Shown here one piece after another: positions 1 to 44,428 of a stretch of DNA of 44,428 bases. Each line of letters starts with the position of its first letter. The stretch's first letter is position 1. The notes under the pieces are model-generated. The model was not told the DNA's origin, made no database searches, and saw nothing but the letters and a program-made list of their open reading frames with translations. The stretch is taken from contig JAURYL010000011.1 of assembly GCA_030653935.1 (NCBI GenBank), positions 1 to 44,428 of the forward strand, in the 5' to 3' direction. The stretch comes from Pseudomonadota bacterium. Lineage in GTDB: Bacteria; Pseudomonadota; Gammaproteobacteria; Burkholderiales; Thiobacillaceae. A program made the translations under genes and the position numbers.

Positions 1-33
1 TCGGGCGCCTTCCAACACCCCCACTCCGCGCAT
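1..33 (-). CDS. possible start of a gene running off the window edge
   Basis: On the minus strand an ATG at 33 follows an AGGAGAGG ribosome-binding site at a good distance and opens a frame to the window edge (11 codons). An in-frame ATG at 75 is an alternative start. In Bat operons batD usually follows the TPR gene, so batD is the contextual guess, but 11 codons cannot show it. The stretch 34-166 between this start and the TPR gene holds nothing else that I recognise. Confidence 0.2.
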   Translation of the reverse strand, partial: MRGVGVLEGAR

Positions 34-166
34 CAGACCCCTCTCCTGAAGCAAATTCGTCGGCACCAGCCCCATAACCAGGGAGAACGCCTATATGCCC
101 TTGCCGCCAGATTTACGCGGATTTGGATAGCCGTTCACAACAGACAGAATGAGCTGAGGATGCGGG

Positions 167-886
167 CTACCACGGCTCGCCCCCTTGTTCGGAAGACGAA
201 CCGCGATCCTGCCGCAACAGCCCCTTGAGCATCGCCTGCGGCCGGTCGCCCAGCAGTTCCAGTTTCTTGAGGCCGGATTGCAGGCGGGCGGCGCCGATGT
301 CCGCGCCGCTGCCGCTGCCACTCGCGCCTTGCAAGCGCGCCCCCGCCGCCGTGCCGCCGCCGACCATCGCCACGGACTCGGAGGCTGCCAGTTCGCGCAC
401 GGCGCGCTCGCTTTCCCAATCCAGGTTGACCTCGCCCTGCGCCAGTTGTCCACGGCGGCCGCGCAGGTCACTGTCGAACGGCGTGCCGCCTTGCTTCGCC
501 AGGCGGACGCGGGCCTGTTCCAGGTTGGCGCGCGCCTTGGCATCCTGCGGGCGCGCCAACAACACCGCCGTGTAGGCTTCCACGGCGGCACGCCAGTTGC
601 TCTGGCCGTAATGGGCGTTGCCCAGGTTGTAGAGCGCGTCGTCACGTTGCCGCGCATCCCGCGCCAGCAGCAGGGCGGCGCCAAAGTGGGTAGTGGCGGC
701 GCGGTAGTCGTTCAGTTTCCAGGCCGCCGCCCCCGCACCGAACTGGCCGGCATAGCCACCCTCTTGGGCGTAGCGGGTCTGCGCCTGGGCGTATTGACCG
801 CGTTGGTAGAGGGCGTGGGCGGAAAGGCCGTCATCGGCGATGGCGGCACTGGAGAGCAGCCATACCAGCGGGAGTGCGCTACGCAT
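167..886 (-). CDS. TPR-repeat protein of the Bat operon (BatC-like)
   Basis: This 239-residue protein has an N-terminal signal peptide (hydrophobic stretch up to about residue 20, ending near SSAAIADDG) and tetratricopeptide-type repeats: HALYQRGQYAQA, a helix pair around AAAWKLNDY, and DDALYNLGNAHYGQ. The C-terminal half is low-complexity and Gly/Ala/Ser-rich. TPR proteins in Bat operons are periplasmic scaffolds thought to link the membrane VWA proteins. The ATG at 886 is chosen because it has a GGAG ribosome-binding site and overlaps the batB stop by 8 bases, which implies translational coupling. A GTG at 895 is possible. The family and the operon position agree; the exact role is inferred. 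Confidence 0.8.
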   Translation of the reverse strand: MRSALPLVWLLSSAAIADDGLSAHALYQRGQYAQAQTRYAQEGGYAGQFGAGAAAWKLNDYRAATTHFGAALLLARDARQRDDALYNLGNAHYGQSNWRAAVEAYTAVLLARPQDAKARANLEQARVRLAKQGGTPFDSDLRGRRGQLAQGEVNLDWESERAVRELAASESVAMVGGGTAAGARLQGASGSGSGADIGAARLQSGLKKLELLGDRPQAMLKGLLRQDRGSSSEQGGEPW

Positions 887-2081
887 GGCCGTCACTCCGC
901 GTGGTGCCGTCAGGTAGGAGCTTTTGCTCCCCCCTTTGAAAATGGGGGGTTGGGGGGGATTTAACCCAGGGTTGCATGACGGTGAGCGTCGCTAAATCCC
1001 CCCTGCTCCCCTTTTCCAAAGGGGGGGTCTGACCGCCTGATTCGTCCTTGGGAGTAACGCGACCGCTTTTCCCCGCGAAGCCGCTCAACAGCAAGAGCAG
1101 CGCCGGCGCCAGCAACCAGGGATACAACTCATGCCAGGCACGCGCCTGGCCCGGGGCCGGCGGGTCTCCGGGCAGAGTTGCGAGGCCGTGGTCGTGCAGT
1201 TCCACCCAGTCGGCGTCACCATCCGCGACACCGGCGTAACGCCCGCCGCTCAGGTGGGCCAGAGCGGCGTAGGCGGCGGCATCCAGGCGGCTTTGTACTT
1301 GCGCGCCGTCGCGTTCCGCGTAGCCACCTTCGGGCAGGGGAATGGCGGCGCCGGTCGCGCTGCCCACGCCCAAGATGAATAGTGGAATGTCTTGTTTCGC
1401 CAGCTTGGCGACGGCGGCGCGGGCGGCTTCACCGGTCGGCCCGGCCAGGCTGTCGGCTTCGCCATCGCTGACCAGCAGGATGGCCTTGCCGCGCGTGGTC
1501 GCACCCTGGAGTTGCCGGGAGGCCAGGTCCAGCGCCGCGCCTAGGTGGGTGCCGACTTGCTCGATCAGGTCGGCGTCGGCCTGCTCCAGCGCGCGCCGCA
1601 ACAGCGCCGGGTCATCGGTGAGCGGCAGCAGCACGCCGGCCGCTCCGGCGTAGACGATGAGGCCGACCCGCTCGCCGGTAAGCCGCGCCAGCCAGTCGCT
1701 CAGTTCCAGCCTGGCGCGGGTGAGCCGCGACGGCGCGATGTCGGTCGCGGCCATCGACGCGGAAACGTCGAGCAGGACCATGACGCTGATGGCGTGGTGG
1801 CGGGTGGCGGGGGCGTCCTGGCCGGGGGCTGTTTCCAGCGGCAGGCGCGGCCCGGCGGCGGCGGCCAGCAACAGCCAGGCCAGGCCGTTGGCCGCCGCGC
1901 GCCGGGCCGCGCCGCGTTCACGGGGCGCGGCGGTGACCGCCCAGGGCAATAGATGCGCATCGGCATAGCCGGCCAGGCGTTGCCGGCGGCGGCGGGCCAG
2001 TGCCCAGAACAGCAGGGGCTGCAAGGCCAGCAGCCCCCACCAGGGCGCGCGCCAGTCGAGGTTGGCGAGGACGTCGATCAT
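879..2081 (-). CDS. BatB-like membrane VWA-domain protein with a repeat-derived C-terminal tail
   Basis: The 400-residue protein has an N-terminal membrane segment (WWGLLALQPLLFWAL), a von Willebrand A domain with the metal-site motif DVSAS, the segment LTGERVGLIVYAG, and a C-terminal membrane helix (WLLAPALLLLLSGFAG). This is the architecture of Bat aerotolerance proteins, which sit in the inner membrane with the VWA domain outside. The ATG at 2081 overlaps the batA stop as ATGA, so the two are coupled; the frame stays open further upstream but that part lies within batA. Odd: after the last helix a tail of about 63 residues is encoded largely by an imperfect palindromic repeat (914-1027), so the original protein probably ended soon after the helix. 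Confidence 0.85.
   Translation of the reverse strand: MIDVLANLDWRAPWWGLLALQPLLFWALARRRRQRLAGYADAHLLPWAVTAAPRERGAARRAAANGLAWLLLAAAAGPRLPLETAPGQDAPATRHHAISVMVLLDVSASMAATDIAPSRLTRARLELSDWLARLTGERVGLIVYAGAAGVLLPLTDDPALLRRALEQADADLIEQVGTHLGAALDLASRQLQGATTRGKAILLVSDGEADSLAGPTGEAARAAVAKLAKQDIPLFILGVGSATGAAIPLPEGGYAERDGAQVQSRLDAAAYAALAHLSGGRYAGVADGDADWVELHDHGLATLPGDPPAPGQARAWHELYPWLLAPALLLLLSGFAGKSGRVTPKDESGGQTPPLEKGSRGDLATLTVMQPWVKSPPTPHFQRGEQKLLPDGTTRSDGHA
914..1027. repeat. imperfect palindromic repeat inside the 3' end of batB
   Basis: The element begins GTAGGAGC-TTTT-GCTCC. Its C-rich/G-rich arms (CCCCCCTTTG... with a GATTTAA inner edge near 960, answered by TAAATCCCCCC and CCAAAGGGGGGG near 992-1027) can fold back on each other. 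The minus-strand reading frame runs through it and encodes part of the BatB tail (around TPPLEKGSRGD and KSPPTPHFQRGE). It resembles the dispersed 'CCCCCTTTG' intergenic repeats of proteobacteria. Confidence 0.7.
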
Positions 2082-3034
2082 GTCGCGCGCAGCCGCGTAA
2101 ATTGCGCCAGGCTCAACAAGGCCACGCCCAGCGCCAGCGGTAGCCAGTACCACTCGCGGGTCTGGCGATGCCGCGCCGGACGCGCCAGGGACGGCTCCAG
2201 TTTGCCGATGGCGTTGATGACCTGTTCGGCGTCTTCCGTGCTTTTCACGACCCAGTGCTGGCCACCGCTCAGTCGGGCGATGTCGGCCAGACCGGGTTGC
2301 GGGTCGGCCTCAACCGCGTTGGCCGGCCTGCCCGCTGCAAACAGGTCGCCACCAATCTGGAGCGTATGCACCGCCACCCCGAGTTGCCGCGCCACCGCCA
2401 CCGCCTCACCGGGGGTGAGGTCGCCGCTGTTGGATTCGGCGCCGTCGCTGAGCAGGATCACCACCGGGCGCAAGCGGGTTTGTCTGACCTGTTTGACCGC
2501 CAGGCCGAGGGCATCACCCAGCGCGGTGTTGTCGCCGGCCATGCCGATTTGCAGGCGTTCGATCTGGGCGATGACATGGGCATGGTCGAAGGTGGGCGGG
2601 GTCAGCGTCGCCGCCGTCGAACCGAAAGCCAGCACGCCAAAACGGTCCCCCGCCCTGCCCTGTATAAACCGCCCCAGCACCGCCTTGAGCACGGCCAGGC
2701 GCTCGGCTTTTTTCCCGGCGAGCTGGAAGTCGTCAATGCTCATGGTCTGCGAGGTATCGACGACCAGGACGATGTCGCGCCCTTCCGGCGGCGGCACGAT
2801 CCAGTCGCCCACCTCGCGCGGCTGCGCCAGGGCCAGCAGCAACAGCGCTAAAGCCATCACCTCGAACAGGCGCGGCCAGCGTGCCGGGGCGGTTTCCTTA
2901 CCGGTTATGCCGAGACCCAGGCCAGGGTGGTTCAGCACCAGGCTGGCGGCGGGCTGAGCATCGGTCCGGCGCCAGACCAGCCAGACGACAAGCGGCAGCG
3001 GCAGAAGCCAGAGAGGCTGGGCGAGTTCAAGCAT
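2078..3034 (-). CDS. BatA-like membrane VWA-domain protein
   Basis: The 318-residue protein starts with a membrane helix (LWLLPLPLVVWLVW), has a second helix near ALALLLLALAQP, then a VWA domain with DTSQTM at the metal site, AGDRFGVLAFGS, and VILLSDGAESNSGD, and ends with a helix (YWLPLALGVALLSLA). This is the BatA layout. The metal site reads D-T-S-x-T rather than D-x-S-x-S, a conservative change. It overlaps batB by 4 bases. The 182-base gap on its upstream side is filled by a palindromic repeat (3084-3181), so it may be less tightly co-expressed with DUF58/DUF4381 than those are with moxR. Confidence 0.87.
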   Translation of the reverse strand: MLELAQPLWLLPLPLVVWLVWRRTDAQPAASLVLNHPGLGLGITGKETAPARWPRLFEVMALALLLLALAQPREVGDWIVPPPEGRDIVLVVDTSQTMSIDDFQLAGKKAERLAVLKAVLGRFIQGRAGDRFGVLAFGSTAATLTPPTFDHAHVIAQIERLQIGMAGDNTALGDALGLAVKQVRQTRLRPVVILLSDGAESNSGDLTPGEAVAVARQLGVAVHTLQIGGDLFAAGRPANAVEADPQPGLADIARLSGGQHWVVKSTEDAEQVINAIGKLEPSLARPARHRQTREWYWLPLALGVALLSLAQFTRLRAT

Positions 3035-3083
3035 TCAGGCGGCCCAATGCCACACGCAGTATGCGTTTCCGTAAAACATCCTC

Positions 3084-3181
3084 GTAGGAGGCCCGCTCGC
3101 GGGCCGATTGCGACGGTTGGGCAGGCGCGGACGCTGTCCATCGTGGAAGCGTCGCAATCGCGCCGCAAGCGGCGCTCCTAC
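3084..3181. repeat. palindromic repeat, GTAGGAG...CTCCTAC
   Basis: The left end GTAGGAGGCCCGC and the right end GCGGCGCTCCTAC are complementary at their termini, with inner complementary arms (GATTGCGACG against CGTCGCAATC). It lies between the DUF4381 stop and the batA start. It resembles the widespread GTAGGAGCGGC repeats of gamma- and betaproteobacteria. Confidence 0.8.
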
Positions 3182-3216
3182 CGTGCGTGACCGTTGCATC
3201 CACGAAAGTGGGGCAC

Positions 3217-3588
3217 TCATTTGCTTCCTCCCCCCGCTCGCAGCAAACCTTCCGCCTCGCGGCACAACCTTGCCAGCGTGGTCGCGGCATCGGCTGTTGG
3301 GCGGGCGAAGCGCAGTTGCTCCAGTTCCATGCGCCAGGATTCTGGCAAGGCGCGGCCTTCCATCAGGTGCGCCAATCCGGCCGCGCCGGCCTGGGTATCC
3401 GGTGAACGCGCCAGCCGGCGCAGGGCGCGTAGCGGCGCGCGGCGGCGCCAGAACCTCCAGACGATAACAACCAACAAGACAACGGTCGCAGCCAGCAGAA
3501 ATAGCGGCGCGTAATCGGTACGCGCGGCGGCGGCAGGCGGCGCGGCGGGCTCGATGATCGCGGCGAGATCCTGGTGCGGGTCAGGCAT
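3217..3588 (-). CDS. DUF4381-type membrane protein of the Bat operon
   Basis: This is a 123-residue protein with a short Pro/Ala-rich N-terminus, one strong membrane helix (YAPLFLLAATVVLLVVIVW), a basic stop-transfer stretch and a helical cytoplasmic part with RRLARSP and ESWRMELEQLRF. DUF4381 proteins occur almost only between the DUF58 gene and batA in Bat operons; their function is not known. The ATG at 3588 is chosen because it overlaps the DUF58 stop (ATGCCTGA); a longer frame upstream would lie inside DUF58. Confidence 0.8.
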   Translation of the reverse strand: MPDPHQDLAAIIEPAAPPAAAARTDYAPLFLLAATVVLLVVIVWRFWRRRAPLRALRRLARSPDTQAGAAGLAHLMEGRALPESWRMELEQLRFARPTADAATTLARLCREAEGLLRAGGGSK

Positions 3589-4552
3589 GACGGGCGAGGA
3601 GGGGCAACAGGTCGTCCACTTCGGAAGCGATGTCGATGTGTCGGATACCGGCGCGGGCGAGGCGTTCGCCACGCTGTCGCAGTTGTTGACTCAGGCGTTC
3701 ACCGTGGTCGGCCTGAGCGGTATCGAGCCAGCGCGCGCCCGGCCGCGAGAGGTCGTGGAAGCAGGCCAGGCCGAGGTTCGGCAATTGCCGTTCCGCCGGG
3801 TCGCTGACGCGCAAGGCGAGTACATCCAGGCGCTCCGCCAGGCGGGCGAGCAGGGATTCGTGTTCCCCATCCAGCCAGGCGAAATCGCTCACCAGGACGA
3901 GGCGCGCACCACGTGGCAGATTGGCATCGAGCCAGGCCAGGTGATCGAGGTCGCGCAAGGGTTCGGTCGGCGTGGTTTGCGTCAGCGGCGGGCACGGCGC
4001 GGTGAGGGCTTCGGCCAGCGCCAGGGCGCCGGCGCGGCCATGCAGGGGCGGCAGTTCGAGATCGTCGCTATCCCACAACGTGGCGCCCACGGCGGTGTTG
4101 TCCCGCGCGGCGGCGAAGGCCAGCAGGATGGCGACCCGCGCCGCTTGCGTGACCTTGAGCCGGCGCCGGGTGCCGAAACGCAGGCTGGCGCCGCGATCCA
4201 CCACCAAGTGCAGGATGGGCTGGCGTTCCTCGCGGTAGATTTTCAGGAAGGGGCGGCCGCTGCGCGCGGTGGTGCGCCAGTCCATGTCGCGAATGTCGTC
4301 GCCGGCGGCATAGGGACGCGATTCCTCGTAATCGAGGCCGCGCCCCAGCCAGGCCGAGGGCCAGTCGCCGGCATGGTGGTCGTGAACTTCGCGCTGACCG
4401 TGAATATCGATCAGCAACTCAGCTTGCAGGGCGAGCTGGGCGATTTCGTCGGCGGAAAGCAGTGGGACGTAGGTTGGGCAAAGCGCAGCGTGCCCAACAA
4501 GACTGTTGGGCACGCCTATGGCTTTGCCCAACCTACGCAATATCGGATTCAC
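3581..4552 (-). CDS. DUF58 (VWA-like) protein of the Bat operon, with a repeat inserted in its N-terminus
   Basis: The 323-residue protein carries the DUF58 signature: GRGLDYEESRPYAAGDD, then RDMDWRTTARSGRPFLK and YREERQ, followed by a degenerate VWA fold. DUF58 proteins are cytoplasmic partners of MoxR ATPases. The GTG start at 4552 overlaps the moxR stop (GTGA). Odd: after only five codons the frame enters a 70-base palindrome (4468-4537), which adds about 23 residues (RRLGKAIGVPNS...HAALCPTYV) before the normal family start LLSADEIAQLA. The frame is kept, so the protein is probably made with a foreign N-terminal insert. Confidence 0.87.
   Translation of the reverse strand: MNPILRRLGKAIGVPNSLVGHAALCPTYVPLLSADEIAQLALQAELLIDIHGQREVHDHHAGDWPSAWLGRGLDYEESRPYAAGDDIRDMDWRTTARSGRPFLKIYREERQPILHLVVDRGASLRFGTRRRLKVTQAARVAILLAFAAARDNTAVGATLWDSDDLELPPLHGRAGALALAEALTAPCPPLTQTTPTEPLRDLDHLAWLDANLPRGARLVLVSDFAWLDGEHESLLARLAERLDVLALRVSDPAERQLPNLGLACFHDLSRPGARWLDTAQADHGERLSQQLRQRGERLARAGIRHIDIASEVDDLLPLLARHA
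4468..4537. repeat. palindromic repeat within DUF58, copy 1 of 2
   Basis: The left arm starts CGTAGGTTGGGCAAAGCGC and reaches GCCCAACA; the right arm returns TGTTGGGCACGC and ends TTTGCCCAACCTACG, with one short mismatch block (CTATG). The same element recurs at 41279-41353 with perfect 30-base arms. It lies wholly inside the DUF58 reading frame. Confidence 0.93.
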
Positions 4553-5505
4553 GGCGCCGGCACCGCGTCCAGCAATCCGGCGATGAGCGCATCGCGGTCG
4601 AGCTTTTTCAGGCGCGCTTCCAGGCTGAGGGCGATGCGATGGCGCAGGCAGTCGGGGGCGATTTCACGCACGTCGTCCGGGCTGACGTAGTCGCGTCCGC
4701 GCAGATAGGCGAGCGCCGCCGCCGCGTGTGCCAAGGCCAGCGCGGCGCGAGGGCTGGCACCAATGGCGACGCTGCCGGCCCAGGCGGGGTCGTATGCGCC
4801 GGGGTCGCGGGTGGCGCGGGCGAGGCTGACCAGGTAGGTCTCCACCTCCGGCGCGATGTGCACCTGGCGCACTTCCGCGCGCGCGGCCAGGACGGTGGCC
4901 ACGTCCACCACCGCAGCCGGCGGGGTCTCGCCCCAGTCGCGGGCGCGGTCACGGCGCATGATTTCCAGTTCCTCGTCGGCGCTCGGGTAGCCCAGCGATA
5001 CATGTAGCAGGAAGCGGTCGAGCTGCGCTTCCGGCAGCGGGTAGGTGCCGGCCTGCTCCAGCGGGTTCTGGGTGGCCATCACCATGAACAGATCGGGCAG
5101 CTTGCGAGTGTGGTTGCCGACCGTGATCTGGCGCTCCTGCATGGCTTCCAGCAGGGCCGACTGCACCTTGGCCGGGGCGCGGTTGATCTCGTCGGCGAGG
5201 ATGATTTCGTGGAACAGCGGGCCTTCGGAGAACTGGAAGCTGCCGTCCTGGGGCCGGTAGATGTCGCCGCCGGTGAGGTCGCCCGGCAACAGGTCGGGGG
5301 TGAACTGGATGCGGCGGAACCCGGCCTGGACACCCGCCGCCAGGGTTTTAACGGCGGTGGTCTTGGCTAGCCCGGGCAGGCCTTCCACCAGTACATGGCC
5401 GCCGGCGAGCAGGCCGATAACCAGGCGGTCGAGCAGTTTGCTCTGGCCGACGATGACACCTTCCAGCGCCTGGCGCAGTTCCAGAATTCGGGCTTGATGG
5501 GGCAT
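4549..5505 (-). CDS. MoxR-family AAA+ ATPase
   Basis: The 318-residue protein has a Walker A motif at about residues 42-49 (GLPGLAKT), MoxR signatures (FTPDLLPGDLTGGDIY, FSEGPLFHEIILADEINRA with Walker B), sensor MATQNPLEQAGTYPLPEAQ and a C-terminal lid domain. MoxR ATPases act as chaperone-like remodelers together with VWA proteins; here the partners are DUF58 and the Bat proteins just downstream. The start is uncertain: the ATG at 5505 gives the usual family length, but a GTG at 5619 has a better ribosome-binding site (GGGGAG) and would add a Pro-rich stretch of 38 residues. Confidence 0.9.
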   Translation of the reverse strand: MPHQARILELRQALEGVIVGQSKLLDRLVIGLLAGGHVLVEGLPGLAKTTAVKTLAAGVQAGFRRIQFTPDLLPGDLTGGDIYRPQDGSFQFSEGPLFHEIILADEINRAPAKVQSALLEAMQERQITVGNHTRKLPDLFMVMATQNPLEQAGTYPLPEAQLDRFLLHVSLGYPSADEELEIMRRDRARDWGETPPAAVVDVATVLAARAEVRQVHIAPEVETYLVSLARATRDPGAYDPAWAGSVAIGASPRAALALAHAAAALAYLRGRDYVSPDDVREIAPDCLRHRIALSLEARLKKLDRDALIAGLLDAVPAP

Positions 5506-5681
5506 GGCGGCGGCGGGCGGGGAAGAAGGCGCGAAGGTATGCCCGTCCCGCCACGACGGCAATGGTGTATTGGTGCCAGGAAGGGGCGCCAGACGCGCAA
5601 ACTCCCCGGGGTTTTTCACGGTGCTCCCCGGTCGTTTCCGGGCGCTTTGTGATCCGGGGCCGCGCCGCCGGAAAGCGGCGA

Positions 5682-6368
5682 TCAGCCCGCGAAAGCGCGT
5701 AGGGAATTCAGGTTGTGCAAAGTGATGTTGCGCCCCTTGATGTCGATCAGGCCATCCCGGGAGAGGCGGCCGAGCACGCGCGAGAAGGTTTCCGGGGCGA
5801 GGTTGAGTTGGGAGGCGATGGTGGACTTGTTCATGTCCAGTTCGAGGTTGTAGCTGATCGCCTGTTCCGGTGCCTGCTGGCTGAGGAAATGGGCGACGCG
5901 CTGGGCGCTGCCGCGTTGGCTACAGGTCTCGAGGTTTTCGATTAATTGGCGATAGTGATCGCCCATGCGTTCCATCAATATTTCCGCCAGGCGCGGGTTG
6001 GCGCGCATGGTGGCGCGTAGCGACTGCTTTTCCAGAACCAGGACAATGCTGTCCTTGTTGGCCTGCGCCGTAACCGGGGAGCCACAGCCGGGAAAAATCG
6101 TTTCCTCGGCAAAGGTGTCGCCGGGGCCGGCCATGGTCACGATCTTCTCGACGCCCTCGGTGCTCGGCAGCATCAGCTTGATCTGGCCGGAAATGACCAG
6201 ATGCATGCCGCCGGGGTCCGCGCCCTTCTGGTAAAGAAATTCGTTCCTGTTCATGCGCTGTTCGGTCGCGCCCCGGGCCAGGAGGGCGAGTTCATCGGCG
6301 CCGAGGCAGCGGAACAGCGCTTGATGCGAGAGCATTTCGGGAATGCAGTGGCGTCTGGCTATGATCAT
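5682..6368 (-). CDS. Crp/Fnr-family regulator, Dnr-like
   Basis: The 228-residue protein has an N-terminal cyclic-nucleotide-type beta-roll (FLYQKGADPGGMHLVISGQIKL), a long dimer helix and a C-terminal winged helix-turn-helix (MNKSTIASQLNLAPETFSRV with LSRDGLIDIKG). The N-terminal cysteine cluster that holds the Fe-S centre of true FNR is absent, which fits the Dnr/NnrR-like groups that sense nitric oxide through haem. The recognition helix sequence ETFSR is that of FNR/Dnr proteins, which bind TTGAT-N4-ATCAA sites. The ATG at 6368 has ACGGAGC upstream. It is divergent from narX, so it probably controls nitrogen-oxide respiration; the ligand is inferred. Confidence 0.82.
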   Translation of the reverse strand: MIIARRHCIPEMLSHQALFRCLGADELALLARGATEQRMNRNEFLYQKGADPGGMHLVISGQIKLMLPSTEGVEKIVTMAGPGDTFAEETIFPGCGSPVTAQANKDSIVLVLEKQSLRATMRANPRLAEILMERMGDHYRQLIENLETCSQRGSAQRVAHFLSQQAPEQAISYNLELDMNKSTIASQLNLAPETFSRVLGRLSRDGLIDIKGRNITLHNLNSLRAFAG

Positions 6369-6402
6369 CGTTCAGCTCCGTGAGGTGTCGAGGATCTCGA
6401 CC

Positions 6403-6416
6403 TTGATTATTGTCAA
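6403..6416. promoter_or_regulatory. FNR/Dnr-type box TTGAT-TATT-GTCAA
   Basis: The sequence matches the FNR/Dnr consensus TTGAT-N4-ATCAA at nine of ten defined positions. It lies 35 bases upstream of the Dnr-like gene and on the narX side of it, so it could serve autoregulation, narXL control, or both. Confidence 0.65.
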
Positions 6417-6470
6417 GTCTATGGCCCCGGCGCGTGGGGGCGAAGCTGCTTATATCCGACTGGAATGATC

Positions 6471-6580
6471 GAGATACCACCATAGAGGTATGGTGGATAT
6501 TGATCAAGCTGTTGAATTCATGTGTAACCACAGGGGTGGTATCGGTGGTTGTGGGCAATTTGATTCAATGGTGGTATCTC
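6471..6580. promoter_or_regulatory. cluster of GGTGGTAT repeats upstream of narX
   Basis: GAGATACCACCAT (6471-6483) is repeated as its exact inverse complement ATGGTGGTATCTC at 6568-6580. A further GGTGGTAT lies at 6535-6542, and an inverted repeat CCACCATA-GAGG-TATGGTGG spans 6477-6496. Such repeated, oriented octamers look like response-regulator sites, with NarL itself a natural candidate, although they do not match the E. coli NarL heptamer well. Confidence 0.5.
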
Positions 6581-6624
6581 TCAAGCCCATGGCGGGCCGC
6601 CGGCCCGCGATATCGGTACAGAGC

Positions 6625-8517
6625 ATGCAGAGAATCTGGGACATCGTGTTTGAACGCTCCATCATGCTGTGGCTGGCGGCCATCTTTTTCGTGGTCACGG
6701 CCATCGGCATCGGCGGCATGGTTATTTCGGTGATCGTCGCCGAGCGCGTACAGGGCAGCGGCAGCGCCATCAACGTCGCGGGCAGTCTGCGTCGGCTCAG
6801 TCATCGCATGGGCAGCATCGTCCTCTCGGATGCCGAGAACCGGGTGACGGACCACTACACCTTGCGCGAGGCCATGGTGCACTTCGAGGCCACGCTCAAC
6901 CATGACGCGCTGTCCCAGATGTTGTCGCGGCAGACGGACAGCCCTTTCGAGACCGCTTACGAGGCCGTGCGGGAATCCTGGCACCAGCGCCTGAAGCCGC
7001 TTTTGGCCGAGCAGATGTTGTCGGGGCCGAATCTGCATCCGGTCGCCACGCACAATCGTCTGCTGCTGCGCATTGATGAATTCGTCGAGCAGATCAATCT
7101 CATGGTGGCGCAGTTGGAGGCGGATACCGAAGAACGCATCCGTCACCTGCGCCTCATCCTTTGGGTCGCTCTGGTTCTCACCATCCTGGTGTTGTTGAGC
7201 GGGTTCTACGCGCTCCATCGCCGGGTGCTGATCCCCCTCGACGAATTGCTGGGCGGCGCCTCGCGCATCGCCCAGGGCGACTTCGCCACGCGTACCCTGC
7301 ATCTCGGTCGCGATGAGCTGGGGCGGCTGGGCCAAGCATTCAATACCATGGCCGAGGCGGTCTCCAGGTCGCACCGGGAGCTGGAGGACAGGGTGGCGGA
7401 GCAGACGGCGGAACTCACCCGCGGCAACCGCAGCCTGGCGCTGCTCTACAACGCCATCGCCCAACTGCATCACGCGCCCACCGCGCCGGAGACCTATCGC
7501 GCCATGCTCGGCGACATCGATGCGCTGCTGGAATTGCAGGGCAGCATGGTCTGTCTCCAGTCCAAGCACGGCGGTCCGGCGACGTTGCTCGCGTCGAGCC
7601 TGCCGCCTTGTTCCGAGCGCGGCACCACGGGCTGTGGCGATTGTCTGCGGCGGCTGGAACGCGAGCGGGGCGGCTACGGGGAAAACGACGGCGCGAATGT
7701 CCTCAACCTGCCGCTGCGCGACAAGGAGGGTATTTATGGGGTGATGCGCCTGGCCTTGCCGCCTGGCCGTCGGCTGGAGCCCTGGCAGGAGCGATTGCTC
7801 GCGGCATTGACCCGGCATGTCGGCATCGCGCTCGGCATGAGCCACAAGGCGGAGCAGGAGCGGCTGCTCGCGCTCCAGGAGGAGCGTTCGGTGATCGCCC
7901 GCGAGTTGCACGATTCCATCGCCCAGGCGCTTTCCTATATGAAGATCCAGGCCAGCCTGCTGCAACCGGTGCTGTCCAACCCGGCGCGGCGCCAGGAGGC
8001 GGAAACGACCCTGCGCGACCTGCGCGAGGGCATCACCACCGCCTATCGGCAGTTACGCGAGCTGCTGGCGACCTTCCGCCTGAAAATGGAGGGCGATTTC
8101 ATTACCTTGCTCGACGCCGCCGTCGAAGAATATGCCGCGCGCGGCGGCGTGCCCATCCGCCTGGAAACCCGGCTCGCCGGCTGCAACCTGACGCCCAACC
8201 AGGAAATGCACACCCTCCAGATCGTGCGCGAGGCCCTTTCCAATGTCTTGCGCCACGCCCAGGCGCGCCAGGGGCAGGTGCGGGTGATCCATCTCGGCGG
8301 CGGCGAGGTGGAAGTCGAAATCGTGGACGACGGTATTGGCGCCGGTCATGTCGTCCGCGAGTCGGGCGAAGACGCGTTACATTACGGCCTCGCCATCATG
8401 CGCGAACGAGCCCAGGGCCTGCGCGGCGAGATCGCCATCCAGGACGGGCCCCAAGGCGGTACTCGGGTTTCCCTGAGGTTCCAGGCAGCGCTCACCACCG
8501 ACTCCCCACCATCATGA
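6625..8517 (+). CDS. narX: nitrate/nitrite sensor histidine kinase NarX
   Basis: The 630-residue protein (from ATG 6625) has membrane helix 1 at about 16-38, a periplasmic four-helix sensor with a P-box (INVAGSLRRLSHRM, about 49-62) like the NarX nitrate site, helix 2 at about 178-196, HAMP to about 245, and a central module with clustered cysteines (C329, C337, C340) also seen in NarX. A HisKA_3 domain follows with the phospho-acceptor His in ARELHDSIAQALSYMK (about residue 429), then a HATPase with REALSNVLRHAQ and VDDGIGAG. It phosphorylates NarL, encoded next. The frame is open from an ATG at 6490, but that would place conserved inverted repeats inside the gene; start 6625 matches the NarX N-terminus. 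It has no strong ribosome-binding site. Confidence 0.88.
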   Translation: MQRIWDIVFERSIMLWLAAIFFVVTAIGIGGMVISVIVAERVQGSGSAINVAGSLRRLSHRMGSIVLSDAENRVTDHYTLREAMVHFEATLNHDALSQMLSRQTDSPFETAYEAVRESWHQRLKPLLAEQMLSGPNLHPVATHNRLLLRIDEFVEQINLMVAQLEADTEERIRHLRLILWVALVLTILVLLSGFYALHRRVLIPLDELLGGASRIAQGDFATRTLHLGRDELGRLGQAFNTMAEAVSRSHRELEDRVAEQTAELTRGNRSLALLYNAIAQLHHAPTAPETYRAMLGDIDALLELQGSMVCLQSKHGGPATLLASSLPPCSERGTTGCGDCLRRLERERGGYGENDGANVLNLPLRDKEGIYGVMRLALPPGRRLEPWQERLLAALTRHVGIALGMSHKAEQERLLALQEERSVIARELHDSIAQALSYMKIQASLLQPVLSNPARRQEAETTLRDLREGITTAYRQLRELLATFRLKMEGDFITLLDAAVEEYAARGGVPIRLETRLAGCNLTPNQEMHTLQIVREALSNVLRHAQARQGQVRVIHLGGGEVEVEIVDDGIGAGHVVRESGEDALHYGLAIMRERAQGLRGEIAIQDGPQGGTRVSLRFQAALTTDSPPS

Positions 8518-9173
8518 TTTCCACCCCGCAAAGCGTTGTCGTCGTCGATGATCACCCCCTGTTCCGGCGTGGCCTGATCCAGTTACTCAACACCATCGAG
8601 GGATTCCGCCTGGTTGGCGAGGCCGCCAATGGTCGCGACGGCATCGATCTGGTGAAGCTGACCCGCCCCGACCTGCTGTTGCTGGATCTCAACATGAAGG
8701 GTCTGAGCGGGCTCGATGTGCTCAAGATCGTCAAGGCCTGCGATTTCGAGACCCGCGTGGTCATGGTGACCGTCTCCGACCAGGCTGATGACCTGGTGGC
8801 GGCCCTGCGTGGTGGCGCCGACGGCTATCTGCTGAAAGACATGGAACCGGAAGAAATGGTGGGCAGCCTGGAAGCGGCGGCGGCCGGCCGCGTCATCGTC
8901 TCGGACGCGCTCACGCATCTGCTCGCGGCGGCGATACGCCACAACAACCGCCCGGATAACGCCGGTGACGCCGGTCTTACCGACCAGGAAAACCGCATTC
9001 TCGAACGCATCGCCGCTGGTCTCAGCAACAAGGTGATCGGCAAGGAACTAGATATCGCCGAGGGGACGGTCAAGGTTCATGTCAAACATATCCTGCGCAA
9101 ACTCGGCCTGCGCTCGCGGGTGGAAGCGGCGGTCTGGGCGGTCGAGCACTTGCTCAAGAGCCGGGGAGGCTGA
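8514..9173 (+). CDS. narL: response regulator NarL
   Basis: The 219-residue protein has a receiver domain ([13 protein letters not shown], phospho-acceptor Asp58 in [10 protein letters not shown], switch Lys in YLLKDMEP) and a C-terminal LuxR/NarL helix-turn-helix ([20 protein letters not shown], then [17 protein letters not shown]). The ATG at 8514 overlaps the narX stop as ATGA, so kinase and regulator are translationally coupled. NarL controls nitrate and nitrite respiration genes. None of those target operons lies in this window. Confidence 0.92.
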
Positions 9174-9251
9174 TTGCCCTCGGGCGAACGCCGGGCGCCG
9201 GCAACGATGCCCATGCGTCTGCCCCCTCCTTTTCAGATGCCCATGAATTGC

Positions 9252-9281
9252 TTGAGAAATCTCTTCGCGCACGCGTAAAAT
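9252..9281 (+). promoter_or_regulatory. sigma70-type promoter of rpsO
   Basis: TTGAGA (9252-9257) and TAAAAT (9276-9281) are separated by 18 bases, 26 bases upstream of the rpsO start codon. Confidence 0.5.
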
Positions 9282-9307
9282 GCGCGTTTTTCGTTGGAGT
9301 AGCCCAG

Positions 9308-9577
9308 ATGGCCGTCACCACCCCTCAGAAAGCGCAGATCGTCACCGATTATCAGCGCGCCGCCGCCGACACCGGCTCCCCGGAAGTTCAGGTCGCCCTG
9401 CTTACCGCCCGTATCAATGACCTGACCGGCCATTTCAAGGCCCATGCCAAGGATCACCATTCCCGCCGTGGTCTGCTGAAAATGGTCAGCCGTCGTCGTC
9501 GCCTGCTGGACTATCTCAAGTCCAAGAACGCTGACGGCTACACCAATCTGATCAAGCGTCTCGGTTTGCGCAAGTAA
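9308..9577 (+). CDS. rpsO: 30S ribosomal protein uS15
   Basis: The 89-residue protein is of standard uS15 length, with the family signatures [39 protein letters not shown] and a C-terminal LIKRLGLRK. It binds the central domain of 16S rRNA early in small-subunit assembly. The ATG at 9308 is preceded by GGAG at the right distance; a frame open upstream to 9248 would run through the promoter. The rpsO-pnp arrangement is the classic proteobacterial one, in which both are co-transcribed. Confidence 0.97.
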
Positions 9578-9631
9578 GCAATTCATCTGGTCGGCAGCAT
9601 CCAGAAACAGCAATTAAAGGAAAAAGTCAGC

Positions 9632-11764
9632 GTGAATCCGGTTAAGAAGACATTTCAATACGGTCGTCATCAAGTCACCCTGGAAACCGGCGAGATTGCT
9701 CGCCAGGCCGACGGGGCCGTGATCGTCAATATGGACGACACCGTGGTGCTGGTCACCGTGGTGGCGAAAAACGAAGTGAAACCGGGTCAGGATTTCTTCC
9801 CGCTGACTGTCGATTACCAGGAAAAGGCCTATGCCGCCGGCCGCATTCCCGGCGGTTTTCTGAAGCGCGAGTCAAACAACTCGACCAGGGAAACGCTGAT
9901 TTGCCGCCTGATCGACCGTCCGATCCGCCCGCTGTTTCCTGATGGCTTCTTCAATGAAGTGCAGGTCGTCGCGCTGGTGATTTCCGCCAATCCGGAAGTT
10001 GATCCCGATATTCCCGCGCTGATCGGCGCTTCCGCCGCGCTGGCGCTGTCCGGTCTGCCGTTCGACGGCCCGGTGGGCGCCGCCCGCGTTGGCTACATCG
10101 ACGGCCAGTACGTCCTGAACCCGACCACGACGGAGCTGAAAACCTCCAAGCTGGATCTGGTCGTGGCGGGTACCGAGTCCGCCGTCCTGATGGTGGAATC
10201 GGAAGCCGACCAGTTGTCGGAAGAAGTGATGCTGGGCGCCGTGGTGTTCGGCCATGAGCAGATGCAGGTCGCCATCGACGCGATCAATGATCTTGCCGAC
10301 GAAGCCGGCAAGGACGCCTGGGACTGGAGCGCGCCGGAAACCGACGCCGCCATGCTCGAGAAGATGAGCGGCCTCTGCGCCGACGCGCTTGCCGCCGCCT
10401 ATTCGATCAAGCAGAAGCAGGCGCGCGTGACCGAAATTGACGCCATTCGCGGCCGCGTCATGGCCGAGCTGCTCACCCTGGACATGGATACCACCCAGAT
10501 CAACGCGGTCAAGGACATGTTCCACGCCCTTGAAGCCAAGGTCGTGCGTAGCCGCATCCTGGCCGGCGAGCCGCGTATCGATGGTCGCGACACCCGCACC
10601 GTGCGCCCCATCAGCATTCGCACCGGCGTACTGCCGCGCACCCACGGTTCCGCGCTGTTTACCCGCGGCGAGACGCAAGCGCTGGTGGTCGCCACCCTGG
10701 GCACCGGCCGCGACGAGCAGACCATTGAAGCGCTCACTGGAAATTACAGCGACCACTTCCTGCTGAATTACAACATGCCCCCCTTCGCCACCGGCGAAAC
10801 CGGCCGCATGGGCGCCCCCAAGCGCCGCGAAGTCGGCCACGGCCGCCTCGCCAAGCGCGCTCTGACGGCTTGTCTGCCGACCAAGGAAGAATTCGGCTAC
10901 ACCATCCGTCTGGTCTCCGAAGTCACCGAGTCCAACGGCTCCTCCTCCATGGCTTCGGTCTGCGGCGGCAGCCTGGCGTTGATGGATGCCGGCGTACCCA
11001 TGAAAGACCACGTGGCCGGCATCGCCATGGGTTTGATCAAGGAAGGCAACCGTTTTGCCGTGCTCACCGACATCCTGGGCGACGAGGATCACCTGGGCGA
11101 CATGGACTTCAAGGTCGCCGGCACCAAAAACGGCATCAATGCTCTGCAGATGGACATCAAGATCCAGGGCATCACCAAGGAAATCATGGAGGTTGCGCTG
11201 AGCCAGGCGAGCGAGGCCCGCCTGCATATCCTCGCCCTCATGGATCAGGCCGAGGCCGCCCCGCACGAGATGAGCGCCTACGCGCCGCGCATCATCACCA
11301 TGAAGATCAATCCGGAGAAAATCCGCGACGTGATCGGCAAGGGTGGTGCTGTCATCCGCGCGCTGACCGAGGAAACCGGCGCCCAGATCGACATCGACGA
11401 ATCCGGCACCATCAAGATTGCCTGCACCACCACCGAGTCTGGTGAGGCGGCGAAGAAACGGATCGAGGACATCACCGCCGAGGTTGAAGTGGGTCGCACC
11501 TACGATGGCACCGTGCTGAAGATTCTCGACTTCGGCGCCATCGTCAACGTGTTGCCGGGCAAGGACGGTTTGCTGCACATCTCCCAGATCGCCCACCAGC
11601 GTGTCAACGCGGTCACCGACTTCCTCAAGGAAGGCCAGGCCATTCAGGTCAAGGTGTTGGAGACCGACGAGAAAGGCCGGATGCGTCTGTCCATGAAGGC
11701 CCTGATCGAAGCGCCGGCACCGGCACCGCAGGCTCCGGCGGCTGAGTCGCCCGCCGCCGAGTAA
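9632..11764 (+). CDS. pnp: polyribonucleotide nucleotidyltransferase (PNPase)
   Basis: The 710-residue protein has two RNase PH core domains (first with [18 protein letters not shown], second with [15 protein letters not shown] and the phosphorolytic site around [16 protein letters not shown]), a KH domain ([20 protein letters not shown]) and a C-terminal S1 domain ([20 protein letters not shown]). It degrades RNA 3' to 5' by phosphorolysis and works in the degradosome. The start is GTG at 9632 with AAAGGAA upstream. The last 20 or so residues are a Pro/Ala-rich tail. It ends at a strong terminator. Confidence 0.97.
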
Positions 11765-11778
11765 TTCGGAGAGGGCGG

Positions 11779-11807
11779 AAAAAAGCGGCCCTCGGGCCGC
11801 TTTTTTT
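11779..11807 (+). terminator. rho-independent terminator after pnp
   Basis: AGCGGCCC and GGGCCGCT form a perfect stem with a two-base loop, preceded by an A-run and followed by seven T. With A-tract and T-tract on both sides it can also end the minus-strand gene that stops at 11832. Confidence 0.93.
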
Positions 11808-11831
11808 ACGTGTTGTCGTTTCGTCCGGCGC

Positions 11832-12296
11832 TTATTTCGCCCCGATCATCTCGATGAAACCCCGCCACCAGCGTTTGCGGTTTTGTGGAATCAGATGGCT
11901 GGGGCTCAGGTCGGAAGGGGGCATTTTCGACATGACCCAGCCGGGCAGAATGCGATGCTTGCTGGAACCGCAGGATGTCCCCAGATGATTGGGGTCATAG
12001 ATTTTGATCAGGCTGGGATTGTCCAGATCGTCGGCGTAGACGATGCCGCAATAGTCCTCGTGGTGCTCACGGCGGAGCAGGGCATCGATTTCACGGGTGA
12101 AGGCGGTGACGTGTTCCGCGTCGGCGGGCTCCAGTGGTCGCGCTTCACCGAGCGCGTAGAGATACCAGCCGGCGTCGGCATCCAGCAACTCCCAAAAATC
12201 GGCGAGTTGCTTCCAGGACAGCAGACTGTAGAGCGTGCCGTTGAAGCATTGGTCGAACTCGGAGACCTGGGCGGTGGTCTGCGCGGTGCTCTGCAT
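11832..12296 (-). CDS. hypothetical protein
   Basis: I do not recognise this 154-residue protein. It is acidic in its first two thirds (WELLDADAGWYLYALGE, DAEHVTAFTREIDALLRREH) and has no signal peptide or membrane helix. A segment with a Cys pair about 25 residues apart (DYCGIVYADD and TSCGSSKHRILPGW) precedes a basic Trp-rich end (NRKRWWRGFIEMIGAK). The mix of LIKIYDPNHLG and LPGWVMSKMPP suggests a small folded soluble protein. It is divergent from the phosphatase gene at 12376 with a 79-base gap and shares the pnp terminator on its 3' side. Codon usage looks like its neighbours. Confidence 0.75.
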   Translation of the reverse strand: MQSTAQTTAQVSEFDQCFNGTLYSLLSWKQLADFWELLDADAGWYLYALGEARPLEPADAEHVTAFTREIDALLRREHHEDYCGIVYADDLDNPSLIKIYDPNHLGTSCGSSKHRILPGWVMSKMPPSDLSPSHLIPQNRKRWWRGFIEMIGAK

Positions 12297-12375
12297 GAGG
12301 CGCCCTCGGGCAACAAAAGAAACGAAATTGTAACCGTCATGCTTGTTTTGAAACCCAGTAATTCAAGGAATTGCC

Positions 12376-13134
12376 ATGCTTAAAGCACTCTTGTTCGATG
12401 TTGATGGAACCCTGGCCGATACCGAGCGCGATGGCCATCGCCCCGCCTTCAACGCCGCCTTTCGCGAATTCGGCCTGGATTGGGATTGGGACGTGCCGCT
12501 CTATGGCGAGTTGCTGGCGGTCACCGGCGGCAAGGAGCGCATGAAGTACTACATCGAGCACTTCCGCCCCGATTATGTGAAGCCCGCCGATTTCGACGCG
12601 ATGGTCGCCGAACTGCACAAGGCCAAGACTCGCCACTACACCGAACTCCTGGCGCAAGGCGGCATCCCGCTGCGCCCCGGCGTCGAACGCCTGCTGCGCG
12701 AAGCGCGTGAAGCCGGCCTGATTCTCGGTGTGGCCACCACCACCACGCCGGAGAATGTCACCGCCCTGTTGCGTCACAGCCTCGCCGAAGATGGCGCCGA
12801 CTGGTTCGCGGTGATCGCCGCCGGCGACATCGTCCCGGCCAAGAAACCGGCGGCGGACATCTACGTCTGGGCGCTGCAACAACTCGGCCTGTCCGCCGAT
12901 GAATGCCTGGCATTCGAGGATTCCGAAAACGGCATCCGTTCTTCACTGGGCGCCGGCCTCAGGACCGTGGTGACAATCAACGACTACACCCGCGAGCATG
13001 ACTTCACCGGCGCCTTGGCGGTATTGAGCGACCTGGGCGAGGCGGACGCGCCCTATCGCCGGCTGGATGCCGCCGGCAAGGATGAACAGGGTCTGGTGGA
13101 CATGGCGCGCCTGCGTGCCTGGTACGGGGACTGA
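12376..13134 (+). CDS. HAD-family sugar-phosphate phosphatase, CbbY-like
   Basis: The 252-residue protein has the HAD motif I FDVDGTLADTE with nucleophile and acid/base Asp, motif II in GVATTTTPENV, the motif III lysine in PAKKPAADIYVWAL and the acidic motif IV in AFEDSENGIRSSLGAG. The cap domain and the sequence TERDGHRPAFNAAF are those of CbbY proteins, which in autotrophs remove xylulose-1,5-bisphosphate, an inhibitor of RubisCO. No cbb genes are in the window, so the substrate is open; CbbY-like genes also occur in organisms without a Calvin cycle. Confidence 0.85.
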   Translation: MLKALLFDVDGTLADTERDGHRPAFNAAFREFGLDWDWDVPLYGELLAVTGGKERMKYYIEHFRPDYVKPADFDAMVAELHKAKTRHYTELLAQGGIPLRPGVERLLREAREAGLILGVATTTTPENVTALLRHSLAEDGADWFAVIAAGDIVPAKKPAADIYVWALQQLGLSADECLAFEDSENGIRSSLGAGLRTVVTINDYTREHDFTGALAVLSDLGEADAPYRRLDAAGKDEQGLVDMARLRAWYGD

Positions 13135-13180
13135 TTCTCCACGGCCTACCTAGCGGGACGTCGTCTATGACGAATGGGGT

Positions 13181-13273
13181 GATGCGGTTCGCTATCGCTC
13201 ACCACATCCTACGGCGTCATCGCGGCAACCGTCAGCCCCCCGTAGGATGTGGTGAGCGATAGCGAACCGCATC
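13181..13273. repeat. REP palindrome pair upstream of the RAYT gene
   Basis: Two perfect inverted arms of 34 bases lie at 13181-13214 and 13240-13273 with a 25-base spacer. The arms begin GATGCGGTTCGCTATCGC and end in CACATCCTACGG, so the outer side of the transposase half-site GTAG lies in each. Copies of the same arm occur at 13876-13909 and 42835-42867. The rest of the gap between the phosphatase and the transposase (13135-13309) holds no other recognisable feature. Confidence 0.95.
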
Positions 13274-13309
13274 AACATCACACCAAACACAATCTTCGGG
13301 AGCCCCACC

Positions 13310-13849
13310 ATGACCGCTTACCGCCGCGTTCACGTCCCCGGTGCCACCTGGTTCTTCACCGTGGCGCTGGCGCGGCGGCGGGATAACCAGTTGTTGGTGG
13401 ACCACATCGAGGAACTGCGCGCGGCGTTTTGTTACGTCATGGCGCGCCATCCCTTCCACATCGACGCCATCGTGGTGCTGCCCGAGCACCTGCATTGCCT
13501 GTGGACGCTGCCGGTGGGTGATTGCGATTTCTCTATCCGCTGGGGGCTGGTGAAAGGCCGTTTTTCCCGCGCCGTCCCCTCCGGTGAATCGGTCTCGGCC
13601 AGCCGGGTGAAGCGCGGTGAACGGGGTTTGTGGCAACGCCGTTTCTGGGAACACCTGATCCGCGATGAGGACGATTACGCGCGGCATGTGGATTACATCC
13701 ACTGGAATCCGGTCAAGCATGGGTATGTCGAGCATGCGGGGGATTGGCCGCATTCTTCCTTGCATCGGTATGTCAGCGAAGGTTTGCTTCCGGCGAATTG
13801 GGGTATGGCGGAGGTGCCACCGGGGGATTTCGGGGAACCTTTGGGGTGA
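13310..13849 (+). CDS. REP-associated tyrosine transposase (RAYT)
   Basis: The 179-residue protein is a single-domain Y1 HUH transposase of the IS200/IS605-related RAYT group. The HUH metal motif is in LPEHLHCLW (His60, His62), and the catalytic Tyr is in HVDYIHWNPVKHG (about residue 129), preceded by RFWEHLIRDEDDYARH. The start MTAYRRVHVPGATWFFTVA is typical of the group. RAYTs are single-copy chromosomal genes that cut and join REP palindromes near a GTAG tetranucleotide. Here REP copies flank the gene on both sides, and the catalytic residues are present, so it is probably active. Confidence 0.95.
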   Translation: MTAYRRVHVPGATWFFTVALARRRDNQLLVDHIEELRAAFCYVMARHPFHIDAIVVLPEHLHCLWTLPVGDCDFSIRWGLVKGRFSRAVPSGESVSASRVKRGERGLWQRRFWEHLIRDEDDYARHVDYIHWNPVKHGYVEHAGDWPHSSLHRYVSEGLLPANWGMAEVPPGDFGEPLG

Positions 13850-13855
13850 TGCGGT

Positions 13856-13874
13856 GGGGTGGGGTGGGGTGGGG
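13856..13874 (+). repeat. tandem GGGGT repeat, G-quadruplex motif
   Basis: Four GGGG runs separated by single T residues directly follow the RAYT stop codon and directly precede a REP copy. Four runs with one-base loops fit the requirement for an intramolecular G-quadruplex. Confidence 0.8.
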
Positions 13875-13875
13875 T

Positions 13876-13909
13876 GATGCGGTTCGCTGGCGCTCACCAC
13901 ATCCTACGG
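13876..13909. repeat. single REP arm downstream of the RAYT gene
   Basis: It matches the 13181 arm except for one base (GCTGGCGCTC for GCTATCGCTC differs at two adjacent positions) and ends CACATCCTACGG. Only one arm is present here. It sits between the RAYT stop and the ccsA-like gene. Confidence 0.9.
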
Positions 13910-13929
13910 GGGCGGGCCTGTTTGTAGGG

Positions 13930-14733
13930 TCAGCGGCCCAGCAGTATTTCCAGGACGAATTTCACGCCGACGTAGGCGAGCATCAGGCTGATGAAGCCGG
14001 CGAGAGTCCAGTAGATCGCGGTGCGGCCACGCCAGCCCTTGAGGCGGCGGCCGAGCAGGAGGGCGGCGAAGATCAGCCAGGAGGCGATGCCGAATACGGT
14101 CTTGTGGTTCCAGGGCAGCGCCTTGCCGAAGATTTCTTCCGAGAACAGTACGCCGGAGGCCAGGGTCAGGGTGAGCAGGACGAAGCCGGCCTGGATCATG
14201 CGGAACAGCAGTTTTTCCAGGGTGAGTAGCGGCGGCAGGTCGGCGACGATGGTGGGCGGCACCGCCTTGTGCAGGTGTTTCTCCGCGAGCGCGATGAGCA
14301 GGGCGTGCAGGGCGGCGATGGTGAACAGGGCATAGGCGGCGAAGGCGACCGCCAGGTGCAATTGGAACGCCGGCATGTTGCTGTGGATGGCGGCGTGCGA
14401 TACGGGGGAAACGGCTTCGATGGCGACGGCAATGCCGGCGAAAGCGAGCACGAAGCCCTGCAAGCCGGCCAGGTGGTAGCGCCAGGCGGCGACCGCGTAG
14501 GTCATCACGGTGAGCGCGGCGACGGCGGAAATCGAGGTCGAGAACCCCAGGTGGATGCCCTGGCCCTCGAATACATCGGCGTTCAGCAGGTAGAGATGCA
14601 GCACCAGGGGAAACACCGGCAGCAGGCGAGGCACCCAGTCCATGCGGCAGCAGCCCGGGCGACCCGGCCAGAACCAGGTGGACAGGCCGAGATAGGCCAG
14701 TGTGCAAAGCGCGTAGAGGATGGGTTCCAACAT
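13930..14733 (-). CDS. cytochrome c assembly / CcsA-YpjD-like inner membrane protein
   Basis: The 267-residue protein has about eight membrane helices and the CcmF/CcsA-family features, including a WNHKTVFGIASWLIF segment with a conserved His and an HAAIHSNMPAFQLHLAVAFAAYALF segment with further His residues that ligate haem in related proteins. This group (YpjD) is regularly encoded beside ffh in proteobacteria. It may handle haem or assist cytochrome c maturation, but the function of the ffh-linked form has not been settled. The ATG at 14733 gives the family N-terminus; it is divergent from ffh with a 67-base gap. Confidence 0.88.
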   Translation of the reverse strand: MLEPILYALCTLAYLGLSTWFWPGRPGCCRMDWVPRLLPVFPLVLHLYLLNADVFEGQGIHLGFSTSISAVAALTVMTYAVAAWRYHLAGLQGFVLAFAGIAVAIEAVSPVSHAAIHSNMPAFQLHLAVAFAAYALFTIAALHALLIALAEKHLHKAVPPTIVADLPPLLTLEKLLFRMIQAGFVLLTLTLASGVLFSEEIFGKALPWNHKTVFGIASWLIFAALLLGRRLKGWRGRTAIYWTLAGFISLMLAYVGVKFVLEILLGR

Positions 14734-14800
14734 GGCTGTGGGGCAGTGTTGTGGTTGGCTGCTAGACTGCGCGAGTTTATCCCATACATCCCAGATCAAC

Positions 14801-16150
14801 ATGTTCGACAACCTGACCCAGCGTCTTTCCCATGTCGTAAAAAATCTGCGCGGCCAGGGGCGCCTGACCGAAGCCAATGTCCAGGACGCACTGCGCGAGG
14901 TGCGCGTGGCCCTGTTGGAGGCCGACGTGGCCTTGCCGGTGGTGCGTGATTTCATCGCCCGGGTGAAAGAAAAGGCGATGGGCGCGGAAGTGCTGAAAAG
15001 CCTGACACCCGGCCAGATGCTGATCGGTGTGGTGCACAAGGAACTCACTTATTTGATGGGTGAGCAGGCGGCGCCGCTCTCCTTCGCCTCGCAGCCGCCC
15101 GCCGTGTTCCTGATGGCGGGCTTGCAGGGCGCCGGCAAGACCACTTCCTCGGGCAAGCTGGTGCGGGTGATCCGCGAGCAGGGGAAGAAGAAGATCTTGT
15201 TGGTAAGTTGCGACGTCTACCGTCCCGCCGCCATCGAGCAGTTGCGGCTGGTTTCCGCCCAGGCGGAAGCCGATTTCTTTCCCTCCGACCTGGGGCAGAA
15301 GCCGATCGACATCGCCCGCGCCGCGCTGGACCACGCGAAGAAGCATTTCTACGACGTCCTTATCGTCGACACCGCCGGTCGCTTGCACGTCGACACGGCG
15401 ATGATGGACGAAATCAAGGATCTGCATGCCTTCCTGAAACCGGTCGAAACCCTGTTCGTGGTCGACGCCATGCAGGGCCAGGACGCGGTCAATACCGCCA
15501 AGGCCTTCAACGACACCCTGCCCCTCACCGGCGTCATCCTGACCAAACTGGACGGCGATGCGCGCGGCGGCGCGGCCTTGTCGGTACGTCATGTCACCGG
15601 CAAGCCGATCAAGCTGGTCGGCGTCGGTGAAAAGCTTTCCGGCATCGAGGTATTCCACCCGGAACGCATGGCCAGTCGTGTCCTGGGCATGGGCGACGTG
15701 CTTTCCCTGATCGAGGAAGCGCACAAGGCGGTGGACCATGAGGAAGCGCTGAAGACGGTCCAGAAGCTGAAGAGCGGCAAGGGTTTCGACCTGGAGGATT
15801 TCAAGTCGCAGATGCAGCAGATGAAGAAGCTCGGCGGTCTTTCCTCGCTGATGGACAAGTTGCCGGGCGCCGGCCAGATCGGCGCCGGCGATCTGGCCCA
15901 GGGCGAAAAACAGATGGTTCGCATTGAAGGCATCATCAATTCCATGACCCCCGCCGAGCGCCGTAACCCCGCGCTGCTGAAGGCTTCGCGCAAGCGTCGC
16001 ATCGCCGCCGGCGCCGGTGTTCAGGTTCAGGATGTCAATCGTCTGCTCACCCAGTTTGAACAGGCGCAGAAGATGATGAAGTCGATGGGTAAGGGGGGGC
16101 TGTCCAAGATGATGCGCGGCATGAAGGGGATGATGCCGGGGATGCGCTAG
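14801..16150 (+). CDS. ffh: signal recognition particle protein Ffh
   Basis: The 449-residue protein has an N-domain (MFDNLTQRLSHVVKNLRG, ALREVRVALLEADVAL), a GTPase G-domain (P-loop GLQGAGKTTSSGKL, DTAGRLHVD, TKLDGDARGG) and a Met-rich M-domain ending MMKSMGKGGLSKMMRG and MKGMMPGMR. It binds 4.5S RNA and signal sequences and takes ribosomes to FtsY at the membrane. The ATG at 14801 fixes the family N-terminus; the frame open to 14720 would overlap the divergent gene's leader. Confidence 0.97.
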   Translation: MFDNLTQRLSHVVKNLRGQGRLTEANVQDALREVRVALLEADVALPVVRDFIARVKEKAMGAEVLKSLTPGQMLIGVVHKELTYLMGEQAAPLSFASQPPAVFLMAGLQGAGKTTSSGKLVRVIREQGKKKILLVSCDVYRPAAIEQLRLVSAQAEADFFPSDLGQKPIDIARAALDHAKKHFYDVLIVDTAGRLHVDTAMMDEIKDLHAFLKPVETLFVVDAMQGQDAVNTAKAFNDTLPLTGVILTKLDGDARGGAALSVRHVTGKPIKLVGVGEKLSGIEVFHPERMASRVLGMGDVLSLIEEAHKAVDHEEALKTVQKLKSGKGFDLEDFKSQMQQMKKLGGLSSLMDKLPGAGQIGAGDLAQGEKQMVRIEGIINSMTPAERRNPALLKASRKRRIAAGAGVQVQDVNRLLTQFEQAQKMMKSMGKGGLSKMMRGMKGMMPGMR

Positions 16151-16186
16151 CAGTCGGTTACGTTGAAACACGAGGATAGGCGCGCG

Positions 16187-16197
16187 CCACATCCTAC
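16187..16197. repeat. REP remnant
   Basis: CCACATCCTAC matches the outer end of the REP arms at 13181 and 13876; the rest of the element is not visible. The remaining sequence from the ffh stop to the rpsP promoter shows nothing else. Confidence 0.45.
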
Positions 16198-16266
16198 AAA
16201 CCATCCTTTCGATTCATGTTGACTGACTACCGGCAGCCGGTCGAATTCCTTCGCTAAAACAACCGC

Positions 16267-16295
16267 TTGGAATGCCATTTCGGTTCACGTACAAT
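16267..16295 (+). promoter_or_regulatory. sigma70-type promoter of rpsP operon
   Basis: TTGGAA (16267-16272) and TACAAT (16290-16295) are separated by 17 bases, 56 bases before the rpsP start. Confidence 0.65.
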
Positions 16296-16351
16296 GCGCG
16301 GCTTTTCCGCCCGGCTGTTCGGGTTTCGTCTTTTCTTAGGACAGGTTAAAC

Positions 16352-16597
16352 ATGGTCTCCATTCGTCTTGCTCGCGGCGGCTCCAAGAAGCGCCCCTTCT
16401 TCAATATCGTGGTGGCGGATTCCCGCAACCGTCGTGATGGCCGCTTCATCGAGCGCCTTGGCTTCTACAACCCCCTCGCCACCGGTAACGCCGAGACGCT
16501 GCGCGTTGATCGCGAGCGTCTGGCCTACTGGCAAGGTGTCGGTGCCCAGGCGTCCGACACCGTTGCCCGCATCGTGTACGTCAAAGCCGCCGCCTGA
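16352..16597 (+). CDS. rpsP: 30S ribosomal protein bS16
   Basis: The 81-residue protein shows the bS16 signatures [18 protein letters not shown] and [20 protein letters not shown], with [19 protein letters not shown] in its C-terminal half. It is an assembly-stabilising 16S rRNA-binding protein. It is first in the conserved rpsP-rimM-trmD-rplS operon, with GGACAGG upstream of the ATG. Confidence 0.97.
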
Positions 16598-16628
16598 TTG
16601 CCTTGAAGGGTGTCCCGATGAGCGCGGC

Positions 16629-17150
16629 ATGAGGCTCGATAGCGAGGATGCCCTGGTGGTGATGGGGCGGATTTCCGCGCCCTACGCGATACGCGGCTGG
16701 GTCAAGATCCAGGCGCAAACCGAGTACATCGACAGCCTGCTGGGCTATCCGGTCTGGCATGTTGGCAGGAATGGCCAATGGCGCCAGTTCCGTCTGGTCG
16801 AAGGCAAGGTGCATGGCCAATACCTGCTCGCCCACCTGCAAGGGATGGACGACCGGGACGCCGCCGAGGCGGTGATGGGCATGGAGATCGCGGTACCGCG
16901 CAAAGACCGGCCGGACGCCGAGGATGGTGAATATTACTGGGACGACCTGGTCGGCCTGGAAGTGGTGAATACCGAAGGTGTTGTGTTCGGCAAGGTAAGC
17001 GGTCTGCTCGGTACCGGAGCTCACGACGTGCTGCAAGTCGAGGGCGAGCGGGAACGGTTGATTCCCTTCGTCGACGCCTATGTCCGCGAAGTGGACATGG
17101 CTGCCCGGCGCATCGTGGTGGATTGGGGCCAGGATTGGGGTCTGGATTAG
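16629..17150 (+). CDS. rimM: ribosome maturation factor RimM
   Basis: The 173-residue protein has a RimM N-terminal beta-barrel ([19 protein letters not shown]) and a PRC-barrel C-terminal half ([40 protein letters not shown]). It helps 16S rRNA 3'-domain folding and processing and binds uS19. The ATG at 16629 is 31 bases after rpsP; a longer frame upstream lies inside rpsP. Confidence 0.95.
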
Positions 17151-17154
17151 CAAG

Positions 17155-17907
17155 GTGGCGCCGGCTTATCACGTCATCAGCCTGTTTCCCGAGATGTTTG
17201 CCGCGCTCACGGAATACGGTGTCAGCGGCAGGGCGGTGAAGAAGCAGTTGTGCTCCGTGAAGTTCTGGGACCCCCGGGACTTCACGCGGGACAACTATCG
17301 CACGGTGGATGATCGACCGTTCGGCGGTGGTCCCGGCATGGTGATGCTGGCGGAACCGCTGGATCTGGCGCTGACGGCGGTGAAAACCACCCTGCGTCGG
17401 GAAGGTCGGGTGCCACGAATGATCTACCTGTCGCCGCAAGGCCGCAGGCTGGATCAGAGCCTGGTGGAAGAACTTGGCGCGGCGCCCGCCCTGGTATTGC
17501 TGGCGGGGCGCTACGAGGGGATCGACGAGCGTCTGTTCGAACGGCACGCGCTGGAGGAAGTCTCCATCGGCGACTATGTGCTGTCCGGCGGCGAGTTGCC
17601 GGCGATGGTGTTGCTGGATGCCTTGATTCGCCGCATCCCCGGCGCATTGGGGCATGCGGATTCGGCCGAGGAGGATTCCTTCGCCGATGGCTTGCTGGAT
17701 TGTCCGCACTACACGCGGCCCGAGGATTACCTGGGCTACAAGGTGCCGGAGGTGCTACGCGCCGGCAACCATGCCGACGTTGCCCGCTGGCGATTGCGGC
17801 AGGCGTTGCGAAGAACGCGCGCGCGCCGCCCCGACCTGCTGGTTGGGCGGGTGTTGAGCGTGCGGGAAAGAGAATTGCTTGACGAGCCGGAACACGGCGC
17901 GTCGTGA
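17155..17907 (+). CDS. trmD: tRNA (guanine-N1-)-methyltransferase TrmD
   Basis: The 250-residue SPOUT methyltransferase makes m1G37 in tRNA. Visible signatures are [17 protein letters not shown], the FGGGPGMVM loop, the knot segments [13 protein letters not shown] and [20 protein letters not shown], and the C-terminal tRNA-binding helix bundle ([19 protein letters not shown]). The start is GTG at 17155, four bases after the rimM stop; no ATG is available without running into rimM, so coupling to rimM translation is likely. Confidence 0.96.
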
Positions 17908-17913
17908 TGATGT

Positions 17914-17968
17914 TCCGGAGTAATCCGGATTTAATAGAAACGGCGGCAAGTCTCGTATGGTTTGAGAC
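17914..17968 (+). other. possible rplS leader hairpins
   Basis: Between trmD and rplS are two small inverted repeats, TCCGGA-GTAA-TCCGGA (17914-17929) and GTCTC...GAGAC (17950-17968). They could form a leader structure ahead of rplS. No match to a known leader family is claimed. Confidence 0.3.
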
Positions 17969-18001
17969 CTCTACCCCCTACTTTCGTGCAAGGAAACGAA
18001 G

Positions 18002-18382
18002 ATGAACCTGATTGAACAGCTTGAACAAGAAGAAATGGCCCGTCTCAGCGAGGGCAAGGTCCTGCCCGCGTTCGCTCCCGGCGATACCGTGGTGGTCAGC
18101 ATGAAAGTGAAGGAAGGTACCCGCGAGCGTCTCCAGGCCTATGAAGGCGTGGTCATCGCCAAGCGCAACCGCGGCCTCAACTCCGCCTTCACGGTGCGCA
18201 AGATATCTTCCGGCGAGGGCGTCGAGCGTACGTTCCAGACCTACTCTCCGCTGCTCGCCAGCGTTGAAGTGAAGCGTCGCGGCGATGTCCGCCGCGCCAA
18301 GCTCTACTACCTGCGCCAGCGCTCCGGCAAGTCCGCGCGGATCAAGGAAAAGCTCGACTTCCACAAGAAGAAGAAGGCCTGA
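18002..18382 (+). CDS. rplS: 50S ribosomal protein bL19
   Basis: The 126-residue protein has [59 protein letters not shown] and [16 protein letters not shown], the bL19 core located at the 30S-50S interface. It is about ten residues longer than the E. coli protein, with a Lys-rich end ([10 protein letters not shown]), a common form in betaproteobacteria. A clear AAGGAAACG ribosome-binding region precedes the ATG. Confidence 0.97.
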
Positions 18383-18396
18383 GCTTCCGCGCTCCG

Positions 18397-18426
18397 AAAA
18401 AAGCCGCCGAACAGGCGGCTTTTTTT
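18397..18426. terminator. bidirectional rho-independent terminator
   Basis: AAAAAAGCCGCC and GGCGGCTTTTTTT form a stem with loop GAACA. It lies between the convergent rplS and TSUP genes and has A- and T-tracts for both directions. Confidence 0.95.
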
Positions 18427-18439
18427 ATTCGCGGTGCCG

Positions 18440-19177
18440 TTACAGCCACGCCTTGGCCAGCAATGACACGCCACTGACGAGCAGGAGCAGGCTGACGCCT
18501 TGCAGCATCTGACGATGGGTGAGACGGGCATGGACGTGGCCACCGAGGTACAGGGCGGCGATGATCAGCGGCGAGGCGATCAGGGCGTTGCGCCAGACCT
18601 CCAGGCCCAGCAGCAGGCCGGCCAGGATAAAGGTGACGATGCGCAACAGGCCTTCCAGGAAAAACAGGGCCGAGAGCGTCGCGCGCAGGGCGCTCTTGTC
18701 CTGGATGCGGTGCGACAGATAGATCACATAGGGTGGCCCGCCGGTGCCGAAGAGGCCGCTCACGGAACCGCCGGTGAGCGCCGCCGGCCACGCCCAGCGA
18801 GGTGAGGCGAGGGTGAATCCATGTTGTTTGAGCAAGAGGGTGCGCAGGGCGAACGCAAGCACGAAGACGCCCAGGATCGTCAGCAGCAGTTCCGGCGGCA
18901 TGGAGACCAGCAGATGGGTGCCGAGCACGACGCCGAGCACGGTGGCGGGCATCAGGCGACGGATTTCCGCCCACGCCACCTGACGGAAGGCGAGGCCGCC
19001 GACCAGCGCCGAGGCGCCGAAGTCGGCGATCAGCATGAACGGCACCACTTCCGGCAGCGGGAAGCGCAGCGCCAGCAACGGGACGGCGATGAGGCCGGAG
19101 CCGAAGCCGGAAATGCCGCGCACGAAATAGGCGAGCAGCAACACGGCGATAGCGTAGGCGATATCCGGCGGAGTCAT
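18440..19177 (-). CDS. TSUP (TauE/SafE) family membrane transporter
   Basis: The 245-residue protein has about eight helices and the duplicated TSUP motifs: ISGFGSGLIAVPLLAL in the first half and GGSVSGLFGTGGPPYVIYL in the second. TSUP proteins carry sulfite, sulfoacetate and other organosulfur anions or act as permeases of unknown substrate. Together with the nearby YeeE/YedE pair it hints at sulfur-anion transport, though the substrate cannot be read from sequence. It converges on rplS and diverges from coq7. Confidence 0.87.
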   Translation of the reverse strand: MTPPDIAYAIAVLLLAYFVRGISGFGSGLIAVPLLALRFPLPEVVPFMLIADFGASALVGGLAFRQVAWAEIRRLMPATVLGVVLGTHLLVSMPPELLLTILGVFVLAFALRTLLLKQHGFTLASPRWAWPAALTGGSVSGLFGTGGPPYVIYLSHRIQDKSALRATLSALFFLEGLLRIVTFILAGLLLGLEVWRNALIASPLIIAALYLGGHVHARLTHRQMLQGVSLLLLVSGVSLLAKAWL

Positions 19178-19278
19178 GTGGGGCGCGAAAAAAGCGTTGA
19201 TTTGAGCATGGCCGGGGCGGCAAAGGAAACGTCGATTGGAGGATAATCGGACGCCCCCATCCTGATGGAACCTTGCCC

Positions 19279-19908
19279 ATGTTGCCCACGCCCGACGCCT
19301 TCATCCTTCAGTTCGACAAGGCCTTGCGCACGGTCTTCGCCAAGGCCGGCTCGCGCCGTCCGTATCCGGATGCCGGCCTCGCCGAGGCCGAGTTGAGCGA
19401 AACCGACAAGCGCCATGCCGCCGGCCTGATGCGCATCAACCACAGTGGCGAGGTCTGCGCCCAGGCGCTCTACGCCGGCCAGGCGCTCACCGCGCGCAAT
19501 CCGGATGCGCAACGCGCCTTGCTGGAAGCCGCCGACGAGGAAACCGAACATCTTGCCTGGTGCGAAAAGCGCCTGGAGGAACTGGGGAGCCACAAGAGCT
19601 TTCTTAACCCGCTCTGGTATGCCGGCTCCTTCGCGCTCGGCGCTTTTGCCGGGGCACTGGGCGACAAGTGGAACCTCGGTTTCCTGGCGGAAACGGAGCG
19701 CCAGGTTGAAGGGCATCTGGATAGCCACCTCGGGCTGCTGCCGGAACAGGATGCCAAGAGCCGCGCCATCGTCGAGCAGATGAAGGCCGACGAGATCAAG
19801 CATGCCGAGACCGCCATCGCACATGGTGGCGCGCCGCTGCCGATGCCGGTACGCACCGCCATGCAGGTCAGCTCGAAACTCCTCACCCAGGCCGCTTACC
19901 GTATCTAA
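19279..19908 (+). CDS. coq7: Coq7-type demethoxyubiquinone hydroxylase
   Basis: The 209-residue di-iron carboxylate protein carries the ligand motifs [47 protein letters not shown] and [12 protein letters not shown]. It adds the last ring hydroxyl in ubiquinone synthesis and needs oxygen. Many proteobacteria use the flavoenzyme UbiF instead; Coq7 is common in betaproteobacteria. ATG 19279 is chosen over an in-frame TTG six bases earlier. The stop overlaps the next start as TAATG. Confidence 0.95.
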
Positions 19909-20225
19909 TGAACTTCTCCGACAACCTGGCCGCGCTACCGGCCGTCGATCAACTGGCGCGCGTCGACTTGCTCGCGGGCGGGCAGGTCGTGGCGAGTATC
20001 GAGAATCGTCCCGGCAGCGCCGGTTCGGTTCGTGTCTATGCCTGGCTGGCGCGCCAATTCGGTCGTATCGACGTGGTGGCCGCGGCGGAAGGGTTGCGGC
20101 TATACGCGGAGCATACCGAGGATGCGCGCTCGCATCCGGGCAAGCATCCCAACATTGATCGCCTGTTCGCCATCGCGGCTGGTGGCGCGCCGCTCGAAGT
20201 AGCGCTCATCTCCGCCGGAAAATAA
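19908..20225 (+). CDS. DUF2322 family protein
   Basis: This is a 105-residue soluble protein with no signal peptide. Segments such as GQVVASIENRPGSAGSVRVY and LARQFGRIDVVAAAEGLRLYAEHTEDAR fit DUF2322, a small family of unknown function found beside coq7 in several betaproteobacteria. It starts within the coq7 stop codon (TAATG), so the two are translated together, which suggests, without proof, a link to quinone metabolism. Confidence 0.7.
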   Translation: MNFSDNLAALPAVDQLARVDLLAGGQVVASIENRPGSAGSVRVYAWLARQFGRIDVVAAAEGLRLYAEHTEDARSHPGKHPNIDRLFAIAAGGAPLEVALISAGK

Positions 20226-20252
20226 AAAAAGCCCGCTAACAGCGGGCTTTTT
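20224..20252. terminator. bidirectional rho-independent terminator
   Basis: AAAAAGCCCGCT and AGCGGGCTTTTT form a stem with a three-base loop (AAC region), flanked by A- and T-runs. It serves both the coq7 operon and the convergent SCP2-like gene. Confidence 0.95.
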
Positions 20253-20268
20253 ACCTGAGCGTGTCCGC

Positions 20269-20772
20269 TTATTTCGGGCAGCTGTCGTCGCCGGCCACTT
20301 TGCCGGGAATCAGCAGGAACTGCTCGAACGGGCCCATGACCTTCATGGCTTCAACCTTCGGGCCCTCGAACTGGAGACGGCCGAACATCATGGCGCGCAT
20401 GGGGCCGTACTCGCCGGCGCCCATTTCCCGCCAGCGCTTGGTTTCGGCGTGCATTTTGTAGTCCATGTCGTAGTTCAGCGTGGCGTGCTGAATCGGGCCG
20501 GCATAGACGCAGGTGGTCTTGCCACCCTTGGTGGAGATGGTCATTTCCACTTTTCCGGCTTCGCCGCAGTCGGTGCGATACATGTGGATGATCTTGTAGC
20601 CGCGGCCACCGTCATTCGGCGCCCACTTCACCGCCAGCTCGGTGGTGAGCGCGGGGTTGGTGTTCCAGTAAGTGCAGGCTTGCTGAGCCCATTCGTTGGA
20701 CATCAGGGGGGCGGCTTGGGCGGCCAGGGAAGTCAGGCCGGCGGCAGCGAGGGCCAGGGTAATCATGCGCAT
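20269..20772 (-). CDS. secreted SCP2-like sterol-binding-fold protein
   Basis: The 167-residue protein has a signal peptide (MRMITLALAAAGLTSLAAQAA) and a C-terminal SCP2-like region (DYKMHAETKRWREMGAGEYG, MMFGRLQFEGPKVEAMKVM), the fold that binds lipids in a hydrophobic tunnel. Four cysteines (CTYWN, TDCGE, TTCVY, DSCPK) may pair as disulfides, as expected in the periplasm. ATG 20772 follows GGAGGAG. It is close to, and in line with, the YeeE/YedE pair. Role unknown. Confidence 0.75.
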   Translation of the reverse strand: MRMITLALAAAGLTSLAAQAAPLMSNEWAQQACTYWNTNPALTTELAVKWAPNDGGRGYKIIHMYRTDCGEAGKVEMTISTKGGKTTCVYAGPIQHATLNYDMDYKMHAETKRWREMGAGEYGPMRAMMFGRLQFEGPKVEAMKVMGPFEQFLLIPGKVAGDDSCPK

Positions 20773-20877
20773 GGGTGTCTCCTCCAAATGCGATTCAGGC
20801 AAAAAAAGCAGCGCGAAGGGTAGTCCGCGCCATTGGGACTGTCAAAAGAAAAGACTTTGATGGGTGCGACGTAATAA

Positions 20878-21297
20878 TTAATGGGGTACGTGTTGTTTCA
20901 GTGCACCGTAAAGCCAGGTGCCGTGCAGGGCGCCGGCCAGGACGACGAGGGCGCCAAGGGAGCCGGTACCGACCAACGCAAAGATGGGGCCGGGGCAAAG
21001 CCCGATCAAACCCCAGCCGAAACCAAAAATCAGGCCGCCGAAGACGTAGCTCTTTGTTCCAGGGGTTTTCTCCGGAATGGCGATGGCCTGGCCGTCCAGC
21101 GCTGTTTTTCCGTGCAGGCGCTTGACGATCTGGATGCTGACAAGGCCGGTGGCGATGGCCGAGAACAGGATGCCGAACATGTGGAAACTCTGGAAATGGA
21201 ACATTTCCTGGATGCGGTACCAGGAAGCCGCCTCAGCCTTGATCAGGATGAAGCCGAATACGACGCCGGTCAGCAGATAGGGAAGGTAGCGGGTCAT
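20878..21297 (-). CDS. YeeE/YedE-type small membrane subunit (DUF6691-like)
   Basis: The 139-residue protein has four membrane helices and the half-repeat motif FGFGWGLIGLCPGP with the conserved Cys, as in YeeE/YedE (TsuA-type) proteins that carry thiosulfate or related sulfur. In this split form the transporter is made as two half-size subunits. The ATG at 21297 overlaps the stop of the larger subunit as ATGA. Confidence 0.87.
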   Translation of the reverse strand: MTRYLPYLLTGVVFGFILIKAEAASWYRIQEMFHFQSFHMFGILFSAIATGLVSIQIVKRLHGKTALDGQAIAIPEKTPGTKSYVFGGLIFGFGWGLIGLCPGPIFALVGTGSLGALVVLAGALHGTWLYGALKQHVPH

Positions 21298-21848
21298 TGC
21301 AGCATCCGTGGGACCAGAACCCAGGAGGCGAAGAGGCCGCCGCCGAAAATGCCCAGTACCGCGTAGAGCGAGGGCAACTGCAAGGTGGACAGGCCGGTGA
21401 TGGCGTGGCCGGAGGTGCAGCCGCCGGCATAGCGGGTGCCGAACCCGACCAGTACGCCGCAAGCGAACAGGAAGGTGAAGTTGTGCACGCTGGTATGGAA
21501 CAGTTCTTCCGGCACCAGGTTATGACCGGGTTGGGTGAAGCCCCAGCTGGTCAGCATGTCCTGCGTCGCCAGACTGAGTTCCACCGGCAGCGGATTGGCG
21601 AATACCACGCCGGCGAGGTAACCGCCGATTCCAGTACCGATGACGAATATCAGGCTCCAGGTGTGCTCCTTCCAGTTGTAATGAAAGAAGTTGACGTCGA
21701 CCTTGGGCGGCTGGGTGATCGCGCATAGATGACGCAGATTGTTGGATATGCCGAAAGAGCGGTTGCCGATGAACAACATCATCGGCACCATCAAGCCGAT
21801 CAACGGCCCCGCCACATACCAGGGCCAGGGTTGGGTTAGCCACTCCAT
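21294..21848 (-). CDS. YeeE/YedE-type membrane subunit
   Basis: The 184-residue protein has about five helices and the signature [15 protein letters not shown] with a conserved Cys, plus [20 protein letters not shown] at the N-terminus. Paired with the next gene it forms a sulfur-compound transporter of the YeeE/YedE group; in E. coli YeeE (TsuA) takes up thiosulfate. A strong GGAGGAGAAAC precedes the ATG and an inverted repeat lies about 35 bases upstream. Confidence 0.9.
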
Positions 21849-21882
21849 GTTTCTCCTCCAGGGATTGTGCTGGGGGCGATTG

Positions 21883-21900
21883 TATAAGCGTTTGCTTATA
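21883..21900 (-). promoter_or_regulatory. operator-like inverted repeat upstream of the YeeE/YedE operon
   Basis: TATAAGC-GTTT-GCTTATA is a perfect 7-4-7 palindrome, AT-rich in a GC-rich region, placed just before the operon and overlapping a possible -10 (TATACA on the minus strand). The form is that of ArsR/SmtB-type operators, such as those of sulfur-responsive BigR/YgaV-like repressors; the regulator is inferred only. Confidence 0.6.
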
Positions 21901-21948
21901 AGTAGACGAATTTACTCGGGAACTGGTGGGTGTGTACCAGTGGTGCCC

Positions 21949-22004
21949 GTAGGGTGCGCCGCGCGCACCGATGAACATCCAATGGTGCGCGCGGCGCACC
22001 CTAC
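21949..22004. repeat. palindromic repeat GTAGGGTGCGCC...CTAC
   Basis: Perfect 21-base arms lie at 21949-21969 and 21984-22004 with a 14-base spacer. It begins GTAGGGTGCGCCGCGCGC and lies in the gap between recG (ending at 22015) and the YeeE/YedE promoter region. This sequence family is common in proteobacterial intergenic DNA. Confidence 0.95.
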
Positions 22005-22014
22005 AGTTTGTTGT

Positions 22015-24087
22015 TCAGGCCCGGAACAGGTCCAGGCCGCGCGGCAGCCAGCGGGCGAGGTGGCGTTTCACGCGCTCCGGGTGCCGTTCCAGTAGTTCGT
22101 CGGCGCCATTGCGCGCCAGTTCCAGCAAATCGGCATCCGCGGTCGGGTCGGCGAAGCGCAGCAGTTGCTGGCCGGATTGCCGGGCGCCGAGGAACTCGCC
22201 GGGGCCGCGCAGTTGCAGGTCGGCGCGGGCGATGGCGAAGCCGTCATTGTTGTCGTGGATGATTTTCAGGCGTTGCCTGGCGGTGTCCGAGAGCGCGTTT
22301 TCGTAGAGCAGCACACAGGAGGACTCGCGTGTACCGCGACCGACCCGGCCACGCAATTGGTGCAGTTGCGCCAGGCCATAGCGCTCCGCGTGCTCGATCA
22401 CCATGAGGGCGGCATTGGGCACATCGACGCCGACCTCAATCACCGTGGTCGCCACCAGCAGGTGCAGTTCACCCGCCTTGAACGCGGTCATCACCGCGGC
22501 TTTCGCATCTGATTTCATGCGTCCATGCACCAGGCCGATATTTAATTCCGGTAACAGGGCGACGAGCTCCGCGTGGCTCTCCTCGGCGGCGCGCAGTTGC
22601 AGCTTCTCCGACTCTTCCACCAGCGGGCAGACCCAGTAGGCCTGGGCGCCGCTCAGGCAGTAGTCGCGTAGTCGCGCGATCACTTCGTCGCGGCGATTGG
22701 CGCTGATCGTGCGGGTGGTGATCGGAGTACGGCCGGGAGGCAATTCGTCGATCACCGAGACATCCAGGTCGGCGTAATAGCTCATGGCCAGGCTACGCGG
22801 AATGGGGGTGGCGGACATCATCAGCAAATGAGGGGTGAGGGCTTTGCTCCCCTCTCCCCCGGCCCCTCCCCCGGGGGGGGAGGGGTGAAAAGCTCCCTTC
22901 TCCCGCAACGCCAGCCTTTGCGCCACGCCGAAGCGGTGTTGTTCGTCGACGACGACAACAGCAAGGTCGTGGAAAACGACGTCGTTCTGGAACAGGGCGT
23001 GCGTGCCGACCGCGATCCTGGCGCGACCGTCGGCGATGTCGGCGAGCGTGGCCTGTTTCGCCTTGCCCTTGAGGGCGGCGGTCAGCCAGGCGACTTCGAT
23101 GTCCAGCGGCGTCAGCCATTCGTGGAATTTCAGATAAAGCTGCTCGGCCAGGATCTCGGTCGGCGCCATCACCGCCGCCTGATGCCCGGCGGCGAGGGCG
23201 GGCAGCACGGCCAGCGCCGCCACCAGGGTCTTGCCGCTGCCGACATCGCCTTGCAACAGGCGGTTCATCGGCAGCGGCTGCGCCAGGTCGCGGCGGATTT
23301 CGTTCAGCGCCCGCTGCTGCGCGGCGGTGAGGGCAAAGGGCAGGGGGGCCAACAGGCGACCACTGAGGCCGCCGTCGTCGGGCAGCGGCGCAGCGCGCAG
23401 CGTCTGGCGCTGGCGCGCGGCGAGGCGCAGGGAGAGTTGTTGCGCCAGGAGTTCGTCGTACTTGAGGCGTCGCCAGGCGGGGGTGTCGCGGGCTTCCAGC
23501 GCGGCGAGGTCGGCGTCCGGCGGCGGCTGATGCAGTTCGCGCAGGGCTTCGCTGAAGCTGGGGAAGCCCGCGGGCGCGGGCAGCGGGTCGTCCAGATCGG
23601 CTTCGGCGAGGGCGGCGGCGACCGCCTTGCGGAGGGCGTATTGCGACAGCGCCGCCACCGCCGGGTAGACCGGGGTGAGTCGATCCGGCAGCGGCGCGCC
23701 TTCCCGAACCACACGAAATTGCGGGTGCACCATTTCCGCGCCGAAGAAGCCGGGGCGAATCTCGCCGCGCAGGCGCACCCGGGTGCCAGGTTTGAGCAGC
23801 GCCACCTGGGAGGGGTAGAAGTGCAGGAGACGGAAGTGCAGGCGGGCCTGGTCGTCGGCGCTATCGACCATCTCGGCGACCAGTTGCCGGCGCGGTCGGT
23901 TCTGGACTTCGCTGTGAACCACCACGCCCTCGACCTGAACGGTGTCGCCCAGACGCGCATCGCGCAGTGGGGTGATCCGGGTTTCGTCCTCGTACCTGAG
24001 CGGTAGATGCAGGATCAGGTCGGCCGGGCTGGCGTAGCCCAGCTTATGAGCGATTTCGGATTTCGGATTTCGGGTTTCGGATTGCAC
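22015..24087 (-). CDS. recG: ATP-dependent DNA helicase RecG, with repeat-encoded inserts
   Basis: The 690-residue protein remodels stalled forks and Holliday junctions. It has the wedge/OB domain ([22 protein letters not shown]), helicase motif I (GDVGSGKT, about 279-286), DEQH box (381-384), motif [11 protein letters not shown], and helicase C motifs [21 protein letters not shown] and QLRGRVGRG. Two oddities are seen. Residues about 400-418 ([20 protein letters not shown]) are an insert encoded by a C/G-rich palindrome (22834-22890). The first 14 residues (GTG start at 24087, [15 protein letters not shown]) are encoded by a TTCGGATT-type repeat, so the native N-terminus may be lost. The frame is intact throughout. 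Confidence 0.92.
22834..22890. repeat. C/G-rich palindrome inserted in recG
   Basis: CCCCTCCCCC (22863-22872) and GGGGGAGGGG (22876-22885) form a hairpin, with outer GCTTTGCTCCCC and GTGAAAAGCTCCC flanks. It is a dispersed type of repeat, here read through in frame by recG between motifs II and III. Confidence 0.75.
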
Positions 24088-24110
24088 CGTGCCCCCCCGA
24101 AATCCGCAAT
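24054..24110. repeat. TTCGGATT repeat and palindrome at the recG start
   Basis: Tandem GATTTCGGATTTCGG units at 24054-24083 are answered by CCCCCCCGAAATCCGC at 24091-24107, so a fold-back structure spans the recG start codon. The element fills the whole space between recG and ridA. Confidence 0.7.
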
Positions 24111-24487
24111 CAGAAGGCCATCACCGCATCCGCTTCCACCAGGGCGCCGCGCGGCAGACTGGCGACGCCGACCGCGGCGCGCGCCGGGTAGGGCTGGCTG
24201 AAGTACTGCGCCATGATTTCATTGACCTTGGCGAAATGGCCGAGGTCGGTGAGGAAGATGTTGAGCTTGACCACATCGGCGAGGCTGCCGCCTGCGGCCG
24301 TCGCGACGGCGCGCAGGTTGGTGAATACCTGATGGATTTGCGCCTCGATGCCCTCGACCATTTGCATGCTGGCCGGGTCGAGGCCGATCTGGCCGGAAAG
24401 GTAGACGGTATTACCCGCCTTTACGGCCTGGGAATAGGTGCCGATGGCGGCGGGGGCGTCCGGTGTGGAGATGATGGTTTTGGTCAT
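24110..24487 (-). CDS. ridA: RidA-family reactive intermediate deaminase
   Basis: The 125-residue YjgF/YER057c/UK114 protein has the family motifs [35 protein letters not shown] and [19 protein letters not shown], including the catalytic Arg and the terminal EADAV. It hydrolyses reactive 2-aminoacrylate and similar imines released by PLP enzymes. It lies just after spoT, a common order in betaproteobacteria. Confidence 0.94.
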
Positions 24488-24551
24488 GGTGAGCGGGCCG
24501 AAATGGATTTAGATGCGTAGGCGGTATCGCGCTTCAGCGGGTGACAAGGTG

Positions 24552-26726
24552 TTAAACGACATTGCCGCCGCGTTCGTCGCCCTTGCCTTTCAGACGCATG
24601 ATCCGCACGACTTCGTGCAGGGCGCGCAGGGCGCGGATGAGGCGGGCAAGGTGCAGGCGGTTCTGGACGCTGACGGTGAAATACAGACTGGTGTAGGTGC
24701 CGGCTTCTTCTTCCATGCGCACGTTGTCGATATCGGAGCCTTCGGAGGCGATCGCGGCGGCGACTTTGGCCAGCACACCGCGCTGGTTGGCGACGATGAT
24801 GCGGATGCCGACCTCGAACTGCTTGTCCTGTTGCACGTCCCAGGTGACGTCCACCCACTTGTCCGGATCTTCGCGGTAGTGCCGAACTTGAGGGCAGTCG
24901 TGGGTGTGGATGATCAGGCCCTGTTCTTTCTTGATCTGGCCGATGATCGGGTCGCCGGGGATGGGGCGGCAACATTTGCCCAGGCGTACCGCCACGCCCT
25001 CGGTGCCGCTGATGGGCATGGGCCCGGTGGCGCGGCCGGCTGGGGAGTCGGCATCCCTTGCCAGTAACTGCCGTGCCACCACGAAGGCGAGGCGCTTGCC
25101 CAGGCCGATGTCGGCCAGCGTGTCCTCGCGGTCGCGGCCGGTTTCCTTTTCGACCCGTTCCCATTGCGCGGCGCCCAGGCTGTCCGGGTCACTGCCCAAC
25201 GCGCGCGCGGCTTGGTCGAGCAGGCGCTGGCCGAGCTGGATGGATTCATGCCGGTGGGTGTTCTTCAGCGCGCTGCGGATGTGCGCGCGCGCCTTGCCGG
25301 TAATGGCGAAATGCGCCCAGGCCGGGTTGGGCCGGGCGGACTCCGAAGTCAGCACCTCGACCCGGTCGCCGTTCTTGAGCGGCGTCGATAACGGCATGAA
25401 TTCGCTGTTGATTTTCACGCCGACACAATGGTTGCCGACGTCACTGTGGACGTTGTAGGCGAAATCCACCGCCGTGGCGCCGCGCGGCAGGGCGACGATG
25501 CGGCCCTTGGGCGTGAACACGTAGACTTCATCCGGGAACAGGTCGACTTTGATATGTTCCAGGAATTCCACCGAATCGCGGCTGTCGGCCTGGATGTCGA
25601 GCAGGCTTTGCAGCCACTGATTGGTCTGGATCTGCAATTCCGAGACGGTGTCCTCCCCGGCCTTGTACAGCCAGTGCGAGGCGATGCCGGCCTCGGCGAT
25701 GCGATGCATCTCCTGGGTGCGGATCTGTACCTCGACCGGCGCGCCGAAAGGTCCGAACAGCGTGGTATGCAGGGATTGGTAGCCATTCGGTTTGGGGATG
25801 GCGATGTAGTCCTTGAACTTGCCCGGGATGGGCTTGTACAGCGCGTGCAGGGCACCGAGCGTCAGGTAGCAGGCGCGCGCGTCTTCGACGATGACGCGGA
25901 AACCGTAGATGTCGAATACCTCGGAGAAGGCGAGGTGCTTTTCCTGCATCTTGCGGTAGACGCTGTAGAGGTGCTTTTCGCGACCGAAGATCTGTGCCGG
26001 TATCTGGCAACCACCGAGCTTGGTCTCGATCGCCGCCTTGATTTTTTCAACGACCTCGCGGCGGTTGCCGCGCGCCGCCTTGACGGCTTTCTCGATGACC
26101 TTGTGGCGGGTCGGGTGCACGCGCTCGAACGCCAGGTCTTCCAGTTCCTGATAGAGGTGGTTGAGCCCGAGACGGTTGGCGATGGGCGCATAGATGTCCA
26201 GGGTTTCCTGGGCGATGCGGCCCTGTTTTTCCGGGCGCATCACGTCGAGCGTGCGCATGTTGTGCAGGCGGTCGGCCAGCTTGATCAGAATGACACGGAC
26301 ATCGCGCGCCATCGCCAGCAACATCTTGCGGAAGTTTTCCGCTTGTGCCTGGGCCTTGTCCTCGAATTGGATCTTGTCCAGCTTGGTGACGCCATCGACC
26401 AGGCCGGCCACCGGTTTGCCGAATTCCTGGGCGATTTCGCTGGAACTGATGCCGGTGTCCTCCACCACGTCATGCAGCAGCGCGGCGATCAGGGTTTGCC
26501 CGTCCAGTTGCCAGCCGGCGAGGATTTCCGCCACCGCCAGGGGGTGGGTGATGTAAGGCTTGCCATCCTTGCGGAACTGGCCCGCGTGCGCGCGTTCGGA
26601 GAACAGGTATGCGCGCTGGAACGCCGCGATGTCGGCTTCTTTCAGGTAGGCGAGAAAGGCCGGGGGCGCGGCGCCGCCGTCACCCGCGACGGGGGGGGGC
26701 TGCTCCGTTTTTTCCGCCACGTTCAT
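24552..26726 (-). CDS. spoT: bifunctional (p)ppGpp synthetase/hydrolase SpoT
   Basis: The 724-residue protein has an HD hydrolase domain (ITHPLAVAEILAGW, metal-binding His85-Asp86 in LLHDVVEDTG, LADRLHNMRTL), a nucleotidyltransferase domain (YGFRVIVED, GKFKDYIAIPKPNGYQSLHT), a TGS domain (VYVFTPKGRIVALPRGATAV) and a C-terminal ACT domain. The synthetase motif KFKD resembles the R/KxKD of SpoT rather than the ExDD of RelA, and the HD residues are present, so it should both make and break (p)ppGpp. It follows rpoZ by 17 bases, as usual. Confidence 0.96.
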   Translation of the reverse strand: MNVAEKTEQPPPVAGDGGAAPPAFLAYLKEADIAAFQRAYLFSERAHAGQFRKDGKPYITHPLAVAEILAGWQLDGQTLIAALLHDVVEDTGISSSEIAQEFGKPVAGLVDGVTKLDKIQFEDKAQAQAENFRKMLLAMARDVRVILIKLADRLHNMRTLDVMRPEKQGRIAQETLDIYAPIANRLGLNHLYQELEDLAFERVHPTRHKVIEKAVKAARGNRREVVEKIKAAIETKLGGCQIPAQIFGREKHLYSVYRKMQEKHLAFSEVFDIYGFRVIVEDARACYLTLGALHALYKPIPGKFKDYIAIPKPNGYQSLHTTLFGPFGAPVEVQIRTQEMHRIAEAGIASHWLYKAGEDTVSELQIQTNQWLQSLLDIQADSRDSVEFLEHIKVDLFPDEVYVFTPKGRIVALPRGATAVDFAYNVHSDVGNHCVGVKINSEFMPLSTPLKNGDRVEVLTSESARPNPAWAHFAITGKARAHIRSALKNTHRHESIQLGQRLLDQAARALGSDPDSLGAAQWERVEKETGRDREDTLADIGLGKRLAFVVARQLLARDADSPAGRATGPMPISGTEGVAVRLGKCCRPIPGDPIIGQIKKEQGLIIHTHDCPQVRHYREDPDKWVDVTWDVQQDKQFEVGIRIIVANQRGVLAKVAAAIASEGSDIDNVRMEEEAGTYTSLYFTVSVQNRLHLARLIRALRALHEVVRIMRLKGKGDERGGNVV

Positions 26727-26743
26727 CGGCCTCCACCAGTCGC

Positions 26744-26950
26744 TCAGGGATGCGACTTCTTCAGCACTTCCACACCAGTCAGGCCAGCGGCGATTTCGCG
26801 CAGGGCGAGGACGGCGGGCTTGTCGTTGTCAGCTTCCACGCGGGGCGAAGAGCCGGTGGAAATCTGGCGCGCGCGGTAAGCAGCGGTCAGGGTCATTTCG
26901 AAACGGTTGGGGATGTATTTGATGCAGTCGTCGACGGTAACGCGAGCCAT
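26744..26950 (-). CDS. rpoZ: DNA-directed RNA polymerase omega subunit
   Basis: The 68-residue protein ([56 protein letters not shown]) is the omega subunit that helps fold beta-prime and completes ppGpp site 1. It heads the rpoZ-spoT-ridA-recG series. In most proteobacteria gmk precedes rpoZ; here fur does, on the same strand, 54 bases upstream. Confidence 0.96.
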
Positions 26951-27004
26951 GGTGTTTCCTTGATGAAACGATGAGAGACGGGGGGATTCTAGCGGAATGC
27001 GGCG

Positions 27005-27445
27005 TCAGCCCTCGCGCGGCTTGCCGCGGTGTGGACAGGCTTCCTTGACGCATTCGACATACAGATGCAGCGCGTGTTCGGTCAGTTTGAATCCACGTTC
27101 TGCGGCGATGGCGCGCTGGCGCGCCTCGATCTCGGGGTCGTAGAACTCTTCGACGCGACCGCACTGCATGCACAGCAGATGGTCGTGATGGCCGCCTTGA
27201 TTGAGTTCGTAGACCGCCTTGTCGTTGTCGAAGTGGTGGCGGATCAGGATGCCGGCCTGCTCGAACTGGGTCAGTACCCGATACACCGTGGCCAGGCCGA
27301 CGTCGATCTGCTCGCCCAACAGCAGGCGATAGACATCGTCGGCGGTGAGATGGCGCAGATGGGTCGACTCGAACAGGCCGAGGATTTTGAGACGCGGGCC
27401 GGTGACCTTGAGGCCGCTGTGTTTGAGTTGCTCGGTGCTAGCCAT
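27005..27445 (-). CDS. fur: ferric uptake regulator Fur
   Basis: The 146-residue protein has the winged helix (LKHSGLKVTGPRLKILGLFE, RHLTADDVYRLLL, VGLATVYRVLTQFEQAGIL) and the metal-binding dimerisation half (GGHHDHLLCMQCGRVEEF, ECVKEACPHRG with a second Cys pair). With iron it represses iron uptake genes. The ATG at 27445 gives the family N-terminus (MASTEQLKHSGLKVT); the frame is open upstream through the bamE leader but is not coding. It diverges from bamE, the usual order in betaproteobacteria. Confidence 0.95.
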   Translation of the reverse strand: MASTEQLKHSGLKVTGPRLKILGLFESTHLRHLTADDVYRLLLGEQIDVGLATVYRVLTQFEQAGILIRHHFDNDKAVYELNQGGHHDHLLCMQCGRVEEFYDPEIEARQRAIAAERGFKLTEHALHLYVECVKEACPHRGKPREG

Positions 27446-27478
27446 CGCGTATGACGTGGGATGTCGTGAAAAGAGGTT

Positions 27479-27497
27479 GCGCGCTATGATAGCGCGC
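27479..27497. promoter_or_regulatory. palindrome over a -10 element between fur and bamE
   Basis: GCGCGCTA-TGA-TAGCGCGC has perfect 8-base arms and contains TATGAT, a good -10 hexamer for bamE, about 47 bases before its start. It lies 34 bases upstream of fur on the other strand, so it may contribute to control of both. Confidence 0.5.
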
Positions 27498-27536
27498 CTT
27501 TTCTTCCTTCCCTCGCGAAACCCGCGCCGAGCCAAT

Positions 27537-28732
<1,196 letters not shown>

Positions 28733-28776
28733 CAGCCCACCGGGCTTTGATAAACAAAAAAAACTAGGATGGTTGG

Positions 28777-29184
28777 ATGCGGCTGTATGGCTGGTTCTTC
28801 CTGATATTCATCTCGCCGCAAGCCGTGGCCGTGGATGTGATCGTCAATCGCGCCGTGGCCGGCAACAGCCTGGCGGAGGCGAGCGCCCGCGCCTTTTTCG
28901 GAATGCGTCTGAGCAAGTGGCCGGATGGCAGGCCGGTACAGGTCTTCGTGTTGCCGGACGCGCATCCGGCGCATGTTGCGCTGTGCAAGGAACAGCTTAA
29001 TCTATACCCTTATCAGCTGCGTCAATCATGGGATCGCCTGGTGTACTCGGGCATGGCGCAGGCGCCTGTTGAGGTGGCCACGGAAGAAGAAATGATTAGC
29101 CGGGTGGCGACGACCCCTGGTGCCCTGGGATATGTCAGGAAGGTGAGAGCAAATGATCCAGTCAAAATCCTCTATGTCGATTAG
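28777..29184 (+). CDS. PstS-like periplasmic substrate-binding-type protein
   Basis: The 135-residue protein has a signal peptide (MRLYGWFFLIFISPQAVAV) and one lobe of a PstS-type phosphate-binding fold: AFFGMRLSKWPDGRPVQVFVLPD, then a helix with RQSWDRLVYSGMAQAP and the PGALGYVRKV end. It is much shorter than PstS (about 340 residues) and has no ABC transporter partner; such stand-alone half-size forms are seen beside signalling genes. AGGA lies before the ATG. It is the first of three genes; the next begins inside its 3' end. The function is inferred to be ligand or anion sensing. Confidence 0.78.
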   Translation: MRLYGWFFLIFISPQAVAVDVIVNRAVAGNSLAEASARAFFGMRLSKWPDGRPVQVFVLPDAHPAHVALCKEQLNLYPYQLRQSWDRLVYSGMAQAPVEVATEEEMISRVATTPGALGYVRKVRANDPVKILYVD

Positions 29185-30349
29185 AACCGCAATGCTGCTT
29201 GTGGCGGCGCTGTCGGCTGCTCCGGTCGGGGCGGTCGAGCTGGGGCGGGGGGTGCAGGCGCACGGGTTTTTCAGCCAGTCACTGGTGTATACCAGCGACA
29301 ACAATGTCGGTGGCAAGAGTGATGATGGCCTGGCGACGGACATGCGCGAGCTTGGCGCCAATCTTTCCTGGCGTCCTAATGCCGACTGGCTGCTATCTGG
29401 TCAAGTGCTGGCGCGCTGGGCGGGTGCATCGGATGATGGCGACCCGCGCCTGGATTACGGTTTCGTCGACCGCAGCCTGCTGAGTGATGGGGACACTTCG
29501 CTGGGCTTGCGCTTGGGCAAGATCAAGAATCCCTATGGCTTCTACAACACCACCCGCGACGTGGCGCATACCCGGCCGGGCATCATCATGCCGCAGTCGG
29601 TCTACATGGATCGGGTGCGAAATTTCTATCTGGCCGCGCCGGGCATCGCCGTTTATGGCAATCATGTGACGAAGCGCAGTGATATCAGTTGGAGCCTGGG
29701 TGTCATCAGGCCGGATGGCGACGACCCCGAACTTGAAAGCCTGTTTCTCACCCAACAGGATCCCGGGCGCTTCAAGGGCAAGAACTCATGGTTGGGCCAG
29801 GTGTTGACCGAACTGGATGGTAGCCGCTGGCGTCTCGGTCTGACCCTCGGCGAGGTCAATATGCAATTTCGCCCGGGAGCGGGTTCGGCGTTCGGTGCCG
29901 GCAGCAGTCGTCTGCTGCCGTTGGTGCTGTCGTTGGAAAGAAACACGGAAAAACTCAGCCTCACCGCCGAGTATTCGGAGGTCAGAAACAGTGGCTCTGG
30001 ATATGGCATACCCGGCCTCGACGACACCAACACCCTGCTGGCCTGGTATGTTCAGGGCACTTACAGGCCCGCCGAGCATTGGCGTGTCTACCTGCGCCGC
30101 GGCGAGATCTACGTCGACAAGTCTGATCGTGAAGGCGTACGTCAGACCGTAGTGCCGCCCTACGCCATGTTCGCCAAGAACTGGACGCTTGGGGTTCGTC
30201 GTGACATCAATGAATGGGCCTTATCCGCGGAATGGCATCGTGTCGACGGTACCTTGTGGGTGTCGCCGCTGGATACGCCATTCAGGCCAGTGAACCAGCA
30301 GAAGGCGGATTGGGACATGCTTCTACTCCAGGCCGCCTGGTATTTCTGA
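29153..30349 (+). CDS. outer-membrane beta-barrel (porin-like) protein
   Basis: The 398-residue protein has a signal peptide (TAMLLVAALSAAPVGA) and then alternating beta-strand sequence ending in an aromatic C-terminal Phe (LLLQAAWYF), the mark of outer-membrane barrels. Segments such as GKIKNPYGFYNTTRDVAHTRPG and LGLRLGKIKNP resemble porin and phosphate-selective (OprO/P-like) barrels. It overlaps the preceding gene by 32 bases from ATG 29153, which has AAGGTGAG upstream; ATG 29174 is an alternative. The GGDEF/EAL gene starts 2 bases after its stop, so all three are one transcript. No specific substrate can be claimed. Confidence 0.82.
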   Translation: MIQSKSSMSIRTAMLLVAALSAAPVGAVELGRGVQAHGFFSQSLVYTSDNNVGGKSDDGLATDMRELGANLSWRPNADWLLSGQVLARWAGASDDGDPRLDYGFVDRSLLSDGDTSLGLRLGKIKNPYGFYNTTRDVAHTRPGIIMPQSVYMDRVRNFYLAAPGIAVYGNHVTKRSDISWSLGVIRPDGDDPELESLFLTQQDPGRFKGKNSWLGQVLTELDGSRWRLGLTLGEVNMQFRPGAGSAFGAGSSRLLPLVLSLERNTEKLSLTAEYSEVRNSGSGYGIPGLDDTNTLLAWYVQGTYRPAEHWRVYLRRGEIYVDKSDREGVRQTVVPPYAMFAKNWTLGVRRDINEWALSAEWHRVDGTLWVSPLDTPFRPVNQQKADWDMLLLQAAWYF

Positions 30350-30350
30350 C

Positions 30351-33155
30351 ATGCGCCAGGACCGCCGGATCGGCAACGGAACGGTGCCCGCGTTGCCTAT
30401 TTTTCTAGGCATCCGAGGCCAGATCATTCTTTTCGCCGGCCTGACGTTGGTTCTGACGGCCGCCGTCTTTACCTGGTTGCAGTTGCGCCATTTCGATCAA
30501 TTGCGGGATCAGGCCTGGGTACAGCAACGCCAGCAGAGTCACGATCTGGCCGCGCGTCTGTTCGTGCATCAATCCGGCCGCCTGCAAGCGCTCGCCACCC
30601 TCGTGGCCGACTTGCCCGGGGTGCGCGCCGCCTTGCGCACCGGGGATTCCGAGAAGCTGCAAGCGGTATTCATGCCGTTCTGGTCGGAGCTCAACCTGAC
30701 CCATGGTCTTGACCGCGTGGCCTTCATCGCGCCGAATGGCCGCAGTCTGGGCGATTGGGGGATGTCCACGAGTGTGACCGCCGTGAGCGGCATGGCGCGG
30801 GAGGCCAGTCGTCGTGAATTGCCTTCCTATGGACTTGATTGCACCGTGACCTGTTTTTATACGGCCGCCATTCCCCTGGTGGAACGGGGTCAGGCGATCG
30901 GCGCGGTGGTGCTGGCCATGGGCCTGCAGGATCTGATCATGGATTTTCGTACTCTGTCCGGGATGGAGGTCGCCTTGCTCGGCAGCCTCGCGGAGGGGGA
31001 GATCGCGCCACCGACGACGCTTGGCGGGCGGCTGTTATCCGTCAGCGGCGGCGCAAAATATGAAGAATTGCTGCGCGCCTTTCGTCCGCAAGATGGCCTG
31101 GAAAGTGGTTTCGAATTGGAGCACGGTGGCCGCCTCTATCAGTTGTTCATGTTCAACGCGCCCGTCACCGGGGGGGGTAAGGTTCGTTTCCTGGTCATGC
31201 GGGACAGCACCGCGAGCGCCCAGCAAATGCGCGAGGCGGCCTGGAATAGCCTGTTGCTGGGCGGCGTGGTCCTGCTGGCGGCGTTGTTGACCTTGTACCT
31301 CTTGTTGCGTCCGAGCATGAATCGCATCAAGCAGGCTGTGCGCGCCTTGCCTTTATTGGGTGACGGCTTGTTCGCGGAAGCGCGTGGGGCATTTCATGGG
31401 CGCGCGCGCCGCTGGTTTCGTGACGAGGTGGATGACCTGGGGCGGTTGACCTATGCCCTCGCCAATACCCTGGAGCGCTTGCAGGCGCAGTCCCGGCATC
31501 ACGCCGCCTCGCTCCAGGCGCAGGCGGCCCAGATCGAGCATGAGCGCGACTTCATCGCCGGTTTGCTCGACACCGCGCCGGTGCTGATCCTGACTCATGC
31601 CGCGAATGGACGGATACGCCTGGCCAATGCTCACGCCATTCGCGCCACCGGCCTGCCCGCCAGCGTGGTGACCGGAGCGGAGTTCCCGGGGCTGTTCCTG
31701 AAGCCGGCGCAGCGCGTGATTTATCAGGATGGTCTGGCGCGGCTCAAGGTCGGCATGCCACTGCAGGGCGAAGGAACGCTGCTGCGCGCCGATGGCGGTG
31801 AACGTGAGATTGTCTGGTTCCATTCCCGGCTCGACGAAATAGAGGGGGATTGTCTCTCGGTGGGCCTGGATGTCACCGATCACAAGCGGATGGAACAACG
31901 CCTTTCCCTGCTGGCTGATCATGACGTGGTCACCGGCCTGCTCAACCGGCGCGCTTTCCAGCGCGAACTGGATGGCCGACTCCACCAGGGAGAACGCGGC
32001 ATCCTGCTGGTCTGCGACATCGACGATTTCAAGGCGGTCAACGAGGCGGGAGGACAGGAGGCCGGCGATGTCGTGCTGTTCCAGTTTGCCCAGGTCTTGC
32101 AGGGGCTCTCTCCGGTGCCGCCGCTGGTCGCGCGTCTGGGCGGCGATGATTTCGCCTGCGCGTTTCCAGGTTTGTCTTCGGCCGAAGCCATCGTTCTGGC
32201 GCGGGGCGTCAATCGCGGCCTGCTCCACATGCATCAGGAGTCGGATACGCCCAAACGCCGCCGTCTCTCGGTCAGCGTTGGGCTGGTTGCCTATCCCACG
32301 CAGGGGGGCAGCGCCGACGCACTCCTCGGCAATGCCGAGATCGCGCTGTCTCAGGCGCGCGCCAAGGGCCACGGCTCCTGGCACCTCTACAGTGTGGACG
32401 ACCTCTACAAGGAGTTGGTCAGCCGACGCGCGCACTGGCGTGGCGAGGTTGAACAGGCGTTGGAGGAAAATCGCTTCGTGATGCATTTCCAACCCATCCT
32501 GCACATCGAGTCCGGTTCGATCAGTCACTACGAAGCCCTGCTGCGGCTGTGTGATCGCGATGGTGGCCTGGTACCGCCCGGCCTGTTCATCGACGTCGCG
32601 GAAAGCACCGGCCTGATTCGCCGTATTGACCGCTGGGTGATCGAGGCCGTGGTGAAGTTTGTCGCCGGCCAGGCGTCGGGACTGAAAGTGGCGCTCAACC
32701 TGTCCAGCCGCAGCTTTGATGACGATTCCGCCTTCGAGTTGCTGCAAAGCATGCTGGAACAGCATCAGGTTCCCGGCGAGCGGCTGCTGCTGGAAATCAC
32801 GGAAACCGCCGCGCTGGCCAACTTCAAGAGCGCGACCCGCGTCATGGGTAATTTCCGCGGCCTTGGTTGCGCCTTCGGGCTGGATGATTTCGGCGTGGGC
32901 TACAGCTCCTTCCAGTACCTCAAGGAGCTGCCGGTGGATTTTGTGAAAATCGACGGTTCCTTCATCAAGGGGCTCACCAGCAATCCGGACGACGTGGTGT
33001 TCGTGAAAGCGCTGACCGACGCGGTGCGCGGCTACGGCAAGACCACTATTGCCGAATTCGTCGAGGATGAGGCTACCCTGGCCATCCTGCGCGAGATCGG
33101 CGTCGACTACGCCCAGGGCTATCTGATCGGAAGGCCGTCACCGGAGCTGCTGTAG
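30351..33155 (+). CDS. membrane GGDEF/EAL protein with periplasmic sensor and PAS domain
   Basis: The 934-residue protein has helix 1 at about 24-43, a periplasmic sensor to about 296 with a CxxxC pair (DCTVTCF, C164/C168), helix 2 at about 300-320, a juxtamembrane coiled coil to about 400, a PAS-like domain (400-510), then GGDEF (515-685) and EAL (695-934). The GGDEF site is GGDDF with NEAGGQEAGD where NDxxGHxxGD is usual, and no RxxD I-site precedes it, so it is probably inactive or weak. The EAL residues look complete (EALLR, ALNLS, EITET, LDDFG, VKIDG, AEFVE, AQGY), so it probably hydrolyses c-di-GMP in response to a periplasmic signal. Confidence 0.92.
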   Translation: MRQDRRIGNGTVPALPIFLGIRGQIILFAGLTLVLTAAVFTWLQLRHFDQLRDQAWVQQRQQSHDLAARLFVHQSGRLQALATLVADLPGVRAALRTGDSEKLQAVFMPFWSELNLTHGLDRVAFIAPNGRSLGDWGMSTSVTAVSGMAREASRRELPSYGLDCTVTCFYTAAIPLVERGQAIGAVVLAMGLQDLIMDFRTLSGMEVALLGSLAEGEIAPPTTLGGRLLSVSGGAKYEELLRAFRPQDGLESGFELEHGGRLYQLFMFNAPVTGGGKVRFLVMRDSTASAQQMREAAWNSLLLGGVVLLAALLTLYLLLRPSMNRIKQAVRALPLLGDGLFAEARGAFHGRARRWFRDEVDDLGRLTYALANTLERLQAQSRHHAASLQAQAAQIEHERDFIAGLLDTAPVLILTHAANGRIRLANAHAIRATGLPASVVTGAEFPGLFLKPAQRVIYQDGLARLKVGMPLQGEGTLLRADGGEREIVWFHSRLDEIEGDCLSVGLDVTDHKRMEQRLSLLADHDVVTGLLNRRAFQRELDGRLHQGERGILLVCDIDDFKAVNEAGGQEAGDVVLFQFAQVLQGLSPVPPLVARLGGDDFACAFPGLSSAEAIVLARGVNRGLLHMHQESDTPKRRRLSVSVGLVAYPTQGGSADALLGNAEIALSQARAKGHGSWHLYSVDDLYKELVSRRAHWRGEVEQALEENRFVMHFQPILHIESGSISHYEALLRLCDRDGGLVPPGLFIDVAESTGLIRRIDRWVIEAVVKFVAGQASGLKVALNLSSRSFDDDSAFELLQSMLEQHQVPGERLLLEITETAALANFKSATRVMGNFRGLGCAFGLDDFGVGYSSFQYLKELPVDFVKIDGSFIKGLTSNPDDVVFVKALTDAVRGYGKTTIAEFVEDEATLAILREIGVDYAQGYLIGRPSPELL

Positions 33156-33157
33156 GA

Positions 33158-33218
33158 GCAAGGGGCAAGGAAATAATGAACCGGCACCACCTCTTGCCCC
33201 TTGAACCTTGCCCCTTGC
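33158..33218. repeat. palindrome between the EAL gene and htpG
   Basis: GCAAGGGGCAAGG (33158-33170) is exactly inverted as CCTTGCCCCTTGC (33206-33218); an extra CTTGCCCCTTG lies between. It follows the stop by three bases and may end the upstream transcript. It overlaps the heat-shock promoter below. Confidence 0.85.
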
Positions 33219-33227
33219 ACCTCATGT
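33200..33227 (+). promoter_or_regulatory. sigma32-type heat-shock promoter of htpG
   Basis: CTTGAA (33200-33205) and CCTCATGT (33220-33227) are spaced by 14 bases, matching the consensus CTTGAA-N(11-16)-CCCCATNT in all but one position. The start codon follows 34 bases later, so the frame open to 33208 is not the translation start. Confidence 0.7.
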
Positions 33228-33261
33228 ATCCACCCTGTTTTCAACAAGGGAAATACTCGCC

Positions 33262-35121
33262 ATGACCGAAACCGTTGCCAAGGAAACATTGGGATTCCAG
33301 GCCGAGGTGAAGCAACTGCTGCACCTCATGATTCACTCGCTCTACAGCCACAAGGAAATCTTCCTGCGCGAGCTGATCTCCAATGCCAGTGATGCCGCCG
33401 ACAAGCTCCGCTTCGAGGCGCTTTCCGATGCGGCCCTGTTCGAGAACGATCCTGAACTGAAGATCAAGGTCAGCGTCGACAAGGAAGGCAAGACCATCAC
33501 CATCCGCGACAACGGCATCGGCATGAATCGCCAGGAGGTGATCGAGCACATCGGCACCATCGCCAAGTCCGGCACCAAGGAATTCTTCGGCCAGCTCAGC
33601 GGCGACCAGAAGAAGGACGCCCAGCTCATCGGCCAGTTCGGCGTCGGTTTCTACTCCAGTTTCATCGTCGCCGAGCGGGTGACGCTGACCACCCGCCGCG
33701 CCGGCCTCACCCAGGAACACGGTGTCCGTTGGGAGTCCGAGGGCAGTGGTGATTACACCCTGGAAACCGTCGAGAAAGCCGACCGCGGTACCGAGATCGT
33801 GCTGCATCTGAAGGATGACGAAGCCGAGTTCCTCGACGACTGGCGGATCAAATCGGTGATCCGCGAGTACTCCGATCACATCGCCATCCCCGTCGAATTC
33901 ACCGACGAGAAGGGCGAAACCGAAGCCGTGAACCGCGCCAACGCCCTGTGGGCGCGCGCCAAGAGCGACATCACGGAAGACGAATACAAGGCTTTCTACA
34001 AGCATGTCGGCCACGATTACGAAGACCCGCTGGCCTGGACCCACGTCAAGGTGGAAGGCCGTCAGGACTACACCGCGCTGCTCTACCTGCCGGCGCACGC
34101 GCCCTTCGACCTGTGGGACCGCGACGTCAAGACCGGCGTCAAGCTCTATGTGAAGCGTGTGTTCATCATGGAAGATGCGCGCAAGTTGATGCCGGCCTAT
34201 CTGCGCTTCATTCGCGGCGTCATCGACGCAGCCGATCTGCCGCTCAACGTCTCGCGGGAAATCCTGCAAGAGACGCGCGACATGGAAATGATCCGCAACG
34301 GCTGCGTGCGCAAGACCCTGGACCTGCTCGACGATGTCGCCGAAAACCGCAAAGACGACTACGCGAAGGTCTGGGAACACTTCGGCAAGGTCTTGAAGGA
34401 AGGCGTCGGCGAAGACCAGGCCAACAAGGAGCGCATCGCCAAGCTGCTGCGTTTCCGTTCCACCCAGGTGGATGACGAAAGCGTCAGCCTGACCGACTAT
34501 CTTGGTCGCATGAAGGAAGGCCAGGACAAGATTTATTACCTCACCGCCGACACGTTGCCGGCAGCCAAGTCCAGCCCGCACCTGGAAGTGTTCCGCAAGA
34601 AAGGTGTGGAAGTGCTGTTGCTGACCGACCGTGTCGACGAGTGGGTGGTGTCCAACCTGTTCGAGTTCGATGGCAAGTCGCTGGTTTCCGTCGCCCGTGG
34701 TCAGGTTGATCTGGCCGCCATCGCCACGGAGGGCGAGGAGCCGGAAGCACCGGCCAAGACCGAGGAGGAAGCCGGCCCCTTCCTGGAACGTCTGAAGAAA
34801 GCCCTGGAAGGCCGCACCAAGGACGCCCGCGCCAGCCACCGCCTGGTCGATTCCCCCGCCTGCCTGGTGGCCGACGAGGGCGACATGAACGCCAACCTGA
34901 CCCGGATGCTGAAACAGATGGGCCAGGCCGTGCCGGAATCCCAGCCGATCCTGGAAGTGAACCTCGCTCATCCGCTGCTCAAGCGCATGGAGACCGAGGA
35001 GGGCGAGCGTTTCGACGAACTGGCCGGCCTGTTGCTGGACCAGGCCGTGCTGCTCGACGGCGGCCAGTTGACCGACCCGGCTGGGTTCGTGAAGCGGGTT
35101 AATGGGCTGCTGTTTGGTTGA
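33262..35121 (+). CDS. htpG: molecular chaperone HtpG (Hsp90)
   Basis: The 619-residue Hsp90 has the GHKL ATP site ([46 protein letters not shown]), the middle domain ([15 protein letters not shown]) and the dimerisation end. It folds clients with DnaK help. ATG 33262 ([20 protein letters not shown]) matches the family start. A sigma32-type promoter lies just upstream and a terminator just after. Confidence 0.97.
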
Positions 35122-35170
35122 GCCGCGTCAGGGGGGATAATGCCCCCCGTGTTTGCTCAAATCTTTCCAC

Positions 35171-35200
35171 CGGGAGCCTGAATGGGCTCCCGTGGTTTTT
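35171..35200 (+). terminator. rho-independent terminator after htpG
   Basis: CGGGAGCC-TGAATG-GGCTCCCG forms a perfect 8-base stem, followed by TGGTTTTT. It sits 14 bases before hisG, so it may also act as an attenuator-like barrier for hisG. Confidence 0.75.
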
Positions 35201-35213
35201 CCGGAACCTGTCG

Positions 35214-35855
35214 ATGTCACAAATCACTCTCGCCCTCTCCAAGGGCCGCATCTTCGAAGAAACCCTGCCGCTACTCGCGGCGGCAGGCATCGTGCCGAGC
35301 GAAAGCCCGGAGTCCTCGCGCAAGCTGATCATCGGCACCAACCGCCCGGATGTCCGCCTGATCATCGTGCGTGCCAGCGATGTGCCCACCTACGTGCAAC
35401 ATGGCGCCGCCGACCTCGGCATCGCCGGCAAGGACGTACTGATCGAGCATGGCGGCGAGGGGGTCTACCAGCCGGTGGATCTCGATATCGCCAAGTGCCG
35501 CATGATGGTGGCGACCCAGGTAGGCTTCGATTACCAGGCCGCGGTGCGGCGTGGTGCCCGTCTGCGGGTGGCGACCAAGTACGTGAACACCGCGCGTCTG
35601 CATTTCGCCGAGAAGGGGGTGCACGTCGATCTCATCAAACTCTACGGTTCCATGGAGTTGGCGCCTTTGGTCGGCCTGGCTGACGTCATCGTCGATCTGG
35701 TCTCCACCGGCGGCACCCTCAAGGCCAATAATCTGGAAGCGGTCGAGGACATCATGGCCATCAGTTCACGTCTGGTGGTCAATCAGGCCGCGCTCAAACT
35801 CAAGCACGATACCTTGCAACCTATCATCGAGGCGTTTCGCGGCGCCGCCGCGTAA
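35214..35855 (+). CDS. hisG: ATP phosphoribosyltransferase, short form
   Basis: The 213-residue HisG starts histidine synthesis by joining ATP and PRPP. Motifs are [56 protein letters not shown] and [10 protein letters not shown]. The short form lacks the C-terminal regulatory domain and works with HisZ, which is not in this window. The usual downstream hisD is also absent. ATG 35214 is chosen; the frame open to 35118 includes the terminator above. Confidence 0.95.
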
Positions 35856-35893
35856 GTCGGGTTAGGCGCGATTTTTTCACGCCGTCACCCGAC
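35856..35893 (+). terminator. hairpin after hisG
   Basis: GTCGGGT...ACCCGAC with an inner GGCG...CGCC directly follows the hisG stop. A T-run lies in the loop and not after the stem, so it may be rho-dependent or only stabilise the 3' end. Confidence 0.4.
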
Positions 35894-35922
35894 ATCAGGC
35901 GGCAAAATGCCTCCGACGGCGC

Positions 35923-35952
35923 TTGAACCGGCGAGGGGCGGGCCACCATAAT
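35923..35952 (+). promoter_or_regulatory. sigma70-type promoter of the EpsD-like gene
   Basis: TTGAAC (35923-35928) and CATAAT (35947-35952) are spaced by 18 bases, 55 bases before the start codon. The rest of the 35894-36007 gap shows nothing else. Confidence 0.5.
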
Positions 35953-36007
35953 CCGCGTCTGGTCGATGCTCATCCCTTAATCCTGAAAAACGAGAGGTCT
36001 GGAAACA

Positions 36008-36940
36008 ATGCATTCTCATACGATGAAACTTTCTCTGTTGCTGGCTGCCCTGTTCTTCACCCTTGCCGGCTGTGACGACAAGAAAGGCGCCGAGGCCGCA
36101 TCCGGTCCGCTGGCGGCCAAAGTGAATGGTGAAGCGATACCGACATGGATAATTGAAGGCGAACTTGCCAAGGCTGGTGTAAAGAATGCGGCCGAATCCC
36201 AGGATGCGGCCAATCGGGTTCTCAACCTTCTGCTGGAGCAACGACTGCTCGTGCAGCAAGCCAGGAAGACTGGTCTGGATAAGGATCCCGAGGTGAAGCA
36301 AGCGCTTCAGGCGGCGGAATACCAGGTGCTCGCACAGGCCTTTGTGGAAAGGCTCACGGTAAACGCGGCCAAGGCCAGTGATAGCGAAATCACGGCCTAC
36401 TATGACAAACATCCCGAGCTGTATTCCGAACGCCGTGTCTACCGTTTACAGGAAATCCTGATCCAGGTTGGTCCTGAGGGTGCCGGCGCGGTGAAGGCCA
36501 GGCTGGCCGATGGCGCGAACCTGAACGATCTGGCGCAGTGGCTGAAGTCGCAGAATATCCCCGCGCGTAGCGCGCAGACAGTGAAGAGCGCCGATCAACT
36601 GCCACCCGAATTGGCGGCCAGGTTGCATCCGCTCAAGGACGGACAGGCCATTACGCTTGAAAATCCCAAGCAGATCACGCTCTTGGCGATTACTGGTTCG
36701 CAGAGCCAGCCGCTTACGCGTGAACAAGCGAGGCCGGCAATCGAGCGTACTCTGCTCATCGCGAAAAGACGCGAAATGGCGAATGCCGAACTCGGCAAGT
36801 TGCGCGCGGCGGCCAAGATCGAATATGTGGCGCCTTATGTCGAGGCCAAACCCGGTACCCCCGGCCATGTCGCCAGCTCGCCGAAGGATGACGCGGCCGG
36901 GCAGGGGACCCTCGAGAAAGCACTCTCCGGTCTCAAGTAA
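36008..36940 (+). CDS. EpsD-type peptidyl-prolyl cis-trans isomerase, lipoprotein
   Basis: The 310-residue protein has a lipoprotein signal (lipobox LAGCDD at the N-terminus), a SurA-like N-domain (VNGEAIPTWIIEGELAKAG, VLNLLLEQRLLVQQARKTG) and a parvulin-like domain (ITAYYDKHPELYSERRVYRL, LPPELAARLHPLKDGQA). EpsD-family members sit in exopolysaccharide clusters with exosortase or CAAX-type proteases. They are thought to help export or fold surface proteins. ATG 36008 or 36023 could start it. The usual exosortase is not in the window. Confidence 0.82.
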   Translation: MHSHTMKLSLLLAALFFTLAGCDDKKGAEAASGPLAAKVNGEAIPTWIIEGELAKAGVKNAAESQDAANRVLNLLLEQRLLVQQARKTGLDKDPEVKQALQAAEYQVLAQAFVERLTVNAAKASDSEITAYYDKHPELYSERRVYRLQEILIQVGPEGAGAVKARLADGANLNDLAQWLKSQNIPARSAQTVKSADQLPPELAARLHPLKDGQAITLENPKQITLLAITGSQSQPLTREQARPAIERTLLIAKRREMANAELGKLRAAAKIEYVAPYVEAKPGTPGHVASSPKDDAAGQGTLEKALSGLK

Positions 36941-36963
36941 GCCGTTAGCGCCGGCAGGAGGTC

Positions 36964-37620
36964 ATGAACCGGCCACTGCTCGCTCGCGTCGTTCCCTTCG
37001 CCCTGTACATGGCCTTTCTCGCCGTGGAACAGGGCGCGCGGGCATGGGGCGGCGACTTCGATATACGCTGGCTGTACCCCGTCAAGGTGGGCGTGGTGGT
37101 GCTCACGCTCTGGCATTTTCGAGGCGAGTACCGAGAGTTGCTGGTACGCCCCGCGCGATTGCCGCTGATCATCTCGATTCTGCTTGGCGTGCTGGTATTC
37201 ATCCTCTGGATCAATCTCGATCACGGTTGGCTCAATCTGGGTGGGGGTGCCGGCTATGACCCCCGCGCTCCGGAGGGCCGCCTCGACTGGACGCTGGTGG
37301 TTTTTCGCCTGGCCGGCGCCGCCCTGGTGGTGCCGATCATGGAGGAGCTGTTCTGGCGCTCGTTTCTGCTGCGCTGGATCGAACGCCAGGACTTCCTTTC
37401 CGTTTCAGCGGCTGAAGTCGGTTTTCGCGCCATCCTCATCTCCAGTGTGTTGTTTGGCGTCGAACACAGCCTCTGGTTTGCCGGCATCCTGGCCGGCCTG
37501 GCCTACGCCTGGTTGTACCGAACCTATAACAATCTCTGGGCGCCGATCACCGCGCATGCCACGACCAATCTGTTCCTGGGGCTCTGGGTGCTGCACACCG
37601 GCGCCTGGCAATTCTGGTAA
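36964..37620 (+). CDS. CAAX-type (CPBP) intramembrane protease of exosortase/EPS type
   Basis: The 218-residue protein has six or so membrane helices and the CPBP glutamic-protease motifs: MEELFWRSFLLRW (EExxxR), FGVEHSLWFAGILAGLAYA and the last NLWAPITAHATTNLFLGL with its conserved His and Asn. Versions of this size are linked to PEP-CTERM/exosortase EPS clusters. It starts 23 bases after the EpsD-like gene, in the same direction, and precedes galE. Confidence 0.85.
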   Translation: MNRPLLARVVPFALYMAFLAVEQGARAWGGDFDIRWLYPVKVGVVVLTLWHFRGEYRELLVRPARLPLIISILLGVLVFILWINLDHGWLNLGGGAGYDPRAPEGRLDWTLVVFRLAGAALVVPIMEELFWRSFLLRWIERQDFLSVSAAEVGFRAILISSVLFGVEHSLWFAGILAGLAYAWLYRTYNNLWAPITAHATTNLFLGLWVLHTGAWQFW

Positions 37621-37634
37621 CCATACGCAAAAAC

Positions 37635-38675
37635 ATGAAACAGACCATTCTCATCACCGGCGGCGCCGGCTACATCGGCACGCATGCCTGCCTGGAATTC
37701 CTCGCCGCCGGCCACGACATTGTCGTGCTCGACAACCTCTGCAACAGCAGCGCGGAAGCGCTGCACCGGGTGAGGGAACTCTCCGGTCACGAGTTCCCCT
37801 TTGTGGTGGCCGACATCCGCGACCGCGCCGCTCTCGATGCCTTGTTCGAGACATACGCCATCGACGCCGTGATCCACTTTGCCGGCCTCAAGGCGGTGGG
37901 CGAATCGGTGGAACAGCCGCTGCTGTATTACGACAACAACATTGCCGGCAGCATCACCCTGTTCGAAGCCATGCAGGCCGCCGGGGTGAAGACCATCGTG
38001 TTCAGTTCTTCCGCCACGGTCTACGGTGACCCCGCCTCGGTGCCGATCCGCGAGGATTTTCCCGTGGGCGCCACCACCAACCCTTATGGCCGCGGCAAGT
38101 TGATCGTCGAGCAGATCCTCGGCGACCTCGCCATTGCCGACCCGGAATGGCGGATCGCCCTGCTGCGCTATTTCAACCCGGTGGGTGCCCACGAGAGCGG
38201 TCGCATCGGTGAAGACCCGCGCGGTATCCCGAACAACCTGATGCCCTACATCGCCCAGGTCGCCGTCGGCCGGCGTGATCATCTCAACGTCTGGGGTAAC
38301 GACTACCCGACCCCGGATGGCACCGGCGTACGCGACTACATCCATGTGGTGGACCTGGCCGCTGGCCATGTCAAGGCGGTGGAAAAACTGCGTGAGCGCC
38401 CCGGCGTGCGGGTCTGGAACCTGGGCACCGGGCGTGGCTACAGCGTGGTGGAAATGGCCAAGGCTTTCGAAAAAGCCTCCGGCCGCCCCGTGCCATACCG
38501 CTTTGCGCCGCGCCGCGCCGGCGACATCGCTCAATGCTGGGCAGACCCGGGCAAAGCGGAGCGGGAACTCGGCTGGAAGGCGACACGCGGACTGGAGGCC
38601 ATGTGCGAGGACGCCTGGCGCTGGCAATCCATGAACCCGCATGGGTTCGAAATCGAGCAACTACTGGGAGAGTGA
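37635..38675 (+). CDS. galE: UDP-glucose 4-epimerase
   Basis: The 346-residue short-chain dehydrogenase-type epimerase has the NAD site [16 protein letters not shown], the SSSATVYG catalytic Ser region, [11 protein letters not shown] with the catalytic Tyr and Lys, and [19 protein letters not shown] at the end. It interconverts UDP-glucose and UDP-galactose for surface polysaccharides. Only 14 bases separate it from the protease gene and it leads into the rfb genes. Confidence 0.95.
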
Positions 38676-38676
38676 T

Positions 38677-39732
38677 GTGATTCTGGTTACCGGCGGCGCC
38701 GGCTTCATCGGCGCGAACTTCATCCTCGACTGGCTGGCGGAACACGGCGAGCCGGTCCTCAACCTCGACAAACTCACCTATGCCGGCAACCTGGAGAACC
38801 TCGCCAGCCTGCATGGAGACGAGCGTCATCTGTTCGTGCAAGGCGACATCGGCGACCGCGCCCTGATCGGCAAACTGCTTGCCGAACATCAGCCGCGCGC
38901 CATCATCAACTTCGCCGCCGAGAGCCACGTCGACCGCTCCATCCACGGCCCGGAAGACTTCATCCAGACCAACATCGTCGGCACCTTCCATCTGCTCGAA
39001 GAAGTGCGTGGCTACTGGAACGGCCTGGGCGACACAGAGAAAGCCGCCTTCCGCTTCCTCCACGTTTCCACCGATGAGGTCTACGGCTCGCTGGGCAAGG
39101 ACGATCCCGCCTTCACCGAAGAGACCCCGTTCGCCCCGAACAGCCCCTACTCGGCGAGCAAAGCCAGTTCCGACCACCTGGTGCGCGCCTACCACCACAC
39201 CTACGGCCTGCCGGTGCTCACCACCAACTGCTCCAACAACTACGGCCCCTACCAGTTCCCAGAGAAACTCATCCCCCTGATGATCCTCAACGCCACCAAC
39301 GCCAAGCCACTGCCGATCTACGGCGATGGCATGAACGTGCGCGACTGGCTCTACGTCTCCGACCACTGCGCCGCCATTCGCGCTGTCCTGGCCAAAGGCC
39401 GGGTAGGGGAGACCTACAACATCGGCGGCTGGAACGAAATGCCCAACCTCGACATCGTCCACACCGTTTGCAGCCTGCTGGATGAAATGCAGCCCAGCGC
39501 CGACGGCCCCGCCACCCGCCTCATCACCTACGTCAAAGACCGCCCCGGCCACGACCGCCGCTACGCCATCGACGCCAACAAAATTCACCGCGAGTTGGGC
39601 TGGAAACCGGCGGAAACTTTCGAGACCGGCATCCGCAAGACGGTGAAGTGGTACCTCGACAACATGGGCTGGGTGGATAACGTGACAAGTGGTGCGTATC
39701 GTGAATGGATCGGGAAGCAGTACGCGACGTGA
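38677..39732 (+). CDS. rfbB: dTDP-glucose 4,6-dehydratase
   Basis: The 351-residue enzyme of dTDP-L-rhamnose synthesis has [68 protein letters not shown] (catalytic Tyr-x3-Lys) and [17 protein letters not shown]. The start is GTG at 38677, one base after the galE stop, with GGGAG upstream; the longer frame from 38641 lies inside galE. Confidence 0.96.
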
Positions 39733-39759
39733 ACCGAGACTTTCGATAAGGAGTTGAAC

Positions 39760-39990
39760 ATGGGGCAACTAAACCGTATTACCCAGCAGCCTGATGTGAT
39801 GGGGGGTAAAGCGTGTATTCGTGGCATGCGTGTCACGGTCGGCATGGTCGTCGGGCAAATTGGGTCGGGTCACAGCGTCGATGAAATCCTTGCTGACTAC
39901 CCCTATCTTGAGCGTGAAGACATCATGCAGGCGCTTCGTTATGCCGCCTGGAGATCAGAGGAACGCGAGGTAACGCTGGCCACCGCATGA
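39760..39990 (+). CDS. DUF433 antitoxin-like protein
   Basis: The 76-residue protein is a DUF433 domain: RITQQPDVMGGKACIRGMRV, SVDEILADYPYLEREDIMQAL, a helix-turn-helix-like antitoxin fold. AAGGAG precedes ATG 39760. It overlaps the next gene as ATGA, the usual DUF433/DUF5615 pair. It lies between rfbB and rfbA, an unusual place for it. Confidence 0.9.
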   Translation: MGQLNRITQQPDVMGGKACIRGMRVTVGMVVGQIGSGHSVDEILADYPYLEREDIMQALRYAAWRSEEREVTLATA

Positions 39991-40367
39991 AACTGCTTGT
40001 CGATATGAACCTGTCGCCACGCTGGGTTGGCGTGTTGGCTGATGCCGGCATCGAGGCGGCGCATTGGATAACACGTGGGGCGAAGAATGCGCCGGACTCG
40101 GAAATCATGGCTTATGCCAGGGTGAATGGTTATGTGGTGCTCACGCATGACCTGGATTTCAGCGCAATCCTCGCCGTTACCCACGGCGAAAAACCCAGCG
40201 TTGTGCAAATTCGCGCCGACGATGTCAGCCCGGGTGTGATCGGTATGCAGGTCATCTCCGCGTTGCGCCAGATGGCGACCGAGTTGGAAGAGGGCGCCTT
40301 GATTACCGTCGATTCGAACCGCACGCGCCTGCGTTTGTTGCCCCTGCAACGCAAGGAATTACCATGA
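39987..40367 (+). CDS. DUF5615 PIN-like toxin-type protein
   Basis: The 126-residue protein has the DUF5615 (PIN-like) acidic residues: VDMNLSPRWVGVLADAG near the N-terminus and GYVVLTHDLDFSAIL in the middle, consistent with a Mg-dependent RNase fold. It is coupled to the DUF433 gene and its last codons overlap a mini-frame before rfbA (ATG at 40364, six codons). Toxicity is inferred from the family, not shown. Confidence 0.88.
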   Translation: MKLLVDMNLSPRWVGVLADAGIEAAHWITRGAKNAPDSEIMAYARVNGYVVLTHDLDFSAILAVTHGEKPSVVQIRADDVSPGVIGMQVISALRQMATELEEGALITVDSNRTRLRLLPLQRKELP

Positions 40368-40385
40368 AAATCAGGAAGGTTTGAT

Positions 40386-41267
40386 ATGAATCGCAAAGGC
40401 ATCATCCTCGCCGGTGGCAGCGGCACCCGGCTGTATCCCGCCACCCTCGCGGTGTCCAAGCAACTGCTGCCGATCTACGACAAACCGATGATCTACTACC
40501 CGTTGACCACGCTCATGCTGGCCGGGATACGCGACATCCTCATTATCTCCACGCCGCAGGACACCCCGCGCTTCGAACAACTCCTCGGTGACGGCAGCCA
40601 ATGGGGCCTCAACCTGCAATACGCCGTGCAACCCAGCCCCGACGGCCTCGCGCAAGCCTTCATCATCGGCGCCGATTTTGTCGGTGACGGCCCCAGCGCC
40701 CTGGTGCTCGGCGACAACATCTTCTACGGCCACGAAATGGCCCAAGACCTCCAAGACGCCAGCGCCCAGGCCAGCGGCGCCACCGTCTTCGCCTACCGCG
40801 TCAACGACCCCGAGCGCTACGGTGTGGTCGACTTCGACGCCGGTGGACGCGCCATCAGCCTCGAAGAAAAGCCCACGGCGCCGAAATCCAATTACGCCGT
40901 CACCGGCCTCTACTTCTACGACAACCGCGTGATCGACATCGCCCGCTCCATGAAACCCTCGCCGCGCGGCGAACTGGAAATCACCGACGTCAACAAGCGC
41001 TACCTGGAATGGAACGAACTCAACGTCTCCATCCTGGGACGCGGCCACGCCTGGCTCGACACCGGCACCCACGAATCGCTGCTGGAAGCCAGCCTGTTCA
41101 TCGAAACCATCGAAAAGCGGCAAGGCCTCAAGATCGCCTGCCCGGAAGAAATCGCCTATCGCCAGGGCTACATCAACGCGGAACAGGTGGAAAAACTTGC
41201 CGCCCCGCTGAAGAAGAACGCTTATGGTCAATACCTGTTGGCGATGTTGAAAGAAAAGGTGTTTTGA
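40386..41267 (+). CDS. rfbA: glucose-1-phosphate thymidylyltransferase
   Basis: The 293-residue enzyme starts dTDP-rhamnose synthesis from glucose-1-P and dTTP. Motifs are [61 protein letters not shown] and [25 protein letters not shown] precedes the ATG. The 3' end is duplicated: the stop region recurs 110 bases on, at the rfbC start. Confidence 0.96.
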
Positions 41268-41271
41268 TGCG
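41250..41271 (+). repeat. 22-base direct repeat at the rfbA stop, copy 1
   Basis: It spans the rfbA end and the overlapping ATG of the old rfbC start (GTGTTTTGATGCG). Copy 2 is at 41360-41381 with two mismatches. Between them lies the palindrome below. Confidence 0.85.
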
Positions 41272-41278
41272 AGAAGGA

Positions 41279-41353
41279 CGTAGGTTGGGCAAAGCGCAGC
41301 GTGCCCAACGAACCGCCGCCATGTTGGGCACGCTGCGCTTTGCCCAACCTACG
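41279..41353. repeat. palindromic repeat between rfbA and rfbC, copy 2 of 2
   Basis: The arms CGTAGGTTGGGCAAAGCGC...GTGCCCAAC and GTTGGGCAC...TTTGCCCAACCTACG are perfectly complementary. It is the same element as at 4468-4537 in DUF58. Confidence 0.95.
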
Positions 41354-41359
41354 AAACTC

Positions 41360-41381
41360 AAAGACAGGGTGTTTTGATGCG
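41360..41381 (+). repeat. 22-base direct repeat at the rfbC start, copy 2
   Basis: It matches copy 1 at 20 of 22 bases and contains the true rfbC start codon at 41377. Confidence 0.85.
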
Positions 41382-41919
41382 GATCATCGCGACCGAACTA
41401 CCCGAAGTCCTCCTGATCGAACCGAAAGTGTTCGGTGATGCGCGCGGCTTCTTCATGGAAAGCTGGAACCGCAAGACTTTCCAGAGTCTCGGGCTCGACC
41501 TGGATTTCGTGCAGGACAACCACTCCCGTTCCGCCAAGGGGGTGCTGCGCGGCCTGCATTACCAACTGCATCAACCACAAGGCAAGCTGGTGCGCGTCAC
41601 CAGCGGCGCGGTCTATGACGTCGCCGTCGACCTGCGCCGATCCTCGCCCCGCTTCGGTCAATGGACCGGCCATGAACTCAGTGCCGAGAACAAACACATG
41701 CTCTGGGTGCCGCCCGGCTTCGCGCATGGCTTCCTGGTGCTCACGGAAAGCGCCGACTTCCTCTACAAGACCACCGAGTACTACGCTCCCGAGCATGAGC
41801 GTTGCGTGTTGTGGAATGACCCGGCCATCGGCATTCGTTGGCCGGTCCAGGGTGAACCGGCGCTGTCCGCCAAGGACAAGGTCGGCAGCCTGCTGAAGGA
41901 TGCCGAGGTGTACCCATGA
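41377..41919 (+). CDS. rfbC: dTDP-4-dehydrorhamnose 3,5-epimerase
   Basis: The 180-residue cupin epimerase has IEPKVFGDARGFFMESWN, VQDNHSRSAKGVLRGLHYQ (with the catalytic His), GAVYDVAVDLRRSSPRFGQW and the Tyr in YKTTEYYAPEHER. ATG 41377 is chosen over a TTG three bases earlier. In the ancestral arrangement its start overlapped the rfbA stop (TGATG); a repeat now separates them. Confidence 0.96.
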   Translation: MRIIATELPEVLLIEPKVFGDARGFFMESWNRKTFQSLGLDLDFVQDNHSRSAKGVLRGLHYQLHQPQGKLVRVTSGAVYDVAVDLRRSSPRFGQWTGHELSAENKHMLWVPPGFAHGFLVLTESADFLYKTTEYYAPEHERCVLWNDPAIGIRWPVQGEPALSAKDKVGSLLKDAEVYP

Positions 41920-42788
41920 AAATTCTGCTGACCGGTGGCAACGGCCAAGTCGGCTGGGAACTGCGCCGTACCCTGGCCTGCCTGGGCAAAGTGGTTGCGG
42001 TCGATTCAAAGGAAATGGACCTGAGCGACGCCGCCGCCATCCGCCGCGTGGTGCGTGAGGTCAATCCGGGCATCATCGTCAACCCGGCCGCCCATACCGC
42101 CGTCGACAAGGCGGAAAGCGAGCGCGAACGTGCCTGGGCCGTCAATGCCGTGGCGCCCGGCATACTCGCGGAAGAGGCGGAAAAACTGGGTGCCCTGCTG
42201 GTGCATTACTCCACCGATTATGTGTTCGACGGTAGTGGTGATATTCCCTGGCGGGAAGACGACGCGAGCGGCCCGCTCAACGTCTACGGCGCCAGCAAAC
42301 TGGCTGGTGAACAGGCTATTCAAACCGCCTGCCAACGCCACCTGATCTTCCGCACCTCCTGGGTCTACGGCGCCCGTGGCGCCAATTTCCTGCTCACCAT
42401 GCGCCGCCTGATGCGCGAGCGGCCGGAATTGAAGATCGTCGCTGACCAGATCGGCGCCCCCACCTGGAGCCGCATGCTGGCGGAAGCCACGGCGCTGATC
42501 CTCGCCCAACAGGTTTCGCCCGCGCGCGGTGCCGACCGGCCCCAGCCCTGGGGCGTGTATCACATGACCAACGCCGGCGAGACCTCCTGGCATGGTTTCG
42601 CGGAGGCGATCCAGGCGCTGGATGGCACGGAATCGAAAGCCCGGCTTTTGCCGATTCCGAGCAGCGATTACCCCACTCCGGCCAAACGCCCGCTCAATTC
42701 CCGGTTGAACAACGATAAGCTGGTGCGCGTGTTTGGGGTGAGTTTGCCGGATTGGCGTGAGGCGTTGAGCCTGTGCATGCAATCGTAG
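41916..42788 (+). CDS. rfbD: dTDP-4-dehydrorhamnose reductase
   Basis: The 290-residue reductase makes dTDP-L-rhamnose. Motifs are LLTGGNGQVGWELRR, INPAAHTAVDKAE in slightly different form (VNPAAHTAVDKAESE), YSTDYVFDG, YGASKLAGEQ (Tyr-x3-Lys) and RTSWVYGARGANF. It overlaps rfbC as ATGA. It ends the rfb series, followed at once by a REP palindrome. Confidence 0.96.
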   Translation: MKILLTGGNGQVGWELRRTLACLGKVVAVDSKEMDLSDAAAIRRVVREVNPGIIVNPAAHTAVDKAESERERAWAVNAVAPGILAEEAEKLGALLVHYSTDYVFDGSGDIPWREDDASGPLNVYGASKLAGEQAIQTACQRHLIFRTSWVYGARGANFLLTMRRLMRERPELKIVADQIGAPTWSRMLAEATALILAQQVSPARGADRPQPWGVYHMTNAGETSWHGFAEAIQALDGTESKARLLPIPSSDYPTPAKRPLNSRLNNDKLVRVFGVSLPDWREALSLCMQS

Positions 42789-42867
42789 GATGTGGTGAAC
42801 GCGGTGAACCGCGTCATTCAGCGCCACCGCGGGTGATGCGGTTCGCTATCGCTCACCACATCCTACG
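42784..42867. repeat. REP palindrome between rfbD and rmuC
   Basis: The right arm (42835-42867) is the same as the REP arms at the RAYT locus (GATGCGGTTCGCTATCGC... to CACATCCTACG). The left arm (42784-42815), starting CGTAGGATGTGGTGAACGC, has diverged. It leaves no clear ribosome-binding site for rmuC. Confidence 0.93.
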
Positions 42868-42873
42868 TTCCTG

Positions 42874-44115
42874 ATGGACATCGCCTTTGCCGCGCTGCTG
42901 GGCCTCGCACTCGGCCTGATCCTGCTGTTCTGGCAGCGCGGCCGCTGGCAGGCGCGCATTACCGAACTGGAAATCCGCCTGGAACAGGAACGCGACAGCG
43001 CCGGCGAGAAAGCCGAAATGCTGCGCAACGCCGAGCGCGAGCTGGCCGATGCGTTCAAATCCCTTTCCGCCGACGCGCTCAAGAGCAATAACCAGGCGTT
43101 TCTCGATCTCGCCCGGCAGAACCTCACCGCTTTCCAGGAACACGCCAAGGGCGATCTGGCGGCGCGGCAGCAGGCGGTGGCGACCCTGGTCAAGCCGTTG
43201 GCGGAAACCCTGGACAAGCTCAATGCCCAGCAGCGGGAAATGGAACAACTGCGCAGTGGCGCCTACGCCGGCCTCACCGAGCAGGTGAAAGGCCTGCTCG
43301 CCGCCCAACATGATCTGAAGAGCGAGACGCATCGCCTGGTAACCGCCCTGCGCCGTCCCGAGGTACGCGGGCGCTGGGGCGAAGTGCAGTTGCGCCGGGT
43401 GGTGGAGCTGGCCGGCATGCTGGACCACTGCGATTTCTTCGAGCAGGAGTCGACGGCCGATGGCCGCCGTCCGGACATGGTGGTGCGTCTGCCCGGCGGC
43501 AAGAGCGTGGTGCTGGATTCCAAGGCGCCAATCGCGGCTTATCTGGAAGCGACGGAAGTAGAAAATGTGGACGCGCGTCAGCGTGCTCTGGCCCGCTACG
43601 CTCAGCATGTCCGCACCCATGTCCAGCAGCTGGCGGCCAAGGCCTATTGGGAACAGTTCGCGCCGGCGCCGGAGTTCGTGGTGTTGTTCCTGCCCGGCGA
43701 GGCCTTCTTCGGCGCGGCGCTACAGGAAGACCCGGATCTGATCGAATACGCCAGCGAGAAGAAGGTGATCCTGGCCACGCCCACCACCTTGCTGGCCCTG
43801 CTCAAGGCGGTCTATTACGGCTGGCGCCAGGAAGCCCTGGCCGACAACGCCCGCCAGGTCAGCCAGCTCGGCGCGCAGTTGTACGAACGCCTGAGCAAGC
43901 TGGGCGAACACTGGAACAGTGTCGGCAAGAACCTGGGCCAGGCGGTGAAGGCCTACAACGACGCCACCGGCTCGCTGGAAACGCGGGTGCTGGTGACCGC
44001 GCGCAAGTTCGAGGAATTGCAGGTGGCGCCGGAAGGCGGGACGTTGCCGGTTGTGGCGCAGGTGGAGCAGACCACGCGCACCCCGCAATCACCCGAATTG
44101 ACGTCGGACGCCTGA
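42874..44115 (+). CDS. rmuC: RmuC-type DNA recombination protein
   Basis: The 413-residue protein has an N-terminal membrane helix (FAALLGLALGLILLFW), a long coiled coil (about residues 25-150) and the RmuC nuclease-like domain: LRRPEVRGRWGEVQLRRVVE, VVRLPGGKSVVLDSKAPIAAYLEA, FLPGEAFFGAALQEDPDLIE and TTLLALLKAVYYGW. RmuC limits recombination at inverted repeats and short DNA duplications in E. coli, which is of note beside the many palindromes here. Confidence 0.94.
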   Translation: MDIAFAALLGLALGLILLFWQRGRWQARITELEIRLEQERDSAGEKAEMLRNAERELADAFKSLSADALKSNNQAFLDLARQNLTAFQEHAKGDLAARQQAVATLVKPLAETLDKLNAQQREMEQLRSGAYAGLTEQVKGLLAAQHDLKSETHRLVTALRRPEVRGRWGEVQLRRVVELAGMLDHCDFFEQESTADGRRPDMVVRLPGGKSVVLDSKAPIAAYLEATEVENVDARQRALARYAQHVRTHVQQLAAKAYWEQFAPAPEFVVLFLPGEAFFGAALQEDPDLIEYASEKKVILATPTTLLALLKAVYYGWRQEALADNARQVSQLGAQLYERLSKLGEHWNSVGKNLGQAVKAYNDATGSLETRVLVTARKFEELQVAPEGGTLPVVAQVEQTTRTPQSPELTSDA

Positions 44116-44118
44116 CCC

Positions 44119-44175
44119 TTGGGTTCCACCTGGATGCTCCTGGCCGGGGCTTCGTTTGCGCTTATGGGTGTGCTG
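44119..44175 (+). pseudogene. truncated EamA/DMT transporter start
   Basis: Four bases after rmuC a frame from TTG 44119 reads GSTWMLLAGASFALMGVL, which matches the first helix of EamA-type transporters. It then runs into unrelated sequence (AGCDARRRTHR) and stops near 44287. It looks like a gene start cut off by a repeat. A lipoprotein signal (LAGC) is a less likely reading. Confidence 0.45.
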
Positions 44176-44194
44176 GCGGGATGCGATGCAAGGC

Positions 44195-44234
44195 GACGAA
44201 CGCACCGCATGGCCACTCATGCGGTGCGTTCGTC
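44195..44234. repeat. palindrome with 17-base arms
   Basis: GACGAACGCACCGCATG (44195-44211) is exactly inverted as CATGCGGTGCGTTCGTC (44218-44234). It lies right after the EamA-like fragment and could be a terminator on the minus strand or the end of a mobile repeat. Confidence 0.85.
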
Positions 44235-44357
44235 AACGCGGCAGCGCGCCCGCCAGTGCGGCCAGAATGTTCAAGTTCAGACTTCCTGATCCCGGCCGGG
44301 TTATGGCCGTGCTTTCCGGAAACATGAATGGCACGAAGCACGAGCGTTTCCAGGTAG

Positions 44358-44420
44358 CCCGGATGCAGCCCGCCCACCGAAGGTTGAACTGGGTGCTGCC
44401 GTGGCCGGGCTGCATCCGGG
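44358..44420. repeat. palindrome GCCCGGATGCAGCCCG
   Basis: CCCGGATGCAGCCCG (44358-44372) is inverted as CGGGCTGCATCCGGG (44406-44420); GTAG precedes the left arm. The stretch 44235-44357 shows no gene that I can support. Confidence 0.8.
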
Positions 44421-44428
44421 ATGGCGAC

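Follow-up and report, generated by a model that had tools for sequence, protein, structure and literature searches.

The window, by which we mean the whole stretch of 44,428 nucleotides analysed here, makes up one of the 135 contigs in a genome of 3.8 Mb. At positions 28777-33155 it carries three plus-strand open reading frames, encoding a small protein related to PstS (PstSL hereafter), a porin-type barrel, and a c-di-GMP enzyme with the domains dCache_3, PAS, GGDEF and EAL (Table 1). The barrel gene starts inside the end of the PstSL gene, with an overlap of 32 bases, and a gap of 1 base separates it from the enzyme gene; the ORF coordinates agree exactly with the arrangement given in the original prediction. 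RelA/SpoT, FUR, BamE and DapB are encoded upstream, and HSP90 and HisG downstream. Among ten further window proteins that we scanned, these six included, none is a part of a phosphate transporter. Elsewhere in the genome there is one full-length PstS with an SGT motif (HRSDGSGTT), adjoining a permease-like ORF that we read as PstC. In a scan for regulatory signals, promoter-like and terminator-like sites were found at the operon no more than in shuffled sequence.

Table 1. Coordinates of the three genes and of the features within them (window positions unless residues are given)
Feature	Position	Strand	Description
PstSL gene	28777..29184	+	135 aa; one PstS lobe, VpvB-related periplasmic protein; signal peptide judged by eye
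Barrel gene	29153..30349	+	398 aa; porin-type outer-membrane barrel, VpvA-related
Segment joining barrel strands 5 and 6	29528..29632	+	model residues 98-132; helical content
Enzyme gene	30351..33155	+	934 aa; transmembrane c-di-GMP enzyme, dCache_3-PAS-GGDEF-EAL
dCache_3 sensor domain	30546..31148	+	residues 66-266; presumed periplasmic, topology from flanking hydrophobic stretches
PAS_4 domain	residues 406-511 of enzyme	+	domain search
GGDEF domain	31914..32372	+	residues 522-674; motif GGDDF at 32139-32153
EAL domain	32445..33137	+	residues 699-929

Three proteins for three compartments

PstSL alone matches no family in Pfam or NCBIfam. However, a profile of the PstSL family (A1, 53 relatives) matches PstS chains with a best E of 9.7e-10, and the match spans residues ~80-190 of PstS proteins of 250-290 residues, which is one lobe. 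Among the 53 family members, 40 are matched by PF12849 at E <= 1 and nine by TIGR02136 at E <= 0.01. The PstSL structure model (pLDDT 92.8) has PstS chains as its best fold matches, with TM 0.72 by query and 0.35 by target (4exl), as expected if PstSL corresponds to one PstS lobe. In PstS, SGT is part of the phosphate site. Where PstS has the glycine of this motif, 0/53 members of the PstSL family have G and 36 have P; the string SGT does occur in five members, but elsewhere, ahead of a conserved QAP. PstSL is one PstS lobe in which the SGT phosphate motif is replaced. The PstS-like identity originally assigned to it therefore holds for the fold and profile of a single lobe, but PstSL has half the length of PstS, has the motif replaced, and lies beside no transporter part among the proteins scanned. 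With one lobe and without SGT, PstSL is unlikely to clamp a ligand between two lobes or to bind phosphate, to judge by sequence and model, and we ranked phosphate sensing by PstSL low, all the more as the full PstS of the same genome keeps its SGT.

For the barrel, the only Pfam match is to Porin_O_P (PF07396; E 0.054), and because its 13.2 bits lie under the curated cut-off of 20.9 we rejected membership of that family; across the barrel family, 14 of 70 members match Porin_O_P at E <= 0.01. The model, built on a 55-row alignment (A5), is a barrel with pLDDT 95.1, as the original prediction had supposed, and contains 17 strand elements, or 16 strands if elements 177-181 and 184-193 are counted as one. 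In fold it is closest to porins, with Omp32 at the top (TM 0.59 and 0.65) and general porins close behind; TM is ~0.6 to Omp32, OmpC, OmpF and OprP. Conservation is higher in the segment joining strands 5 and 6 than over the remaining barrel (mean commonest-residue share 0.70 vs 0.50), and the position and helical content of this segment suggest that it is the inward constriction loop L3 of porins. The predicted protein thus resembles 16-strand porins in strand number (by our own count) and in this conserved helical stretch. Unlike general and anion-selective porins (Omp32, OmpF/OmpC, OprP), however, it is genetically tied to PstSL, and its profile matches no solved-structure chain up to E 1.

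The third gene was predicted to encode a sensor GGDEF/EAL protein, and dCache_3, PAS_4, GGDEF and EAL were all matched in it. The GGDEF motif reads GGDDF here and in L032, L034 and L036, while other members of the enzyme group read GGDEF, GSDDF, GADDF and more. In the EAL domain, E728, N783, E818, D845, E902 and Q922, which we take to be catalytic, are almost unchanged across 45 aligned sequences. Since GGDEF is altered to GGDDF and EAL appears intact, the output of the enzyme is probably mainly c-di-GMP breakdown. On the input side, dCache_3 was found in 33 of 45 GGDEF sensors scanned, and residues 44-300 of the window enzyme gave only weak and unrelated matches, at E 0.06 and above, when compared with solved structures. 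The genome holds 60 GGDEF matches in all.

Gene neighbourhoods in relatives and across the class

A check suggested with the original prediction was whether related genomes also hold the three genes side by side. In a sample of 61 genomes including the window's own, PstSL is matched in 28, and in 20 of these the match is close (>= 59% identity). The triad is adjacent in all 20 with a close match, the window's own genome among them, counting two in which a contig end truncates the sensor (G018, G029) and one in which the barrel is split over two ORFs (G020). None of the 33 genomes without a PstSL match has a barrel match, and PstSL is matched in every one of the 23 genomes in which the barrel is. 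In G005, barrel and sensor lie at a contig edge with PstSL out of reach, and G031 has a weak match to the sensor part, with neither PstSL nor barrel. The closest PstSL relatives come from Gallionellaceae, Hydrogenophilales, Thiobacillaceae and Burkholderiales, among others. However, most of this adjacency belongs to a fixed synteny, fur-bamE-dapB-triad-htpG, with dapB at 20 and htpG at 15 of 21 triad loci, some of which are cut short. This synteny confounds the family-level adjacency, which alone is therefore weak evidence for joint function. Close relatives and the window's own genome also hold five second-copy pairs of PstSL and barrel (L043, L044, L047, L048 and L049) with no adjoining sensor.

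The wider sample comprised 369 genomes from the class; A1 matches 118 of them at E <= 1e-3 and 85 at E < 1e-15. One stretch each was read from 60 of the 85, selected mostly by score (for G234, whose best match contains a stop, another match was taken). These stretches hold 63 PstSL genes, 59 of which have a same-strand barrel within 300 bp. Within the same distance of the pair there is a same-strand GGDEF/EAL gene in 25 cases, a same-strand chemoreceptor in 14 and such a gene on the opposite strand in three. In 21 cases there is no GGDEF, EAL or MCP gene within 300 bp, and just two of these (L127, L167) are near the end of a contig or stretch. Over 116 loci, the window excluded, a barrel lies beside 112 of 119 PstSL genes, and 116 of 121 barrel ORFs are within 300 bp of PstSL. 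The pairing also extends genome-wide: ten whole genomes chosen for PstSL contain 16 PstSL and 17 barrel genes (E <= 1e-10), and 16 of the 17 barrels are paired, some of those barrels having been in the barrel profile itself. At E < 1e-15, the 369 genomes divide into 72 with both genes, 13 with PstSL only and eight with the barrel only (Fisher p 2e-53, relatedness ignored, at most five barrel candidates scored per genome); G141, counted as PstSL-only, does have a barrel beside PstSL when its locus is read. (A phylum tally of 100/299 was rejected as a PstSL count: many of its matches are weak, in frames of ~270-350 aa that resemble full PstS.)

Other neighbourhoods in the class, some of them on plasmids, hold the pair or triad too, and outside the family the order PstSL-barrel-enzyme recurs without dapB or htpG as neighbours. 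Over 43 triads, the window excluded, distance correlations are 0.93 for PstSL and barrel and 0.78 for PstSL and the sensor part. The values are 0.84 vs 0.42 with EAL held constant and 0.87 vs 0.58 with GGDEF held constant, all of them indicative figures, as the sensor part was crudely cut and ancestry is shared. That PstSL distances follow the barrel above the sensor supports a PstSL-barrel unit, and does not favour a dedicated contact between PstSL and the sensor. As the sensor is variable and sometimes absent, PstSL's closest partner by genomics is the barrel.

The gene beside the pair may encode a GGDEF/EAL protein, a protein with GGDEF only, an HD-domain protein, a chemoreceptor, a histidine kinase or a class III cyclase, or none may be found. 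Hybrid histidine kinases adjoin the pair at L071, L178, L180, L181, L194, L196 and L197 (on the opposite strand at L178, L181 and L197), a HAMP kinase at L079, a dCache_1 class III cyclase at L081, and a dCache_3-HD protein at L211. A tree of 91 pairs with labelled output needs at least six output changes, and a tree of 128 rows, to which pairs lacking a labelled output were added, has 28; the window itself is in neither tree. In the 91-pair tree, support was obtained for a separate group of 44 rows that contains the window's closest relatives and has c-di-GMP outputs throughout.

Relationship to VpvABC

VpvABC of Vibrio cholerae consists of the porin VpvA, the periplasmic binding protein VpvB and the diguanylate cyclase VpvC, and the proposal for it, in an excerpt of PMC12456836, already joins outer-membrane, periplasmic and inner-membrane parts. 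VpvA and VpvB are termed hypothetical in an excerpt of PMC8754643, and an excerpt of PMC8846402 gives SBP_bac_3 as the only family of the PBP clan studied in c-di-GMP networks. In our collection, a Vibrio-genus locus (L195) has the vpvABC layout of barrel, PstSL and a 414-aa GGDEF protein. It adjoins a 931-aa sCache_4-HAMP-HisKA-HATPase-RR-Hpt protein, presumably of the VarS/BarA layout (VarSA is listed as VC_2453 in the corresponding excerpt of another paper, PMC12051071). We took L195 to be vpvABC from gene order, GGDEF partner, VarS-like neighbour and Vibrio-genus DNA rather than by gene name, and its genus from L194, which has the same genus code and 82.5% DNA identity over 10.4 kb to Vibrio sp. 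THAF190c.

The window-family profiles, which were not trained on L195, match both of its envelope genes: the barrel with E 2.2e-38, and PstSL (A1) with E 8.6e-20 and 67.7 bits over profile positions 4-118. A further barrel profile (A4), used in a whole-genome search, matches the same place with E 1.2e-28. The window pair is therefore related in sequence to VpvB and VpvA. Both operons serve the same three compartments with homologous VpvB-type and VpvA-type proteins (via L195, identified by layout), and both end in a c-di-GMP enzyme. However, the VpvABC order is barrel, periplasmic protein, cyclase, whereas the window has PstSL, barrel, enzyme; the third gene of VpvABC encodes GGDEF without EAL, whereas that of the window encodes dCache_3-PAS-GGDEF-EAL with GGDDF; and the 91-pair tree places the window's nearest relatives in a supported group of their own. 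Periplasmic control of a transmembrane c-di-GMP enzyme, as proposed below for the window operon, is also a feature of YfiBNR and NspS-MbaA, which to our knowledge belong to other protein families and have no porin partner.

In a literature search by titles and abstract openings, outside which most subscription papers lie, VpvABC was the only operon of porin, binding protein and cyclase that we recognised, and we recognised no description of the pair with chemoreceptors, kinases or cyclases. The three-part idea for VpvABC and the wide spread of vpvAB are already published. As far as this search shows, the new elements are the half-PstS nature of PstSL without the phosphate motif, the near-obligate genome-wide pairing, the range of output classes, and the dCache_3 triad group, partly with altered GGDEF. 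In the named records covered, PstSL is annotated either as hypothetical or as a phosphate ABC transporter substrate-binding protein, and the barrel either as hypothetical or as a porin.

Proposed mechanism and alternatives

We consider it reasonably likely that the operon is a variant VpvABC-like envelope sensing module that differs from VpvABC in its gene order, has dCache_3 for input and probably phosphodiesterase activity as output. The barrel would make first contact with an outside small molecule, which it would admit or bind, and its conserved constriction loop may set the selectivity. PstSL could act as a go-between, either docking on the periplasmic side of the barrel or taking up the compound, and would then touch the dCache_3 domain, which would receive the signal. 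The inner-membrane enzyme would shift its activity in response, mostly EAL-dependent breakdown of c-di-GMP because its GGDEF motif reads GGDDF. The pair would be a front end that evolution has joined to different outputs. The original prediction had proposed that the three genes work as one unit, carrying an external signal to c-di-GMP. The combination of outer-membrane, periplasmic and inner-membrane parts does recur across the class, as in the excerpted VpvABC proposal (PMC12456836), and adjacency is conserved. However, the tight unit is PstSL plus barrel, with a sensor that varies or is sometimes absent; moreover, phosphate is an unlikely ligand, the output is probably breakdown, and the idea itself is not new, given VpvABC.

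The strongest rival, which we nevertheless think unlikely, is that PstSL and barrel are a self-contained unit for uptake, gating or outer-membrane assembly, with PstSL serving the porin as periplasmic plug, gate or chaperone, and that sensors adjoin it as responders to the same compound without touching PstSL. The 21 of 63 PstSL genes without a GGDEF/EAL/MCP neighbour, the closer correlation of PstSL with barrel than with sensor part, and the repeated changes of output class on the 91-pair tree all favour it. Against it, the identified partners are all signalling proteins, of six kinds, which is partly by design since the search sought such kinds. We hold it very improbable that PstSL, by binding phosphate or a similar anion, relays a ligand state to the sensor, which is the phosphate form of the original suggestion: the PstS-like profile and fold, the Porin_O_P matches of some barrels and the anion-selective Omp32 as top fold match (with general porins close) would fit, but the missing SGT glycine and the single lobe argue against it. 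Least credible of all is inherited synteny without joint function, for which the position of the family triad between dapB and htpG speaks but which the recurrence of the pair or triad in other surroundings and the 16 of 17 barrels adjoining PstSL in ten genomes largely refute for the PstSL-barrel pair.

The reading as a VpvABC-like sensing module can be extended, more tentatively, to the pair at large. Possibly, though we would not call it probable, half-PstS and porin together form a portable antenna at the outer membrane, in which the porin would be the receptor and PstSL a diffusible or docked reporter of its occupancy, serving at least six outputs (GGDEF/EAL, GGDEF, HD-GYP-type, chemoreceptor, histidine kinase and class III cyclase). 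If true, this would be a general Gram-negative envelope signalling route outside the TonB/anti-sigma type. A poorly annotated gene pair is now linked to a known biofilm operon, and one outer-membrane front end is seen to adjoin several kinds of sensor. It can now be tested whether a signalling chain may start with a porin as its first receptor, and by what route the state of a porin may reach the inner membrane.

Barrels and PstSL relatives outside the pairing, and a split barrel

In the ten-genome check, whose genomes were chosen for having PstSL (the small periplasmic protein shaped like one lobe of PstS), a single barrel gene, in genome G405, has no adjoining PstSL gene (1 of 17 barrels). 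An adjoining barrel was not found for the acidobacterial PstSL relatives at loci L040, L041 and L042 (28-29% identity); the downstream gene there, about 500 aa long, carries no label. The barrel is split over two ORFs in the related genome G020.

Pairs without an adjoining sensor

The window's own genome holds another PstSL-barrel pair (L043), whose PstSL is 47% identical to that of the window and which no sensor gene adjoins. Similar pairs without an adjoining sensor occur in related genomes (L044, L047, L048 and L049), and the one at L044 is followed downstream by a protein with a match to MtrC/MtrF-type outer-membrane cytochrome domains. For a further similar pair, L082, also from a related genome, only 257 bases of contig are left after the pair.

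Coordinates of the features
Feature	Position	Remark
Barrel without PstSL	G405, C7:63379-64314	
Split barrel	L050:7907-9232	
Second pair, own genome	G000, C3:35874-37455	
Cytochrome-domain protein	L044:6435-8714	
Histidine kinase, HAMP and PilJ-type sensor domain	window 6490-8517	away from triad; domain scan
Alteromonas plasmid pair	L115:6971-8548	
P. aeruginosa plasmid genes	L182:2115-5339	
Vibrio tandem pairs	L197:4107-7388	

Plasmid and Vibrio loci

On an Alteromonas plasmid, a PstSL-barrel pair has as its neighbour a CRISPR locus of type IV, with csf genes, and a Pseudomonas aeruginosa plasmid carries consecutive genes for a chemoreceptor, a porin and PstSL. A genome of the genus Vibrio has two tandem PstSL-barrel pairs, and a hybrid kinase is encoded there on the opposite strand.
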